Of a DNA stretch of 64,000 nucleotides, positions 1 to 64,000 are shown in pieces. Under the pieces are notes generated by a model. The model searched no databases. It was not told the DNA's origin and was given only the letters and a program-made list of their open reading frames with translations. This DNA comes from Pseudobdellovibrionaceae bacterium (GTDB lineage Bacteria; Bdellovibrionota; Bdellovibrionia; Bdellovibrionales; Bdellovibrionaceae): positions 1 to 64,000 of the forward strand of contig JABWCN010000013.1 of assembly GCA_013359135.1 (NCBI GenBank). The letters are read 5' to 3'. The position numbers and the translations under genes were made by a program. The stretch's first letter is position 1, and each line of letters opens with the position of its first letter.

Positions 1-203
1 TTCCAAGTTTAGAAACTGTTTTTAAAAATCAAGTCGCCCAAGAGAAATGGGGCTTCATTCAAAAAGATATGTCTAACGCTATGAACTTTTGGGAAGACAT
101 CACAAAGAAATACGAAGGAAAACCTAATAATGACGACAAGCAGATGCTTGAAATCAAACGTTTACTCAAAGAACTACAAAAAAAACTAAGTCACTTTGAC
201 TAA
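1..203 (+). CDS. C-terminal end of an unknown protein (cut by window edge)
   Basis: An open frame runs from position 3 to the TAA at 201-203, so the gene begins upstream of the window. The visible 66 residues are hydrophilic, rich in Lys, Glu and Asn, and end in a helix-like stretch (KRLLKELQKKLSHFD). There is no membrane segment or recognisable motif. It cannot be named from this fragment. The gap of 84 bases and the fresh ribosome-binding site before the next gene suggest the next gene is translated independently. Confidence 0.5.
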   Translation, partial: PSLETVFKNQVAQEKWGFIQKDMSNAMNFWEDITKKYEGKPNNDDKQMLEIKRLLKELQKKLSHFD

Positions 204-287
204 AGTAAGACACACTATGAACTTGATTTAAATGATTGTTTCCTGAGTTAATAATAACAACCTTGAAAATGACAAAGGAGCCAACTA

Positions 288-776
288 ATGTTCACAATGT
301 CCTTACCTTGGTGGGAATTCGTTGCTAGAGGTATTGCTGTTTATCTTTTCATATTGCTTTTACTTCGCATTGGTGGACGAAAGCAAGTTGGTCAACTATC
401 TCCTTTTGATTTTGTTCTACTATTAATCATCAGTAATTCAGTTCAAAACTCAATGAATGGTGGCGATAACTCCTTGATTGGTGGAATGCTGATAGCTCTT
501 TCACTTGTCGCTTGCAATTGGTTTTTGGGATATTTCAATTTAAAAAATCCTAGTTTTTCATATTTCTTAGAAGGAAAACCAGAAGTTTTCATACACAATG
601 GAAAACTATTCGAAGAAGTTCTAACAAAAGAAAATATTTCGCACGAGGAGCTTAGGGCCATTCTAAGAAAAAATGGCGTTCTTCATATAGAGGAAGTTCA
701 TTATGGAGTTATCGAATCTACAGGCGACATTAGTATTATCAAAAAGGACAAATTCAAGAATCCCTCTACCCATTAA
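288..776 (+). CDS. YetF/DUF421-like membrane protein
   Basis: This 162-residue protein has two or three N-terminal hydrophobic segments (about residues 12-27, 36-50 and 64-80). A soluble C-terminal domain follows (GKPEVFIHNGKL, then FEEVLTKENISHEELRAILR). This layout, and the phrase LRIGGRKQVGQLSPFDFVLL, are characteristic of the DUF421/YetF family of inner-membrane proteins, whose function is largely unknown. Family members are often longer, about 200 or more residues, so this is a short version. The ATG is preceded by AAAGGAG at a good spacing. A perfect hairpin begins at its stop codon. Family placement is firm; function is not known. Confidence 0.85.
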   Translation: MFTMSLPWWEFVARGIAVYLFILLLLRIGGRKQVGQLSPFDFVLLLIISNSVQNSMNGGDNSLIGGMLIALSLVACNWFLGYFNLKNPSFSYFLEGKPEVFIHNGKLFEEVLTKENISHEELRAILRKNGVLHIEEVHYGVIESTGDISIIKKDKFKNPSTH

Positions 777-817
777 TAGAAAGCCCACAATAATTTCTTT
801 TTATGGGCTTTCTATTA
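774..817. terminator. Perfect 14-bp hairpin between convergent genes
   Basis: TAATAGAAAGCCCA (774-787) pairs perfectly with TGGGCTTTCTATTA (804-817) around a 16-base loop that is T-rich. The left arm starts at the stop codon of the YetF-like gene, and the minus-strand peptidase gene ends at 827. The position between convergent genes suggests a bidirectional intrinsic terminator. Confidence 0.75.
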
Positions 818-826
818 GTATTTCAT

Positions 827-2947
827 CTATATCCCGAGATATCTAAAAAAAGCCTCAGAATTAGGTTTCCTACCCAAAAACTCGCTTAGTAATAAGGAAG
901 CTTCTTTAGTATTTCCTTTTTCTAAAATAGAAGTTCTGTATTTATAACCAACTTGTTTAGACAATAGATTTTTGCCTTGAAACTTGGTAAACATATCCAT
1001 AGCAAAAACATTTGACCATAAATAGCCATAATAACCAGCATCATAACCACCCATTATGTGTCCAAAAGTTGCTGGAAAATGAGTTTCAGGAAGTGGATCC
1101 ATACCAGTAAGGTCTTTATATATTTTTTTATAAGTCTCTGTCACATCTAAATCTTTAGCACTTTGGTGTAGTGTCAGATCAAAGATTCCAAAAATTAATT
1201 GACGAGTATTCATCCAACCAAGATTAAACTTTCTTGATTGTTGAAGTTTTTCAATCATTTCTTTAGGCATTGATTCAGAGGGTCTATCATACTTTTGCGT
1301 AATCATCTCTAAAATTTGAGGTTCCCAAACCCAATTCTCAAGCATCTGAGAAGGAGCCTCAACAAAATCCCAGGCCACATTCGAACCAGAAAGAGTGGCA
1401 TAATGTGAACGAGTCAAACTCATATGCATAATATGACCAAATTCATGAAATAATGTGTCTACTTCTTCATGGCTTAAAAGAGACGGTTTGCCTGGAACTG
1501 GCGGCGTCAAGTTAGCTACAATAGAAGAAATAGGGGCTAAATAAACACCATTAACTTTCCTACCCGTTCTTAATGGGAAGGCGGCCGCATGAGAATACTT
1601 TCCTTCACGTGGAAACATATCCGTATAAAAGTAGGCTAACAATTCTTTGGTTTTTTCATCTCTAACCTCAAACAAATTCACGCTAGGATGCCAAGTTATG
1701 GCATTCTCTACTTTGACAAAACGAACATTGAGAAGCGTCTCATAAATTTCAAACATTTTTTTCGTGACATAATCTGCTGGAAAATACTCACGTAAAACTT
1801 CCTCATCCAAAGAATATTTTCTTTTTCTTAACTGATTAGAGTAATAAGCTCCATCCCATGGATCTAGTTTAGTCGCATTGGGATTAGTTTCTTTTTTCAA
1901 AGCTAATAAATCTTTATAATCTTTATTATAAGACTTTCTTAATTTGTTTTTTAACCCCTGCAAAAACTCCCAAGCTGTTTTAGCATTTTTGGCCATCTTA
2001 TCATTTGTTTTGTAATCAGCCCAATGCTGAAAACCAATGATTGCAGCCGCTTGTCTTTTCAGAGAAATAGTCTTTTGCATTAACTCTGTATTTTTTTTGG
2101 CTTCTCTATTTTCATAGGCTGTAAGCATTTTTTTTCGCGCCTCAGGATTCACAGCATTTTCCATAAATGCTACATAATAAGTGGCTTTAGTAGAAATACC
2201 ATACTGATTATTTGGTAATTTTGTAAACAAAGCTCTTACGCTCTCGGGAACACCTTCCATCTCAGTTTCACTCATGACAGCCATATCATTATTATTATTC
2301 AAATTTGCATGAAATTGGGTTTGCAAATCAGAGATTTCTTTTCTTAGCTTTTTAAAAGCTTCTAACTTATCATCTGCTAACTCCAAACCATTCAGCTTAA
2401 ATGAACGCATAGTTTCACTAATCAAACGCTGCTCTTCCTGTCCCAACTTGTGGTTCTTATCCAACACCGCTTTTGCTTTTTTCAAAACTTGATATATATC
2501 TCGGCGAGAAAAAATTTCGATTAACTCTTGAGAAGACTGAGCTTCACAATCTTGAGAAACTTTTCTAACTTCTGGATCCTGAGAAACACTATACATAAAG
2601 GTTAAAGGCGATAGTTTATCCTGAAAATCAGCTGTTGCCGTTTCTAAAAATCCGAATGAGTTTGCAAAAGTCACCTCTGTATTTTTTTGCTGAACAAATT
2701 GGTTTAATTTATCTTTAAAGTTCTTAATTTCCTGCTCACAACTTGCTTTTAATTCAGCAGGTACATAACTGGCCTTGATTAACTCAACTCCTTGAGCTTG
2801 AACTTTGCGTTGCCCCAGAGCAAGACTTTGGTTTTCACTTTCTTTTATCTTGGAAGAACAAGAAAGTAATAATGATAAAACTAAACTTGATCCTATTCCA
2901 AAAGATAAAACTGACATAGCTCTCTTTTGTGGTGTTAATATTTTCAA
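827..2947 (-). CDS. M3-family metallopeptidase, lipoprotein (oligopeptidase-like)
   Basis: A 706-residue zinc metallopeptidase of the M3 (thimet oligopeptidase/Dcp/OpdA) family. The zinc motif HEFGH lies at residues 501-505, in the context DTLFHEFGHIMH. A downstream Glu in the segment VEAPSQMLENW supplies the third ligand, as in the family. The N-terminus has a hydrophobic stretch ending in LLLSC, a lipobox, so the enzyme is predicted to be lipid-anchored outside the cytoplasm, unlike cytoplasmic OpdA. It likely degrades short peptides in the periplasm. It is the last gene of a minus-strand run after gltX and cysS, 38 bases behind cysS, with GGAGG before the start. Confidence 0.9.
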   Translation of the reverse strand: MKILTPQKRAMSVLSFGIGSSLVLSLLLSCSSKIKESENQSLALGQRKVQAQGVELIKASYVPAELKASCEQEIKNFKDKLNQFVQQKNTEVTFANSFGFLETATADFQDKLSPLTFMYSVSQDPEVRKVSQDCEAQSSQELIEIFSRRDIYQVLKKAKAVLDKNHKLGQEEQRLISETMRSFKLNGLELADDKLEAFKKLRKEISDLQTQFHANLNNNNDMAVMSETEMEGVPESVRALFTKLPNNQYGISTKATYYVAFMENAVNPEARKKMLTAYENREAKKNTELMQKTISLKRQAAAIIGFQHWADYKTNDKMAKNAKTAWEFLQGLKNKLRKSYNKDYKDLLALKKETNPNATKLDPWDGAYYSNQLRKRKYSLDEEVLREYFPADYVTKKMFEIYETLLNVRFVKVENAITWHPSVNLFEVRDEKTKELLAYFYTDMFPREGKYSHAAAFPLRTGRKVNGVYLAPISSIVANLTPPVPGKPSLLSHEEVDTLFHEFGHIMHMSLTRSHYATLSGSNVAWDFVEAPSQMLENWVWEPQILEMITQKYDRPSESMPKEMIEKLQQSRKFNLGWMNTRQLIFGIFDLTLHQSAKDLDVTETYKKIYKDLTGMDPLPETHFPATFGHIMGGYDAGYYGYLWSNVFAMDMFTKFQGKNLLSKQVGYKYRTSILEKGNTKEASLLLSEFLGRKPNSEAFFRYLGI

Positions 2948-2985
2948 TTTCCCCTCCTAATGGGTTATTAATTTCAATTTAAGAC

Positions 2986-4443
2986 CTATTTGCTAACTTC
3001 CCAGTGAACTCCTTCTGGAGTATCGCTGATAGAAATGCCCATTTGATTTAATTTATCTCTTATTTCATCTGATTTCTTGAAATCTTTTTCCTGACGAGCT
3101 AGAGTTCTCTCGGCAATCCATTTCTTTACTAGCTCTACATCAATCGACTTCAGTTCTATTAGCCGTTGATCTAAAAAGGCTAAAAAGCCAGCTGGTTCTT
3201 CTTGAAACAGAGCTGTTAGGCTCCCCACCTTATGAAAATAGATTTGATACTGAAAACACTTTTCTTTAAGAGCTGGAGTTACTTTCAAACCTCGCTTAAC
3301 CGATTGATTGAAGTTTTTAACCACCTCATAGATTATTGCCATCATTTCAGCAGTATTAAAGTCATCACTAAGAACTTCAACTATCTTCTGCCACTGTGTT
3401 TTTAATTGAACGTCAGTTAATGGAGTTTCGGCATTTAAGGCGCTCACATCTGGACTATAAACTTTAGCAACTGCTAAACTTGAATATATTCTAGCTAGAC
3501 TTGAAATGCTGCGATCCACCGTTTCGTCACTGAAATCAGCAATAGTTCGGTAGTGAACAGAAAGAATGATAAATTTATATATTTCAGGGTGGTACCTTTC
3601 AATAAACTGTCGCAGAGATATGATATTCCCAAGTGACTTACTCATTTTCTGGCCAGAAAAATTTAACATCTGCCAATGCACCCAATATTTAACGAAAGAT
3701 TTATGCGAACACCCCTCGGACTGAGCCATTTCATTTTCATGATGTGGAAAAATCAAATCACTTCCCCCTCCATGAATATCAATCTGTTCACCAAATATTT
3801 TTTCAATCATGGCAGAGCATTCAATATGCCAACCTGGGCGTCCTCTTCCCCAAGGTGAATCCCAACTTGGCTCTCCTGGTTTAGCAGCTTTCCAAAGAGC
3901 AAAATCAAGTGGGTTACGTTTTTTTTCATCCACATCTACCCTAGCTCCAGCAATCAGTTCTTCAGTTTTTCTTCCACTCAGTTTTCCATAGCCTTTAAAT
4001 TTTTCTATGGAATAAAGGACGTCACCGTTTTGTTCATAAGCCATATTTTGTTCGATCAATTTCTGAACCATTGTAATAATGGCTTCCATACTTTCGGTCA
4101 CCTTAGGATTATAATCGTGACCTCTTAAGCCTAGTAATTCAAAGTCCCTTTTGTATTCCTCAATGAACTTCTCTGAAACCTCAAGAGATTTCATTCCAAG
4201 TTCATTCGCTTTTTTTATAATTTTATCATCAACATCAGTAAAATTAAGTGCGAACTTAACCTTATAACCAAGTATTTCTAAATAGTTTCTAATTAAATTA
4301 AAAACCACTGGTCCTCTAAAGTTACCAATATGAAGAAAATCATAAACAGTAGGGCCACACACGTACATATTTACCTGTGGTGGATGCAAAGGTTGAAAAA
4401 TTTCTTTCTGTCTACTTTGAGTGTTATAAATCTTTAGTTCCAC
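2986..4443 (-). CDS. cysS: Cysteinyl-tRNA synthetase
   Basis: A class I aminoacyl-tRNA synthetase that charges tRNA-Cys with cysteine. At 485 residues it has the usual family length. It shows the HIGN signature at residues 38-41, the KMSKS loop at 266-270, and the zinc-binding residues expected of CysRS: Cys29 in YVCGPTVYD, the Cys of HIECSAM, and the segment HHENEMAQSEGC. The gene overlaps the upstream gltX by 10 bases, indicating translational coupling. The C-terminal domain ends with the typical anticodon-binding helix region (KSDEIRDKLNQMGI). Confidence 0.97.
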   Translation of the reverse strand: MELKIYNTQSRQKEIFQPLHPPQVNMYVCGPTVYDFLHIGNFRGPVVFNLIRNYLEILGYKVKFALNFTDVDDKIIKKANELGMKSLEVSEKFIEEYKRDFELLGLRGHDYNPKVTESMEAIITMVQKLIEQNMAYEQNGDVLYSIEKFKGYGKLSGRKTEELIAGARVDVDEKKRNPLDFALWKAAKPGEPSWDSPWGRGRPGWHIECSAMIEKIFGEQIDIHGGGSDLIFPHHENEMAQSEGCSHKSFVKYWVHWQMLNFSGQKMSKSLGNIISLRQFIERYHPEIYKFIILSVHYRTIADFSDETVDRSISSLARIYSSLAVAKVYSPDVSALNAETPLTDVQLKTQWQKIVEVLSDDFNTAEMMAIIYEVVKNFNQSVKRGLKVTPALKEKCFQYQIYFHKVGSLTALFQEEPAGFLAFLDQRLIELKSIDVELVKKWIAERTLARQEKDFKKSDEIRDKLNQMGISISDTPEGVHWEVSK

Positions 4444-5933
4444 TGGCCATTAACCTTTGCTAAGGCAATTTCGGCTCTGTTAACTAGGGCCTTCTTCGTC
4501 ATCAATGGAATGATCGTTTTTAATTCTGTCCCATGAGGTTTACCTATAACTGCAACCCTCATTGGCATAAACAAGAACTTCCCTTTTGTTCCTGATTTCG
4601 TCTTAACCTCATCTTGAAGCTTTAAAAAACCTTCTTCTGTGATTTCTGAATCTACTGATGCCTCTAGGACATCCTTCCAAGCTTTTAGAACCGCTGGTGA
4701 ACTTGGCCAATCATAAACTTCCTTAGATTCAGCTTGGATTTGAAAATGCTTATCATCTAAAGTTTTAAATAGTTCAACAGCATCAACCAAAGTTTCCATA
4801 TAGGGTTTAAAAATTCTTAAGGCTTGATTTTGCCATTGTGGAGAACTAAAAAAAGCTACTTGATTTTTAACTAAAAAAGGTTCCACTAACTGCCATAAAT
4901 CGGTCTCATTCTTAGCTCTCAAATGTTGAGCATTGACCCACTTTAATTTTACCCGATCAAACACAGCACCAGAAGAATGCAAGCGATCTGTTGAAAATGA
5001 ATCCATCATTTCTTTTAAGCTTAGGACTTCTTTTTCTTCAGGATGAGACCAGCCCAATAAAGCAATAAAATTTAAAATAGCTTCAGGTAAATATCCTTCA
5101 TCTCTAAACTGATTACAACTGGTGGCGCCCTTACGTTTTGATAGTTTTTGTCGATCATCATCTAGAACTAGAGAGACATGCCCAAACTGAGGAGTCACCC
5201 AAGACATCGCCTCATAAATCATTAGTTGACGTAGTGTGTTTGACAAATGCTCTTCAGCCCTTAGTACATGAGAAATTTGCATCAAATGATCATCAACAAC
5301 ACAGCAAAAATTATAAACTGGCATTCCGTCAGATCGCAACAAAACAAAATCACCAACCATATCAGAAGGAAATCTAACTTCCCCACGAATCAAATCGTGC
5401 AAAACATAGTCTTTTTTTAAATTTTTAGTTTTAAATCTTACAACGGCTTTATCTCCCGCTTTTAGTTTTTCTTGAGCTTGAGCCAAAGACCAGTTTTCAT
5501 AAGGACTTTGTAAATGGTGCTGCCCACCTTCTGCCGTTACAGCAGCTTTTTGTTGTTCAATTTCAGCATCAGTTAAAAAACAATAATAAGCTAAACCTTT
5601 TTGTAAAAGTTCTTGAGCTACGGCTTGATATATTTTTTGCCTTGCCGACTGCTTGTAAGGACCAAAATCACCAATATCTTCTAGAGTCTTAGGGTTTGGA
5701 CCTTCTTCCCAAGTTAGCCCAAGCCATTGCATATCATCAATCACCATACGCAAAGACTCCATCGATGAGCGTGCTTCATCAGTATCTTCAACTCTTAAAA
5801 TAAAATCTCCGTGATTTTTTCTTGCGTAAAGAAAATTATAGAGCGCTGTTCTTGCTCCTCCCACATGGAGATAACCCGTTGGAGAGGGAGCGTAGCGGAC
5901 GCGAACCTTTTGAAAAGAACCTTGCTGAGTCAT
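4434..5933 (-). CDS. gltX: Glutamyl-tRNA synthetase
   Basis: A class I synthetase that charges tRNA with glutamate. From the ATG at 5933 the protein is 499 residues, with YAPSPTGYLHVGG (HVGG at 23-26) and KLSKR at 263-267. The frame is open 99 bases further upstream, but that extension is hydrophobic and unlike the family. The chosen ATG has an AAGGAA site at suitable spacing and begins just before the conserved VRVRYAPSPTG block. It is followed by cysS with a 10-base overlap. Whether it is discriminating or also makes Glu-tRNA-Gln cannot be told from these motifs. Confidence 0.96.
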   Translation of the reverse strand: MTQQGSFQKVRVRYAPSPTGYLHVGGARTALYNFLYARKNHGDFILRVEDTDEARSSMESLRMVIDDMQWLGLTWEEGPNPKTLEDIGDFGPYKQSARQKIYQAVAQELLQKGLAYYCFLTDAEIEQQKAAVTAEGGQHHLQSPYENWSLAQAQEKLKAGDKAVVRFKTKNLKKDYVLHDLIRGEVRFPSDMVGDFVLLRSDGMPVYNFCCVVDDHLMQISHVLRAEEHLSNTLRQLMIYEAMSWVTPQFGHVSLVLDDDRQKLSKRKGATSCNQFRDEGYLPEAILNFIALLGWSHPEEKEVLSLKEMMDSFSTDRLHSSGAVFDRVKLKWVNAQHLRAKNETDLWQLVEPFLVKNQVAFFSSPQWQNQALRIFKPYMETLVDAVELFKTLDDKHFQIQAESKEVYDWPSSPAVLKAWKDVLEASVDSEITEEGFLKLQDEVKTKSGTKGKFLFMPMRVAVIGKPHGTELKTIIPLMTKKALVNRAEIALAKVNGQWN

Positions 5934-6087
5934 ATTGAACGTATTCCTTCTTATCCTTAGTGTTTCCACCAAATCATAAGCAATATGGCAAAATTTACAA
6001 TTAAAAAAAGGTAAGAAAAAGCCTAGCAACAAAGCTTTGAAAAAAGAAAAGGGATCTAATAATAAAAATGCTAAATTAGAAAGAAAA

Positions 6088-6585
6088 CTATTTTTCGTTT
6101 AATCCAAAAATGCTCTTAAATTCATCCTCTTTGAACAAATCCTCTTCAGAGGTTGCCAAAGTCAATTCTTTAAGCAGTAAAGTTCGTGCCGTATCCAACA
6201 TTTTACGCTCACCAAAACTCAACTCTTTATCAACCTTAAGAACAAACAGATCACGTAAAACTTCCGCTATTTCATATACAGAACCTGTTTTGATTTTTTC
6301 CATATATTCACGATAACGTCGGTTCCAAGTCTGATTATCAATTTTAACATCTCGTTCCTTGAGAATACCAAGAACCTTGGAAGCTTCCTCTTTGCTAATA
6401 ATTGGTCTTAAACCTACAGATTTAACGTTGTCCCTAGGAATCATGATTTTCATACCAGTTTCAAGTATTTGGACCGAGTAAAATGTCTGTTTATTACCCA
6501 GAATTTCTTTAGTCTCAATAGATAGAATACGACCTACACCGTGACCAGGATAGACTGCATTTTCTCCAACTTTAAAACTGTTCAT
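6088..6585 (-). CDS. CarD-family transcriptional regulator
   Basis: A 165-residue protein beginning MNSFKVGENAVYPGHGVGRI, the start of the CarD/TRCF RNA-polymerase-interacting domain. The C-terminal part is the helical DNA-binding half (NRRYREYMEKIKTG, then ELSFGERKMLDTARTLLLKE). Such proteins bind the RNA polymerase beta subunit and stabilise open promoter complexes, often at rRNA promoters. The reading frame is open for 62 more codons upstream, but those residues look non-coding, and a sigma-70-like promoter at 6626-6654 lies inside them. The ATG at 6585, preceded by GAAGG, is therefore the likely start. Confidence 0.9.
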   Translation of the reverse strand: MNSFKVGENAVYPGHGVGRILSIETKEILGNKQTFYSVQILETGMKIMIPRDNVKSVGLRPIISKEEASKVLGILKERDVKIDNQTWNRRYREYMEKIKTGSVYEIAEVLRDLFVLKVDKELSFGERKMLDTARTLLLKELTLATSEEDLFKEDEFKSIFGLNEK

Positions 6586-6958
6586 GAAACCTTCTTTCAA
6601 AGAAAAGATCATTTGCCGGGAACCATTTATAGCATAATTGACACGTTTTATCAAACATAAGTGATAAAAAATGAAAACTTTACTCACCGGACCGTAAATC
6701 TGTCTAAGGATGTGACTCCATATCTTAAAACTGTCGTAAGCAGGACTACAATGAGGAACGTTTAAACCCAAACGATCTGCTTCAAACTACCTCACCATTA
6801 CAGCAACACAACTAAGAATGAATACTAACCTCAAGAGACAAACTTTTCATGCTGAGAGGTTTTTAATTCACACCGCGTGGTAAACACAAAAATAACTTCA
6901 CAGCCAATTTTTTTTAGCTAATGATTAACTGAACTGAATATTTAATTAAGGAGTTGTT
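6586..6958. other. Divergent intergenic region between the carD-like gene and exbB
   Basis: About 370 bases without a convincing gene. The left part holds the promoter and leader of the minus-strand CarD-like gene. The right part must hold the promoter of the plus-strand TonB operon. I see AT-rich stretches there but no unambiguous pair of hexamers. An AAGGAG ribosome-binding site at 6948-6953 serves the TTG start of exbB. I see no structured RNA. Confidence 0.5.
6626..6654 (-). promoter_or_regulatory. Sigma-70-like promoter of the carD-like gene
   Basis: Read on the minus strand, TTGATA (6654-6649) is followed after exactly 17 bases by TATAAA (6631-6626). Transcription would start near 6619, giving a leader of roughly 34 bases before the ATG at 6585. 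Both hexamers are one base from consensus. This supports the short start of the CarD-like gene. Confidence 0.6.
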
Positions 6959-7549
6959 TTGGAAACTGTTGTTCTGCTTACTGATATAATTGAAAAACTC
7001 ATTTTGTTTATAATGTTTAGCCTATCTGTGTGGTCTATTTCTATTATGCTCGATCGACGAAAAAAGCTCTCACAAGAAAGCGTTGATGAGGATTTTGAAG
7101 TCTTGAAAAAAGAACTCTCTGAACGAAACTTTTCAGGTGTTGAAAAAATTTGTTCTCAAGGCCACAGCTTTATTAAAAAAGCTATGACTCTTGTTTTTAA
7201 GTCTGGAAATAACCCAGAAGCGATTGATCGTGCTTTGATTTCATTTATCAAAGAAGAAAAAATGAACTTAGAAAAAGGCCTAGCTGTTCTAGCTACTCTC
7301 GGCGCCAATGCTCCTTTTATTGGACTGTTTGGTACTGTACTAGGAATTATCAGATCTTTTGCTTATCTTGGAAGCCAATCAGGTTCAGCAGCTGTTATGA
7401 GCGGTGTTTCCCAAGCTTTGTATGCAACTGCTCTTGGATTATTTGTGGCTATTCCAGCCGTGATTTCTTTTAATATTTTTTCAAAAAAAATTAAAGACCT
7501 TCAATCTAAAGCTGAATCACTTAAAGACTTATACGTTTCAAAATTATAA
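6959..7549 (+). CDS. exbB: ExbB/TolQ-type proton channel protein
   Basis: A 196-residue MotA/TolQ/ExbB-family inner-membrane protein. It has a first membrane segment at about residues 12-30, a cytoplasmic loop, and the conserved double-membrane core at the C-terminus (LATLGANAPFIGLFGTVLGII at about 111-131, then ALYATALGLFVAIPAV). ExbB and ExbD form the proton-driven motor that energises TonB. The start is TTG at 6959, supported by AAGGAG five bases upstream. It is the first gene of a run exbB-exbD-tonB-receptor-lipoprotein, so it is most likely an ExbB dedicated to that receptor rather than TolQ. Confidence 0.88.
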   Translation: METVVLLTDIIEKLILFIMFSLSVWSISIMLDRRKKLSQESVDEDFEVLKKELSERNFSGVEKICSQGHSFIKKAMTLVFKSGNNPEAIDRALISFIKEEKMNLEKGLAVLATLGANAPFIGLFGTVLGIIRSFAYLGSQSGSAAVMSGVSQALYATALGLFVAIPAVISFNIFSKKIKDLQSKAESLKDLYVSKL

Positions 7550-7577
7550 AACTAAATTTCAGAATGTAAGGAAAAAA

Positions 7578-7997
7578 ATGGCAGTTAGTACAAACGATTC
7601 AGAAAATGAAGGCCTTATTTCTTCTATCAATATTACTCCCTTTGTGGATGTCGTATTAGTGTTATTGGTGATTTTTATGGTCACAGCGCCAATGCTGGTT
7701 AAAGATATTCTTGAATTACGTTTACCAAAAACCCAATCAGGGGATGGACAAATGATGCAAACCTTGGGGATTGCGGTCAATAAAGACGGCAATATACTAC
7801 TTAATGGGCAGCTCACCGATGAGGTCGGACTAGCTCTTGTGACCAAGCAAACTTTATCAAAAAACTCTCAAGCGCAGGCTATCATCAGCGCCGATATTGA
7901 TGTTGCTTATGGTAAGGTAGTCAAAGTGATTGATATTCTAAAGACAGCTGGTTTAGAAAAATTTGCAGTACAAATTGAACGGGAAGAAAAAAAATAA
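7578..7997 (+). CDS. exbD: ExbD/TolR-type proton channel protein
   Basis: A 139-residue single-pass protein with the conserved segment INITPFVDVVLVLLVIFMV. Asp24 in this segment corresponds to the proton-carrying Asp of E. coli ExbD. A periplasmic domain follows (GIAVNKDGNILLNGQ, then AIISADIDVAYGKVVKVIDILKTAGLEKFAVQ) that is typical of the family. AAGGAA precedes the ATG. The gene follows exbB by 28 bases and precedes tonB, so it belongs to the TonB motor. Confidence 0.9.
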   Translation: MAVSTNDSENEGLISSINITPFVDVVLVLLVIFMVTAPMLVKDILELRLPKTQSGDGQMMQTLGIAVNKDGNILLNGQLTDEVGLALVTKQTLSKNSQAQAIISADIDVAYGKVVKVIDILKTAGLEKFAVQIEREEKK

Positions 7998-8025
7998 CTT
8001 CGTCTTAAAATGGATAAATGCTCAC

Positions 8026-8682
8026 GTGAATATTAAAAATTTTTTTAAACTACCTCTATCTCAATCTCTTATTGCACATTTGTTTTTTGTAGTTCTTTTT
8101 TTGTTTCTTTCCCTGAAGCCTAGAACTCAAAAAATTAAAATTGACTTTGAAGTATTCGAGGCCCCTAAAGTTGTTGAAAAAACTTTAAATCTGGAACCAC
8201 CTAAAGTAAACAAGGTAAAACCACCACCTCCAACTCCTGAAACCAAGCAAGTGTTTGGTGTTTCTAGAAAATCAATTACATCATCAGATATTTCAACAAA
8301 CACCGCTGAAGTCAAAACTGGAAATACCGTTGCCAAGGAGCAAGATACTCTAAAGTTAGATCCAACAGATCAAGACTCTATACCAATTCCAGCTGATGAG
8401 TATTTGGTCTCAAGTATGCCTGTCTTAATCTCTGAAGTCAGAATTCCCTATCCTGAAGAAGCCAAAAAGGCTGGAATCGAAGGTCCTGTTGTCTTAGAGC
8501 TACTTATTGATAACCAAGGGCGCGTCAGATCCGTAACACTTATCAAAGGCCCTGGTTTTGGTTTAAATGAGGCAGCTCTAGCTGCGATTAAAAATTTTAA
8601 GTTTCGCCCAGCTATGATGAAAGACCAATCTGTAGCGGTGAAAATCAAATACACTTATCGCTTTGTATTGGAGAACCGATGA
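8026..8682 (+). CDS. tonB: TonB-family energy transducer
   Basis: A single N-terminal membrane anchor (about residues 15-32) is followed by a Pro/Lys-rich linker (LEPPKVNKVKPPPPTPETK). The C-terminal TonB domain (YPEEAKKAGIEGPVVLELLI, then LNEAALAAIKNFKFRPAM) contacts the TonB box of receptors. The start is uncertain. GTG at 8026 gives 218 residues and no overlap with exbD. TTG at 7963 would overlap exbD by 35 bases. Neither has a strong ribosome-binding site. The stop overlaps the ATG of the receptor gene as ATGA, so the two are translationally coupled. Confidence 0.88.
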   Translation: MNIKNFFKLPLSQSLIAHLFFVVLFLFLSLKPRTQKIKIDFEVFEAPKVVEKTLNLEPPKVNKVKPPPPTPETKQVFGVSRKSITSSDISTNTAEVKTGNTVAKEQDTLKLDPTDQDSIPIPADEYLVSSMPVLISEVRIPYPEEAKKAGIEGPVVLELLIDNQGRVRSVTLIKGPGFGLNEAALAAIKNFKFRPAMMKDQSVAVKIKYTYRFVLENR

Positions 8683-10937
8683 AGTTATCACTTTTTTTGA
8701 TTCTATTTACTACCTCTTCAGTACTTCTGGCTAAAACTTTCACCTATCAAGGACAGCTATTGGAAAAAGGTACCCAGCTACCGTTAAAAGAGGCATCCAT
8801 TTTCCTGTTGCCTCAGAAGTTAAAAGTACAAACGGATGAAAAAGGTTACTTTAAGTTTAATGATCTGAACGAGGGTGAATATCAGCTCATCATAAATCTT
8901 TCAGGTTATAAAAAACTAGAAAAACAAATTTTGATTTTTGAAACCAACGGTAATATCGCTCTCCAAAATCAGCTCTACCTAGAAAAGGAAACATATCTTG
9001 CTTTTGAAACGACTGTCGTAGGTAAAAAACAGAAACGCGATCAAACTCAAAAAACACTCACTCAAGAACAATTTCTGAGTATGCCAGGAAGTGGCGGCGA
9101 CCCAGTCAAGGCGGTTCAAAACTTACCTGGAGTTAATCGAGTCCAAGGATTCTCATCTCAAGTTGTTATCCAAGGTGGTGAGCCTAAGGATACAGCCTAT
9201 AATATTGATGGTCATGAAATTCCGATTGTATTCCACTTCGGCGGACTGACTTCTGTAGTCATGCCAGAGGCCTTAGAGCAAGTTGATTACTTTTCTGCTG
9301 GCTACGGCGCCGAGTATTCAAGAGCTACTGGAGGAATCATTGGACTTAAAACTAAAAAGCCTGATGCTGGAGAAAGACAAAAAAAATCTTTTTTCTTCGC
9401 TGATAATTTAAAAATTGGCGGACTATTTGAAAAAAATCTGGACGCTAACTCATCTTTTCTAATCAGTGGACGCGCTAGTTATGTAGGTTTATTCTTAAAA
9501 GAAATAGCAAAAGATAATGAAGATTTCAACCTTACTGTAGCTCCTGAGTTTTATGACATAACAAGCGTTTACCATCAAAAACTCAATGAGACTGATGACT
9601 TCAACTTTATTGCACTGGCATCAAGAGACACTCTGGCCTTTGTCTTAAAAGAACCACTTAAAACAGACCCTGCATTTAGAGGAAGATTTTATAATGAAAC
9701 ACAGTTCTATCGTCTGATCCCAAGTTGGAGTCGTAAACTAGATTCAGATCGAAATCTCAAAGTTTCTGCTGGTATTGGACAAAATCAACTTCTGGTTGAT
9801 CTTGGAGAACAATACTTTAACTTGCAATCGGATGTCCTCTCGTTGCGTGGTGAATATGAACAGCGTTTCTCGCCTACTTGGATCAATCAATGGGGTGTCG
9901 ATAATCTCTATGGCAATGCAAAAGTCAAAATCAAGATAGTCCAACCTCGAAGCGAAGGTGGAGTGAGCAATCCATTCTCTACAAGTGAAATAAAAGAACG
10001 TAATGTCAGTGGAAAATTAACCAATATAGGTTTATTTAATCGCCACGAGCTCTCTTTTTCTGACTGGACATTGATTCCAGGAGCCAGAGTTGATCGCTTT
10101 AAAAATTCTAACGAAACCTATCTTTCTCCCCGTTTTGCGATAAAAAATCAATACCATCCAGATCTTTTACTTAAAGCTGCCTCCGGAGTTTATTACCAAC
10201 CCCCAGAGCCGCAAGAACAAGACGAAGTCTTTGGAAATCCAGACATCAAATCTCCCAGAGCTATTCATTTTTCTGCTGGTTTTGAGAAAGACTTTCGCGA
10301 AGGTTCTTTGGAAGGAATCACATGGCAAATGCAATTTTTTGATAAATGGCTTGATCACTTAGTTGTTCAATCTAGCGAACGAGTCTCAAAAAATGGAGTC
10401 CTAGTAGATCAAAACTATAATAACAAGGGTGGTGGAAGAGCTTATGGTATTGAAAACCAGTGGCGCTGGAGCAACCTTGTATGGGATATTTGGTTAAGCT
10501 ACACATGGAGCGAAAGTTTTCGTTGGAATGAACTCGTTCCAAAATATAAACATGAATATGATCAAACTCACAATCTTAATCTTGTAGGTTCTAAAAAGTT
10601 AAATAATAATTGGAAAGTTTCCAGTCGATTTCGTTATGTGACTGGTAATCCTTTTACTCCAGTCACCTCAAGCACCTTTGATAGCGATAATGATGTTTAT
10701 GTTCCTGGTCGTGGAAATCTCTATTCCGAGAGATATAGAAATTTTTACCAGCTTGATCTAAGGATCGACAAAAAATGGATATTAGATCAAGAAATTTGGA
10801 CCCTGTATTTGGATATACAAAATGTACTCAACACTAAAAACCCTGAATCCATAGAGTACTCTTATAACTACAAAGACAAAGAATTTGTTTCTGGTTTACC
10901 ATTTCTACCAGCTTTCGGGATTAAAGGAGAGTTTTAA
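8679..10937 (+). CDS. TonB-dependent outer-membrane receptor
   Basis: A 752-residue outer-membrane receptor. The order is a signal peptide (about 1-18), a carboxypeptidase-regulatory-like beta-sandwich (about 20-100, with LKEASIFLLP and TDEKGYFKFNDLNEGEYQL), a TonB-box-like segment (FETTVVGKK), a plug domain (about 125-230, with VKAVQNLPGVNR and YNIDGHEIP), and a 22-strand-type barrel ending in an aromatic residue (GIKGEF). The extra N-terminal sandwich is common in SusC-like and other large-substrate receptors. The substrate cannot be read from the sequence. It is coupled to tonB by a 4-base overlap, so this operon encodes a complete dedicated uptake or signalling unit. Confidence 0.92.
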   Translation: MKLSLFLILFTTSSVLLAKTFTYQGQLLEKGTQLPLKEASIFLLPQKLKVQTDEKGYFKFNDLNEGEYQLIINLSGYKKLEKQILIFETNGNIALQNQLYLEKETYLAFETTVVGKKQKRDQTQKTLTQEQFLSMPGSGGDPVKAVQNLPGVNRVQGFSSQVVIQGGEPKDTAYNIDGHEIPIVFHFGGLTSVVMPEALEQVDYFSAGYGAEYSRATGGIIGLKTKKPDAGERQKKSFFFADNLKIGGLFEKNLDANSSFLISGRASYVGLFLKEIAKDNEDFNLTVAPEFYDITSVYHQKLNETDDFNFIALASRDTLAFVLKEPLKTDPAFRGRFYNETQFYRLIPSWSRKLDSDRNLKVSAGIGQNQLLVDLGEQYFNLQSDVLSLRGEYEQRFSPTWINQWGVDNLYGNAKVKIKIVQPRSEGGVSNPFSTSEIKERNVSGKLTNIGLFNRHELSFSDWTLIPGARVDRFKNSNETYLSPRFAIKNQYHPDLLLKAASGVYYQPPEPQEQDEVFGNPDIKSPRAIHFSAGFEKDFREGSLEGITWQMQFFDKWLDHLVVQSSERVSKNGVLVDQNYNNKGGGRAYGIENQWRWSNLVWDIWLSYTWSESFRWNELVPKYKHEYDQTHNLNLVGSKKLNNNWKVSSRFRYVTGNPFTPVTSSTFDSDNDVYVPGRGNLYSERYRNFYQLDLRIDKKWILDQEIWTLYLDIQNVLNTKNPESIEYSYNYKDKEFVSGLPFLPAFGIKGEF

Positions 10938-10938
10938 T

Positions 10939-11844
10939 ATGAAAATTTCAATTAAAAAATTCAACACATTTAACCTTCTTTTTAAATTGCTTTTAAGCAC
11001 TTGTACTTTTCTGTTAAATATAGCTTGCTCTGAATCTAAACTCCCTAAGTATGTTGAGCTCAAAGATCTCCGTGTACTGAGCTTAGTTGCCGATAAGCCT
11101 GAGGTGAATCCTGGATCAAGTGTCACAGTAACTCCTATAATTTCAGATATTAACGAAACCTCGTCACTAAATTACATAGCCACTGGCTGCATTGATCCTG
11201 GCGTTTCACTCGGGGCCAAAGCCACTTGCGAAAACTCTTCAAGTAAAGTGACATTGGCCGAAGGCTCTATAAATAGTAGTTCCAATAGTGAAATGGCAGA
11301 AAACTTCACTGGACAAGCTCCCTCATTTAGCTTCTCTATTCCCAACAGTGAAGTTATTTTTTCTTCAAGATCGGCTCAAGATCAGTTCAATGGAGTTGCT
11401 TACTTACTAACTTATGAAGTTAACAATACAAGAGGGGAAAAGGTCAGTGCTTATCGCCGTATTTTAGTAAGTAACAAAAGCTCTGATGCTAAAAATCTTA
11501 ATCCTGTAGTGAATCAAATATTCAGTCAAGGAAACGCCTTGAGTGCCAATGCTTATCCACTAAATGGCATTTATACCCTTTCTTTGGGTATCGATAACAA
11601 CTCTTTCCAGAGCTATGAAGTCCAACTAACTAATGGAGATATTGAAACTCGGGTCGAAGAATTGACAACAACTTGGTTTATCACCGACGGATCAGTGAAA
11701 TATTTTCGTAGTTCTCAACTAGATTCCAATGAATTTACAGCCCCTGAAACTTTACCCTCAACAAGAAAAAGTTTTTTAATTTCAGTAACTAGGGACTCTC
11801 GCGGAGGAATTGCGATCAAAAGAATTTGTGGTGGCTGTAACTAA
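10939..11844 (+). CDS. Lipoprotein encoded with the TonB-dependent receptor
   Basis: A 301-residue protein starting one base after the receptor stop codon, with AAAGGAG inside the receptor's last codons. The N-terminus ends in the lipobox-like LLNIAC. The mature part begins KLPKYVELKDLRVLSLVADK, followed by PEVNPGSSVTVTP, which resembles an immunoglobulin-like beta domain. Cysteines at the end (RICGGCN) could form a disulfide. By position it may be a surface-exposed partner of the receptor that captures or presents the substrate, as SusD-type lipoproteins do for SusC. There is no sequence resemblance to SusD that I can see. Function is inferred from context only. Confidence 0.75.
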   Translation: MKISIKKFNTFNLLFKLLLSTCTFLLNIACSESKLPKYVELKDLRVLSLVADKPEVNPGSSVTVTPIISDINETSSLNYIATGCIDPGVSLGAKATCENSSSKVTLAEGSINSSSNSEMAENFTGQAPSFSFSIPNSEVIFSSRSAQDQFNGVAYLLTYEVNNTRGEKVSAYRRILVSNKSSDAKNLNPVVNQIFSQGNALSANAYPLNGIYTLSLGIDNNSFQSYEVQLTNGDIETRVEELTTTWFITDGSVKYFRSSQLDSNEFTAPETLPSTRKSFLISVTRDSRGGIAIKRICGGCN

Positions 11845-11918
11845 AAACATGAGCTTGGACATTGTTTTTTTATGAAATAGTGCTTATACTCAAGACCTTT
11901 GAAGACCAAGGAGGTTTT

Positions 11919-12329
11919 ATGGGATTCACTAACCTAGTGCTGAGCTTAATGAACAAAAATTTAATAAAATTTCAATTTACAGTTATTACTTTGTTTACTC
12001 TATTAAATTTGGCCCAAGCACAGCAGCCAATGACTCCATTGTTTAATTGTTATACAGAGAATAATAAAGATTTAAGTAAGCCAGATTTTAGTTTGATTCT
12101 CATAAAAAGTCATGAAATTCTAACTGATGGTTATTACTTACTAGGTCCTAAACCAGTACCTGTTGAATATTTCGAGAACCCTTCTCATGATAAAACGATA
12201 AGTGTCTTAGCCTTTCACAGAACTTTATTTATTTCATTAAATATTTCAAAAGAACATAAAGGAAATCACTTTAAAGCTGTATTTTCAGATACGCTTAGGG
12301 ATATTCCTCTAGTATGTGTAAAATTTTAA
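11919..12329 (+). CDS. Small secreted protein, function unknown
   Basis: From the ATG at 11919, which has a strong AAGGAGG site, the product is 136 residues. It carries an N-terminal signal peptide (LIKFQFTVITLFTLLNLAQA, cleavage predicted after AQA). The mature chain is about 95 residues with two cysteines and no motif I recognise. It lies 74 bases after the lipoprotein and could be a late member of the TonB operon or an independent gene. The coding frame extends upstream of this ATG, but the ribosome-binding site decides the start. Confidence 0.6.
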   Translation: MGFTNLVLSLMNKNLIKFQFTVITLFTLLNLAQAQQPMTPLFNCYTENNKDLSKPDFSLILIKSHEILTDGYYLLGPKPVPVEYFENPSHDKTISVLAFHRTLFISLNISKEHKGNHFKAVFSDTLRDIPLVCVKF

Positions 12330-12369
12330 GTCTAAACAAAATTTTAAAATGAAAGACCTAAATATTCTA

Positions 12370-12406
12370 AGGGTAAAGCAGTTCAGTTAACCAAAGTCTT
12401 TACCCT
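12370..12406. terminator. Possible hairpin at the 3' end of recG
   Basis: AGGGTAAAG (12370-12378) pairs with CTTTACCCT (12398-12406), a 9-bp stem that contains the recG stop codon in its loop. On the minus strand it is followed by TTAGAATATTT, a weak U-rich tail. It may end recG transcription; the overlap with coding sequence makes this uncertain. Confidence 0.35.
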
Positions 12407-14534
12407 CTTTGTCTCTTATGTACTTTAAAACAAATTGGTTCTCAGGTAATTTCAATGTTGGATCACTTGTAATTAACTGAAAAGCAGCCTCTCTTGCTTC
12501 AAGTAATAAATCTTGATTTTTTACTAAATCGGCCAATTTGAATCCAACAAGGCCTGATTGCTTTGTTCCCAAAAACTCACCAGGTCCCCGTAATTCAAGG
12601 TCAAACTCAGCAAGTTTAAAGCCGTCGGTAGTGGTTTCCATAAAGTTAACTCTTTCTCTGGCTTCCAGACTTACCGCTTGCCCCATTAGTAAGATACAAA
12701 AACTTTTATATTCCCCGCGCCCAACTCGTCCACGTAACTGATGAAGTTGCGACAAACCAAACCTCTCTGAATGCTCAATCAACATGATGTTTGCATTAGG
12801 GACATCAACGCCAACTTCAATAACAGTAGTAGAGACTAAAACATCAAACTGATGCCCTCTAAAGTTATGCATGACCTCTTCTTTTTCTTGAGGTTTCATC
12901 TTTCCATGTAAAAGCCCCCAACGTATTTGAGGAAACTGTAATTTTAATTTTTCAAACTCATCCGTAGCATTTTTCAAATCCATTTTTTCACTCTCTTCAA
13001 CGAGAGGAAACACCATATACCCTTGTCGTCCTTTTTTTATTTGTTCAGCTAAAAAATCTAAGGCTTGAATCCTTTTAGACTGATATGCAACCCTTGTTTG
13101 TATAGCTGAGCGGCCTGGTGGGAGTTCATTAATAATTGTAATGTCCAAATCTCCAAAGGCCGTCATCGCAAGAGTTCTTGGAATAGGTGTTGCTGTCATC
13201 AATAAAAAATGAGGATGTACTCCTTTTTTCAACAAACTAATTCGTTGATTAACTCCAAAGCGGTGTTGCTCATCAATGATCACTAGAGCCAGATTCTTAA
13301 ATATAACATCCTCTTCAATCAATGCATGGGTACCAATTAGTAAGTCAATTTCTCCAGCTTGTAATTTAGCTAGAATCTCTTTCCTTTCTGAGTTTTTTGT
13401 CTTTCCAGAAAGGATTTGTACTCGAACACCAGCAGGAGCTACAAACTTCAGTGCGTTTTTCAAATGCTGCTCAGCTAAAATTTCAGTCGGAACCATCATA
13501 CAAACTTGATGATTAGCTTCAATAACCTGACATGCTCCTAAAAAAGCTACCATAGTCTTTCCACAACCAACATCACCTTGAACCAATCGATGCATTGGAT
13601 GTCCAGAGATTAAATCTAACTTAATTTCCTCCAAGGCTTTTAGCTGGCCTTGAGTTAGTTGAAAAGGTAAATTCTGCTTCACCTTTTTTTCAAGCACTGT
13701 AGAGTTTTCTATTTTAGTAGTCGTTTCTTTTTTTACACTTAATTTTTTAGCAGCCAAAAAAGCCTCTAAGAAAAAAAACTCCTCAAATATATGACGTCGA
13801 TGGGATTCACTTTGGTTTTTCAAAAATAAATCAAATTGACTCTTTGGTGGCTGATGAATTTCATTCAAAGCTTTGAAGTAATCCAGTAACTGATACTTTT
13901 TTTTAATAGACGCAGGAATTTTATCAAATGTTTTAACTTCAATATTCTTAGATAATTCCATCAAAATAGTTTTGATAATCTTTTGCCATTTAAAACTACT
14001 AATACCATCCATTTCGATATATATAGGAATAATTTCATCCTGCATTTCTTCTCCTGGATCAATATCTCTAAGATCAGGATGATTAAATTCTAAACGTCCA
14101 TGATAATTAGCTACTTTACCTACAACTCTAATCTCTTGAAGTGGCTTAAATCTTTCAAAATAACCCTTATAAGGGACGCGAAAGAACTTACAATGAATTA
14201 TACCTGTTGAATCTTTAAGAGTTATATCAAAAATTTTCCGCGTTGAACGGCCCAAAGAAATAGACTGCACTTTTATAATCTGCGCTTTCAAACTCACCAA
14301 TTGACCATCTTGCAATTGATTAATTGTAATCCCAGCTCTTCTATCCTCATAGGTCCTGGGAAATACTTCAAGTAAATCAACTACTGTTTTTATCCCTCTA
14401 CGATTAAGAACTTCACTGAGTTTGGGACCAACTCCTTTAACATATTGAATAGGAGTATCTAATTGTAAACCACGTTTTTGAGTTGCAAATTTAGAATTAG
14501 CCGTTGTTTTCGTGTTGTTTATCATTGTATTCAA
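12387..14534 (-). CDS. recG: ATP-dependent DNA helicase RecG
   Basis: A 715-residue superfamily 2 helicase that reverses stalled forks and processes branched DNA. The N-terminal wedge region is present (PIQYVKGVGPKLSEVLNRRG, then LLEVFPRTYEDRR). It is followed by the OB fold, Walker A GDVGCGKT at residues 320-327, the DEQH box at 421-424, the TATPIPRTLA motif, and the C-terminal helicase motifs with ERFGLSQLHQLRGRVGRG. The length matches the family. A second ATG three codons downstream is also possible. The gene stands alone on the minus strand. Confidence 0.97.
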   Translation of the reverse strand: MNTMINNTKTTANSKFATQKRGLQLDTPIQYVKGVGPKLSEVLNRRGIKTVVDLLEVFPRTYEDRRAGITINQLQDGQLVSLKAQIIKVQSISLGRSTRKIFDITLKDSTGIIHCKFFRVPYKGYFERFKPLQEIRVVGKVANYHGRLEFNHPDLRDIDPGEEMQDEIIPIYIEMDGISSFKWQKIIKTILMELSKNIEVKTFDKIPASIKKKYQLLDYFKALNEIHQPPKSQFDLFLKNQSESHRRHIFEEFFFLEAFLAAKKLSVKKETTTKIENSTVLEKKVKQNLPFQLTQGQLKALEEIKLDLISGHPMHRLVQGDVGCGKTMVAFLGACQVIEANHQVCMMVPTEILAEQHLKNALKFVAPAGVRVQILSGKTKNSERKEILAKLQAGEIDLLIGTHALIEEDVIFKNLALVIIDEQHRFGVNQRISLLKKGVHPHFLLMTATPIPRTLAMTAFGDLDITIINELPPGRSAIQTRVAYQSKRIQALDFLAEQIKKGRQGYMVFPLVEESEKMDLKNATDEFEKLKLQFPQIRWGLLHGKMKPQEKEEVMHNFRGHQFDVLVSTTVIEVGVDVPNANIMLIEHSERFGLSQLHQLRGRVGRGEYKSFCILLMGQAVSLEARERVNFMETTTDGFKLAEFDLELRGPGEFLGTKQSGLVGFKLADLVKNQDLLLEAREAAFQLITSDPTLKLPENQFVLKYIRDKEGKDFG

Positions 14535-14716
14535 ATTAAGAAATGAATCACAAAGAAAGTCAAACCCTTCTTGTAAGTTTTTGACAGTAATTAAATCTTC
14601 TTAAAATAGTTTTCTCAAGGGAAATTTGCTATTCAGAATAATTTTAATTGTAGTTTATTTGTTAGAGTTCAGACTAACTTCATCTCTACTATGATTAAAG
14701 TCTCAAGTTATTCTAT

Positions 14717-15109
14717 TTACTCAATAGTTTTAGCTTTCAAATGATTAGAAGAACAACCTCCAAAAATTGGAAATGAATCCTTGTTATAGGTAAAATCTTT
14801 AACATCATAAGGATAGACGGTATCACTCATTCCATCTGAACCTTTATAGTTCAGTAGTAAATTCTGCAAAACTTTACCTTCTTTGGAAATTAATTCGAAG
14901 CTTCCCTCTGATTTAATTTGAAAAGAAACATTCTTAATAATTGTTTTCTCTTCGTTAGAATCATGCCCAGCAGCAGAAATAGTTAATGTTGATTGAGTCA
15001 TGCTGTATTCCGTACTGACAAATGGTTCAGTAAAAGAACAGCTAATAATATCCGCTTTGATAGTAAATGATATCAGAAAAATAAAACTAAAAACTATAAT
15101 TTTTTTCAT
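14717..15109 (-). CDS. Small secreted protein, function unknown
   Basis: The ATG at 15109 follows GAGGAG at good spacing and yields 130 residues. A signal peptide is evident (KKIIVFSFIFLISFTIKA). The mature chain is short, with two Cys (one near the start, one in GGCSSN near the end) that may form a disulfide. An ATG nine codons upstream is less well placed for a ribosome-binding site. The compact beta-rich look is similar to other small exported proteins in this window (15260 and 63419), but I cannot name a family. Confidence 0.6.
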   Translation of the reverse strand: MKKIIVFSFIFLISFTIKADIISCSFTEPFVSTEYSMTQSTLTISAAGHDSNEEKTIIKNVSFQIKSEGSFELISKEGKVLQNLLLNYKGSDGMSDTVYPYDVKDFTYNKDSFPIFGGCSSNHLKAKTIE

Positions 15110-15259
15110 CAACAAGCTCCTCAATAAGGGGGACAACCCGATGATGGTATATCAAAAAGGTAAAAAAGAAAAATGACAAAAATTTAGTCAGTGTTTTTTT
15201 CTATTCTAGAAAAACTAATTAAATTACAAGAATATGTTATTAATCAGAGTCATCAACAA

Positions 15260-15829
15260 TTAATTTCGAGAATAAAACCAAGGATCAAAATCTACTGGAC
15301 GAGTCGCTGGAGTCAAAGCATTGTGTTGAGAATCAAGTTTTCCAAAGTACAATTTATTTTCACTCACTCTAAAAATCCCAAACCTCTTGTCTCCAGCTCT
15401 TGGAACTTGACTTATCTTAGCTGCTGAAAAGAAACGACATTGCTGGCCAGTAATATTCTTAATTTTCTTTAATTTCCAATCTTCATAACCACAAATTTGC
15501 TGTTGATTAAATTGAAACTCAATTTGTGGATTAAAAATATTAAATCCAACTGAATCGAAAATAAATTCAATTTCTCCTTCTGTACTTCCCTTAACTCTAG
15601 AGTTTTTCAAAGAAAGTTCAAACTTACCTTGATTCAAAAAATAAAAAGAAAGATTTTGACATTGATAATCCTGAAAAAAAACTTCGAAAGTAGCAATACG
15701 ATTAGTTTTAATTACCTGGATTTTCTGTTGCCCATTAACACACGATGTTTTCCATGTTCCTTCAAAACTTATTGCAAGAAGCACAGTAGAGAAAAATGAA
15801 ATTACTAAAAATAAAGCAACCCTAAACAT
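15260..15829 (-). CDS. Secreted protein, lipocalin-like beta protein possible
   Basis: A 189-residue protein with an N-terminal signal peptide (FRVALFLVISFFSTVLLA). A mature domain follows that begins FEGTWKTSCVNGQQKIQVIK. The GTW start, the alternating strands and the late GDKRFGIFRVSENKLYFGKL segment suggest a small beta-barrel or lipocalin-like fold, but this is a structural impression only. AGGAG precedes the ATG by eight bases. Its neighbour at 14717 is also a small secreted protein on the same strand. Confidence 0.6.
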   Translation of the reverse strand: MFRVALFLVISFFSTVLLAISFEGTWKTSCVNGQQKIQVIKTNRIATFEVFFQDYQCQNLSFYFLNQGKFELSLKNSRVKGSTEGEIEFIFDSVGFNIFNPQIEFQFNQQQICGYEDWKLKKIKNITGQQCRFFSAAKISQVPRAGDKRFGIFRVSENKLYFGKLDSQHNALTPATRPVDFDPWFYSRN

Positions 15830-16002
15830 AAATTCTAACTCCTATTATTTAAATTCGAAATTTCACCAAAAAAGAATAGTCTTTAAATCTCAATTTGAGA
15901 AACTCCCATTAAAAACTTTCTCTTCTATTCCAACGCAATCTCATAGTATGTCATATACAGTCTCAATTTTGGCTTTACCCATACCTTATTCGTTCACAAA
16001 AT

Positions 16003-16022
16003 TCTAGACAAAAGTCTCTAGA
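16003..16022. repeat. Repeated TCTAGA palindromes upstream of the HD-GYP gene
   Basis: TCTAGA occurs at 16003-16008 and again at 16017-16022, and TCTAGAC can pair imperfectly with GTCTCTAGA across AAAA. The element sits about 30 bases before the ATG. It could be an operator or a leader hairpin, or chance in AT-rich DNA. Confidence 0.3.
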
Positions 16023-16052
16023 TATAAATAAAAATCAATGCTCTAATAAGAC

Positions 16053-16997
16053 ATGGATTTAAATCAATTTTTTCGTATACGTTTAAGTACTATTCGTCCT
16101 GAAAAGCAAACCTCATTTGATATTTATGTTCTTGTTGACAATCGTATGGTGCTCTATCGTAGAGCTGGAGAGAGTCTATTTTTAGAAAAAATTGAGGCTC
16201 TTCATGCTAAAGATAATGGCAATTCTTTTTTCGTAAAGATTGCAGACCGTGATATTTATCGAACTTGGGTAAAAGAAGAAATTAATTCTGATCTTATAGA
16301 CAACAAACAAAAAGCAAACATTTTACGTGAATCTTCCCTAGCTATTATGGAAGATCTTTTTGAAAATCCAGATGTCAATAAAGCCCTTGATGACTCGAAA
16401 CCAATTATCAGTGACTTCTTAACATTCATGGATCAAGCCCCAGAAAGTGTTGGTTATCTTTTGAGTCTTTCAGGTCATGATTTTTATACCTATAATCATT
16501 CTCTAGATGTCAGTATTTACTCACTAGGACTTGGAAAAGTACTTGGTTTTACTGCCGCACAACTTGAAGAATTAGGACTTGGTTGTTTGTTTCATGATAT
16601 TGGTAAGCGTAGCGTGGCTCTTGAGATTTTATGTAAAAAAGGCCCGCTTGATGATTTAGAATGGGAGCAAATGAAGAGACATCCCCAATATGGATTAGTC
16701 ATCTTAAATCAAAATGAGAATATTTCTGACGGTATCAAAGCGGCCTGTTTCGAACATCATGAGTCTTGGGCTGGTAATGGCTACCCTCAACAAATTGCTG
16801 GAAATGATATACATCCTTTTGCTCGTATTGTAGCTATATGTGATACTTATGACGCAATGACTACACAAAGGTCCTATAATGTTCCCCTAAAACCTACCGA
16901 AGCATTGACTATGATGAAAGAAAAACTTGCTGGAAGGTATGACCCAGAAATGCTCAAAGCAATGTATTCTGTTTTATTTAAAATTCAGGCGGCATAA
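16053..16997 (+). CDS. HD-GYP domain cyclic-di-nucleotide phosphodiesterase
   Basis: A 314-residue protein with an unrecognised N-terminal domain (about 1-110) and an HD-GYP domain. Signature residues are HDIGK at 181-185, HHE at 235-237 and GNGYP at 241-245, followed by FARIVAICDTYDAMTTQR. These match enzymes that hydrolyse cyclic di-GMP or 3',3'-cGAMP. There is no receiver domain; the N-terminal part may be a sensor. The metal-binding residues look intact, so it is probably active. The ribosome-binding site is weak. A short palindromic element (16003-16022) lies upstream. Confidence 0.9.
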   Translation: MDLNQFFRIRLSTIRPEKQTSFDIYVLVDNRMVLYRRAGESLFLEKIEALHAKDNGNSFFVKIADRDIYRTWVKEEINSDLIDNKQKANILRESSLAIMEDLFENPDVNKALDDSKPIISDFLTFMDQAPESVGYLLSLSGHDFYTYNHSLDVSIYSLGLGKVLGFTAAQLEELGLGCLFHDIGKRSVALEILCKKGPLDDLEWEQMKRHPQYGLVILNQNENISDGIKAACFEHHESWAGNGYPQQIAGNDIHPFARIVAICDTYDAMTTQRSYNVPLKPTEALTMMKEKLAGRYDPEMLKAMYSVLFKIQAA

Positions 16998-16999
16998 AG

Positions 17000-17110
17000 A
17001 TGAATCAAACAACTTTCAATAAGAACTCGTTCGTAAAAACTTTACTAGTAACTCTTTTAGTGATCGGGATGATTCCCTTTTTTACCTACGCACTTTCAAT
17101 TTTGAATTAA
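17000..17110 (+). CDS. 36-residue single-pass membrane protein
   Basis: A short open frame begins two bases after the HD-GYP stop codon. The predicted product MNQTTFNKNSFVKTLLVTLL continues to a hydrophobic end, VIGMIPFFTYALSILN, giving one membrane segment preceded by a basic N-terminus. Only a weak GGCGG-like site precedes it, so it may depend on translational coupling to the HD-GYP gene. No family is recognised. Confidence 0.45.
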   Translation: MNQTTFNKNSFVKTLLVTLLVIGMIPFFTYALSILN

Positions 17111-17297
17111 TTTTCCAAAAAACTCTCAACTTTACGATTGTGATTCAGAACTAGATTACTCTTACACATAGCTTAATAACGCACGGCTAAATCTCTTTTG
17201 GAAGCAGACATTTCTCTGGCCTCTACTTAATAGAAGTGAATAGAATCATTTGAATTTATGATGGTTATAAAATTTCATAAATTAATGAGGCTGCCCC

Positions 17298-18239
17298 ATG
17301 AAATTAAAAAACTTCTTTTATATTTTCAACCATCAACTGATGGTTTTAATTTTTTTCTTTTCAACAGCTAAAGCTCAGAATGAAATCACAGCGGCGGCTG
17401 CGAAACTTACCACTTTAAATAACCAAAGCTTTCTTGTTTTTACTGATGGAAAAAAAGCTAAACTTATTTTACAAATAAAAAAAAACCTTACACTAAAACT
17501 AAACTACCAAATTACTGAAAACATTTGTTTTCCTGAATTTGTTACCGACAGTTGTTTCTGGGAAGTAGAAGCTTTTGCTTATGATGCAATTTGGATTTGG
17601 GCGGAACACCCTAATCCCGAAAAAATAGATCAACCTTTAAGAATCAAAGAAGGCTTCAGTCAAAATAAAAACCTGCAATTCATTGAGATGAAATACTCCC
17701 TTAATAACTATTTCACTTCTTTTTTACTTGACGAAAGTAACCCACTTTTTTTTCATCTTCCCACTTTGACATGCAAGGATGACCGCTGGCTCAAAGAACT
17801 TCCAGCCGGCTACGAAGATAGTTCATTTTTAGTTCCAAGTTGGGCTATAGAAACCATGCAAGAAAATTTATTTCTAAGAAGAAATGAGAATCAAACTCTA
17901 GTACAAATTAATGAGTCCACTCTTAAATTTTTATCCTCAGGACATTACGAACTCAGAACAAATAAAGAAACAACAAGCCTTTTTAAAAACATATTTTTTT
18001 TATTTGATATGCAAACCTTATACTACATAAAAGATGAAAGATCTTGTAGTATTCAAGCCAAAAGTATTAATACATTAAATAATTTGGAAAACCTTCTGAA
18101 TCAACAACCGGTAAAAATGACTCTACCCGGTCTAATTAAAACAAAAAACTTGAATAACGAGTTTTTTAGTCTTTTTTTTAATCATCTAAAAAGATTGTCT
18201 ATGCCAAATTTTAAACATTACACAGTGGAAATTGAATGA
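17298..18239 (+). CDS. Exported protein of the DUF1501/CxxCH operon, function unknown
   Basis: A 313-residue protein with a signal peptide (hydrophobic stretch ending FFFSTAKAQ). The mature part is acidic and aromatic-rich, with paired cysteines (ICFPEFVTDSCFW). I recognise no family. Its stop codon overlaps the next ATG as ATGA, so it is translationally coupled to the CxxCH protein and is the first gene of a five-gene operon. The context suggests it is an accessory or partner protein of that exported system. Confidence 0.65.
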   Translation: MKLKNFFYIFNHQLMVLIFFFSTAKAQNEITAAAAKLTTLNNQSFLVFTDGKKAKLILQIKKNLTLKLNYQITENICFPEFVTDSCFWEVEAFAYDAIWIWAEHPNPEKIDQPLRIKEGFSQNKNLQFIEMKYSLNNYFTSFLLDESNPLFFHLPTLTCKDDRWLKELPAGYEDSSFLVPSWAIETMQENLFLRRNENQTLVQINESTLKFLSSGHYELRTNKETTSLFKNIFFLFDMQTLYYIKDERSCSIQAKSINTLNNLENLLNQQPVKMTLPGLIKTKNLNNEFFSLFFNHLKRLSMPNFKHYTVEIE

Positions 18240-19756
18240 TAAACAAGTTGTGTTCTATTTTTTTATTAACCACTTTACTCAGTTTATCATTGCTAGCACA
18301 AGCTAATGAAAACCTTGATCTTAAATACAAAATAAGAAAAGTAAGTCTAATTCTTAGAGGCCATCCTCCATCTTCTCAAGAGTATCAACAGGTGGATGAG
18401 CTGTTAAAAAATGAACACTCACAAGATATTTTATCATCAAAAATTGATGAATATCTTAATACCATTGATTTCGTTGAAAAATACTCTAATAAGGTTGCCG
18501 ATCTATTTAAAATTAACCAAATTCCTTCCCTACAATCTCTTTTTCTAACAGATGCTGATCAGGAGAAAAAACAAAGTATTTTTATTCCAGCCTTCCATCT
18601 ACTCATACAAGAAAGTTTAAAAAATAACAAACCCTGGGCTTATTTATTTGAAGCTAAAGAATATACTTTATTTTATGGAAATCCCTATGCTATACAAAAT
18701 ACCGAAAACTCTGTGTTTTACTCCCCTCTGGACAAATCTGTCATAAGTTCTGAAGTTTTTGATCTTAGTTTCTTTAATCAAGATCAACCAGAAAATTATA
18801 CTCCATTTTTTAAATTTAAAAAAATTAGCTTTGCTGAGGGCGACGTTCGTATAGCTGGAATTTTAACTACGCCCAGTTTTTTTAACCGTTTTGTAACTAC
18901 TGGGGTTAATAAAAATAGAAAGAGAGCCGCTGCTTTATTTAAGACCCTACTTTGTAAAAATATGGTTGCTTCTATCCCTGTAGGTCAAAATGGATTTGAT
19001 CCGAATAAACAATTAGCACTCATTGGTTTTGAAAAAGCAACAGAAGAAGATATTTTTAACCATACAAAAATGACGCAAATTCATGGACAGCAAAATGATT
19101 GTATGAAATGTCATAAACAGCTTGATCCCACGGGAGCCTTATTCAACCTCACCCCACAAAGCCTTTCGATCAGACCTTCACCTGGGATGCTTAGTTATGT
19201 TAATGAAGAAGGCTTATGGATTCAAAAAAAACTATCAGGAATTGGTATGTTAGCAAAAGCTTTAAGTACGGAAAGAGATTACTTAGCCTGCCAATCAAAG
19301 CACTTTTGGACCTGGCTCAAAGGGGAAAGCTCCTTACTTACTCCTTCTAAAGAAAATGAATTGGTAGATACATTCCTAAGTGTCAATCAAAGACCAAAAG
19401 ATTTTATTAAAGCCATTATTTTAAAAAAGGATTTTTTTGAGGAAGAATTAATATCTTCCTCTCAGTGGTCTGCTATTAATGCACTTAAAGTTCTAAAGAA
19501 ATGCCAAAGCTGTCATAATCAAGATTCTTCTAATGTAGATTTAAGTGATATCTCAGAAATCAGATGGTATAATCTAATTTATGACCTTGATTTTCCTAAC
19601 AGAAAAAAATGGACTTTAAAGATTAAGAATCAAATTCAAAAAGGAAAAATGCCTCCTGTTGAAGCACAAAAAGATTTTACATCTCAAGAACTTAAATATC
19701 TTCTCGACTGGATTAATCAAGGAAGTCCCAACTTTAAAGGAGAAAAAAGATTATGA
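18236..19756 (+). CDS. Exported protein with two CxxCH motifs, DUF1549/DUF1588-like
   Basis: A 506-residue exported protein (signal peptide ending LSLLAQA). KIRKVSLILRGHPPSSQEY resembles the start of the DUF1549/PSCyt2 family. GILTTPSFFNRF followed by a conserved CMKCHKQLDPTGALF resembles DUF1588. CxxCH motifs lie at 289-293 and 423-427; the second is in a cytochrome-like C-terminal segment ending KGKMPPVEAQ, then YLLDWINQGSP. Each CxxCH could bind haem c covalently. Such proteins typically sit beside DUF1501 genes, as here. It overlaps both neighbours by four bases. Family placement is fairly good; the substrate and electron partner are unknown. Confidence 0.78.
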   Translation: MINKLCSIFLLTTLLSLSLLAQANENLDLKYKIRKVSLILRGHPPSSQEYQQVDELLKNEHSQDILSSKIDEYLNTIDFVEKYSNKVADLFKINQIPSLQSLFLTDADQEKKQSIFIPAFHLLIQESLKNNKPWAYLFEAKEYTLFYGNPYAIQNTENSVFYSPLDKSVISSEVFDLSFFNQDQPENYTPFFKFKKISFAEGDVRIAGILTTPSFFNRFVTTGVNKNRKRAAALFKTLLCKNMVASIPVGQNGFDPNKQLALIGFEKATEEDIFNHTKMTQIHGQQNDCMKCHKQLDPTGALFNLTPQSLSIRPSPGMLSYVNEEGLWIQKKLSGIGMLAKALSTERDYLACQSKHFWTWLKGESSLLTPSKENELVDTFLSVNQRPKDFIKAIILKKDFFEEELISSSQWSAINALKVLKKCQSCHNQDSSNVDLSDISEIRWYNLIYDLDFPNRKKWTLKIKNQIQKGKMPPVEAQKDFTSQELKYLLDWINQGSPNFKGEKRL

Positions 19757-20415
19757 AGAAGTACTGGTTTTTTATTTTCTTTTTTTCACTACAAAGCTTC
19801 TCGACCGAAACTGTTTTTAGACGCTATCTTTCTCAACAAGATGTCATTAAAACTCTGCTCAGTATATTTTCACTACCTTATCAAGTGGAGGTTCTTTTTA
19901 AAGAACACTCAGCCTGCAAGCAAATACCAGCAAGTTTATTTGAGTACCCCCAGATTCCTTTAGAGTTAGGTTTTGTAGATTTAGATTCAGGGGATACCTC
20001 AATGACTAAACCTGATTCTGGTTACATTTTGTACTTTGAAAAATGTATAGATAGCCTTTATCTCACTAAATTTCCAAGTCCGTATATTCCTTCAGAGTCT
20101 AACTCCGCTTTTTTTACACCTCTAACTCTAAAAAAAGTTCATGCTCAAGCACAAAGACAGCAGATACAAGATTACAATCAACTTGATTTTTCTTTATTCG
20201 AAGAATCACTCAAGCTAGAAATTATCCAAGCTGTTTTTCTTAAAGTTTTTGGAGACACACAAATGTTTCCACAAGAACTTTTTAAAAAAAGTATCACCCT
20301 ACTTACTCAAGTTTCGGATAAGAACCGACAACTACAAAAGCCTATTTTTTTTCAACAAGCTGTTCTACTCATTCTAAAATCATCGATTATTAGTGAACAG
20401 TTTTTGAGTTATTAA
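19753..20415 (+). CDS. Exported protein of the DUF1501/CxxCH operon, function unknown
   Basis: A 220-residue protein starting inside the stop codon of the CxxCH protein gene (ATGA overlap). It has a short N-terminal signal peptide (KYWFFIFFFSLQSFS). The mature part has a few cysteines (HSACKQIP and EKCIDSLY) and a helical C-terminus. It has no CxxCH motif and resembles no family I know. The tight coupling on both sides (15 bases to the DUF1501 gene) marks it as part of the same system. Confidence 0.62.
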   Translation: MKKYWFFIFFFSLQSFSTETVFRRYLSQQDVIKTLLSIFSLPYQVEVLFKEHSACKQIPASLFEYPQIPLELGFVDLDSGDTSMTKPDSGYILYFEKCIDSLYLTKFPSPYIPSESNSAFFTPLTLKKVHAQAQRQQIQDYNQLDFSLFEESLKLEIIQAVFLKVFGDTQMFPQELFKKSITLLTQVSDKNRQLQKPIFFQQAVLLILKSSIISEQFLSY

Positions 20416-20430
20416 AACTCAGGAGAAACT

Positions 20431-21684
20431 ATGCCAAATAAGTTTACCATTGATAGAAGATTTTTTTTAAAACAGTCAGCTCTTTTAGCTGGAAGTCTAT
20501 TTATTCCTTTTGGACTTACATCAGCTAACGAAGCCAAAGAACACTTCTTGATTCAATTTAATATTGATGGTGGCTGGGACACCACTTTAATTACTGAATC
20601 TTGGGATTTTAGTACTCCTCCTGATCCTAAGAAAATATTTATAGAGTACTCTGAAAATGAAATACTCCCCTTTGGTAATTATTTTGTTCCACCTTGCTTG
20701 CTCCCATTGAAAAAATATTTTTCACGAATGACTTTATTTAATGGAGTTATGATGAGCCCCTTAGAGGTAGGTCACCCCAGTCCAGAGCTATTTGCTAAAA
20801 CTGGTACCTCTGATGGCAGTCTCCCAAGTCTGACGGCTCAATTTCTGGAATCGTACTACGACATTAAGACTCAAGGTATTTTTGCCTCAAGTCAGCTTTA
20901 CACAGCAGGAAAATATTTTAATAAAATTCATTCACCAGAAATATTAAGTTTACTTAAATATCCTCTTAATTCCGAACCCATTGAAGAAAATTACTCGATT
21001 TCTGATCTCATCCCCATACAAAGCCCTCTTGAAGAGGCCAAACTTTCTTTAAGTTCTAAAGCTAAAGCTTTACAGATGTGTTATAAAAAATACCAAATCT
21101 TCTTAGACCCTATTGAAGATCTTTCAATCAAACACCTTTGCCTTGGCTTTTTATCTGGTCTATATCCTGCCGCGAATTTTACAACACCTAGTGGACTTGA
21201 TACTCACTCAGAACATCCTACAACTCACAAGAATCTTTTATTAAAAAGTACAGAGTTCATTGCAAAATATGTAGACACATTAGCTAGCGTCCCCTACTTG
21301 AATTCAGGAGAATCTTTACTAGATAGAACAACTATTATTATTCATTCTGAATTTACACGAACGCCTCGACTGAATTTAACCAGAGGAAAAGATCATAACC
21401 CATTTTCAAATTCTATGATCGTAATTTCACCATTTTTAAAGGGTGAATCAATTATTGGTAAATCAAGAATAGTCGAGGAAAATTTATCCCCTATTGGGGT
21501 TCCAATTCTTGTTGGCGCCCCTCTTCATCGAAAGCTAGAGACTCCTCTATGGCAAAGCCAAGACACCTTTATGGTTACGCCAACCCAAGTCTACGCAACG
21601 CTCTTTCACGCCATGGGAATGACTGACAAAGTAGCTAAGCTTTACCTTTCAAGTGATAAAATTTCATCCGTGATCAAAAGTTAA
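20431..21684 (+). CDS. DUF1501-family protein with twin-arginine signal
   Basis: A 417-residue protein whose N-terminus carries a twin-arginine signal (DRRFFLKQSALLAGSLF), so it is probably exported folded. The body matches the DUF1501 family: FNIDGGWDTTLI near the start, HSEFTRTPRLNL and RGKDHNPFSNSMIVIS in the C-terminal half. The fold is thought to be related to the alkaline phosphatase/sulfatase superfamily. Its activity is unknown. AGGAGA precedes the ATG. It follows the CxxCH protein in the operon, the usual genomic pairing of these families. Confidence 0.85.
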   Translation: MPNKFTIDRRFFLKQSALLAGSLFIPFGLTSANEAKEHFLIQFNIDGGWDTTLITESWDFSTPPDPKKIFIEYSENEILPFGNYFVPPCLLPLKKYFSRMTLFNGVMMSPLEVGHPSPELFAKTGTSDGSLPSLTAQFLESYYDIKTQGIFASSQLYTAGKYFNKIHSPEILSLLKYPLNSEPIEENYSISDLIPIQSPLEEAKLSLSSKAKALQMCYKKYQIFLDPIEDLSIKHLCLGFLSGLYPAANFTTPSGLDTHSEHPTTHKNLLLKSTEFIAKYVDTLASVPYLNSGESLLDRTTIIIHSEFTRTPRLNLTRGKDHNPFSNSMIVISPFLKGESIIGKSRIVEENLSPIGVPILVGAPLHRKLETPLWQSQDTFMVTPTQVYATLFHAMGMTDKVAKLYLSSDKISSVIKS

Positions 21685-21688
21685 GATT

Positions 21689-22483
21689 ATGAAATCTGAA
21701 AATAAATTTATAACTCTAAGCTCTGGAAAAATTTTTATAAAAACTTGGACACCAGGAAAATTAAGCAAGGATTCGACACCTGTGTTCTTACTTCATGATT
21801 CACTTGGCTGTGTTGATACGTGGAAAGAACTTCCAGCTAAAATAGCATCAGAGAACCAATGCTCTGTGATTGCCTATGACCGACTTGGATTTGGAAAATC
21901 CTCAAGACAAGAAAAATTACCATCAGTTCATTTTATTTCTGATGAGTTTGAAATGTTTCAGAAAATTCTAAAGGAGCTTAAAATCAAAAGTTATCTACTC
22001 TTTGGGCATAGTGTAGGAGGTTCGATGGCGCTGATCATAGCTAGTAGAGATTCCAATTGCCTTGGTGTTATCACAGAGTCAGCTCAAGCCTTTGTTGAGC
22101 CTCTAACCAGAGAAGGCATACAAAAAGCTAAATTAGATTTTACAAATCAAGAACGTTTCGAAAAACTAAAAAAATACCATGGTGAAAAATCAGAATGGGT
22201 TCTTAAATCTTGGACCGAGATTTGGCTTTCAGAAGATTTTGCAAACTGGTCTTTGCAACGTGAAATAAAAAAAATAAACTGCCCTGTTTTATGTATTCAT
22301 GGAGACCACGATGAATATGGATCTTTAGCTTTTCCAGAAATAATCACTTCACTTGTCACTCCATTTGATGGAAGCCCAGAGAAAAAAATCATTTCTAACT
22401 GTGGACACATCCCTCATAAAGAATACGAGCGATTAGTCTTAGACTATATCCATGGTTTCCTAAAAAAACAAAAGTTGTCATAA
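21689..22483 (+). CDS. Alpha/beta hydrolase
   Basis: A 264-residue alpha/beta-fold hydrolase with no signal peptide. The oxyanion region is LLHDSLGCVDTW, the nucleophile elbow GHSVGG has Ser108, the acid is likely Asp208 in HGDHDEYGS, and His240 lies in NCGHIPH. The catalytic triad therefore appears complete. It begins four bases after the DUF1501 stop codon, so it is probably co-transcribed, though being cytoplasmic it may not act with the exported members. Substrate is unknown; esterases and C-C hydrolases share this pattern. Confidence 0.85.
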   Translation: MKSENKFITLSSGKIFIKTWTPGKLSKDSTPVFLLHDSLGCVDTWKELPAKIASENQCSVIAYDRLGFGKSSRQEKLPSVHFISDEFEMFQKILKELKIKSYLLFGHSVGGSMALIIASRDSNCLGVITESAQAFVEPLTREGIQKAKLDFTNQERFEKLKKYHGEKSEWVLKSWTEIWLSEDFANWSLQREIKKINCPVLCIHGDHDEYGSLAFPEIITSLVTPFDGSPEKKIISNCGHIPHKEYERLVLDYIHGFLKKQKLS

Positions 22484-22535
22484 AGAAATCCTTTTTGATA
22501 TGAGGTCTTCTTGTCCTTACATGGTTTCAATGGTT

Positions 22536-23351
22536 TTAATATTCAAACCAATCAATATTTAAACAACGGACTGTCTCTGACTTTGATTCCCCAACTTCTT
22601 TCACCATCTCAGAGATAAAATCTATAAGCTGCGCCCTTATTTTTTTTGCAAGGTCTTCAGATAAAGACATAGGAGCTGTGTAAAACAAATCTATTTCTTT
22701 TTGATTTACCATCTCGGTCATACTTTTAAGTCGCCAATTTTGATGATGTTTGGTAACAAAAGGAGAATCTTTTTCAAGATGTGTCTTTTGGGGCCCAACT
22801 TTTAATTTTTTATTATCAAGAACCAATAGCTGATTTTGAGTCAAAAAATCTAAGATCTTGCTAAGTTGTTGCGGGTGTATTTTAAGTCTTTCAGCTAAAA
22901 AGTTTAAGGAATCAGTTCTCTCCTCCAATGCAACAAGATTTCTAAGTCCTGTATATAACCAAGACGAATAATAAATCGATTTAACTTGCTCCGTAAGCAG
23001 CTTATCTTTTTCAACTTTATTTGCTAAAGATCGTTGCTCGTTCTGGATTTTTTGAATTTGTTGAAGCAAAATTTTTTTTAATTTAAATGAGCTAGTCCTT
23101 GCAAAATCTGTTAACAGTAAAAAATATGAAAGTTCTTTTTCGTTGAAATTAAATTCCTCAGCCAACTCAAGGGCGTGCTCTTGGCTTATTTCTCTTTGCC
23201 CTTTAAAAATTTGAGAAACTGCCGCATTACTGGTGGATAGTTTTTCAGCCAACTTGGAATAAAATCCACGACCTTTAAGCGGTTGCTTAGAAAGCCACGC
23301 AAAAATGAATTTTCTATAATCTGAAAAGTCAAAAATGGATAAATAGTTCAT
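22536..23351 (-). CDS. TIGR02147-family regulatory protein
   Basis: A 271-residue protein of the TIGR02147 family, frequent in Bdellovibrio and Fibrobacter relatives. The N-terminus contains SIFDFSDYRKFIFAWL, then a helix-turn-helix-like segment (KLAEKLSTSNAAVSQIFKGQ, then EISQEHALELAEEF), and the C-terminal conserved FLAERLKIHPQQLSKILDFL. It probably binds DNA. The ATG at 23351 is preferred over a TTG 16 codons upstream because the family start block follows it. No good ribosome-binding site is seen. It is divergent from the exported protein at 23563, and an 8-bp inverted repeat lies just upstream. Confidence 0.82.
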   Translation of the reverse strand: MNYLSIFDFSDYRKFIFAWLSKQPLKGRGFYSKLAEKLSTSNAAVSQIFKGQREISQEHALELAEEFNFNEKELSYFLLLTDFARTSSFKLKKILLQQIQKIQNEQRSLANKVEKDKLLTEQVKSIYYSSWLYTGLRNLVALEERTDSLNFLAERLKIHPQQLSKILDFLTQNQLLVLDNKKLKVGPQKTHLEKDSPFVTKHHQNWRLKSMTEMVNQKEIDLFYTAPMSLSEDLAKKIRAQLIDFISEMVKEVGESKSETVRCLNIDWFEY

Positions 23352-23390
23352 ATTTAAATTATTAAATATAATCGGTAACTTGGAAATATA

Positions 23391-23410
23391 TTTTATCAAA
23401 AATGATAAAA
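23391..23410. repeat. 8-bp inverted repeat between the TIGR02147 gene and a divergent gene
   Basis: TTTTATCA (23391-23398) and TGATAAAA (23403-23410) form a perfect inverted repeat around AAAA. It lies 40 bases upstream of the regulator's ATG, in the shared intergenic region with the gene at 23563. It is a candidate operator for the regulator, but AT-rich DNA gives such repeats by chance. Confidence 0.35.
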
Positions 23411-23562
23411 TAATATAATCAGATTAAGTAAATTAATAATGAAGCACGATTTGTTGCGTTATATTATACATTCAGGACTAAACAGTAACATATAACCACA
23501 TTAACTGGCGACATTTTTGAATAGTTAACGGTTAAGGTGGCTCTAACAAACCAGGAGAATTT

Positions 23563-24873
23563 ATGCAATTATCAAGTATTTTTAAACCATTAATGTGTAC
23601 AATTTTTGTACTCTTGAGCGCCAAAAATGGGTTGGCACAGAGAGGTACACTTGATGGCGGTGGAGCTAATGGTTCGAACCACAAACTTATTGAAAGTTTT
23701 CGAGCTAAACCAGTAAGTTTACCAACTAAACAGTTGGTTCAACCACTTCTAGATTTTTTAGAAAAATCCATGATAATTGAAAAAGAATTTAACTTAGGAA
23801 GATATTATTACGCCTTAAAAAATATTCTAAACAAACACGCCTGGTACATCATAGAATCCCAGGGAACTGATATTGGTACTTCTAGACATGGTATTCCTTT
23901 TTATGTCGACCAATACGCAATTCAAACTGTTAGAGAAGTCTTTATTTTTGAAGATCTATATAAAAAAATTGGCCAAATTAACCCTTTGGAACAAGAAAAA
24001 ATAATTTTACATGAACTTTTCATGGGACTAAAAATTTTAATGAAAATGGATTCCTACACCCAATGTGTTTACGTGAGTTCTTCAAGCAATTGTAATGATG
24101 AGAATGATCCTGAGCAAGATTCACTTATTCCCTCTTCAAAAGATCACGCGCAAGTCAGAGCTTTAACTGATTTTATTTATGAAAGAAGAGATCTATTAAA
24201 TGATAGCAGTAAAGAAAAAGAGCTAGTTTTCGATCTTATTAGAGAGTTAGATCTAAATCAGTTTCAAAATAAATTTTTTAAACCCTATAGGATGGGATCA
24301 ACAAATACCTTAGCCAGCTCAATTGCTAAAGTCATAAAGAAAAAAGAGTTAGAGAAGGATAATTACCTTTATTGCGATCACTGGAAAACGCAGACAACAG
24401 AAGATCTACAAAGACTTAAACTAAAATGGGATTCAGCACCTAAAGGTACTAAACTTGAATTAAAATCAAAATTTAAAGTCAAAATTGTTGTTGAAGATAA
24501 GGATGACAATCTATTCTTTAAACTAAAAGACAAACATGGTAAAGTAATCGAGACAGTTACTCGTAATAAATCGGACGTGATTTATGGACACAATACAAAC
24601 TCTAGAGAGTTAAGAGATGTTTTATCAAGTGACAATAAAACAGTAGAGTTTTATCTTGAAGAAAAAAAGCCCAAAGATATAAAAGTGGGACAAAAATATC
24701 AATCAATTCAATTAGAAATTAATCCAGAGACTAAAGAGTTAATCGCCTACCGCAGTTATGATGTTGTTACTACTGAATACGAGCCAACTGTCAATGGTGG
24801 ATACTCGTCTTCTGGAAAATATTTTGAAAAATTAAATTGTACAAGCCAAGAATTTATAACTTTTACAAAATAA
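23563..24873 (+). CDS. Exported protein beginning with GTLDGGGAN motif, function unknown
   Basis: A 436-residue exported protein (signal peptide, cleavage near NGLAQ). The mature N-terminus RGTLDGGGANGSNHKL is distinctive. A helical region follows (about 45-220), with EQEKIILHELFMGLKILMKM, a possible helix pair, then a Lys/Asp-rich C-terminal region (KVIETVTRNKSDVIYGH) and a late Cys. I do not know a named family. It is divergent from a TIGR02147 regulator 211 bases away, and a strong terminator follows, so it is probably transcribed alone. AGGAG precedes the ATG. Confidence 0.65.
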   Translation: MQLSSIFKPLMCTIFVLLSAKNGLAQRGTLDGGGANGSNHKLIESFRAKPVSLPTKQLVQPLLDFLEKSMIIEKEFNLGRYYYALKNILNKHAWYIIESQGTDIGTSRHGIPFYVDQYAIQTVREVFIFEDLYKKIGQINPLEQEKIILHELFMGLKILMKMDSYTQCVYVSSSSNCNDENDPEQDSLIPSSKDHAQVRALTDFIYERRDLLNDSSKEKELVFDLIRELDLNQFQNKFFKPYRMGSTNTLASSIAKVIKKKELEKDNYLYCDHWKTQTTEDLQRLKLKWDSAPKGTKLELKSKFKVKIVVEDKDDNLFFKLKDKHGKVIETVTRNKSDVIYGHNTNSRELRDVLSSDNKTVEFYLEEKKPKDIKVGQKYQSIQLEINPETKELIAYRSYDVVTTEYEPTVNGGYSSSGKYFEKLNCTSQEFITFTK

Positions 24874-24886
24874 TATATTATTCTAA

Positions 24887-24915
24887 TAAAAGACCGGATT
24901 TACTCCGGTCTTTTA
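24887..24915. terminator. Intrinsic terminator, 12-bp perfect stem
   Basis: TAAAAGACCGGA (24887-24898) pairs with TCCGGTCTTTTA (24904-24915) across the loop TTTAC. It has a GC core and T/A flanks on both sides. It lies after the plus-strand gene ending at 24873 and the minus-strand gene ending at 24952, and so can serve both. Confidence 0.85.
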
Positions 24916-24951
24916 AATTAAACTCAACAATACTGAGCCCCAAAATCTAAA

Positions 24952-25992
24952 TTATTTTTTTCGCCTTTTTTTTGACTTCAATTTCTTAGATTTTTTCTTT
25001 TCTTTTTCAAAGAAAACGGCATTGATTTCTTTTTCTAACGTCATGGCATTTTTAAGATAAGCATATCCACCAGAGAAGTTTTTAGCCTCTGTATAGCCGA
25101 GTTCTTGCAAAGCAAACACAGCCGCACCTGATCTCACTCCATGATTGGAAATAACTACCAACATATCACTAGGATGAATACCTAAAGCTTCAAGTTTTTC
25201 TTTAGCTAATAAATTCAAAATTCCATCATTAGTATAAAACTGAGTCCATTCAATATGAGTCAAAGGAAAAGTCTCATCCCATGTCTTCAGACTTTCAGAG
25301 TGGAATTCTTTATCACTCCTTACATCTAAAAAATGAATTTTAGCATTTTTGATACGACCAACTCTAAGCCCTTCTTTTTCATCTTTAGATTTTAAGGTAT
25401 AAAAGTGAAACTTGTAATTAAAAGGATAAATCATTCTTTGAAACTCATCAAAGCTGATCTCCGTTTTACCCTCACCGATAGGCATCCAAAGAGGTTTGTT
25501 CTCAGGAACGGCTTCGTTCAAGCCTGGAACTTCTCTTTTAAATAGTTCGTAATTAAAAGTTTTAACATTCTTAACACCAACTTCTCTCAGCATCCACGCC
25601 ACACGACCAAATAAAGCTGCTTGCTCAGAGTCGACATCATTCCTTTTCCCAAGTACAATCACTTTTGAATCCTGATTAATACCCCACAAAGCAAGACGTC
25701 TGGTAATATTCACTGGATCCTTATCCAGAACCCCTTCGGCTCCAGAATTTTTTAAAGTGAAATCTTTCCACTCCACAAGAATGGAACCAGGAACTTTGTT
25801 AGCGTGAAACTCAAGAGGTGGACGAGTATCTAAAATCACTGTTCCACTTTGAATCTGAGTTCGAGCCTCATCAAGTTTAGTTTTGAGTTGAAACTGTGGT
25901 GTTTTACTCTCGATTAATTTTGTAGGCTGCTGAGCACATCCAGCTATCAACACTAAACCAACAAAACTCATGAATAAATTTTTAGTATTCAA
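24952..25992 (-). CDS. Lipoprotein with two rhodanese-like domains lacking catalytic Cys
   Basis: A 346-residue lipoprotein (lipobox LIAGC) with two rhodanese-like domains, about residues 35-155 and 205-325. Domain 1 begins VILDTRPPLEFHANKVPGS. Domain 2 contains IHFLDVRSDKEFHSES and ends SGGYAYLKNAM. The position of the active-site Cys is replaced in domain 2 (VISNHGVRSGAAV, Asn in place of Cys) and is absent in domain 1 (VIVLGKRNDV). It is therefore unlikely to be a sulfurtransferase and may bind or scaffold. The C-terminus ends in a very basic tail (KKSKKLKSKKRRKK). It is 12 bases after lysS in a run with an aldolase gene. Confidence 0.82.
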   Translation of the reverse strand: MNTKNLFMSFVGLVLIAGCAQQPTKLIESKTPQFQLKTKLDEARTQIQSGTVILDTRPPLEFHANKVPGSILVEWKDFTLKNSGAEGVLDKDPVNITRRLALWGINQDSKVIVLGKRNDVDSEQAALFGRVAWMLREVGVKNVKTFNYELFKREVPGLNEAVPENKPLWMPIGEGKTEISFDEFQRMIYPFNYKFHFYTLKSKDEKEGLRVGRIKNAKIHFLDVRSDKEFHSESLKTWDETFPLTHIEWTQFYTNDGILNLLAKEKLEALGIHPSDMLVVISNHGVRSGAAVFALQELGYTEAKNFSGGYAYLKNAMTLEKEINAVFFEKEKKKSKKLKSKKRRKK

Positions 25993-26004
25993 TCTAACCT
26001 CTTA

Positions 26005-27516
26005 TCATTTAAATTTCATTGTCGGGAATAAAATAATATCTCTAATACTTGGTCTATCTGTAAGAATCATCACAATTCTTTCAACCCCAAGCCCTACACC
26101 ACCAGTAGGTGGCATTCCCGTCTCGATGGCATGCAAAAAATCTTCATCCATGGGATGAGCTTCTTCATCAACTACACGTTTGGCCTCTTGCTCTTTCAAA
26201 CGAGCTCTTTGCTCTATCGGATCATTCAATTCAGAATAAGAATTACCAATTTCCATACAGGCAGCAAATGGCTCAAATCTTTCAACAAGAGCCGAATTAT
26301 GACGATGAATTTTGGTCAATGGAGAAATTTCTACCGGGTGATCCATCACAAAAGTTGGTTGCCACAAATGCTCTTCAACTGTGAGTTCAAAAAGTTGCAT
26401 AATCATCTCGCCCTTAGAAGCTGGAGCTTCTAGCTTAGAGCCTTTTTGCCTTAAAACTTTAAATAGTTCATCAGGAGAAATAGTTTCTGGATCAACTCCA
26501 GCATACTGTTTCACACCATCATATACGGTTAAACGTCTCCATGGTGGAGTAAAATCGATTTCTTTCCCTTGATAATTAACCTTCATTGAGCCTGTAATTT
26601 TCAGACATAGCTGAGAAACAAGCTCTTCAAATTGCTTTAATTGATAATTATAATCCGTGTAAGCTTCATACCACTCAAGCATAGTGAACTCAGGATTATG
26701 TGAACGGTCGATTCCCTCATTACGAAAATTTTTTCCAATTTCAAAAACCTTATCGAAACCGCCCACAATTAATCTCTTCAAATACAACTCCGGAGAAATT
26801 TTCATAAACAGTTTCATATCCAATGCCCTATGGTGGGTTGAAAAAGGATGTGCACTGGCTCCACCATATATAGGCTGTAAAACTGGAGTCTCAACTTCTA
26901 AAAAACCTTTTTGCGTTAAAAAATTTCTGATTTCATTAATAATTTTCGAACGGGTTAAAAAAACTTTTCTTGATTCTAAATCAGAAATTAAATCTAGATG
27001 GCGGTGACGGTATTTAATTTCCACATCTTGAATACCATGAAATTTTTCAGGTAATGGCTCTATGGTTTTAGTTAAAATTTGAAACTCATGAGCATGCAAA
27101 GACAGTTCACCTTTTTGAGTTCTAAAAACAAACCCTTTAATACCAACAATATCACCAAGATCCACAAGGTCAAACATAGCTTTTTGCTCGGGATTTAAAA
27201 CCTCTGGTTTTAGATACACTTGCATTGAAGACGTTTGGTCTTGGATATTGAAGAACACGGCCTTACCCATAGATCTAAGAGTCATCAGTCTACCAGCAAC
27301 CTGAAATTGAGAGTCTTCTTTTTTCTCGCCTGAAACCAGATGAGAAAAATTTTGCTGAATACTCTCAAGATTAGAATTTCTCTCGAAGCTATAAGGAAAA
27401 ATATTAATCCCCTGTTCCTTGAGAGCTAATAGTTTCCTTTTTTTTTCTTCCCTAAGAGGATTTTCTCTTAACGGAGTTTCTTTTTTTTCAGGCTGATTCG
27501 ATTCTGAATGACTCAT
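26005..27516 (-). CDS. lysS: Lysyl-tRNA synthetase, class II
   Basis: A 503-residue class II synthetase that charges tRNA-Lys. It has a charged N-terminal tail (KKETPLREN), an OB-fold anticodon-binding domain (about 60-180), and then the catalytic domain. Motif 2 is FRNEGIDRSHNPEFTMLEWY and motif 3 is GVGLGVERIVMIL. Length matches bacterial LysS. It lies between the class I aldolase gene (39 bases upstream) and the rhodanese lipoprotein gene, all on the minus strand. Confidence 0.97.
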   Translation of the reverse strand: MSHSESNQPEKKETPLRENPLREEKKRKLLALKEQGINIFPYSFERNSNLESIQQNFSHLVSGEKKEDSQFQVAGRLMTLRSMGKAVFFNIQDQTSSMQVYLKPEVLNPEQKAMFDLVDLGDIVGIKGFVFRTQKGELSLHAHEFQILTKTIEPLPEKFHGIQDVEIKYRHRHLDLISDLESRKVFLTRSKIINEIRNFLTQKGFLEVETPVLQPIYGGASAHPFSTHHRALDMKLFMKISPELYLKRLIVGGFDKVFEIGKNFRNEGIDRSHNPEFTMLEWYEAYTDYNYQLKQFEELVSQLCLKITGSMKVNYQGKEIDFTPPWRRLTVYDGVKQYAGVDPETISPDELFKVLRQKGSKLEAPASKGEMIMQLFELTVEEHLWQPTFVMDHPVEISPLTKIHRHNSALVERFEPFAACMEIGNSYSELNDPIEQRARLKEQEAKRVVDEEAHPMDEDFLHAIETGMPPTGGVGLGVERIVMILTDRPSIRDIILFPTMKFK

Positions 27517-27555
27517 AATTCACACTCTTTTAATTTTTAAGTTTTTTTATTTTAT

Positions 27556-28482
27556 TTAAGATAAAGACTTTCCAGCAAAAGCTTCCATTACTTTATGCAA
27601 AAGTTGAATAGCTTCCTTCTTTGGCCTTTGAAATGCGTTTCTTCCCATAATGCTACCAAAAGCTCCACCCTGCGCTAACTGAGAAACTTCAGCTAAAATC
27701 TCCTCGGTACCTTTAGCTTCACCGCCTGAGAAAATAACTATTCTTTTCCCATTAAAACAAGATTGAACTACATGTCGTGAACGATCAGCTAACTGACTTA
27801 CTTTAATTCCTTGCGCCTCATAAACTTTTTTAGCAGCCTCTTGCTCCAAATGAGCTGTCGGAGGTTTAACTTTAATGATATGAGCTCCCAATTGAGCCGC
27901 TAAGTGAGCCGCATAAGCGACAACATCTATCGCAGTTTCACCATCTTTAGAAAGCTGCTCACCACGTGGATAAGACCATAGGACCACTGCTAAACCTGCT
28001 TTTTTAGCTTCTTTTGCAGCAAAAGCTATTTCTTCATATTGATTTTTACGCACTGAAGATCCCGGATAAATAGTAAAACCAATTCCACCACACCCTAATC
28101 TTAAAGCATCATCAACACTCGAAGTTAATGCAGAGATAGGAGACTTATTAGAATATAAACTATCTGAGTTATTAATCTTTAAAATCAAAGGAATTTCACC
28201 TGCGTAATCGCGAGCGCAAGCCTCTAAAGCGCCAAGTGGAGCGGCATAAGCATTACAACCAGCTTCAATAGCTAGCTCAAAATGATAAGAGGGATCATAA
28301 CCATCCGGATTTTTTGCAAAACTACGCGCAGGCCCGTGCTCAAAACCTTGGTCCACAGGAAGAATAACCATTTTTCCTGTTCCTTTAAGTTTTCCTGTAT
28401 TCATAATTCTTGCTAGATTTGTTAAAACTCCTGGATTATCTGAACCATACCAGCTCAAAATTTCTCGCACTCTTGGTGTCAT
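27556..28482 (-). CDS. Class I fructose-bisphosphate aldolase (FbaB/DhnA type)
   Basis: A 308-residue class I aldolase of the DhnA/FbaB type, which forms a Schiff base between a lysine and dihydroxyacetone phosphate. Landmarks are MVILPVDQGFEHGPARSF near the N-terminus, ILKINNSDSL, the segment AHIIKVKPPTAH (Lys204 and Lys206; one is probably the Schiff-base lysine), and the phosphate-binding VIFSGGEAKG. It takes part in glycolysis/gluconeogenesis. GGAGG precedes the ATG at nine bases. It is followed on the same strand by lysS. Confidence 0.92.
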   Translation of the reverse strand: MTPRVREILSWYGSDNPGVLTNLARIMNTGKLKGTGKMVILPVDQGFEHGPARSFAKNPDGYDPSYHFELAIEAGCNAYAAPLGALEACARDYAGEIPLILKINNSDSLYSNKSPISALTSSVDDALRLGCGGIGFTIYPGSSVRKNQYEEIAFAAKEAKKAGLAVVLWSYPRGEQLSKDGETAIDVVAYAAHLAAQLGAHIIKVKPPTAHLEQEAAKKVYEAQGIKVSQLADRSRHVVQSCFNGKRIVIFSGGEAKGTEEILAEVSQLAQGGAFGSIMGRNAFQRPKKEAIQLLHKVMEAFAGKSLS

Positions 28483-28856
28483 TTTACATTCCTCCGTTTG
28501 ATTAAAAACATCTCTTTGATTTTAAAATATTTTTTAAAGTTTACTATTCTTAAATTTTATAGTTTTTAAATTCACTTTTTAGTTTTTAAAAGTTATTTAT
28601 TAATATTAATTTAATCTTTAAAAGTAGATTCAAAAAATATGCATTTTACTAATGAAAATCAAGATTTTAGCTACATAACACGGTTGCTAGAACGGATTAT
28701 TATTAATTTATCCAAAAGAAATGATTATTTCTAAGGCTTAAAAAAGTTTTAGGCATTAAAAAAAATACTGCAAATTTAACCTTAAGAGTAACTAAATTAT
28801 TCATTACTATCGCCCAAAAATCACAACAAACCTGCATAGAATTCTACAAAGTTAAC
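28483..28856. other. AT-rich intergenic region between aldolase and nfu genes
   Basis: About 370 very AT-rich bases between divergent genes. It holds the promoter and leader of the aldolase gene and presumably of the Nfu gene. AGTTTTTAAA-type runs recur, and one TTATCCAAA resembles a DnaA box, but there is only one. I see no gene, tRNA or structured RNA. Confidence 0.5.
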
Positions 28857-29501
28857 ATGCTACTTGCACTAGTCAAAATAGTGAGTTATCACATCCAACC
28901 TATGGTAAATGAAAATTCAGATTCAAAACATATGTATCCAAACAAAGCATATTCCCATAAAATAAGCTTTGAAAGCACTCCCAATCCATCAACCTATAAG
29001 TTTCTTTTTCATGAAGAACTGTTACCTGTGTCACAGGAATTTACCTCGCCTCAGGAGGCTGAAATATCACCTCTAGCCAGTAAAATTTTTGGTTTTCCTT
29101 GGACATCAAAGGTTTTTCTTGGAAAGAATTTTGTCAGCATCACAAAACAAGACTGGGTCGATTGGGAAATTTTAGCAGAACCTCTAAGTGGTCTTATTCA
29201 AGAACATCTAGATAAAGGCGAAAAACTCATCCATACACTATCTGATATTAAATCAATCGATGACAGCCTGTTAGATCCAATATCTATAAAAGTTAAACAA
29301 ATCATAGCCAGAGATATTCAGCCAGTTGTAGCTCTAGACGGCGGAGAAATTGTTTTCCATAGCTACAAAGATAATGTCGTTTTTGTGCAAATGAAAGGTT
29401 CTTGTGCTGGTTGCCCTAGCTCCACAGCCACTCTAAAACAAGGAATCGAAGTCAGAATCAAGGAACTTGTCCCCGAGGTTCTCGAAGTTGTTGCCATTTA
29501 G
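28857..29501 (+). CDS. Nfu-type iron-sulfur scaffold/carrier protein
   Basis: A protein of up to 214 residues. The N-terminal Nfu_N domain begins ISFESTPNPSTYKFLFHEEL. The C-terminal NifU-like domain carries GSCAGCPSSTATLKQGIE with Cys183 and Cys186. The CxxC pair binds an Fe-S cluster shared between two subunits, for delivery to client proteins. The ATG at 28857 gives the full length; internal ATGs at 28902 and 28932 are possible, and no candidate has a clear ribosome-binding site. The family core begins at about residue 37. Confidence 0.9.
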   Translation: MLLALVKIVSYHIQPMVNENSDSKHMYPNKAYSHKISFESTPNPSTYKFLFHEELLPVSQEFTSPQEAEISPLASKIFGFPWTSKVFLGKNFVSITKQDWVDWEILAEPLSGLIQEHLDKGEKLIHTLSDIKSIDDSLLDPISIKVKQIIARDIQPVVALDGGEIVFHSYKDNVVFVQMKGSCAGCPSSTATLKQGIEVRIKELVPEVLEVVAI

Positions 29502-29514
29502 TTATTATTCCAGA

Positions 29515-29550
29515 CCATGATGGTTTTCTAAAATCGCAAAATCATCATGG
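29515..29550. terminator. Hairpin between convergent nfu and barrel-protein genes
   Basis: CCATGATG (29515-29522) pairs with CATCATGG (29543-29550). One G-U pair and four A-T pairs extend the stem to 13 bp. It lies between convergent genes and overlaps the final codons of the minus-strand gene. The weak T-tail makes termination uncertain. Confidence 0.45.
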
Positions 29551-30145
29551 ACTCAATAGCTTTGAGTGAAACAAGGCTGGTTTGCTTTTTTCCCTCACTA
29601 GTAAACTCACCCAAAAACTTCAAATAAGAATAACCGAACAAGAGTTGCAACCGTGAGCTCACCTTATAACCAATTTGATAGTCACTTCCAATATAAGATA
29701 CGTAGTTTTTATAGTCCGCACCATTCCATTTCAAAGTATAGATACCCGTAGAAACATAGAAGTTTTGATTCAAATGAAACACGATCTGAGTAAATGGTTT
29801 AAAAGCTAAAAAATCTGGAAGTGAATTTTCCGTTTTCGAGTTTTGCAAAATTCCAACACCCACATTAACTCCAATTCCCGACTCAGGAATATAGGAATAA
29901 CCAGTGATAAAAGTAAGACCTAGACTCTCTTGGTTTTTATTCTTTAATTTTTCATTATCAAACGATGCTGACATAAGAGAATAGGAAAGTCCTGAAAAAA
30001 AGCCTTTAATAGTTTTTTTTTCCATGTCTTCCTGCTTCAGCGAATAACCCATTGGCATTGGATTATCCTTTGACATTTCTTGTGCTGTTATGGTCGTTAC
30101 TACAAAAAATAAAACACAAAAAAGTCTAAAAACATTAATAAGCAT
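29528..30145 (-). CDS. Predicted outer-membrane beta-barrel protein
   Basis: A 205-residue protein with a signal peptide (LINVFRLFCVLFFVVTTITA). The mature chain has alternating amphipathic strands with glycine and aromatic residues (GVNVGVGILQ and FYVSTGIYTLKW) and ends in Phe (SMMILRF), as outer-membrane barrels do. The length suits an 8-strand barrel. It follows the EEP-type hydrolase gene by 56 bases on the same strand and may share its transcript. No specific family is recognised. Confidence 0.7.
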   Translation of the reverse strand: MLINVFRLFCVLFFVVTTITAQEMSKDNPMPMGYSLKQEDMEKKTIKGFFSGLSYSLMSASFDNEKLKNKNQESLGLTFITGYSYIPESGIGVNVGVGILQNSKTENSLPDFLAFKPFTQIVFHLNQNFYVSTGIYTLKWNGADYKNYVSYIGSDYQIGYKVSSRLQLLFGYSYLKFLGEFTSEGKKQTSLVSLKAIESMMILRF

Positions 30146-30201
30146 TTTCTCATTAAATCAGTAAGTTAGTATTTTTGACTAGAGCTTTAACTTAAATTTG
30201 T

Positions 30202-31299
30202 TTATTTTTTCCACTTTAATCTAGCGTAAACTGGCAAATGGTCCGAAACTCCTATTAACTTAATAGGGTCAAATCTCTCTGGTTTGCCATTTAAAAAATG
30301 AACAGATTTCTCTTGAATCACTTGAATACTAGATAAATCTACCTTCCAATTTTTTTTATTCAACGAACTACTAAAAAACAAGACATCCAAAAACTCCCAT
30401 TGCCCCTTATAATTATGCGACCCCAAACAATCAGCACAAGCATCAATGTGTGACACCAACCCCAAAGGACCTAAATACTTAGAGTACAATCCCTTTTTTT
30501 CATCTTCTCTTTTAGTAATATTAAAGTCTCCGCCAACAATAATAGCTTCAGATTTTCTAGCTTCAACCAAAGAACTTAAGTACTCAATCGCTTGAGATCT
30601 AAAATAGGTTGGGTTCCCTTGGGATGGAAAATGCACACCAAGAAAACGAATCTTATTATTTTCAGATAACGACATCTGCGGCAAGGTTACCACTACATCT
30701 AAAATACCTCTAGATTTTTTATTTTTACCAGTATCTCTCTTGCCTCTATATTTGAATGGAATTTCATGAAGTTCAGCTTTACCTTTTTGAGGAAACCGGC
30801 TTAAAAAAGCGACATCTATACCACGAGGGTCTTGTCCTTCTATAATCACAGCCGTTTTATATCCAGCAGAAGCAAGATACCTTTGGTTTAACATATCAAG
30901 AACATTTTTATTTTCAACCTCAACTAAAATTAAATTATCAGGTCCCTTGCCTTGCTCTACTGATAAAATAACCTTAGCTAGCTGACTCAATTTTCTATCT
31001 AAAACTTTTTCGTTCCAATCTAAGTTTAAACAATCTTTCCGATGTCTTGGTGACCTAATAGAAAAACATTTCCTTCGAAACTCATCACTCTGTTTTTCCT
31101 TTAAGGGTAAAAAAGTTTCATCTTCTTTGTGAAGATCATGCTTAGTATCAAATAAATTTTCTACATTAAATACCATCACTGAAAATTCAAAGTCTTGATC
31201 TGCTTTTAACACTGAAATACCAAGACACTGAATGGCCATCAAAAATAATATTTGCATCCTAAAATTTGATAAAATCTTATACCACGCTTCACACTTCAT
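30202..31299 (-). CDS. Exported endonuclease/exonuclease/phosphatase (EEP) family protein
   Basis: A 365-residue member of the EEP superfamily (DNase I, exonuclease III and sphingomyelinase-like enzymes). It shows an N-terminal signal sequence (about 15-33), then [11 protein letters not shown] with the conserved Asn45 and Glu47, VGGDFNI in the middle, and the C-terminal [11 protein letters not shown] with the catalytic His. The metal-binding and catalytic residues look intact, so an active hydrolase is likely. Being exported, it may act as an extracellular nuclease or phosphodiesterase. AGGGAG precedes the ATG. It is 26 bases after the pseudouridine synthase gene. Confidence 0.85.
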
Positions 31300-31325
31300 A
31301 ATTTGCTCCCTTTATCTTATCTACT

Positions 31326-32291
31326 TCATTTGAGTTTTTTCTTTAACTTGTCACCTTGCTGAAACTGTTCAAAGAGATTTTGAGGATGCTTTATTTTAAT
31401 CGACCTTCCATCTCCTGGATTTATAAATTCTATGCAATTGGATTGCAACCAAAGTCGCTCATCCAAAGCTCCTCCATAAATAATATCTCCGACTATGGGA
31501 AACCTTAAATGACTTAATTGAGCACGGATTTGATGCGTTCTCCCTGTTCCCAACTCAATATCAATCCCCTGGTAGTTTGCACTTAATAATTCCTTGTGAG
31601 TTATAGTCAGTTCACACAATTTGTGATTAAGATCCTCTTTTTCTGTTAGTTTTTTGGGAGCCTGTTTTGAATTTACCATCCAATGTCTCTTCAAACCTAA
31701 ACTTAGTTCATCCCCCTGAGAATTTTTAGAAATAATAGCCTTATAATACTTTTTAAGCTGTCTTTTCTGAAAGCTATCATTTACTGCAGCCTGTACCAAC
31801 TGTGATTTAGCTATCAACAACAAGCCTTCTGTTTCTTGATCAAGTCGATGAGTTCCGAAAAGAGGAATTCCTAATGATAGAGTCAGTTGAGATAAAACAT
31901 TTTCAGACCAATTATCTACCGTTGGATGAACAGGCATTCCCGAAGGTTTACAAAGAACTATGACTTCTTCGTTTTCAAAAACAATCAACTTTGGCAACTC
32001 CATCCAAGAATAAAAATACCTCTTTGGACTTAAATGAATTCGTATAAAAGTGTTATCAGAAATATCTGTAGTTAGTTCCTCAATCTTGTGCAACCTTTTC
32101 TGATTTACATAACAACACCCCATATGCAAAAGAAAATCCAAATCTAGACTCAACAGACTTTGATCTTGGTTATGATAATCCTGGATCAAAGGCAAGAGCT
32201 GGTTTTCCCAAAGCTCTCGCAATGAAACTGTCTTAGATGTCACAAAACCGAGCACAGTATTTTTAAAACCAAAAAATTTGTATTTATGCAT
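31326..32291 (-). CDS. RluA-family pseudouridine synthase
   Basis: A 321-residue RNA pseudouridine synthase. The signature GTHRLDQETEGLLLIAKS contains the catalytic Asp151. The region before it (VLCKPSGMPVHPT) and the C-terminal ELGTGRTHQIRAQLSHL are standard RluA-family blocks. A possible N-terminal S4-like RNA-binding part lies at about 20-90 (LLHMGCCYVNQKRL). The exact RNA site cannot be assigned; RluA, RluC and RluD types share these motifs. It begins a minus-strand run with the EEP hydrolase and the barrel protein. Confidence 0.92.
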   Translation of the reverse strand: MHKYKFFGFKNTVLGFVTSKTVSLRELWENQLLPLIQDYHNQDQSLLSLDLDFLLHMGCCYVNQKRLHKIEELTTDISDNTFIRIHLSPKRYFYSWMELPKLIVFENEEVIVLCKPSGMPVHPTVDNWSENVLSQLTLSLGIPLFGTHRLDQETEGLLLIAKSQLVQAAVNDSFQKRQLKKYYKAIISKNSQGDELSLGLKRHWMVNSKQAPKKLTEKEDLNHKLCELTITHKELLSANYQGIDIELGTGRTHQIRAQLSHLRFPIVGDIIYGGALDERLWLQSNCIEFINPGDGRSIKIKHPQNLFEQFQQGDKLKKKLK

Positions 32292-32466
32292 AGAGAAATA
32301 GGGGTTTTTTAATTACAATTAGTCAAGAATCTTTAATATACTAAGAGGGTTAAAGCTAAAAATGAAGCTTTATCTTATATTTATACCTTTTTAACTTGAA
32401 CTTAGCCTAAGCTGCAAGTTTTAAGAACTTTAGAGATGTAATGATAGATTTTTGCTAGGAGATAAC

Positions 32467-33135
32467 TTGGAGAGTATTTTCAATCATGAATTGTTTCAGT
32501 GGTTTGCTCAGTTCGCCTTTGAACCGACAAAGGTATATCTAGGACTTTGCCTAATGATGCTTGCCTCAGCGGTTGGACTCCCTTTACCTGAGGAGGTCAC
32601 TTTGGTGAGCGTAGGTTTTTTAGCGTTCATGGGTTCTCGCCCTGATCTTTTCCCTCCGCCCTTTACAGGAGCTCCTGTCGTCAACGTCCATGAAGCTGCA
32701 ATCATTGCCTTTGGTGCCGTAGTATTCAGCGATTGTATGATTTATTTTATGGGTAGAAAGTGGGGAAGAAAAATTCTTTTTCATCCACGACTAAAGAAAA
32801 TATTGTCAGAAGAAGCTCTTAAAAAAGGTGAGTTGTGGACAAAAAAATACGGTAACTTTGCAGTATTTGCATTTCGATTCACCCCTGGAGTACGGTTTCC
32901 TGGTCACTTAGCATGTGGTATGCTTCACTTTTCTGCTTTAAAATTTATTTTTATTGATGGTTTAGCTGCCCTTATAAGTGTTCCCACTCAAATCTATTTA
33001 TTAGCAACCTACGGTAAAGAAATTCTTTCTGTCATTCACAAGTTTAAAATGATTTTACTTGGTTTGTTTGCTGTTTTTATTATCTTCTTTATATTGAAAA
33101 AAATTAACGAGAAAATGAGAATGAGGAACTCTTGA
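32467..33135 (+). CDS. DedA/VTT-family membrane protein
   Basis: A 222-residue inner-membrane protein. The TTG at 32467 has AGGAG five bases upstream; a TTG five codons earlier sits before that site and is rejected. The glycine/proline-rich GLPLPEEVTLVSVGFL and the signature FRFTPGVRFPG are DedA-family features, with three to five membrane segments and a basic C-terminal tail (KKINEKMRMRNS). DedA proteins are implicated in lipid transport (undecaprenyl-phosphate recycling) and membrane homeostasis. Its stop codon overlaps the next start (TTGA), so the pair is coupled. Confidence 0.9.
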   Translation: MESIFNHELFQWFAQFAFEPTKVYLGLCLMMLASAVGLPLPEEVTLVSVGFLAFMGSRPDLFPPPFTGAPVVNVHEAAIIAFGAVVFSDCMIYFMGRKWGRKILFHPRLKKILSEEALKKGELWTKKYGNFAVFAFRFTPGVRFPGHLACGMLHFSALKFIFIDGLAALISVPTQIYLLATYGKEILSVIHKFKMILLGLFAVFIIFFILKKINEKMRMRNS

Positions 33136-33776
33136 ACGCTATCAATGAAGACCATTTACTTGTAGTGATTGATAGCTTTGTAGATTTTTCTAATCATGTC
33201 TTCGTACTTGGATATGATTTACGGATAGATGCTCATTCTTATTGTCGTTTTCCACTTCATGCACATTTTCAAAAATTAGAACCTCAAGCTATCTATCAAA
33301 TTGAAAAAAATCTAATTGAAAGTTCCAAAAACTCTAGAGGCTCTACGATCGAATCTTCTTTTTATAAAATAAGAAAGATATCTGAAGAAGAGCTTAACCC
33401 CATTGAAAAAATATACTACACACATTTTAATAAAAAAAAGACCTTATCTCCAAATGAAAATTTAGTGAATAATGCTAACTTGTCGATTCACGTTGGTATT
33501 GTAAAAGAAATTATTCCCGTTGCTAGTGTGATTGGAGCTTCACTAGATTTGGTAATTTCTTTCCCTGAATTTAGTTCGCCTATCACAACAAGAACTCAAA
33601 ACTTAAAATACCAAGTTCAACAACCAGCCGTAGCATTGATAAAAAAAATTAAATCCTCACAAGGTGAAGTCATTAACGTTTTAGGTCTTAAGGATCTAAA
33701 CGAAGTTTCCGACTATCTAAAACCAGATTTCTTAGAAAAAAGAAATCTTCAAATTTTAGCTGTGGACTACCGTTAA
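33132..33776 (+). CDS. Hypothetical protein coupled to the DedA gene
   Basis: A 214-residue protein starting from TTG within the DedA stop codon, with GAGGA before it. It has no signal peptide or membrane segment. The sequence starts EDHLLVVIDSFVDFSNHVFV and contains GIVKEIIPVASVIGASLD and LGLKDLNEVSDYL. I recognise no family. Translational coupling suggests a functional link with the DedA protein or its pathway. It ends one base before the minus-strand gene at 33778. Confidence 0.65.
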   Translation: MNAINEDHLLVVIDSFVDFSNHVFVLGYDLRIDAHSYCRFPLHAHFQKLEPQAIYQIEKNLIESSKNSRGSTIESSFYKIRKISEEELNPIEKIYYTHFNKKKTLSPNENLVNNANLSIHVGIVKEIIPVASVIGASLDLVISFPEFSSPITTRTQNLKYQVQQPAVALIKKIKSSQGEVINVLGLKDLNEVSDYLKPDFLEKRNLQILAVDYR

Positions 33777-33777
33777 A

Positions 33778-34812
33778 CTAAGCAATCCTTTTTTGAAAGT
33801 GCTTTGAACTTAGCTCACAACACACGTTCAGTTTTACAGAATGTTGATGATCTCTAAAGTCATATTCATGCCAAAATATTTTCTCATAACCTTCTTGGAT
33901 ACCAAAAATCTCCTCTCTGATTTTAAACAAAAGACCTGCCTCAGATCCTAAAAGCCAGTCCATTTGAACTAAATAAAGTGCTTCTTCTAGTTCCTTAGGA
34001 CTTAAGTTAGAAAGAAAATTTTCTGGCAAATGATCAATCAAATGACAAGCATTGTGAGAGTACTGATGAAAACTTTTGTACATAGGTTCAAATAACAGTT
34101 TTTCAATTTTAACATCGCTAGAACGACCACTAACAAAGGGTATGAATAGCTTCTTAAACTGAAAGTAGTTTAGGGCATCATTCACAATGTATTCAGCCTT
34201 TGGTAAATAATCAGTTATGGAGTCCATTTTCAAAGACTCGTGTGAACTATCTTCAACGTATGAATTATGGTCGATAGCTACCAAAGATCTGATATTCCAC
34301 AAAAAAGAATATAAAAATAGAAGTTTTTGCTGAAACTCGGGGGAAAAACTAAGCGAGAAATTGAATAATAGTGGGGTTTTCATTTGATCCTCTAGGTAAT
34401 CAATTAGATCGTTTACCAAATAGAGGTCCTTTAAGTTAACTTTATCTTTATGCCAAATCTCTGCTAAACAAGAGTCAAACTTCTTTTCAAAGTTTTCAAT
34501 TAATTCTGGATTTTGCTGATGTGTCTGCTCATGCAATGCAAGCACACGTTTTCTTGATCTTCCGTACATTTCATAAGAGGCCTCTACCTGCCTCCATACC
34601 TCAATTGTATTTTCAAGATCAAAGGCGTTTGGCTTATTCATTGTCTTATTTATATTGTAAAAACTAAGGGCGGTTAATACATCAGCATAATATTTAAGAG
34701 GCTTTCCATGCTTAGACTCTTTGTTAGGGTGAGAATTCAACTCAAATGTGTATGGTTTTAATATTGGGCCTTTTTCTAATTTCAAGTCAAATTCAAAAAT
34801 TTTTAATGCCAC
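33778..34812 (-). CDS. Hypothetical soluble protein
   Basis: A 344-residue protein from the GTG at 34812, with AAGGAG at eight bases; a GTG three codons earlier overlaps that site and is rejected. It has no signal peptide or membrane segment. The sequence looks helical (YSFLWNIRSLVAIDHNSYVE, EALYLVQMDWLLGSEAGL) with no motif I recognise. It is tail-to-tail with the gene at 33132, one base apart, and divergent from the TatD-like gene at 34929. Confidence 0.6.
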   Translation of the reverse strand: MALKIFEFDLKLEKGPILKPYTFELNSHPNKESKHGKPLKYYADVLTALSFYNINKTMNKPNAFDLENTIEVWRQVEASYEMYGRSRKRVLALHEQTHQQNPELIENFEKKFDSCLAEIWHKDKVNLKDLYLVNDLIDYLEDQMKTPLLFNFSLSFSPEFQQKLLFLYSFLWNIRSLVAIDHNSYVEDSSHESLKMDSITDYLPKAEYIVNDALNYFQFKKLFIPFVSGRSSDVKIEKLLFEPMYKSFHQYSHNACHLIDHLPENFLSNLSPKELEEALYLVQMDWLLGSEAGLLFKIREEIFGIQEGYEKIFWHEYDFRDHQHSVKLNVCCELSSKHFQKRIA

Positions 34813-34928
34813 GACAATCACTCCTTGATAAAGCTTGAGTCTTTAAATATCAGATGAAAAAACTATCGACAAAATCCCCCATTTCATGAGACTAGTTTTC
34901 AACGAATATAAAAGAAACCAGGAGTTTG

Positions 34929-35756
34929 ATGTTGAATGGATATATTGATTGCCATAACCATCTGGCAGAAATTTTTCATAAAAATCCTGATCAAGCCCAG
35001 ATCTTGATCAAGGAATCCTATGAGCAACACATTACTTACTTCATGCAGGGTGGAATTGGTCCAGAAAACTGGAATTATCAACTTGAACTACAACAACTAT
35101 ATCCTGGTAAAATTGGCCTTTGCTTTGGGTTACATCCTTACTGGATTGCAGAACACAATGATGAACTTTGCGAGCAAGCCATGGATAAGCTGAATCAAAC
35201 CTTAACTCAACAATCTAAGTCAGGAACCCTTTTAGCTCTTGGAGAACTAGGACTCGACTTTAGAGCTTCCATTGTCAAAAACAACCATGCCCATCAACTA
35301 AAATTTTTTGAAATGCAATTAGAGATGAGCCGCTGGTTTCAGCTGCCGTTAGTTTTTCACTTTGTACAGTGTTTTGAGGAATGTAAAAAATTCTTTGATT
35401 TTTTTGTCGATTTTCAAATTCAAGGTCTAGTTCATTCTTTTAATGGACCACCTGACCATTTAGCCTACTGGATAAAAAAAGATCTTTTGCTCTCTATTGG
35501 TGGTCCAGTTTGTCATCCACGCAACAAAAAACTTCATGAAAGTGTAAAAAAAATCCCCCTAGAACTGCTTGTTTTAGAAACAGATAGTCCAGACCAAGCT
35601 CCGCCATCCTTTCCCAGGGGAGAAAACCGACCCATTTCTTTATGGGATGTTGCAAAAACTATAGGAATTATAAGAAACCTGGACGCAGAAAAAATTCTTG
35701 ATATAAGTAATAAAAATTTTCAACGTGTTTTTGGAGAAATACCCCATGGAAGTTAA
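34929..35756 (+). CDS. TatD-family metal-dependent hydrolase
   Basis: A 275-residue TatD/YcfH-type hydrolase with the metal ligands in order: HxH at 9-11 (DCHNHL), Glu106 (LGELGLDF), His144 (LVFHFVQ), His169 (LVHSFNG) and Asp219 (LETDSPDQAP). Members act as DNases or on related substrates. The ATG at 34929 with CAGGAG upstream is the start; a TTG one codon earlier is too close to that site. The C-terminal end overlaps the start of the TcdA-like gene by 11 bases. Compared with typical TatD the second His block is divergent, but the ligand set is complete. Confidence 0.88.
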   Translation: MLNGYIDCHNHLAEIFHKNPDQAQILIKESYEQHITYFMQGGIGPENWNYQLELQQLYPGKIGLCFGLHPYWIAEHNDELCEQAMDKLNQTLTQQSKSGTLLALGELGLDFRASIVKNNHAHQLKFFEMQLEMSRWFQLPLVFHFVQCFEECKKFFDFFVDFQIQGLVHSFNGPPDHLAYWIKKDLLLSIGGPVCHPRNKKLHESVKKIPLELLVLETDSPDQAPPSFPRGENRPISLWDVAKTIGIIRNLDAEKILDISNKNFQRVFGEIPHGS

Positions 35757-36609
35757 TCAATCTACCTCACAATCAACAACTGACGAGAAAACTCATCATA
35801 TCCCTGAAACCAAATACGTCCTTCATCGCCGCTTTGATCGTATGGGTCGACTCATTGGTGATGAAAAAATGGAAAAACTCATGAGTTCCCACGTTATGAT
35901 TATTGGATTAGGTGGGGTTGGATCTTGGGCAGCTGAAAGCATCGCAAGGTCGGGAGTTGGAAAAATCACTTTGGTTGATTTTGATGATATCTGTATAACC
36001 AATGCTAATCGTCAGTTGCATGCTCTTACAGGACTTGTTGGAAAAAAGAAAGCCCACATTATGGCAGAGAGACTCCAAAAAATTAACCCTCAAGCTAAAG
36101 TCGTTGGAATGGACCTTTTTTATCATGCGGAAACTTCAGAACAAATTTTTGCAGACAAACCTGATTACGTCATTGATGCCATAGATAATATAACAGCCAA
36201 ATGCCACCTCATTGCTACGGCTAAAGCCAAAGGAATAAAAGTGATTATGAGTGGGGGTTCTGGTTCCAAAATTGATCCGACTAAAATTAAAGTTTCAGAT
36301 CTTTCAAAGACTAATGTGGATCCCCTTTGCTCTACCATTAGGAAATTATTACGCCAAAATTTTCAATTTCCTAGGGATAAATCTTTTGGTGTTCCTTGCG
36401 TTTGGTCAGATGAAACCCCCAGAGATCCTGTAGCTCTTCATTATGACAAAGGAGAGGGATTTAAATGTGTTTGCCATCAGAATGATTTCAATCTACATTC
36501 CTGCGATAGTCGCAATGTAATTCATGGCACAGCAAGCTTTGTCACAGGAGCTTTTGGTCTCAATTTAGCTGGCTGGGTTGTCAGAGACATTGTTCAAGAA
36601 AATAACTAA
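35746..36609 (+). CDS. tcdA: ThiF-family tRNA A37 threonylcarbamoyl dehydratase (TcdA-like)
   Basis: A 287-residue E1-like/ThiF-family enzyme. The ATP-binding Gly-rich loop GLGGVG lies at 54-59, followed by ITLVDFDDICITNANRQL. The C-terminal half has VPCVWSDETPRDPV and GTASFVTGAFGLNLAGWVVR, typical of TcdA (CsdL), which cyclises the t6A modification of tRNA to ct6A. The ATG at 35746 is chosen because GGAG lies upstream. An upstream start at 35725 is in frame but would lengthen the overlap with the TatD-like gene. Confidence 0.88.
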   Translation: MEVNQSTSQSTTDEKTHHIPETKYVLHRRFDRMGRLIGDEKMEKLMSSHVMIIGLGGVGSWAAESIARSGVGKITLVDFDDICITNANRQLHALTGLVGKKKAHIMAERLQKINPQAKVVGMDLFYHAETSEQIFADKPDYVIDAIDNITAKCHLIATAKAKGIKVIMSGGSGSKIDPTKIKVSDLSKTNVDPLCSTIRKLLRQNFQFPRDKSFGVPCVWSDETPRDPVALHYDKGEGFKCVCHQNDFNLHSCDSRNVIHGTASFVTGAFGLNLAGWVVRDIVQENN

Positions 36610-36620
36610 CTGGAGCTATC

Positions 36621-36749
36621 ATGATAGGATATTCTTTATTTTTTCTTTTTAGTTTATTTATTATTTTACTTGGTTGCGTGGTTCTGGGGGTCACTTTTAG
36701 AGCATGGTATTTGGAGGCTAAATCCAAAAAAAAAGTCTCTAAATCTTAG
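36621..36749 (+). CDS. 42-residue single-pass membrane protein
   Basis: A short open frame with TGGAG seven bases upstream of the ATG. The product has a hydrophobic segment (SLFFLFSLFIILLGCVVLGV) and then a basic tail (EAKSKKKVSKS), giving one membrane span with an inside-positive C-terminus. It begins 11 bases after the TcdA-like gene, so it is likely co-transcribed. No family is recognised. Confidence 0.55.
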   Translation: MIGYSLFFLFSLFIILLGCVVLGVTFRAWYLEAKSKKKVSKS

Positions 36750-36829
36750 ACCTCATAAAAGCTCTGGAACTTTAAAAAAACTTATGCTATCAACTTTCAC
36801 TCATTAAGCACCTCAAGGAGGGTCAATTC

Positions 36830-37798
36830 ATGTCAGTTACAGATTTTATTAACCATCACTATCGTCATTTTAATGCTAGAGCCTTAAAAGACGCCGCTCA
36901 AGGCTATAAAAAACACATTGAAAATGGTGGGGAAATGTTACTTACCATGGCCGGAGCTATGAGTACTGCTGAGCTTGGCCTTTCTCTCGCTGAAATGATT
37001 CGTCAAGGAAAAGTACATGCTATTTCTTGTACAGGTGCCAATCTAGAAGAAGACGTTTTCAATTTAGTAGCCCATAATCACTACGAAGTAATTCCTAATT
37101 ATCGTGATTTAACCCCTCAAGATGAACAACGCCTACTTGAAAAACACCTTAACCGAGTTACTGATACTTGTATTCCAGAAGAAGAGGCTATCAGAAGAAT
37201 CGAAAAGGTCGTTCTTGAAGAATGGCAAAATGCGGATAAAACAGGGCAAAGATTTTTTCCTCATGAGTTCATTTATAAAATTCTTCTTTCTGGTAAGTTA
37301 AAGCCCCACTACCAAATTGATCCCAAAGACTCTTGGTTATTAGCTGCTGCTGAAAAGAACTTGCCTATGATTGTTCCTGGATGGGAAGATTCTACCTTAG
37401 GAAATATCTTCACAGGACACATCTTGAAAGGTGACATTAAAAATGTTCACACGGTTAAAACAGGGATCGAATACATGGCCTACTTTGCAGAATGGTATAT
37501 GAAAGTAGCACCCAAAAAGCCAGTTGGTTTTTTCCAAATAGGTGGTGGTATTGCTGGTGATTTCCCTATTTGCGTGGTTCCTATGTTGTCTCAAGATCTG
37601 CAATATGATCATGTTCCCTTATGGAGTTACTTCTGCCAAATCAGTGATTCCACGACTTCTTACGGATCCTACAGTGGCGCTGTTCCTAATGAAAAAATCA
37701 CTTGGGGAAAACTAGCTATTGATACCCCTAAGTACATGGTTGAATCTGATGCTAGTATTGTAGCTCCCCTTATTTTCAGTTATGTTTTGGGAAAGTAA
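36830..37798 (+). CDS. Deoxyhypusine-synthase-like protein
   Basis: A 322-residue protein of the deoxyhypusine synthase family. It carries LTMAGAMSTAELGLSLAEMI, a GANLEED block, the NAD-binding-like IGGGIAGDFP, and SGAVPNEKITWGKLAID, whose Lys294 aligns with the catalytic lysine of the human enzyme (SWGK). Bacteria lack the eIF5A substrate, and bacterial homologues may instead act as homospermidine-synthase-type or other spermidine-using enzymes. Reaction chemistry is therefore inferred, not established. AAGGAG precedes the ATG. A clean terminator follows. Confidence 0.88.
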   Translation: MSVTDFINHHYRHFNARALKDAAQGYKKHIENGGEMLLTMAGAMSTAELGLSLAEMIRQGKVHAISCTGANLEEDVFNLVAHNHYEVIPNYRDLTPQDEQRLLEKHLNRVTDTCIPEEEAIRRIEKVVLEEWQNADKTGQRFFPHEFIYKILLSGKLKPHYQIDPKDSWLLAAAEKNLPMIVPGWEDSTLGNIFTGHILKGDIKNVHTVKTGIEYMAYFAEWYMKVAPKKPVGFFQIGGGIAGDFPICVVPMLSQDLQYDHVPLWSYFCQISDSTTSYGSYSGAVPNEKITWGKLAIDTPKYMVESDASIVAPLIFSYVLGK

Positions 37799-37816
37799 TT
37801 TAATATTGTATAAAAG

Positions 37817-37846
37817 ATCTAAAAGCCTTTAAAAAGGCTTTTAGAT
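37817..37846. terminator. Perfect 13-bp hairpin between convergent genes
   Basis: ATCTAAAAGCCTT (37817-37829) pairs with AAGGCTTTTAGAT (37834-37846) around a four-base loop. The minus-strand side is followed by CTTTTATAC, a T-rich tail. It lies between the deoxyhypusine-synthase-like gene and the convergent gene ending at 37869. Confidence 0.8.
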
Positions 37847-37868
37847 AAATACATACAATCATGCCCTC

Positions 37869-38213
37869 TTAAAATTTTAACTCGATAGTTACTAGATAGG
37901 AATCTTTCTTAAAATCAAAAGTATGTCTAGCTTCAGGATGCAAAAAAGATTTTGTCTGAAAGCGGACACGACCTGTAGCAATCATATTTGCAGCCGTAAG
38001 TATGGCGTAGTCTCTTGGGGTCAGTTTAAAAAAAACTTTTACTGCCTCGACAGCGTCATTCCCGACTTCTTTCACTTGAAATAAAAAATCACAAATAACA
38101 TCCCTTTTTAACTGGACCACACAGGCATCAACAACCTGATTGATGTCGCCAGGGTCCAAAGCCCAGCATTTAGTACTAAAGAAAAAAATGAATGCCATTA
38201 ACATTCTATTCAT
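37869..38213 (-). CDS. Small secreted protein, function unknown
   Basis: A 114-residue protein from the ATG at 38213 (an ATG at 38204, with AGGA upstream, is an alternative). It has a signal peptide (LMAFIFFFSTKCWA). The mature chain has CVVQLKRDVICDFLFQVKEV, then a C-terminal half with strand-like FDFKKDSYLVTIELKF. It overlaps the alpha/beta hydrolase stop codon by eight bases, so it is coupled to that gene. No family is recognised. Confidence 0.6.
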   Translation of the reverse strand: MNRMLMAFIFFFSTKCWALDPGDINQVVDACVVQLKRDVICDFLFQVKEVGNDAVEAVKVFFKLTPRDYAILTAANMIATGRVRFQTKSFLHPEARHTFDFKKDSYLVTIELKF

Positions 38214-39072
38214 CCTGCAATAACTCACAGTATTTGGATGTCATTTCTGGGCTTGTGACAAGTCCCAAATGTGAAAGGTTTTCTTCCTGAATAAAGTTTA
38301 CCTTCCATTCTTGAGAAGTTTTTTTTAATTGCTCAAAATCCACAATAAAATCTTTAGACGAAGCAACTATTGTTACCTTTTTGCTATTTTCAATAAACTC
38401 TATAAAATATTTTCTATCTAACAAACAAGAACTCAGATAAGAGTTATGATAAAACTCAACCTCACTCCCAAACTTCAACTTAGGGTTTAAAAGCAAGCGA
38501 AAACCATCTTGCTCTTTTTGAATCCACTTATCAAATAAAGGACCTTCAATATTTAAATTCAATGACAAATAGGGCGCAACAAGGACCATTTTATGAAAGA
38601 CTCTCTTCGATTGATAGGCCCACTTAAGTGCCACGCCAGCTCCTAGCGAATGACCTAATATATTAATAGTAGATAGATTACTGAAAGACTGTTCCATATT
38701 TTTTTGTAAGATAATCTCAAGGTATCGCACAATAGATTCAGGATCTTGAACTTCAGGATGTTGATTCTGTACATCAATATCTTTGATATGAGGCCCATGA
38801 CCTGGAAGGTCAGGTGTTAATACGACAACTTGATCATTTAAAATTGTTAATCCATGGGCTAATTGAGCGAAATATCTGGAATCACCACCCATACCATGAA
38901 TTAAAATATTTAGAACAGCAGGTTTTTTGATATCAAAGTGGCTTGAAAAATAAAGGCGATAACTTAGTTTTTTTCCAGGACTCAAAACTACAGTCTGTAG
39001 AGGTGCTAATTTATGAACAGGAATTTTAAACTGGGTCAACCCAGCTATGTCATTATCATTAAGTAGAGCCAT
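38206..39072 (-). CDS. Alpha/beta hydrolase
   Basis: A 288-residue alpha/beta-fold hydrolase without a signal peptide. The oxyanion segment is LIHGMGGDSRYF, then PDLPGHGPH, the nucleophile elbow GHSLGAG (Ser142), and a C-terminal His in HLGLVT. It looks like a serine esterase or lipase-type enzyme. It lies between the lipoprotein gene (27 bases upstream) and the small secreted protein gene on the minus strand. Confidence 0.84.
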   Translation of the reverse strand: MALLNDNDIAGLTQFKIPVHKLAPLQTVVLSPGKKLSYRLYFSSHFDIKKPAVLNILIHGMGGDSRYFAQLAHGLTILNDQVVVLTPDLPGHGPHIKDIDVQNQHPEVQDPESIVRYLEIILQKNMEQSFSNLSTINILGHSLGAGVALKWAYQSKRVFHKMVLVAPYLSLNLNIEGPLFDKWIQKEQDGFRLLLNPKLKFGSEVEFYHNSYLSSCLLDRKYFIEFIENSKKVTIVASSKDFIVDFEQLKKTSQEWKVNFIQEENLSHLGLVTSPEMTSKYCELLQDE

Positions 39073-39099
39073 ATATACGACTCTACTATTAAATATCTC

Positions 39100-39993
39100 T
39101 TATTTACAAGAAATCACAACGGTCTTTTTCTCAGCTAGTCTTGTGTCAGATTCTGACAGCTTTTTATTTGTTTTGGATTGCTCATCAGCATAACTTTTAT
39201 CGATGGCTCTTTTAAACATGATACTAGAACCTTTAAGAATTTTAACCTTATTCATCATATAATTTTCTGAAAGTATTTTTTTCTCGTTCTTTAAAATTTC
39301 TGTTTCAGTAGAACATTCAAAAGTTACCTCAAAACCATCATCGAGCTTATCTTTATAACCAATAACATCCATTCTTGTCATACCCTCTTTGAGCTCGATA
39401 ACTTGAACAGCAGGATTAGTAGCATAGCTAGTAGGGGATATTTGACTATCACTTTTACATGAAACAAGCATTGGCTTTATCCCCTGGGCTTCTTTGGTAG
39501 CCTTAGTTAAAGTTAAAATTTGAGAGTTATCAAATAAATTAATTTCAGCCATGATACTAGTAATATCTTCAGGATTAACAACTATCAGTTCTGCATTATT
39601 ATCTGATAAATTGCGACATGAAATTCTTGCGCCAATAAAATCTGAATCAGCTTCAAGAGATCTTAAAGAAAACTGTCCAACGATGGTCATGTTTTTTTCA
39701 AGATGTAAGCTCATAGTATCAAAAGCACTTAAATTAGGTAAGTGATTCAAGGTGGCTGAAGTTGTATCGACGCCTGAAGCCTGAATAGGTGTTACCTGAG
39801 TTGACTCGGGTTTAGCTGCTGGCGTAGTTGCCTCGGGTTTACATTTAGCACTATCTTTGTCCTTTACTTTACAATCAAGTTGAGCACCATTATTGCTAGC
39901 TTTTAATCCGGAGGTTCCTTGTTTTTTGTCTTTTTTTCCACAAGCCACTAAAAAACCAAAAACTGCTATTGAGACCAAAAACCATTTTTTCAT
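39100..39993 (-). CDS. Lipoprotein, function unknown
   Basis: A 297-residue lipoprotein (lipobox FLVACG). A charged linker rich in Lys, Pro and Thr follows (about 20-70). The mature domain begins near NHLPNLSAFDTMSLHLEK, with strand-like stretches, several Cys (ISCRNL, VSCKSD, FECSTE, ISCK), and an acidic middle. It has no motif I recognise. It is the first gene of a three-gene minus-strand run and is divergent from the serine protease gene. Confidence 0.65.
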   Translation of the reverse strand: MKKWFLVSIAVFGFLVACGKKDKKQGTSGLKASNNGAQLDCKVKDKDSAKCKPEATTPAAKPESTQVTPIQASGVDTTSATLNHLPNLSAFDTMSLHLEKNMTIVGQFSLRSLEADSDFIGARISCRNLSDNNAELIVVNPEDITSIMAEINLFDNSQILTLTKATKEAQGIKPMLVSCKSDSQISPTSYATNPAVQVIELKEGMTRMDVIGYKDKLDDGFEVTFECSTETEILKNEKKILSENYMMNKVKILKGSSIMFKRAIDKSYADEQSKTNKKLSESDTRLAEKKTVVISCK

Positions 39994-40152
39994 GTTAAAC
40001 TCCTTGCCCGATCAATAGAAAGTGAATCTAATTAGAATCTATGCGCTTTTCGTGCCACCTTTAGGGTCATGTTAAAATGCGTTTAAGAACATCTCAAAAT
40101 ATCACGCTAAACTTTGCAATCCAGGTGTATTCTTTTTTGACACCCTGAGGGG

Positions 40153-40169
40153 CTTCATATTAAATGAAG
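40153..40169 (+). promoter_or_regulatory. Hairpin between ribosome-binding site and ATG of the protease gene
   Basis: CTTCAT (40153-40158) can pair with ATGAAG (40164-40169) around ATTAA. It sits between a GAGGGG site at 40147-40152 and the ATG at 40172. Folding would bring a too-distant site close to the start. This could be functional or chance. Confidence 0.35.
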
Positions 40170-40171
40170 TT

Positions 40172-41143
40172 ATGAAAAAGAGCTCATCTTATTTTCTTAT
40201 ATCTTTATTAAGTTTAAACTTACTTTTAATCTCTTGTGGAAAGTCTTTTAAAGGTAAAACAGGAACTACAACTCCACCGACAAAAAACATAGCCTATAAA
40301 TTTGATAGCCAAAATATGTGTTGGAGCCAATCTAGTATTGTAGGTGGTTCACTGATGTCTGAAAATGATCCTCTTTCGAAAAGTATGGTAATTATCTTGT
40401 CCACTTTTGAGGATATCAAGACTAACACAAAGCATGCTTACCACTGCTCAGGAACTCTCATAGAAAAAAATCATATTCTCTCTGCTGCTCATTGTTTCCA
40501 AAAAGTTGGAGAAAAACTCCTTGCCGCAAGTTTTGTAACAGCAAATAATATGAATTGCGGCAGCTCTTTCAATAAAAACTTAGTTTTTCCTATTAATCTA
40601 GATCAGATTTTTTATCCAAAAGAATTTACTGCCTTTGAACAGCCAAGCTCTAATTCGGCAAATAATGATATTGCCATCGTCAGCTTCGAAGCTATTCTTC
40701 CAACTGATTATGTCCCCCTTCCATTAAGTTCAATGGATTTAAAAAAAATCAATTCTAATCAGGTAAAAAATCTTTTACTGGTCGGTTATGGAAGTACAGG
40801 AACCAACAAAAACCAACCTCCGAGCTTAAGATCTGTAGTAAAATCGACTACAGATCTAATTTTACAGACTAATACTACAAACACCTCAGCTTCAAAAAGT
40901 CTTATTGATACTTTTAAGATTATTGGTGTTAAACAGCGAAATGCTAAAGGTGGTTGCACTGGTGACTCTGGAGGAGCGCTATTATTAAATACCCCTCAAG
41001 GATACGAGATAATGGGTGTAGGGTCTTATATCGTTCCGCTAGACACAAAAAATAACGCCTGTGAATTTGGAGAGTTTTATTACACACACTCTCTAAGCTA
41101 TATAGATTGGATTAAAAGTGTTATCAATAAAAAATCTTTATAA
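40172..41143 (+). CDS. Trypsin-like serine protease, lipoprotein
   Basis: A 323-residue S1-family protease with a lipobox (LLLISCG). The catalytic triad is present: His107 in SAAHCF, Asp166 in NNDIAIVSF and Ser266 in GCTGDSGGALL. A VGGS segment near residue 55 resembles the mature N-terminus of trypsin-like enzymes. It is predicted to be lipid-anchored outside the cytoplasm. GAGGGG is placed 19 bases from the ATG, with a 6-bp hairpin between, which may alter initiation. It overlaps the next gene by 26 bases. Confidence 0.9.
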   Translation: MKKSSSYFLISLLSLNLLLISCGKSFKGKTGTTTPPTKNIAYKFDSQNMCWSQSSIVGGSLMSENDPLSKSMVIILSTFEDIKTNTKHAYHCSGTLIEKNHILSAAHCFQKVGEKLLAASFVTANNMNCGSSFNKNLVFPINLDQIFYPKEFTAFEQPSSNSANNDIAIVSFEAILPTDYVPLPLSSMDLKKINSNQVKNLLLVGYGSTGTNKNQPPSLRSVVKSTTDLILQTNTTNTSASKSLIDTFKIIGVKQRNAKGGCTGDSGGALLLNTPQGYEIMGVGSYIVPLDTKNNACEFGEFYYTHSLSYIDWIKSVINKKSL

Positions 41144-42560
41144 AAACTATTTCATTACTATTTTTCTTGGGTTCTATTTATTAGTAGCACTAGTAAATGA
41201 TGGATTCATGGGGACTGATGAATACTGGAATGCTATGGTTAAATACTTACCAGCTCAGACATCAAAAATTACAGAACTCGTAGCCAAAGATGATGTGAAA
41301 TCTCCCTTACAAGTTATGCCCATGTTCGCTGGAGCTCAACTAGCTCTAAAAATGAATATAACTCACCCCTACGACCAATACCGATTCACCATTTTATTTT
41401 TAACTATTATTAACTTGCTTGTTTTTATTCTAGCTTTAAATCTTATTGCAAAATATTCTCTTTTTACAGACCCTAATCACTTTATGATTTTTGTTGGGCT
41501 AATGACTTTTTATTTTGCCTCGGCCTTTGCTTTAACAAGACCTATGTTTGAAGCTCAAGCAGCCCCTTGGATACTTCTGTCCCTTGGTTTTTATTTAAAG
41601 TATGAACAAAGTAAAACTGCTAAGGACTTGATTCTTAGTACTCTGGCGGTCAGTATCGCTTTTGTTTTACGGCAACAAGCAGGAATAGGTGCTCTGACCC
41701 TACCCATCCTACTTTTATGGAAACGAGATCTTAAGGGACTACTTTTCTGTGCAGTATCTGGTTTGATTTTTTTTATTTTAGCTGGAATACCAGATCTTTT
41801 ATTAAGAGGAAGCTTTCACCACTCTCTTTTGGCCGTAACTACATACAATATAGATCATGGCCATGAATATGGAAATGGCAGTATTCTTTTTTATCCTTTA
41901 TTGCTGCTTGGAATGAGTTTTTTTCCTATTCTGATAACTAAAGATTTTAATAAAGCTTTCTTACTTTCTGTTCTAAAAAAGAACACATTTAGTGTTTTAT
42001 TTATTTTCTTTTTTGTAGCTCTACACACCTATTTTCCTCAAAAATTTGAACGTTTTTTAGTTCCAATTATTCCTTTATTTTTAATCCTGTTAACCCCTTT
42101 CATAGCCCATTTGTTAAAACATTTTAAAAAATATAAAATCCGTTTATTATGTTTATTTATTTTGAACTCAACTATTCTGACAGCTGCCGCTTTTCAGCCC
42201 TCGCAAGGAAATATTATTAAAATGGCCTTGTTTATTGATCAACACCCAAAAATTGAAAAGATTTTTAACTTTGAGTCGACAATAGAGTGGTTGCCTGAAA
42301 AATTCATTTCTAAAAACTCGCAATTTAAAATTATTCCTATTTCATCTAACAGTCTGGCAGATATAGATCCAAGTTTATGTGAAAATATTATTGTTATTAA
42401 TGAATTTTTATACGAGCAAAAGAAAGCTTTGTTGAGTGCTTATGATGTTAAAGCTAAATTTGGAGTTAATTTTATTGAATCGCTGGCCTACCGCTTTAAC
42501 AAAAAAAACAATATCAGAAGATCTCCGTTAATAGTATTAGGGTGTTCAGAGCCTAGATAG
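41118..42560 (+). CDS. Multi-pass membrane glycosyltransferase, GT22/ALG9-like
   Basis: A 480-residue integral membrane protein with about ten hydrophobic segments. An early acidic GTDEYW resembles the lumenal catalytic motif of GT-C enzymes, and HTYFPQKFERFLVPIIPLF resembles the H-K-E-R-F-x-x-P motif of GT22 (ALG9/ALG12-like) mannosyltransferases. It may transfer a sugar from a lipid carrier outside the membrane. The start is GTG at 41118, overlapping the protease gene by 26 bases, with a weak ribosome-binding site. Family placement is moderate; the sugar and acceptor are unknown. Confidence 0.7.
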   Translation: MLSIKNLYKNYFITIFLGFYLLVALVNDGFMGTDEYWNAMVKYLPAQTSKITELVAKDDVKSPLQVMPMFAGAQLALKMNITHPYDQYRFTILFLTIINLLVFILALNLIAKYSLFTDPNHFMIFVGLMTFYFASAFALTRPMFEAQAAPWILLSLGFYLKYEQSKTAKDLILSTLAVSIAFVLRQQAGIGALTLPILLLWKRDLKGLLFCAVSGLIFFILAGIPDLLLRGSFHHSLLAVTTYNIDHGHEYGNGSILFYPLLLLGMSFFPILITKDFNKAFLLSVLKKNTFSVLFIFFFVALHTYFPQKFERFLVPIIPLFLILLTPFIAHLLKHFKKYKIRLLCLFILNSTILTAAAFQPSQGNIIKMALFIDQHPKIEKIFNFESTIEWLPEKFISKNSQFKIIPISSNSLADIDPSLCENIIVINEFLYEQKKALLSAYDVKAKFGVNFIESLAYRFNKKNNIRRSPLIVLGCSEPR

Positions 42561-42574
42561 TATTATACTTCTAG

Positions 42575-44530
42575 CTAAAAAAATCTCAAAAAAACTAATC
42601 CCTTGTAGTCTTCAGTTGATAGCATCTCAAGCGAATTGAGCGCATCAATTTGCCAACGTAATTCGAGCTGATGTTCCTGAAAAAGGTCATTTAAATCATT
42701 TTTTTTTAGCTCCAGAAAAGAAACTAAGTTTATATCCTTTACGATTTGAACCTTAGCACCTAATTGTCCTCCAAAATAAAACCGTGAGGGTCTCTTAAAA
42801 AAAGAACTTCCATAGCGATACTCAGCTAGTGGTGTTAACCATAAATACTGCGAAAAGAACTCAACAGATGCTCCAAACAAGGATTTAAAACCAACACCAG
42901 AGCAATGAATATCTAGTTGACACTCATCCATCTTTTTTACCCCAAGTTCAAGACCCCAAGTAATTTTTTTTTCTAACTCTGTGAGAGGGTTTAATTGAAA
43001 TAATTTAAACAAATCCCATTCTTTGAGGATTATTTCATTTTTATCAAATGCCAATCTAAACTTAAAAGCTTCAAGGCTTGAATTTTTGGGAAGACCTATA
43101 AAAGGATCGGATAAATCATGAAATGCTAGCCGAAACCCTAACAAAAATTGATTTTTTGAAGTCAATCCAATATCTATTCTTCCTGCCTTGTGAGCTTTCT
43201 CGGGAGCCTCTTCTGGATTCAAAGAAACTTTTAAATTTTCTGAGACAAAATCTAACTTAGATCTTAAAAGTAAGTTTTGATTCCTAAACTCACTCCACGA
43301 ACCAGTGTTTTTAACAACACCTTTTGGATCTTGTAGGTCTACATATTCCGTAACAGCATCTAAAATTTGTCCACGTTCTGCAACAGTGAGTTGCTCATAA
43401 TTTGATGGAATTTTTCTATCCTGTATATATACCTTAAATACTTTTCGCTGTTCAAAGTTGAGTTTTTCATAACGCATATAAAAAGTTCGTTTCAAACTAG
43501 GACGGTACTCTACCTTTTTAACTAATTCTTTTTCTTTAGTGATTGCTTTTAAAACATCCACTGGGATGATATACTGCGGTAGTGTTGAAGTAAAATTTAA
43601 TCTTGGAACTGATGCCTGCAAAACTGTCAGCATATGATAGGAACAATTCTGAGTCAAAAACAAGTAATTATAAGAATAAGGCCCAACTTCCCATAAATGA
43701 AGTAATAAAAATAACAACTCATTTTCTGATAAATTTAATTCATAGGACCATAAATCTCTGGATTCAAAATCGTTATATTCTCTAACTTTAAAATAGTAAG
43801 GAACTTGAGTAAACCTTCCATCAAATCCACCAAACAAACCGTAAAAAGCATACAAAAAAGGGTTTTCCGTAGTCACATCAGCAGCAAAACTTACCCCTGT
43901 GTCTAATAGTTCTTGTCTCTCTTTAGTGGCGCTGTCTTTCTTATTAACTCTAAAAAAAGTATGCCCAAAAGCTGATCCAGGACTCTCTGAATAGTAACTA
44001 GAAAAAACAAAACTTATCGATTTTGCATTTAAGTTTTCCAAATAATAAATAAGCTGACTGCATTTAGAAAAATCTAGATTTTTCCAAAAAGACATTCCTT
44101 GCGATGCTTGCTCAAGAAACTTAGTTCTAGCAGGAAATTTACAAAAAGTATTTTCTGATTCTTGATTATTCTTATTGATAAAAAGTTCTAACAAAAAACT
44201 GTACATCTCTAGTTCTGGATTTACGGCTTTAGTATCAAATAAATTATTATAACTTGCATGTTTGGTGCTTAAAATAAAATCTTTTTGCTTAATTTGACTT
44301 CTGTAACCATTGAAAAAATTGACCTCTAAATGTAAAAGATCCTGCCATTGCTTGTTATCATAGATTTTTTTGGATTTTAGCTCGTTCCAAACTTCTTGGA
44401 ACTCTTTTTTTTCATTGTCTCTGAGTTGGTTCATATCGCGAGCTTCCGAAAGAAAAGCAATTATAAAAAAACAGCCATTCACTAGTATTAAATACTTAAG
44501 AAAAGATAAATTTGAAGTTTTTAAAACCAT
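42575..44530 (-). CDS. Lnb N-terminal/DUF4105-like exported protein with C-terminal barrel
   Basis: A 651-residue exported protein. After an N-terminal hydrophobic segment there is a DUF4105/Lnb-type domain (about 165-335). It contains FSSYYSESPGSAFGHTFFRV and LTQNCSYHMLTVLQ, with the His and Cys typical of this family's predicted active site. A C-terminal part (about 440-651) has repeated amphipathic strands and ends in Phe-Phe (VFLRFF), suggesting a membrane beta-barrel. Lnb-type domains are periplasmic, and some are linked to lipoprotein processing. The combination suggests an outer-membrane enzyme. It is convergent with the GT22-like gene. Confidence 0.78.
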   Translation of the reverse strand: MVLKTSNLSFLKYLILVNGCFFIIAFLSEARDMNQLRDNEKKEFQEVWNELKSKKIYDNKQWQDLLHLEVNFFNGYRSQIKQKDFILSTKHASYNNLFDTKAVNPELEMYSFLLELFINKNNQESENTFCKFPARTKFLEQASQGMSFWKNLDFSKCSQLIYYLENLNAKSISFVFSSYYSESPGSAFGHTFFRVNKKDSATKERQELLDTGVSFAADVTTENPFLYAFYGLFGGFDGRFTQVPYYFKVREYNDFESRDLWSYELNLSENELLFLLLHLWEVGPYSYNYLFLTQNCSYHMLTVLQASVPRLNFTSTLPQYIIPVDVLKAITKEKELVKKVEYRPSLKRTFYMRYEKLNFEQRKVFKVYIQDRKIPSNYEQLTVAERGQILDAVTEYVDLQDPKGVVKNTGSWSEFRNQNLLLRSKLDFVSENLKVSLNPEEAPEKAHKAGRIDIGLTSKNQFLLGFRLAFHDLSDPFIGLPKNSSLEAFKFRLAFDKNEIILKEWDLFKLFQLNPLTELEKKITWGLELGVKKMDECQLDIHCSGVGFKSLFGASVEFFSQYLWLTPLAEYRYGSSFFKRPSRFYFGGQLGAKVQIVKDINLVSFLELKKNDLNDLFQEHQLELRWQIDALNSLEMLSTEDYKGLVFLRFF

Positions 44531-44627
44531 TCTTCTTAAGGCTAATGGTTTTAATCTTTATCTGGCAATCTAAAAAAAAATAATTTATCTAGGCAAATGC
44601 TTTTATACTCAACTATACTAATATTAT

Positions 44628-45428
44628 ATGAAATATTTGCTTATCATTTTATCGTTTTTTTTTAGTTCCTGTATGTCTCTTTTTTATTACCCTGACCAAA
44701 AAAATTATCTCGAAAAACAACAAATTCCATATCCAACGGAGGAAGGATTTTTTTCTGATACCCTTGGCAACCAAATACATTACTGGTATTCATCCAGCTC
44801 AAAACCTATAGGTAAAGTTTTATTTTTCCATGGTAACGCGCAAAACTTATCGGCCCATTTTATGATGCTCGCGTGGTTACTAGATCATCACTATGATCTA
44901 ATGATTTTTGATTATCCTGGCTATGGTAAGTCCTCTGGGGTACCTACTCCTGAAAGTACAGTCAGATCTGGAGTCGCCGCTATTGAAAAAGCAAACCAGT
45001 TTAACCCTCACTTACCATTGATCCTATATGGGCAAAGTTTAGGCGGACAGATTCTACAAAAATCAGTCAATCTAACACACAAAATCGATTACAAAATGAT
45101 ACTCCTAGAAGGAACTTTTTCATCCTATAAAAGTGTCGCTCGTAATATTTTAGAAAGACATTGGTTAACTTGGCTATTCCAACCTATAGGTTGGATTGTA
45201 ATGAGTGACTCCTGGGCAGGTGATCCCGCTCTAATTAGTCCTAAACCAATTTACATTATTCACGGTAAGGAAGATGCAGTTGTGCCCTATGAACAAGGAA
45301 TACAACTTTATAATAAGGCACTCTCACCAAAAGTTTTTCTACCTATTGAAAAGGGTGGGCATGGTAACCTTTACCACATCGAACAAGGCCAATATCGAAA
45401 AAATCTCTTAGATATCCTAAAAAAGTAA
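44628..45428 (+). CDS. Alpha/beta hydrolase lipoprotein (BEM46/YfhR-like)
   Basis: A 266-residue alpha/beta hydrolase with a lipobox (FFSSCM), so it is predicted to be lipid-anchored. It shows FFHGNAQNLSAHF, then FDYPGYGKSSG, the nucleophile elbow GQSLGG (Ser137), the acid in HGKEDAVVP, and a final GGHGN His. This pattern matches the BEM46/YfhR-like group of serine hydrolases. Substrate is unknown. It is divergent from the Lnb-type gene with 97 bases between. Confidence 0.84.
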   Translation: MKYLLIILSFFFSSCMSLFYYPDQKNYLEKQQIPYPTEEGFFSDTLGNQIHYWYSSSSKPIGKVLFFHGNAQNLSAHFMMLAWLLDHHYDLMIFDYPGYGKSSGVPTPESTVRSGVAAIEKANQFNPHLPLILYGQSLGGQILQKSVNLTHKIDYKMILLEGTFSSYKSVARNILERHWLTWLFQPIGWIVMSDSWAGDPALISPKPIYIIHGKEDAVVPYEQGIQLYNKALSPKVFLPIEKGGHGNLYHIEQGQYRKNLLDILKK

Positions 45429-45556
45429 CACTGAATAAAAAAAAGTCATTTTGAAGTACTCATGACTTCCATTGTGGGTATGAAAATGGCATTTTATTTG
45501 AATATTTAATATGACTCTGAAGTTGAACTCCATTTTGTGGAGAGAGGGAACGATAA

Positions 45557-46756
45557 ATGATGGCAAAACACTTTTTTTTATTGTTTTATTTTATTGCTAC
45601 CCCCATCTCTTTGATTCAAGCTAAATCCATGTCTTGTTTATCTAATTATATTCAGAAATATTCAGAGAAGGAAGCTATAGGGCTTCAAATTTTTGACCAC
45701 CAACTTCAGGCTCTCCAAAAAAATTTAGAACTAATTTCTAAGAAAGTTTCTAACTCTTCTCATTCAGAAGATTCTGAATACCTACTTGCTGAACAAGTAT
45801 TATCTTCCCCTTTAAGAGTACAGTTTTTTAAGCTACAAGCTTTAGCAAGAATGTTCGAAAAAATTTATGATGACGTACCTGAAATCACCTCACTTAAAGA
45901 ACTTTTTAAAAAATTTGAAGATTTGATCGGCAGAGTTGACCTACAGCAAGGCATACATAAATCTGTAAAACCTCTCAATATACCATTATTAAATAAATAT
46001 TTTGAAGATAAAAAAATTGCCGCTATGGCAATGCTACAAGCTGAGTTAGAAAAAACAAAGATGCTAAGTAACCCGAAAGATTTTATCAGAGAAATTGAAA
46101 AAAAACTTTATTCAATAGCTCTCTGGAAGGATATAAACGAAGCTTCATCTAAAGAAGAAAAGCAAAAGTTAGTACATAAAGAATTAAAAAGAATAGCTAA
46201 ACATCTGGCCAAGGAAGCTAAAAAATTAGAGGAAAAAATTGAAGATAAAGAATTTACCCAAAATGATATTGAACTTAATTTTCATGAACTTCGTCGTAAA
46301 TTAAGATGGCTTGTTATTGAAATTCAAAGTCTTAGCGGACTTATTCAATATGAAATGAGTGAAAGTAGAAATCCAAGAATAGAAACTCTTTACAGAAAAA
46401 TGATCATTGAAAATCCAAACTTAGTTGACTCTAGTTTTCTTGATATTAACCCACCTGAAATTGAACACCCCATTTTAATTCCAAAGGTTCCTCTTGCTAT
46501 GATCAGTGAGCTTGTTTCCCAGATTGGCTATAAGAAAGATATAGCAGAAAAACAAATCTATACTCTTGAAGGGCTAAATTTTTTGAGTATGGATGCTCAA
46601 GATATTCAACAGATAATAAATAAACTCAATGAGAAGTTAAAAGTTTCTAAGATCATTGACCACGTAGCTCTTTCAGCTGATTATCAAGAGCTAATTAAAA
46701 CTTCAGAACTACTAACTCAGTTTGCAGAATCAATTGAAAGCTTAAATGATTTATAA
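45557..46756 (+). CDS. Exported coiled-coil protein, function unknown
   Basis: A 399-residue protein with a signal peptide (HFFLLFYFIATPISLIQA). The mature chain is almost entirely helical and charged, with long heptad-like runs (RIAKHLAKEAKKLEEKIEDK and LRWLVIEIQSLSGLIQYEM) and a C-terminal helical pair. There is one Cys. It has no catalytic motif and is probably a periplasmic structural or scaffold protein. GAGGGA precedes the ATG. It stands alone between a hydrolase and a terminator. Confidence 0.6.
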   Translation: MMAKHFFLLFYFIATPISLIQAKSMSCLSNYIQKYSEKEAIGLQIFDHQLQALQKNLELISKKVSNSSHSEDSEYLLAEQVLSSPLRVQFFKLQALARMFEKIYDDVPEITSLKELFKKFEDLIGRVDLQQGIHKSVKPLNIPLLNKYFEDKKIAAMAMLQAELEKTKMLSNPKDFIREIEKKLYSIALWKDINEASSKEEKQKLVHKELKRIAKHLAKEAKKLEEKIEDKEFTQNDIELNFHELRRKLRWLVIEIQSLSGLIQYEMSESRNPRIETLYRKMIIENPNLVDSSFLDINPPEIEHPILIPKVPLAMISELVSQIGYKKDIAEKQIYTLEGLNFLSMDAQDIQQIINKLNEKLKVSKIIDHVALSADYQELIKTSELLTQFAESIESLNDL

Positions 46757-46787
46757 AATACCTGTTTTCGTTGAGACTAGGTGTTTT

Positions 46788-46820
46788 AAAGAGAGAGCTA
46801 AAAAGACTCTCTCTCTCTTT
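46788..46820. terminator. Hairpin between convergent genes
   Basis: AAAGAGAGAG (46788-46797) pairs with CTCTCTCTTT (46811-46820) around a 13-base loop. It lies between the plus-strand gene ending at 46756 and the minus-strand gene ending at 46820. The repeated GA/CT lets the stem register shift. The T-tail is short. Confidence 0.5.
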
Positions 46821-49132
46821 TACCAAGAACAGTCTTCATCGGCTTTAAAATCAAACAAACCTGGCTCTTTACATTGTGCAAGTTTTCCTTCATCTATCAA
46901 TCCAGGATATTCTTGATCAACAATATCTGAAACAAAACTATTTTTTAATTTGTCTATTTCTGGCATTTTTTCTAGAACGAACTCTAAACCAGGGTAGGTC
47001 ACCAAAGTTTTGAACATATTAAAGACACCATTACCTCTTAAAAACATTCTCCACGGAGCTTGAGAACTTGAGACAGGATCAGAGAATGGACTCCCCACAA
47101 CCCCATTCGATTGATGAATCAAATAATAAGTTTCAGTTACCTTTTTATTCATCACTTGCGATTGACAGAAATAAATTAACTCTTTGGGAGAAATCTTCAA
47201 CAGCTCTAATCTTCCCAATGCTGTTGGCAGTAGAGTGCTAATAAAACACTTCTTTACCTTAGCATCGATTTCGAAATTTGCACTTTCTCCTGATAAGGTT
47301 AATGTTTGAGCCGCAGTAACGCTAACAGTCCTTGATTTTGAATTTTGAACACTACGACTCCATAAAGCATCATAACCTAAGCCCCCATTGGCGCTAATCC
47401 CGAAGTTAAGTCCAGCCGAACGTCCTCTATTCCATATATCAGTGTAATCATATTTAGGCTCGTTTGCCGCTACAGTCTCTGTACTGGGCTCTGTAATGGT
47501 TACATTTTTTTTCCCAGTATGGTCAAAACCCAATTTCCCACCAAAGTTTAAACCTAAATTGATACCTAAACCAATAGTTCCTTTTATAGTTGAAGCGTTG
47601 GTTTGAGTTAAAGATTTATTTTTAGCGTAGGCGACATTAACCGTTAATGTGTCTACTTTAAAATAATTAGAAACTAATATTGGAGTTTTAGAGTTCAGCC
47701 CCTCTATAAACTCTCTTTGTGTCAAACTAAAAAATCTCGATGGCTTTTTAATACATTCTTTTTGAATGTAGCTCGGAGCTGCTGATGTTAACATCTGGAG
47801 ACAAAGCTCTGTAACTAACTCTTTGGATAATTTGGCATCATTAAAACTTGAGTTAAGTATATTTTCGTTCCCTGGAATTTTAAATTTGGGCTGTGAAGCT
47901 AAATTAACAACATTTGGAGTTTGAGCTAACCTCTGTAAAGCGGTTGAAGTCGTTGAATTTTTCATTTGCTCTTGTTGATCGTAATTATATAATTCTTTCG
48001 CACTTAAATTAACATAATCAAAAAAAGCCATTTTTGCAGCAGGTAACCCAACAACTTGAGCAGCTATACTGAAGTTTTTAAATGGTATTTCCGGCGATGC
48101 CGATTCTAAAGTTACAATCACATAATTTCTTCCAGGCAATGACGAAATTGTCTTGTAAACCAATGAGGTATAACCAATGATATCGCCTAGTTCAATACGA
48201 GCTTGAAACATAGAACTTGCAATAAGTGACCTTTTAAAAAGGCTAATATCTTTATTAGTAATTGGATCATACTGATCGCTGACCACAGCCAAATAAACGT
48301 TCACTTTTCCAAGAAAAAATGTCTCATTAATAATACCCTCTGACATATTACTTCTCAAAAATGAGATAGGCATTTTAAATTGAAAACGGTGAGCAATTTT
48401 AAGGTTTAGTAAAGAATCCACTTCATACTTGCTGTAATCATGACGATCAAAACTTAAAGTGAACGTTTTCGAAGTTGGAAGAATACTATTAATGTCTTCA
48501 GCAGATTTTCCTGATTGGCTCAATTTAAATGCTTCAACTACTTTAGCATTTACTTTCATCCCAATCACGTTGTCTGAACCTGTATCACTTTGGCTGTAAA
48601 TTTCAGAATACTCTATCGTATTTTCTAAAACAGTTAAATCCTTACCAACTAGATCGGTACGTAAATCACTAATAGTGATTTTTCCACCTTTATCCCATGG
48701 ATATACGGCCATCGGTACAACGACACTCCCTTTATGCCCATCAAGAGCTTCAAAGGTTCTATCTATTTTTAAGTAAGCATCTGCTCCTCTTGGGTCAAAT
48801 GAAATAAATTCTTTCCAATAAATACATCCATAAATGTCTGTTTTTTTAACTAGCTCAATATTTCCTGCTTTAACTTTAAAACTTAAGAACTGAATTGGAG
48901 CATTAAGTGCATTGTCCTTGAAGCAAGCTTTCAAATTATAAGTTTTTTCAGAAGCATAAATGTTGGAGAAATTTCCTACCACAGTAGTTCCATCTGCCTT
49001 AACGGGCAAATCAACATAAAATGTAGAACTTGTAGTTTGATCTGTTAATCTATCACTACTCTTCCCACAAGAAGCTAAAATAAAAGAACAACTAACAATA
49101 AAAGCTAAAATGGTTATTTTAGAATAGATCAT
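46820..49132 (-). CDS. Large lipoprotein, function unknown
   Basis: A 770-residue lipoprotein from the ATG at 49132, where GGAGG lies seven bases upstream; the frame extends 11 codons further but without a site. The lipobox is LASCG. The N-terminal half has beta-sandwich-like strands. The middle is rich in Gly and Leu (GTIGLGINLGLNFGGKLGFD) and resembles a membrane-inserting hairpin or barrel strand pair. The C-terminus has acidic repeats. I recognise no family. It overlaps the porin-like gene by 14 bases, so the two are coupled and may act as an outer-membrane pair. Confidence 0.65.
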   Translation of the reverse strand: MIYSKITILAFIVSCSFILASCGKSSDRLTDQTTSSTFYVDLPVKADGTTVVGNFSNIYASEKTYNLKACFKDNALNAPIQFLSFKVKAGNIELVKKTDIYGCIYWKEFISFDPRGADAYLKIDRTFEALDGHKGSVVVPMAVYPWDKGGKITISDLRTDLVGKDLTVLENTIEYSEIYSQSDTGSDNVIGMKVNAKVVEAFKLSQSGKSAEDINSILPTSKTFTLSFDRHDYSKYEVDSLLNLKIAHRFQFKMPISFLRSNMSEGIINETFFLGKVNVYLAVVSDQYDPITNKDISLFKRSLIASSMFQARIELGDIIGYTSLVYKTISSLPGRNYVIVTLESASPEIPFKNFSIAAQVVGLPAAKMAFFDYVNLSAKELYNYDQQEQMKNSTTSTALQRLAQTPNVVNLASQPKFKIPGNENILNSSFNDAKLSKELVTELCLQMLTSAAPSYIQKECIKKPSRFFSLTQREFIEGLNSKTPILVSNYFKVDTLTVNVAYAKNKSLTQTNASTIKGTIGLGINLGLNFGGKLGFDHTGKKNVTITEPSTETVAANEPKYDYTDIWNRGRSAGLNFGISANGGLGYDALWSRSVQNSKSRTVSVTAAQTLTLSGESANFEIDAKVKKCFISTLLPTALGRLELLKISPKELIYFCQSQVMNKKVTETYYLIHQSNGVVGSPFSDPVSSSQAPWRMFLRGNGVFNMFKTLVTYPGLEFVLEKMPEIDKLKNSFVSDIVDQEYPGLIDEGKLAQCKEPGLFDFKADEDCSW

Positions 49133-50303
49133 ATTTTGCCTCCAGTAAGATATTATAAATTGCACGATTGGCTAGGTAAGGATTTATTTCTTTTTCTTTT
49201 AGATCAACATACATGGTTCTTAGTGCCAGCTTTTCTTTTTTTAACTCTACATCAAATCCCAATTTTTGACCTTTTCTGTTTTGGTATCTACTGGTGATCA
49301 AAGAATAAGTAGCTGGAGTGACATCTGCCTGATAATCAAATTGAGAATAAAAAGCTTTAAATACGTAATTTCCCAAAGTCAGCTTCCCATGAACTCCAAC
49401 CTGTTTTCCTTTATTGTAGCCCTCAGGAGCCTGATCATTAACAATTGAACTTCCCCTAACTCCAATCTCAACTGATCCCAATTCCTGATTAAGACTAGCG
49501 GCCGTTTCAGTTCCCATAAATCCAATCTTATATCTAAAGGCTTTTCCTAGGCCTTCAAAAGACTCTAGAGAATTTCCCAGCAATGAAGATTCTGTTGCTA
49601 CATTCGTAGATAAATTTTCAAACTGAAATCTTGTTGCAGCGACTTTGATCTCTGTACCAGTTGTTTGAGATTTAAACTTACCACTTATTGTCTCAGAAAA
49701 GAAATAAGCAGTTGAACCATCATCATACAAATTCTTAGAGACACTTCCTGACGACGGAACAGACTGATAAGCACTAAGTGTAATATTAGATTCTTTAGCT
49801 CCAACTTGCCATTCTTCCTGAGCACCAAGAAATGTCATACTTGACATGATGGAGGATATCGGATTTATGGTTGTCTCTAAGGCGCCGACTCTAAAAAAAA
49901 CATTCTCGTGAAAATTAACTTTAGCAAAAGCTTCTGTAAGAAGAATGGAACTTGGTGCCTTACCCTCTTCACTCCAAAAATTACTAGTATTTCCAGTTCC
50001 AATCAATGCTGCAAACTCTAAACCTAAAGTGAGATAATCATTATAACTAGCTTCAAACTCTGGATTGATAACTGAAACACCTTGCTTGTTTTTTAAAAAA
50101 GCATCTTCGACCTGACGACCGTACACAGCTAAAGTCAATTTGCCTTTTGGGACAAAAGAACGATTCGTGTTTTCTGTAGTTGGTAAATTAATAGATAGAT
50201 TCTGATTTGACTGCTGGGCTCTGAGTACTGTGGCAGATGTCATCAGTAGAAGAACCATCAATTTTTTTAACGATTTGAGATTGGAAAAAAAGTGTATGCT
50301 CAA
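49119..50303 (-). CDS. Predicted outer-membrane beta-barrel (porin-like)
   Basis: A 394-residue protein with a signal peptide (MVLLLMTSATVLRAQQ). The mature chain is rich in amphipathic strands with Gly and aromatic residues (EFAALIGTGN, YVFKAFYSQFDY) and ends in Phe (LEAKYDLF), matching a 16-strand-size barrel. The start is uncertain. TTG at 50303 has a GGGGAG very close to it; ATG at residue 16 has none. It is followed by the coupled lipoprotein gene. No named porin family is recognised. Confidence 0.7.
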   Translation of the reverse strand: MSIHFFSNLKSLKKLMVLLLMTSATVLRAQQSNQNLSINLPTTENTNRSFVPKGKLTLAVYGRQVEDAFLKNKQGVSVINPEFEASYNDYLTLGLEFAALIGTGNTSNFWSEEGKAPSSILLTEAFAKVNFHENVFFRVGALETTINPISSIMSSMTFLGAQEEWQVGAKESNITLSAYQSVPSSGSVSKNLYDDGSTAYFFSETISGKFKSQTTGTEIKVAATRFQFENLSTNVATESSLLGNSLESFEGLGKAFRYKIGFMGTETAASLNQELGSVEIGVRGSSIVNDQAPEGYNKGKQVGVHGKLTLGNYVFKAFYSQFDYQADVTPATYSLITSRYQNRKGQKLGFDVELKKEKLALRTMYVDLKEKEINPYLANRAIYNILLEAKYDLF

Positions 50304-50409
50304 GTCTCCCCCCTAGCTGGAAACCTTTATACACGAGACCTTCAATATTTGTAGTCATTTTTTCTAAAAACTGAACAATTTTTATGAAGCCAATTTGTCT
50401 CTAGAATTG

Positions 50410-51552
50410 TTAGTTTTGTATTAAGATTTTGTCAGTAGCAACATAGCAATACTCTTTAGTCAGAGCTCTTTTGGCTCCATGCACTAGTCCTGTTGAGTTA
50501 ATAATAGTTTGCTTTCTAGATCTGACGTCACTTTGCCACTGGGCAAGAACATCTTTAATTCTAATTTCTAATATTTTTTCTAAGCGCTGCGTCTCAGTGG
50601 TCTTAGGATTTGCTTTTATAAAAGCAGTGTAGTCTGTAAGCACTTTTTTCTTAAAACCACCATTTTGGGTTACAAAATCATACATCAACAAAAAACTTCT
50701 AACTTCTGTTAATCCAAAGGCTTTAAAATATTGTAAGGCTCGGGCATAAATTGCTAATGAATGTTTAACCTGAATACTGATATATTCCTTATCAGTCGCT
50801 AAGGTATTTAATTCTTTAGCCCAATCTGTTCTAAATGTTTTTCCTTTATCAATAAAAAGTTCATCTAAAGCCCAGCTTACAGAACGTTTGTTAATCACTG
50901 TTGATCCTTTATTGATGGAATAATCAACAGCTAAAGAATTTAACTGAGTTTCATTATTATCTAGTTCTGAAATTATTTGATAGTCATTTTTAAAAAGTTC
51001 ATTACTATCACTTTGAACTAATGAATTAGACAAATCCAAATGCCACTGCTGTAACATTTGAACTAACAAATTATATTTATTTCGATCAAAGACCACTTTA
51101 CCTATAGCTACAGAGGTCATTGCCTCCATCAACATTGGCTGCAGTGATCCCATTCCTAAGTTTTGTTGCATTAATCCCAGACTGATCCCCATACCATCAA
51201 AATTATTACTTAAATTTGCCCATCCTTTAGCTCCCTCGAAGCTTCCTGTTATATTCATTGCTAATGCTAAATAGTTTTTTTCATTATTAGAAAGCGTATC
51301 TGGCCAAGAAATTCCTTGAAAATTAAGTTGGCTACAAATTTTCAAAATAGGTGAAACTACAACTGGTACTTCGCCTGGTTTAGGAATTGGATCTGGACTT
51401 GGAGTCACAGCAACATCTGGTTCCGTTGGGTTAGTGCTTGGAGCTTCTGTTTTTTGAACAGGTTGCTCCATATCACTTACCGTCTTAAAATTACCCTTGT
51501 TACATCCAAAAAAATAACAACAACTCAGAAATACTAGCAGTTTTTTTTTCAT
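50410..51552 (-). CDS. Lipoprotein with lysozyme-like domain
   Basis: A 380-residue lipoprotein (lipobox YFFGC). A Pro/Thr-rich linker (about 25-70) leads to a domain beginning LNFQGISWPDTL. ITGSFEGAKGWANLSNNFDG, then MGISLGLMQQNLG, resembles lysozyme-like fold proteins in which a Glu near the start of this block (Glu106) is catalytic. It may cut peptidoglycan glycan strands, but the evidence is a motif impression. It sits 50 bases downstream of the gene for a small secreted protein and near a second lysozyme-like gene at 51992. Confidence 0.6.
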   Translation of the reverse strand: MKKKLLVFLSCCYFFGCNKGNFKTVSDMEQPVQKTEAPSTNPTEPDVAVTPSPDPIPKPGEVPVVVSPILKICSQLNFQGISWPDTLSNNEKNYLALAMNITGSFEGAKGWANLSNNFDGMGISLGLMQQNLGMGSLQPMLMEAMTSVAIGKVVFDRNKYNLLVQMLQQWHLDLSNSLVQSDSNELFKNDYQIISELDNNETQLNSLAVDYSINKGSTVINKRSVSWALDELFIDKGKTFRTDWAKELNTLATDKEYISIQVKHSLAIYARALQYFKAFGLTEVRSFLLMYDFVTQNGGFKKKVLTDYTAFIKANPKTTETQRLEKILEIRIKDVLAQWQSDVRSRKQTIINSTGLVHGAKRALTKEYCYVATDKILIQN

Positions 51553-51602
51553 AGGAATCCCCTACCTAAATTGGACCCATCAAGAGAATAAAAAAGTTAA
51601 TT

Positions 51603-52004
51603 TTAGGGTCCAGAATTACAAATATTTTCAACTATTTTTTTTAGTTCTTTTTTTTCTTTAATGAAGGAATTGACAAAACTTGACTCTAAACTGACTTGAG
51701 CATTCTCACAGCGTGATGTGAAATCTTCCTCTTTATCCCCAAGTGGTTCATACACACTTTGGATGAGTGATAGGAAATCACAGAAAGCTTGATTTTTATC
51801 ACATTCACCATCCAAATCATGTTCCATTTTTTTTAAGTCTTCTAAAGTGACAGTTTTCTGTTTTGACAAAGACTCAAGATGTTTTTTGTATATTAAAAGA
51901 GTATCTGCTTTTTTTCCCGCTCTCGCAGATGCAGCTGAAGTCAAATGACTAACGAAAAGCAGTAATGAAAAAAAAATAATGTTGATTTTTTTTATATTTG
52001 ACAT
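51603..52004 (-). CDS. Small secreted protein between two lysozyme-like genes
   Basis: A 133-residue protein with a signal peptide (IIFFSLLLFVSHLTSAASA). The mature chain is helical and charged, with four Cys (GECDKNQAFCDF, RCENAQ, ICNSG) that could make two disulfides. It overlaps the upstream lysozyme-like gene by 13 bases, so it is translationally coupled. Its size, disulfides and position suggest an inhibitor, immunity or chaperone-like partner for the neighbouring enzymes. That is inference only. Confidence 0.6.
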   Translation of the reverse strand: MSNIKKINIIFFSLLLFVSHLTSAASARAGKKADTLLIYKKHLESLSKQKTVTLEDLKKMEHDLDGECDKNQAFCDFLSLIQSVYEPLGDKEEDFTSRCENAQVSLESSFVNSFIKEKKELKKIVENICNSGP

Positions 52005-53044
52005 TTTCCACCAGACAGTTTTTTTGCACTTTGCAATCTTTTTTTGTTAGCAACTAGATAACTTTTACGATTAATAGCTGCTTTCATTTCCTGTAAAGAC
52101 CGACTACTAGAAATAATTTGTTTTAAGGCTGATCTCATCCCAAAAGGCCCAGAATTACTGTAGGCTAATAAACTGACCTGATCTAAAAATTCATCGTCAA
52201 TAGTAAGTTTAGGCCACTTTTTCTTAAGATAATTAGCATTCAATGATTTAATATATGCAAAGTATCCCAGTGAATAAACCATAGATCTTGGAACTCCTCT
52301 ATTCAAAGAAGTCCATTCACATATATGATTTTTTATATCAGTACCTTTACTCCTTAAACTTGATGAACGATTAATTTTAACCGACTCATCCTCCTTGATA
52401 ATATTACCAAACGTCTGACAGCTGGTGTCAGTTGATTTAGTTATCGCCCTAAGAAATTTTCTGGCACTTCCTTGATTAACTTCTTTAATAGCAATCGAAG
52501 TCATCTGACCTATACCAACTCCACCAACATGGTTTGAAGTAAAATTAAATCCACTTTCGGCATTAATCTTTGAAAAGAAAGTACTTGCACTTAGAGGAAT
52601 AGTTTTTCCGCCAACATTCAAGCTATTAAAACAATTCAAAACTTTAGAACTTAAAAAAGAGGTATAATTAACAACTTCTTGAGTGACGCAAGGACCAGAC
52701 CTATCTCCATTAAAAACACCAGCCAATTTATTGTCCCGACAGTAGGAATTTGCTCCCCCTACTTTCCTAAGTAAGGCGCCCTGAATACATTCCTTTGGTA
52801 TCGCTGGAGTTTGAATTTTCAGATCGTATTTTCCTGTTGATACAACAGAGCACTGGGTACAACCTAACTGACCTGTTGTTGACTTTACCCCATAGGCATA
52901 TCTAAATTCCTCAATTAACTTGTCTGAAGAACTCAGAAGCTCATTATGAAAGCTTTGATTAGAGAATTTTCCCTTCAAACAAACTGGGACTTCTGCATAG
53001 CTAATAATGGTGATTATAAAAAATGAAAAAACTTTTTTAAACAT
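51992..53044 (-). CDS. Exported lytic-transglycosylase/lysozyme-like protein
   Basis: A 350-residue exported protein (short signal peptide, VFSFFIITIISYA). The central block FSKINAESGFNFTSNHVGGV, then GIGQMTSIAIKEV, matches the SLT lysozyme fold, with Glu163 the expected catalytic residue and the following Gln-Met in the usual place. Many Cys (CTQCSVV, SYCRDN, FGNIIK region) suggest disulfides. It likely cleaves peptidoglycan. The coupled small secreted protein follows. Confidence 0.75.
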   Translation of the reverse strand: MFKKVFSFFIITIISYAEVPVCLKGKFSNQSFHNELLSSSDKLIEEFRYAYGVKSTTGQLGCTQCSVVSTGKYDLKIQTPAIPKECIQGALLRKVGGANSYCRDNKLAGVFNGDRSGPCVTQEVVNYTSFLSSKVLNCFNSLNVGGKTIPLSASTFFSKINAESGFNFTSNHVGGVGIGQMTSIAIKEVNQGSARKFLRAITKSTDTSCQTFGNIIKEDESVKINRSSSLRSKGTDIKNHICEWTSLNRGVPRSMVYSLGYFAYIKSLNANYLKKKWPKLTIDDEFLDQVSLLAYSNSGPFGMRSALKQIISSSRSLQEMKAAINRKSYLVANKKRLQSAKKLSGGKCQI

Positions 53045-53166
53045 CTACAACATTATCGCTCTATAAGCAGAATTCAGGAGTCTAGTTTCAATTATGCTAA
53101 ACACTGTTAGGCCCATAGTCCTCAAAAAGCTTGGCTAAAGGTCCATGTTTATGCCAAGATGTTACC

Positions 53167-53946
53167 ATGATTTTAATAAGACTATTTTTAATCTCTATTT
53201 TATTGTTATGTTCTTGCACTAGCTACTTTAAAAGAAAAGATTGTGAAGCTACAAATTGGTTTGAACATGGCTATCAAATAGCAATGTCTGGAAAAAGACT
53301 TAATAGCGATAATTTTCTTCTTGAGTGTAAACGTGTAGATGCTGAAATCAGCGAGTCACAATTAGATTTAGGTTTCAAATCAGGTATGACTAATTACTGT
53401 AAGCCAGAAATGGTTTATGCTACTGGAAAAAAAGGATTATTTTTTAATAACGAATTTTGTGACCCTTCCATGATAAAAGTTCTTGAAGTTAAGCATGCCC
53501 AAGGAGTAATAATATTTTGCTCACCACAAAATGCATTTATTTTTGGTGCTTCAGGAGGAATATACAATCAAATTTGCCCTAAAGAGATAGAATCTAATTT
53601 CCTTATCGAGTTTAAAAAAGGGAAGAAAAAATTTCTTGAGCAAAGTATTCAAGAAAATGAAAAAAGAATCTTATCATTAAATCAAGAAGAACTTAAATTT
53701 CAACAGATGAGACAAACCAAAGAATTTGAACTTCGTTCTGCAGAAAGTCTTTATTTGTTACGCCCTAAAAACGCCATACAGAAAGCAGGCGAAGCAGCTC
53801 CACTTAGCCCAGAAGAAATCAGACTTAATGATTTAAAACACGAAGTTAATAGAATAAATGACCAGCTAAACTCAGTTAACTCTCAAAGAAAATCTCTTCA
53901 AGAAGAAATTTTCCGCTGGAAAAAAGAAATAATCACCCTAGAATAA
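53167..53946 (+). CDS. DUF2799-like lipoprotein with coiled-coil tail
   Basis: A 259-residue lipoprotein (LLLCSCTSY lipobox; ATG at 53167, with an in-frame TTG 12 codons earlier rejected). The mature N-terminal half carries the repeated Cys/Gly/Tyr pattern of DUF2799 (EATNWFEHGYQIAMSGKRL, LGFKSGMTNYCKPEMVYATG, CSPQNAFIFGASGGIYN). The C-terminal half is a charged coiled coil (LKHEVNRINDQLNSVNSQRK). DUF2799 proteins are lipoproteins of unknown role in Gram-negatives. It is convergent with the response regulator gene. Confidence 0.78.
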   Translation: MILIRLFLISILLLCSCTSYFKRKDCEATNWFEHGYQIAMSGKRLNSDNFLLECKRVDAEISESQLDLGFKSGMTNYCKPEMVYATGKKGLFFNNEFCDPSMIKVLEVKHAQGVIIFCSPQNAFIFGASGGIYNQICPKEIESNFLIEFKKGKKKFLEQSIQENEKRILSLNQEELKFQQMRQTKEFELRSAESLYLLRPKNAIQKAGEAAPLSPEEIRLNDLKHEVNRINDQLNSVNSQRKSLQEEIFRWKKEIITLE

Positions 53947-53958
53947 CTATTTTGATCT

Positions 53959-54459
53959 CTACTGAGCACGACTTTTAATGTAGTTAGCAACTTGAATAAT
54001 ACCAACTGCTTTCTTCTGACTTTCAACTATAGTCTTATCAGCCGCAGCGCCCTCTTTACTGGCTTGCAATTTTTCCAACTCTCTTTTTTCTTTAACAAAA
54101 TCCATGGTTCGTGAAACCACACTGATAAAATAATCTATATCAAAAGGTTTCTCTATAAATTCAACTGCCCCTAATCGAATCGCACTTAAAAGATTTTCTT
54201 TATTTCCATTCCCAGTTATAAAAATGATTGGAGTATGTACACCCTTCATTCTGAGCTTTCTAAGAAAATCGTCACCTTTGAGTCTTGGCATCATAATATC
54301 AGAAATAATAAGGTCAAAATCCTTATTAGAAACAAGGTCCAACGCTTCTTCCCCATTTTGTGCTTTACTCACATTATCAAACATCTCTGATAGAGCTTCT
54401 GATAAACCTTCTACAATATCCGCTTCATCATCTATTATTAGGGCCGAACCGTACTTCAT
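53959..54459 (-). CDS. Response regulator, receiver domain only
   Basis: A 166-residue single-domain response regulator. The acidic pocket is Asp10-Asp11, the phosphoacceptor is Asp54 (IISDIMMP), with Thr82 and Lys104 conserved. The C-terminal extension (about 120-166) is a short helical tail with no DNA-binding domain, so it likely signals through protein contact. GGAGG precedes the ATG. No histidine kinase is nearby. Confidence 0.92.
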   Translation of the reverse strand: MKYGSALIIDDEADIVEGLSEALSEMFDNVSKAQNGEEALDLVSNKDFDLIISDIMMPRLKGDDFLRKLRMKGVHTPIIFITGNGNKENLLSAIRLGAVEFIEKPFDIDYFISVVSRTMDFVKEKRELEKLQASKEGAAADKTIVESQKKAVGIIQVANYIKSRAQ

Positions 54460-54636
54460 AGTACCTCCATACCTTTATCTTTCGGAAAGAAATCAGTAGT
54501 ATTAAATTAAAAGACTTTAACAAATCTTTTTTTAATATTTATATCTCAGAGTGAAACGCTTTTCTCAGTGTTAATTAATTCCTTATTTCAGACTGATTCA
54601 GTCATTCGATTTTAATTTTTATTTTCTTACAACAGA

Positions 54637-55767
54637 CTACAAAAAAAAGAGTAAAGTTCTATAAATAAATCCACTCAATAAAATAACTTTCCAAGAACTA
54701 AATTTGAGTTTTTTATTAAAAATCCAAAGACTCATCACAATAAAAATTCCCATAAAAGGTTTATCAGCCTTTGTACTTAAATCAAAAATACTCACCACAA
54801 TCATCACGGCAACAGCGGCAAGAGCCCCTTTTAAAAAGTTTTGAATTGTCTTCATTTGAATTAATTTATTGGTAACCTTTGGAAACCATGTCAACATATG
54901 AATCCAGCCTGACAAATAAACACCTAGAGTTGCAAGAACCGCTCCCTGTATCCCTAGAACTTTATATCCAATCAAAGTAACTATGACTAGCACTGGACCT
55001 GGAGTCATCTGACTTAATGACAACGCAGAAATAAAATCCCCATGAGAAATCCAATGAAATTGATTTACAAAATATTTTTCTAACATAGGAGCTATCGCTA
55101 TTCCTGTTCCAAAAACAAAAGATCCAGAGGAAAAACAAATTAAAAATAAATTCTTCAAACTTGGAGCTTGATCTATTATAAAAATACTCCCTAAAAAAGA
55201 AGCACCCATAACATTAACTGATAACACTCTCCGATCTGTCTTTTTTAATTCCACTAATAAAGAAAGCATTCCAATGGTCAAAATAAGGGCAAATTCATTG
55301 AAGTGAAAAAAAGATGCTAATATAAAGGCGATGACAATATATAGCCAAAATTTAACCTCATTCAAATAAGTATTAACTAAGTTATGAGCCGCATTGAGCA
55401 TAAGTAATATGGCACCCCATTGAAAACCCTGAATCCAGTACTTCACTTCTGTACTTTCACCATAACGATTAAGAAATACTCCCAAAATTACCATCATTAT
55501 TGAAGCCGGTAAAATCAACCCCAAACCTGCAAAAAAACCACCCCAACGACCTGCTTTTTCTTGCCCCAGATAAACAGCTGTCTGAAAAGAAAAAGCTCCA
55601 GGCATTGCTTTCAGCAGAGGTAAAACTTTTTTAAACTTTTCACTTTCAACCCAATGATTCGCATCTATAAGATCTCTCTGCATCATCCCAACTAACGCAA
55701 CCGGCCCACCAAATCCTGTAGCACCTAATTTCAAAAAATACTTAAATACTTGCCATACTTGTAACAT
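54637..55767 (-). CDS. chrA: Chromate transporter (CHR/ChrA family)
   Basis: A 376-residue CHR-family membrane protein in two homologous halves. Half 1 begins LKLGATGFGGPVALVGMMQR, with MPGAFSFQTAVYLG; half 2 has GSFVFGTGIAIAPML and MTPGPVLVIVTLIGY. The length matches the long, two-domain ChrA type that exports chromate in proton exchange. Substrate is inferred from the family. It is divergent from the Omp85-type gene with 80 bases between. Confidence 0.9.
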   Translation of the reverse strand: MLQVWQVFKYFLKLGATGFGGPVALVGMMQRDLIDANHWVESEKFKKVLPLLKAMPGAFSFQTAVYLGQEKAGRWGGFFAGLGLILPASIMMVILGVFLNRYGESTEVKYWIQGFQWGAILLMLNAAHNLVNTYLNEVKFWLYIVIAFILASFFHFNEFALILTIGMLSLLVELKKTDRRVLSVNVMGASFLGSIFIIDQAPSLKNLFLICFSSGSFVFGTGIAIAPMLEKYFVNQFHWISHGDFISALSLSQMTPGPVLVIVTLIGYKVLGIQGAVLATLGVYLSGWIHMLTWFPKVTNKLIQMKTIQNFLKGALAAVAVMIVVSIFDLSTKADKPFMGIFIVMSLWIFNKKLKFSSWKVILLSGFIYRTLLFFL

Positions 55768-55847
55768 CAGAAAAATATAGCCTCAATTAACTCAAAACGA
55801 TATCTTTTATTGAATTTAGTGTAACTCAATGTCATAGATGACATCTT

Positions 55848-56954
55848 ATGTGCTTATTTAGATTTATTTTAATGTTTTTTTTCATTGTCGACTTAACCTT
55901 TGCAGATCTTTTAAAAAAGACAGATTCTATAGCTGTTGAATCACCAAAACAGAAAAAAGAAAGCTCTTGGCTAGGATTTCCATTGGTCTATTATACACCT
56001 GAGACTAAGCTAGCTCTGGGATTACTTTCACTAAATCGTTTCAGTAAAGAGGCCCAAGGAAAAACTTCAAACCTTCTTGCTGTTGGTTCCTATACAGAAA
56101 AGCAACAATCTATCTTAAGTCTGACACCAAGATTTTATTTCGACGAAGGACGCAAAGAATTATCTGGAAATTTATTTTATTCCTATTACCCTAATAAGTA
56201 TTTTGGACGTTCGGACTATCAAGTCAATTCTAATTCTCCAGAGAACTATACTGAGAATAACTTTAATTTAATGGCCAACTACACTCACCATATTTTTTCT
56301 TACTTTAATACTCTATGGACAGTTCGCACTGATAAGAAAAAGTTTATTAACTATCTAGAAAACGGACAGATAGCTGAAGAAGTTAACCGTTATGGACAAG
56401 AAATAAAAATTCATAGTCTATCTTTTTCTCTGGAGTGGGACTCTCGCGATTACCCCCAATCTCCCCTCTCTGGCGAGCACCATCGAGTGACGTTAACGAA
56501 AAGCCAAAACGAAAATAAAACTTTTAATGATTTCACAAAGAAAGAATTAGAACTAAAAAAATTTTTCTCCTTAGGTGACAAAAAAGTTTTAGCAGGGCAA
56601 TTTTACTTTTCTCAAGTAGAAGGGGAAGATATTCCTTTTTCTTTTTTAAGTTCTCTTGGAGGAAATCGACGTCTAAGGGGTTTTTATGAAAATCGTTTTT
56701 TAGACCGCTCTTTGACTCTTTTCCAACTGGAATGGCGAGAAGATTTTTCTGAAAAGTTCTCAAGAACTTTATTTTTAGCAAGCGGACAAGTTGCCAAGTA
56801 CAATGAAGACCTCCTTAAAAGTAAAAATCATATGGCTTTTGGAATTGGACTACACTATTTACTTGATCATGAGAACCGAACCAAAATCAGATTAGATCTT
56901 GGTTCTTCAGAAGAAGGATTAAGTATTTATTTTGTAACAGGTGAAGCTTTTTGA
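55848..56954 (+). CDS. Omp85/BamA-type surface-antigen barrel protein
   Basis: A 368-residue outer-membrane barrel with a signal peptide (FILMFFFIVDLTFA). The C-terminal barrel contains SLGGNRRLRGFYENRFLDRS, the Omp85 lid-loop motif (here RRLRGF), and ends in Phe (FVTGEAF). No POTRA domains precede it, so it is a POTRA-less member like the patatin-linked or orphan surface-antigen barrels. It is not BamA itself, which would be twice as long. Its end overlaps the convergent gene by 28 bases. Confidence 0.85.
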   Translation: MCLFRFILMFFFIVDLTFADLLKKTDSIAVESPKQKKESSWLGFPLVYYTPETKLALGLLSLNRFSKEAQGKTSNLLAVGSYTEKQQSILSLTPRFYFDEGRKELSGNLFYSYYPNKYFGRSDYQVNSNSPENYTENNFNLMANYTHHIFSYFNTLWTVRTDKKKFINYLENGQIAEEVNRYGQEIKIHSLSFSLEWDSRDYPQSPLSGEHHRVTLTKSQNENKTFNDFTKKELELKKFFSLGDKKVLAGQFYFSQVEGEDIPFSFLSSLGGNRRLRGFYENRFLDRSLTLFQLEWREDFSEKFSRTLFLASGQVAKYNEDLLKSKNHMAFGIGLHYLLDHENRTKIRLDLGSSEEGLSIYFVTGEAF

Positions 56955-59497
56955 TAATAACTTAAACAAGTGGCAATACGCCCCACATTCCTGTTAACTA
57001 GAGTTTTAATATTTGAAGTAGCTTCACTTATTGATACTCCCGTTTTACCAGCTAGCAACTCGGAAGCCCTTCTTGCAACAAACTGTTGTATAGTCTCTTT
57101 ACCAGAAACTCTTAGTCCAGCATCTTGGATTATTTTAATTATTTTTTCAATTGATATTCTGACTCGTTCTTGCGCGTGAACTTGTTGTTGAGCTACCCAG
57201 TTAGGTGCGATGACAGCTCTAACACCTCCCCTATTACTATCAGTAGCATCAACGACAAAATCAACGCCCCCAGTTCCTTCCCAAATTCTTGACCACCAGG
57301 TCAGATGGGCTCTTGGAATATCTTTTGCTTTTCCTGTAATCACCGTCGCCATCTCTTGAAGACCTTGTTTTTTTAGCTCTAGCTTAACTTGATTGATGTC
57401 TATACTTGGATCCATCTCTTTTCTTTGTAAAGCAACAACTTTTAAGTTATTTATTTTCAATTTACTTAAAATTCTATACATCTCTTTTTGTGCTACTTCA
57501 CCATCGGTAAATACCATTTCAATATTCTTATTTTCCAACGCTTTTTTAATAATAGCCTCACGGTAAAGTTCTGTATTCTTTCTGACATACTCCCATTCCT
57601 CAGCTGTCGCACCATCCATCCCAACAGGAACTGTTTTCAAAACAAGATAGTCATCTTTAAATCCTAGATCATTCATTAAACCATTTAAGTATTGCCCTCG
57701 TGCTCCAGTCAGAGCTCTTGACGTCAACCAATCATCAATTCCATGAGGGTCAGCCAGAATTAATACTTTGGAAGTTTCAAAACTCCCTCTATGAAAACCA
57801 AAAAGTCCTGTTCCTGGGTGAGTTTTTGTATTGAAGGCATCAATACCATAAGTTTCAAAACTTTTGTCGTTACCTTTACTGTCTATTTTGGTCTTATCAG
57901 CTTTTGGTTTAAACAACAAACTACGATCAATTGTATTCATCATCAGTTTTGCAATTTCATTCCCAGGTCCACGATCAAAAACATAACGTTCAGCTAAACT
58001 TCTTTGCCTGACTGACCATAAATCATCAGCACTTTTTGGTGATGAAGGCTGACTCCATTTTGCTTTTTTGACAGTTTGATAATCAAACTTGGCTTTTTCT
58101 CTGGTCCCAGCAACTATTGTTTGTTTATCAAGCCTAGAAGCGTCAGCCCTTGAAACACGACGGTCCTCTGGAGCTCCGAACTCAAAGTAACCTTGTCTAA
58201 TATCGGCTCGTCCATACTCGTAATCAAGTCCTTCACTCCACCGGTTTCTCATTTTTTTTCCGTAAGAATCTTGATCTGGTTCAATGAACCAACCTGTTTC
58301 TTCTTTCAACTTATTAAGTCTAGTAAAAGATTCTTTCAAAGCTCTAGATGCTTGCTCAGGAGTTAAACGACTCAACGAAGATGGATGTTGAGACATTGTG
58401 AAAGCAATATTTTCTTGAACTAATGTTCCATCAGAAAGTTTCAAACCTTTAAGAGAATTTGTTTTTACTCCATTAATTTCTACACTTTCAAGATCATAAC
58501 CTCCAAGTTGAGCTGCATTTAAAACCCCACTCCCATAAAGCCCACCGTCAGTAAAAACCATCATAGAGATAGCTCTTGCTCCAGCTTCTCTAAAAGTGTC
58601 CAAGGCTAATTTCATATCATTAGGATCTGAGTAATCTAATTTTTTCTTTGCATCTTTCTCATTTACAAGAAGTTGATAAATATCACGCCCTTCCTTATCT
58701 ATAGGTACTGCAACCTCATTATTACCTCCTGCATTTTCCATTTTAGTTTCTGGAACTCTTAATTTCTTTAACTTTTCGTCAGTTAACTTAGCTTGTACTT
58801 TAGCTCCTCTTGCAATCAGAAACTCTGCAAAAGCATCACGAGCAGCTCCTCCAAATAAAATAAAAAGCCTCATACTTTCTGGGTTATTTTTTATCATCCA
58901 CTCCCAAAACTCTTCCCTTTTTATAACTATCTCACTCTCTTTTCCATTAGCCATAAGCCAAAACTCATTATCCACATATGGCATCATTCTGATGACCTCT
59001 ACTCCTCTATCATTTTTTTCAATCACTGGATGATTTAAAGCTCCATACTGGCCTTTAATCGTAGATAAAAAAGCATTAGTTGTTGCGATACTTTGGTCAA
59101 CACCGAAATAATTACCAATACTTTGAACCCTTGCTCCAAAACCAGAAGTGCCAGGTTGCTTAGCCGCTTCAGCGATATGAGTTGCATCTTGTCCCACGAA
59201 CAAAATTTTCACAGCGTTAGGATCAAAAGATGTTCTAGTAAGCATCAATCCAAAAGTATAACGAAACTTTTGTTCATCCATCAATTCCTCTGACATCACC
59301 ATATACTCTGGAAGTTCCGCATATAAATCGACTAACTCTCTTCCCGCTTTAGTTTGAGGGTCAGGACCAGGGTTATACTCCCACTTTTCCTCCCCTTGCT
59401 CTGCCAGTAATTGAACAGGTAATGAAATTTGCAATGCAAGTAAGAGACTTAACATCTTTTTAATAAATGAAGATTTGATTTTTAAACGATGACTCAT
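56927..59497 (-). CDS. Exported protein with uracil-DNA-glycosylase-like motifs, two domains
   Basis: An 856-residue exported protein (signal peptide ending LPVQLLA). KILFVGQDATHIAEAAKQ (GQDATH at 102-107) matches motif A of family 1 uracil-DNA glycosylases (GQDPYH), and SQHPSSLSRLTPEQASRALK (HPSSLS at 371-376) matches motif B (HPSPLS). LFILFGGAARDAF lies between them. The Tyr of GQDPYH, which excludes thymine, is replaced by Thr here, and the spacing between motifs is about twice that of E. coli Ung. A second domain (about 590-760) begins SKVLILADPHGIDDWLTSRA and looks related. Export of such a fold is unusual, and its substrate is unknown. Confidence 0.65.
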   Translation of the reverse strand: MSHRLKIKSSFIKKMLSLLLALQISLPVQLLAEQGEEKWEYNPGPDPQTKAGRELVDLYAELPEYMVMSEELMDEQKFRYTFGLMLTRTSFDPNAVKILFVGQDATHIAEAAKQPGTSGFGARVQSIGNYFGVDQSIATTNAFLSTIKGQYGALNHPVIEKNDRGVEVIRMMPYVDNEFWLMANGKESEIVIKREEFWEWMIKNNPESMRLFILFGGAARDAFAEFLIARGAKVQAKLTDEKLKKLRVPETKMENAGGNNEVAVPIDKEGRDIYQLLVNEKDAKKKLDYSDPNDMKLALDTFREAGARAISMMVFTDGGLYGSGVLNAAQLGGYDLESVEINGVKTNSLKGLKLSDGTLVQENIAFTMSQHPSSLSRLTPEQASRALKESFTRLNKLKEETGWFIEPDQDSYGKKMRNRWSEGLDYEYGRADIRQGYFEFGAPEDRRVSRADASRLDKQTIVAGTREKAKFDYQTVKKAKWSQPSSPKSADDLWSVRQRSLAERYVFDRGPGNEIAKLMMNTIDRSLLFKPKADKTKIDSKGNDKSFETYGIDAFNTKTHPGTGLFGFHRGSFETSKVLILADPHGIDDWLTSRALTGARGQYLNGLMNDLGFKDDYLVLKTVPVGMDGATAEEWEYVRKNTELYREAIIKKALENKNIEMVFTDGEVAQKEMYRILSKLKINNLKVVALQRKEMDPSIDINQVKLELKKQGLQEMATVITGKAKDIPRAHLTWWSRIWEGTGGVDFVVDATDSNRGGVRAVIAPNWVAQQQVHAQERVRISIEKIIKIIQDAGLRVSGKETIQQFVARRASELLAGKTGVSISEATSNIKTLVNRNVGRIATCLSYYQKASPVTK

Positions 59498-59697
59498 GCC
59501 CAGACCTCTTCCTCGATGGTCATCTATAGTACGAAATTAAAATCATATTTTCCACTGTAGAGTTTTTGACAGCAATGACAAATTTTGTATTCCGGTGAAT
59601 TTCATTTACAGTTCAATTCACTTAATCTTGACCAACTTAACAACACCCTAACTTGAGATTTCATTCATTGAGTTAACTAATCTAAGCTGGGGGAAAT

Positions 59698-61014
59698 ATG
59701 ATTTCAAGACGGAATTTCTTAAATTCAACAGGGAAAAAACTAGTAGCGTCCACAATAGGACTCAAATCTCTTTTTTCTTTTGCTCAGGGGGCTTCTTTAA
59801 ATACAAGTACAAGTGCCGCATTTATTTCTGTAATACAAGGTGACTGTTTTGATGGTTTTTCACAATTCTCAGTGCTCACTATTAACAGAAAAAATCTGAG
59901 ATTTTTTTTATTTAAAAACAATCAACTTATTGAAGAAATTCCAAGTCACATTCAAAAACACCCATCTTTTAATTCACGAATTGATAAACTCTTTGTAAAA
60001 GGCTTACAAACAGAAACTTATTATGAGCTTAGAATCATCGAAAATAATGCGGTAATTGATTCTCGTTTTTTTAAATCATTAAATTCTGATAAGCTCCAAT
60101 ACCGTATAGCACTTGTTTCATGTATGGATGCCAAACTTCATAAACCACAGATGTGGCAATCTTTATTACAACAACAAGCTGATCTCATCCTATTTATTGG
60201 CGATAGTGTCTATGCTGACGCTGAGACAAATGGACCAGCAAACGGCTTCCATTTGTGGAGAAGTTTTGCTAACTCTAGATTCACTTTAGACATTTACAAA
60301 TGGCGATACCTTGTACCTATTTTGTCTGTCTGGGATGACCATGATTTTGGACACGACAATTCTGGTAATTTTTATCCCTATATCAAAGAATCAACAATAA
60401 ATTTCAAAACTTTTTTTGCTCAAGACTATCAAGTTAGCCCTAACTTAACTCATGGTCCTGGGATTTCTTCAGCCTTCAAACTAGGCTCATTACTAATTAT
60501 TTTGCTTGATGGAAGAAGCTTTCGTCACCATCCAGGAACACAAGATTTATTTGGTATGTTTGGACTTAAACAAGAGACTTGGGTTTATCAAGTTATAAAA
60601 AACCATCCAGGTCCTATACTTTTGGTGAATGGTTCTCAATGGTTTTCAGATTCTGGTGTTGGAGAATCCTTTAATCATGACTATACAGAAAATTTTAAAC
60701 AATTTATAACTCATTTAAAATCTCTTAATAAAAAGATTTTATTCGCTTCTGGAGATGTTCATTTTTCAGAGCTCATTAGTATCCCTAAGAATATTCTTGG
60801 GTATCAAACCTATGAAATCACATCAAGTGCTATGCATAGTTTAACAGCACCAGGTATTCCACAGTTTTTTAAAACCAAGAATAGCTTTCTATCGACATGG
60901 AGACATAACTTTAATTTATTAGATTTTCGTACAACCTCATTTGGAAACCAGTTTTCTATTGCTTGTATGGGAGAATCAAATTCTGCCTTCTATAAGTATT
61001 CTTTTTGGTTATAA
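59698..61014 (+). CDS. PhoD-like alkaline phosphatase/phosphodiesterase, Tat-exported
   Basis: A 438-residue protein with a twin-arginine signal (SRRNFLNSTGKK). It has a domain of about 100 residues, then a PhoD-like metallophosphatase core. LALVSCMDAK-type start, LFIGDSVYADAETNG, WDDHDFGHDNSGNF, LLVNGSQWFSDSG and FASGDVHFSELI are all recognisable metal-site segments. It likely releases phosphate from phosphodiesters or phosphomonoesters outside the cytoplasm. It is divergent from the glycosylase-like gene (200 bases) and precedes the ParB-like gene. Confidence 0.9.
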   Translation: MISRRNFLNSTGKKLVASTIGLKSLFSFAQGASLNTSTSAAFISVIQGDCFDGFSQFSVLTINRKNLRFFLFKNNQLIEEIPSHIQKHPSFNSRIDKLFVKGLQTETYYELRIIENNAVIDSRFFKSLNSDKLQYRIALVSCMDAKLHKPQMWQSLLQQQADLILFIGDSVYADAETNGPANGFHLWRSFANSRFTLDIYKWRYLVPILSVWDDHDFGHDNSGNFYPYIKESTINFKTFFAQDYQVSPNLTHGPGISSAFKLGSLLIILLDGRSFRHHPGTQDLFGMFGLKQETWVYQVIKNHPGPILLVNGSQWFSDSGVGESFNHDYTENFKQFITHLKSLNKKILFASGDVHFSELISIPKNILGYQTYEITSSAMHSLTAPGIPQFFKTKNSFLSTWRHNFNLLDFRTTSFGNQFSIACMGESNSAFYKYSFWL

Positions 61015-61120
61015 ATAGGCTCGACCAAAGATCCTATTCATCCCAAAAAATAGTTTTTTATTAGTAAAAAGCATTTTTTTATATATCAATTATATGTCAT
61101 TCTAGTTATGGGGTGACATA

Positions 61121-62074
61121 ATGAAAATATTTTGTTTATTAGCTACTTTTTTTTCAGTGGCAACCGCTGCTGAATTATTGCAAACAAATCTAATTGATCT
61201 CAAACCAACTCAAAAAATTATTGGTCTTGCCTCTGCAGAAAAAATTTATACTGATAAATTCAAAGATGTAACCACTGTTGAGGAACTGGATCAACTTTTG
61301 AATACAGGAAACTCCTTTAAAGCTGCAAAAGGTCCAAAATCCGAAATTTATCTAACTGACGGACATCATCGAATTGTTGCTGCATTAAAAACACTCAATA
61401 GAATATGTCAAAACCAGTTTCAACAATCAAAACAAGAACAAGATTATAAACAATGCCTTAGTAAAATGAAAGTAAATCTAAGCATCGATAATGACTACTC
61501 TAAGTTAAATAAAGAAAATTTTTATCTAAAACTTTTTTCAGATGGTAACTGTTTTATTTCAAAAACACTCAGAGCTAATAATAAATCTTTGGCAAAAAAA
61601 CATTTTGCTAAGAAAATAGAAAAAGAACTTCCTAACAGCTTTGCTGAGCTAAGTGATTACCCTCTGAGAAGCGCTCTTGGAGATTTTTTTTATACACTAA
61701 AAGAAAAAGTTAAAGGTGAACACTTTGAAAATTATTTTGAATTTTTATTAGCTGAAACTATTGAAGACGAAGTTAGTATTAAGTCTGGTGAAGAATTTAC
61801 TACAGTATCGCAAGAGGCAATTTTCCAGTCACTGTTTAAAAATGAAAAGAAGATTAAAAACTTTCGATGTTTAGCTAGAAAAAACTCTCCTCACTGGGAG
61901 TTAGCTCAAAGAAGTATAGACGCTGCCATCGAAGAACTTTCGCTAAGATACAAGAAAAAAATTCAATTATACAAAGTAACTACAAAAGAATGTCTTACCC
62001 CCATCACAAGCAACTTCATAGATCAACCCAGAATGGTTCCTAATTCAACAGCTGAAAACCATTTTTCTAAATAA
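61121..62074 (+). CDS. Exported ParB-like (ParBc_2-type) protein
   Basis: A 317-residue protein with a signal peptide (CLLATFFSVATAAE). The mature N-terminal domain (about 20-150) contains the ParB-like LYLTDGHHRIVAAL-type block (EIYLTDGHHRIVAALKTLNR), placing it with the ParBc_2 group of putative nucleases. The C-terminal part (about 150-317) is helical and unrecognised. It has several Cys. It is unlikely to be a chromosome-partition ParB because it is exported. It follows the PhoD-like gene by 106 bases on the same strand. Confidence 0.72.
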   Translation: MKIFCLLATFFSVATAAELLQTNLIDLKPTQKIIGLASAEKIYTDKFKDVTTVEELDQLLNTGNSFKAAKGPKSEIYLTDGHHRIVAALKTLNRICQNQFQQSKQEQDYKQCLSKMKVNLSIDNDYSKLNKENFYLKLFSDGNCFISKTLRANNKSLAKKHFAKKIEKELPNSFAELSDYPLRSALGDFFYTLKEKVKGEHFENYFEFLLAETIEDEVSIKSGEEFTTVSQEAIFQSLFKNEKKIKNFRCLARKNSPHWELAQRSIDAAIEELSLRYKKKIQLYKVTTKECLTPITSNFIDQPRMVPNSTAENHFSK

Positions 62075-62328
62075 GCACTGTGTATAAGAAAATCGAGTAA
62101 TTAACCCTTTGGTTAATGATTACTTCACTCTGCAATTAAAGTTTACCTCCTATTGTAAAATCAAGACCCAACCACTGCTTTCCGCTATAAATAGTCTTTT
62201 TGTTTATCTCTCATTGTAAATAAAAAATCTCTTTTTTCTGACGTAAGCACAAAACACCAAGAGTTTGATTCAAGTATTGAAAGGCGTCTTCACGATTTAT
62301 CGTGATCCAAAATTTATGAGACTCATGT

Positions 62329-63276
62329 TTAAGAAATCAAATTCATTTTAGTATTTATTAAAAACTCTTTGAGTTCATTAACGGCTCTTGAAAGTGGTTT
62401 TCTTTTCAACCAGGCAATAGAAATTTCATTATTTAAGTTATCTTTGTTTCCTTTAAACAAATGTAGAGAAGTCCCTTCACGAATAATTTTTTCAATGATA
62501 TGATTAGGAAGTACGGCAGCCCCCATATCCGCTCTAATAAAGGCCGCGACACCTTGAACATTCATAGCCCAAACGCGAATATTCAAAGGTAAATTTTTTT
62601 TTCCAAAATGAAAATCAAACCATAATCTTATGATCGACTCTTTGTGATCATACTCTATAAAGTCTAGTTGAGTTAAGGATGAAAGCTTATCCTTTTGCTG
62701 ATTTTTAATCGCTACTTTTTTGATCTTAATATATTCCTGAGATGCAACTAAATTCAAAGTTTCTTGAAAGACAATTTTAGAATTTATCTGACGATCACTT
62801 TTAAACGAATCTATAAAAGCTAAATCAATTTTTTCATCACTTAATAAACCTGATAAATGAGAAGCATATCCATAAACAAAATCAAACTTTACTGAAGGAT
62901 TATTTTTAGCCCACTCAGCAATACTTGGAATTAAAATATTGTTTCCAAACTCTGTTGGAACACCAATTCGGATTATTCCCTCTAACTGCTTTGGTACGAT
63001 ATCGCTAAGTCTATCTAATGTCGATTCGATTTCTGTAAAAGCTTTTTTACAAACCAAGTAAAGTTCATCCGCTTGAGAGGTTGAAAAAAACTCAGCATGA
63101 TTTCTAACAAACAAAGTAATATGAAGTTGTTCTTCTAGCTTTTTTATATGTTGACTGATCCCAGATTGAGTAAGGAATAACTCTTGAGCAGCTAATGTCA
63201 TACTTTTCAAGCGGTAAACAGCTTCAAAGACTTTAAGCTGGTTAACGTTTAATTTACTTATAAAAGAATTTTTCAT
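62329..63276 (-). CDS. LysR-family transcriptional regulator
   Basis: A 315-residue LysR-type regulator. The N-terminal helix-turn-helix is clear (LNVNQLKVFEAVYRLKSMTL, then AAQELFLTQSGISQHIKKLE), followed by the linker helix and a substrate-binding domain (about 90-310, with IIRIGVPTEFG). The ATG at 63276 has AAGGA at nine bases; a GTG 11 codons upstream is rejected. It is divergent from the small secreted protein gene at 63419 and probably regulates it and itself through the inverted repeat at 63311-63341. Confidence 0.92.
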   Translation of the reverse strand: MKNSFISKLNVNQLKVFEAVYRLKSMTLAAQELFLTQSGISQHIKKLEEQLHITLFVRNHAEFFSTSQADELYLVCKKAFTEIESTLDRLSDIVPKQLEGIIRIGVPTEFGNNILIPSIAEWAKNNPSVKFDFVYGYASHLSGLLSDEKIDLAFIDSFKSDRQINSKIVFQETLNLVASQEYIKIKKVAIKNQQKDKLSSLTQLDFIEYDHKESIIRLWFDFHFGKKNLPLNIRVWAMNVQGVAAFIRADMGAAVLPNHIIEKIIREGTSLHLFKGNKDNLNNEISIAWLKRKPLSRAVNELKEFLINTKMNLIS

Positions 63277-63310
63277 GAAAATTTTTCCTTGCAAGAGTGA
63301 AATTGGCACT

Positions 63311-63341
63311 AGATATACATTAATTAAAATAATGTATATCT
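63311..63341. promoter_or_regulatory. 12-bp inverted repeat, candidate LysR operator
   Basis: AGATATACATTA (63311-63322) and TAATGTATATCT (63330-63341) form a perfect inverted repeat around a seven-base spacer. It lies between the divergent LysR-type gene and the secreted-protein gene, 35 bases from the LysR start. LysR proteins bind such interrupted dyads containing T-N11-A. Confidence 0.6.
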
Positions 63342-63418
63342 ATTATTATAAATAATTTTATTTAATATTCAAGTTCTCTTATAAATGCCTCAGAAAAACA
63401 AAAACATAAGGAGTTTTT

Positions 63419-63841
63419 ATGAAAAAAATTTTATTAACATTAATAACTATGGCTGGCCTAAACGCTCATTCAGCTAGTGGTTTCGATCAAATGTATCAAA
63501 CAGTTACATGTTCAATAGCTGAAAATATCCCGGATATGATGGTTAGTTTAAAAGTATTTGAGGGTGGCTTTGCTGGCGTACCTCAGCTACAAGTTATAAA
63601 TTACAATTGGGGCAGACCAACATCAATGCAAAACTATTTTACAAAAAAAACTTACGTAACATCTATTAATGGAGATAAGTTAGTTACTTTTACAGGAAAA
63701 GATATCAGATTAATTATCAATACAAGCAGATATGCTCCTAAACAAGGTTTTCAGTCTGAATTGATTCTTTCTCATCGTTCAAACAATTGGACTCGTAAAT
63801 TTAAATGTGATTTTCTTAGCCATGTACAAGTAAAAAATTAG
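63419..63841 (+). CDS. Small secreted protein, probably LysR-controlled
   Basis: A 140-residue protein with a signal peptide (KKILLTLITMAGLNAHSA). The mature chain has two Cys (VTCSIA and KCDFLS) that could form a disulfide, and several strand-like stretches (QLQVINYNWG, DKLVTFTGKDIRLIIN). It resembles no named family, but its build is similar to the small exported proteins at 14717. AAGGAG precedes the ATG. It is divergent from the LysR-type gene and followed by a strong terminator. Confidence 0.65.
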   Translation: MKKILLTLITMAGLNAHSASGFDQMYQTVTCSIAENIPDMMVSLKVFEGGFAGVPQLQVINYNWGRPTSMQNYFTKKTYVTSINGDKLVTFTGKDIRLIINTSRYAPKQGFQSELILSHRSNNWTRKFKCDFLSHVQVKN

Positions 63842-63927
63842 TCATTTGTCGGGCCAGAGAAAAACCTTCTTCACATACTTAGTGAAAGAATAATTTTCAG
63901 AGTTAGCTTCCGAAAATCAAAATCATG

Positions 63928-63975
63928 AAATAGTCACTATAAATCAAACTTTGCTTATAGTGACTATTTTTTTTT
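63928..63975 (+). terminator. Intrinsic terminator, 14-bp perfect stem with T-tract
   Basis: AAATAGTCACTATA (63928-63941) pairs with TATAGTGACTATTT (63956-63969) around a 14-base loop, followed directly by a run of T to 63975. It is the strongest terminator in the window and lies 87 bases after the secreted-protein gene. Confidence 0.9.
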
Positions 63976-64000
63976 CAGGTAAAAACTTCATCGATTTGAA

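Follow-up and report, generated by a model that had tools for sequence, protein, structure and literature searches.

An exported, tandem uracil-DNA glycosylase-like protein in Bdellovibrionota and its linkage to other exported enzymes

The window, a stretch of 64,000 nucleotides from a contig of a Pseudobdellovibrionaceae bacterium, contains a gene for a protein that is predicted to be exported and that has two domains of the uracil-DNA glycosylase (UDG) fold. This protein is an exported, tandem version of the known UDG superfamily, rather than a new kind of protein. We consider it probable that it acts as a base N-glycosidase outside the cytoplasm, on nucleic acid from prey or from the environment, and that it is one of several exported enzymes whose genes cluster loosely. 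The textbook role of uracil-DNA glycosylases is DNA repair inside the cell, and we know of no UDG-type repair enzyme that works outside it. A search confined to the open-access literature yielded no description of a UDG that is secreted or periplasmic. If the active site is intact, a phylum-wide, exported and duplicated UDG would represent base-excision chemistry recruited for extracellular life. The features of the protein and of the linked genes, as located by computation, are listed in Table 1.

Table 1. Location of the UDG-like gene, its domains and motifs, and the linked exported genes. Positions are those of the window unless a locus is named.
Feature	Residues	Position	Strand	Basis
Gene, exported two-domain UDG-like protein		56927..59497	-	ORF and translation, homologues in the phylum
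Predicted Sec-type signal sequence	1-32	59402..59497	-	basic start, then hydrophobic segment
UDG-like domain 1	36-415	58253..59392	-	profile A4 vs BdiUng, AlphaFold2, Foldseek
Motif A, GQDATH	102-107	59177..59194	-	GQ invariant in 66/66, position 104 D/E
Asn141, corresponding to the Asn with which UDGs recognise the base	141	59075..59077	-	invariant in 66/66; aligns with VNT of BdiUng
Motif B, HPSSLS	371-376	58370..58387	-	His371-Pro372 in 66/66; directly after a core strand (model)
UDG-like domain 2	500-812	57062..58000	-	PF03167, profile A5, own AlphaFold2 model, Foldseek
Domain 2 motif A equivalent, LADPHGID	581-588	57734..57757	-	Asp583 in 66/66, aligns with Asp of QDPA in BdiUng
Lys621-Thr622, at the position of the domain 1 Asn	621-622	57632..57637	-	66-member alignment
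IPRAHL, proposed domain 2 counterpart of motif B	727-732	57302..57319	-	conservation of position 731
Exported endonuclease/exonuclease/phosphatase (EEP)-family protein		30202..31299	-	PF19580, E 1.4e-26
Exported or lipoprotein NADAR N-glycosidase loci		L028:12829-13497; L076:5155-5778; L084:5079-5768		
Exported amidohydrolase loci		L033:12663-14858; L045; L191-L197; L200		

The open reading frame starts with ATG and encodes 856 amino acids in 856 codons. Signal sequences were called with a crude hydropathy test rather than with a dedicated signal-peptide predictor. By this test, the N-terminus reached a hydropathy peak of 2.18 over 11 residues, and 45 of 48 family members had a signal-like N-terminus; a lipobox pattern was present in six members. 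The N-terminal sequences themselves were not conserved among the members. A signal peptide had been proposed in the earlier note, and a hydrophobic, signal-like segment indeed precedes the UDG fold.

Searches with the single sequence merely hinted at a UDG. The Pfam UDG family PF03167 matched domain 2 (approximately residues 570-680; E 1.3e-4) with 22.5 bits against a curated cut-off of 24.3, domain 1 matched PDB entry 5gn2 with an E-value of 0.006, and searches of NCBIfam and PHROGs returned no family. Entry 5gn2 is BdiUng (Blr0248) of Bradyrhizobium diazoefficiens. The family profiles settled the assignment. BdiUng was the sole PDB match of a 20-member family profile (E 1.3e-19), and it was matched significantly by the separate profiles of domain 1 (A4; E 4.3e-16) and domain 2 (A5; E 1.5e-9). 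A comparison of domain 1 with domain 2 by hhalign likewise gave a match, at a probability of 94% and an E-value of 1e-7.

The predicted structures agreed with these profiles. AlphaFold2 modelled the mature protein with a pLDDT of 93.9 and a pTM of 0.93, and domain 2 alone with values of 93.8 and 0.87. When the full model was compared with the PDB by Foldseek, the top match was BdiUng (E 5.7e-10, target-normalised TM-score 0.69), and 49 of the 50 matches listed were enzymes of the UDG superfamily. Domain 2 alone gave the same top match (E 1.0e-11, target-normalised TM-score 0.71), with UDG-superfamily enzymes in 50 of the 50 matches listed. In both cases BdiUng was followed by family 4 UDGs, UdgX, SMUG1 and TDG. 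Hence, both the full model and the model of domain 2 alone show the alpha/beta/alpha fold of UDGs. The earlier note had suspected such a fold, and a related second domain at about residues 590-760, from a comparison with family 1. Both domains were predicted as UDG folds with high confidence, the second by its own profile and its own model; the superfamily stood, whereas the nearest relative turned out to be BdiUng rather than family 1.

Residues G102, Q103, N141, G216, H371 and P372 in domain 1 were identical in all 66 aligned members, and position 104 was Asp in 43 and Glu in 23 of them. This invariance argues that the motifs did not arise by chance. In the secondary structure assigned to the model by DSSP, the first core strand is followed by motif A, Asn141 ends the second strand, Gly216 follows the third core strand and His371 follows the last one. 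The order of strands and motifs in the predicted model is thus the canonical layout of a UDG active site, and from this layout Asp104 and His371 would be expected to lie in a common site, the outcome that the earlier note had named as support for its reading. The positions given there for both motifs were exact. Motif A reads GQD[AG]TH or GQEGAQ and contains no Tyr in any member, in contrast to GQDPYH of family 1. The replacement of this Tyr by Thr, previously considered unusual, is less odd than it appeared, as BdiUng, the nearest solved relative, has Ala at this position (GQDPA). Motif B is HPSSLS in our protein, HP[ST]xLS in the main clade and HPG in the other clade, compared with HPSPLS in family 1. 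Furthermore, domain 1 holds a large insert. Since the acidic residue, Asn and His are kept in all 66 members, domain 1 is a putative catalytic domain.

Domain 2 differs at the corresponding positions. Position 621 was Lys in 36 members, Arg in 23, Ser in four and Asn in three, which implies that canonical uracil recognition is absent from domain 2 in most members. Position 731, within the motif that would lie in the domain 2 active site, was His in 43 and Asp in 21 of the 66 members. With Asp583 kept and the Asn lost, domain 2 may be a second site with a different base specificity, or a platform that binds nucleic acid.

By both profile and fold, BdiUng was the best match of the two domains. 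It shares with our protein a GQD motif A without Tyr and an NT after the second strand. In contrast, BdiUng is a single domain of 272 amino acids without a classical motif B, and no export signal of BdiUng is known to us, whereas our protein has two domains, the first of them with an insert, as well as an export signal and a clear HP[ST]xLS motif, with GQD[AG]T or GQEGA instead of GQDPA. Hence, it does not have the single-domain, GQDPA-type organisation of the BdiUng family. Family 1 Ung resembles it in a motif A that starts with GQD and in HPSPLS, which is close to HPSSLS, and the viral Ung 2j8x aligned at both motifs, although below significance. However, our protein lacks the Tyr of motif A, is exported and duplicated, and is overall nearer to BdiUng and family 4 in sequence and structure. 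The same genome also encodes an ordinary cytoplasmic family 1 Ung with the motifs GQDPYH and HPSPLS, and therefore the UDG-like gene does not represent the only housekeeping UDG there. Family 4 UDGs and UdgX were the next best fold matches after BdiUng, but motif A is not GE(A/G/Q)PG, and in place of the four cysteines of a 4Fe-4S cluster there is a single Cys (Cys844) in the 856 residues, and hence there is no Fe-S cluster of the family 4 type.

The distribution of the family in Bdellovibrionota is wide and patchy, with members in 81 of the 369 genomes and 51 of the 182 genera. An alignment-based scan of contigs yielded 41 named loci, mostly in metagenome assemblies of Bdellovibrionaceae, Bacteriovoracaceae, Halobacteriovoraceae and Oligoflexia. 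A scan of genome contigs with the single protein gave no match, because the family is divergent, and a tblastn search of plasmids with a BdiUng fragment gave no match either. Beyond Bdellovibrionota, the family was looked for by an exact-pattern scan of genome contigs only. Two clades can be distinguished, one with GQD[AG]TH...HP[ST]xLS, which includes the protein under study, and one with GQEGAQ...HPG. A very divergent member of 525 amino acids (L046:9438-11012, in G006) is without the region of the Asn motif and is possibly a degenerate copy. Carriers of the gene include G007 and G034, tentatively identified as P. exovorus JSS and Ca. B. qaytius, which are epibiotic predators (PMC11656739). 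In contrast, the gene was found in none of the listed genomes of g6, taken as the genus Bdellovibrio and including G189, and hence it is not required for predation in general.

The UDG-like gene was linked to other exported genes, a result that is new relative to the earlier note. The strongest association was with an exported NADAR/gp30.3-type protein that matches PF08010 and PF08719 and whose copies carry signal or lipoprotein sequences. It was present at strong scores in 110 of the 369 Bdellovibrionota genomes, comprising 73 of the 81 genomes with the UDG-like gene versus 37 of the 288 genomes without it (Fisher 1e-39, not corrected for phylogeny). Presence and absence of the two genes agreed perfectly within g3 (nine present, five absent), g1 and g112. 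In 10 genomes, against a chance expectation of 0.11, the NADAR gene lay within 2.5 kb of the UDG-like gene; the relative orientation of the pair varied. The window's own genome carries its NADAR gene on a different contig (G000:C63:1552-2175). To our knowledge, all NADARs known so far are intracellular antitoxins, housekeeping proteins or phage proteins, and a search confined to the open-access literature yielded no description of an exported NADAR in Bdellovibrio-type bacteria.

Members of the NADAR family remove ADP-ribose from guanine, and YbiA cleaves riboflavin intermediates (PMC11543638, PMC11125620). As in UDGs, the bond that NADAR, YbiA and gp30.3 N-glycosidases cleave is N-glycosidic, either of a base or of an ADP-ribosylated base (PMC11125620), but their fold is unrelated to that of our protein. 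A Glu and a Lys are important for catalysis by NADARs (PMC11543638), and the consensus of 41 exported copies (vEgxWQxmKYP) keeps catalytic-type Glu and Lys residues. At L149-L156 in g6 (Bdellovibrio), an exported NADAR gene is followed in conserved order by an aminotransferase-like gene and a gene for an exported protein of 770 amino acids; these neighbourhoods are without any UDG-like gene.

Two further families of exported proteins recurred near the UDG-like gene. The gene for the EEP-family nuclease lies 26 kb from it in the window, whereas in four other genomes a homologue separates the UDG-like gene from the NADAR gene, and in further genomes it neighbours one of the two. This nuclease occurs in 203 of the 369 genomes, and its presence alone therefore means little, whereas its position is informative. 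An exported amidohydrolase that resembles nucleobase and nucleoside deaminases (8-oxoguanine, guanine and deoxyadenosine deaminases) was found in 23 genomes; the UDG-like gene is present in 20 of these (Fisher 9e-12, likewise uncorrected for phylogeny), and the two genes adjoin each other in approximately 14 genomes if weaker homologues are counted. A small lipoprotein family (c3) often lies between the two. The linked genes adjoin the UDG-like gene in a minority of genomes only. Moreover, the amidohydrolase is absent from the window's own genome, which together with the NADAR gene on another contig implies a loose set rather than an operon.

From these features we infer the catalysis, the substrate and the biological role of the protein as follows. 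Judged by its sequence and predicted model, domain 1 probably functions as a base N-glycosidase. Asp104, which is replaced by Glu in one clade, would position the attacking water or stabilise the sugar cation, Asn141 would read the base and His371 would stabilise the leaving base. Its site of action would be the periplasm, the cell surface or the prey, and its substrate nucleic acid or fragments thereof; the exported nuclease, the NADAR-type N-glycosidase and the deaminase-like amidohydrolase would be its loosely clustered partners. Most simply, its role may be the breakdown or salvage of foreign nucleic acid, altered bases included. Uracil is rare in DNA, and thus it is not evident what a cell would gain by exporting a UDG, which counts against our main reading. 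Uracil, 5-hydroxymethyluracil and xanthine, which BdiUng accepts (summarised in PMC8307549), would fit deaminated nucleic acid as the substrate, and the linkage to NADAR would permit an ADP-ribosyl or nucleoside substrate as well.

Whether all four enzymes, the tandem UDG-type glycosylase, NADAR, nuclease and amidohydrolase, jointly form an extracytoplasmic base-processing pathway of Bdellovibrionota on nucleic acid from prey or the environment is more tentative, and we give it somewhat less than an even chance. If true, it would mean base-excision-like chemistry outside the cell, serving attack or feeding rather than repair. The linkage points to an undescribed extracellular system for the processing of nucleic acids in Bdellovibrionota, which are noted for their bacterial predators, and the linked genes offer a short list of candidates.

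Other explanations accommodate parts of these results. The strong linkage to NADAR-type N-glycosidases, and the Glu and Lys kept in the exported NADAR set, would suit an enzyme that cleaves small molecules or ADP-ribosylated nucleic acids rather than uracil in DNA and works together with NADAR. However, domain 1 retains the Asn typical of uracil recognition, and we know of no enzyme with a UDG fold that acts on such substrates, so this remains a minority reading, although one to be taken seriously. Rather unlikely, too, is an exported UDG fold that has turned into a non-catalytic binder of nucleic acid, for example a DNA-capture lipoprotein or a surface protein. The loss of the domain 2 Asn in most members, the tandem folds, the large insert of domain 1 and the lipobox of some members are consistent with binding, but a pure binder would not be expected to keep the three catalytic-type residues of domain 1 in 66 of 66 members across the phylum.

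The protein could also be a weapon that creates abasic sites in the DNA of the prey, which the linked nuclease then cuts. An exported glycosylase that adjoins an exported EEP-family nuclease, in a phylum rich in predators and with the tentative epibiotic predators G007 and G034 among the carriers, might suggest this. Yet normal prey DNA offers few substrate bases, a secretion route into the prey cytoplasm is purely hypothetical and Bdellovibrio proper, as represented by the listed g6 genomes, lacks the gene, which makes such a weapon improbable. Finally, all characterised UDGs known to us are intracellular, and an N-terminus could merely resemble a signal sequence in a cytoplasmic repair enzyme. 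It is very hard to reconcile this with the N-termini of 48 divergent members, of which 45 are signal-like while their sequences are unconserved, with the lipobox in several members and with linked genes that are also exported. An extracytoplasmic base N-glycosidase hence remains our preferred reading.

Several other neighbours of the UDG-like gene were observed. In the window, an Omp85-superfamily gene (55848-56954, + strand) converges on it with an overlap of 28 bases at the 3' end, and a PhoD-like phosphatase gene with the twin-arginine signal SRRNFL (59698-61014, + strand) diverges from it at approximately 200 bases from its start. Both were rejected as partners, as neither is among the recurrent neighbour families. 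MutY, found near some homologues, was likewise rejected as a functional partner, because it occurred there in one genus only and reflects shared synteny. Clade II UDG-like genes at L043, L198 and L201 adjoin a gene for an exported protein of 558-612 amino acids, which by eye resembles a clostripain-type (C11) peptidase.
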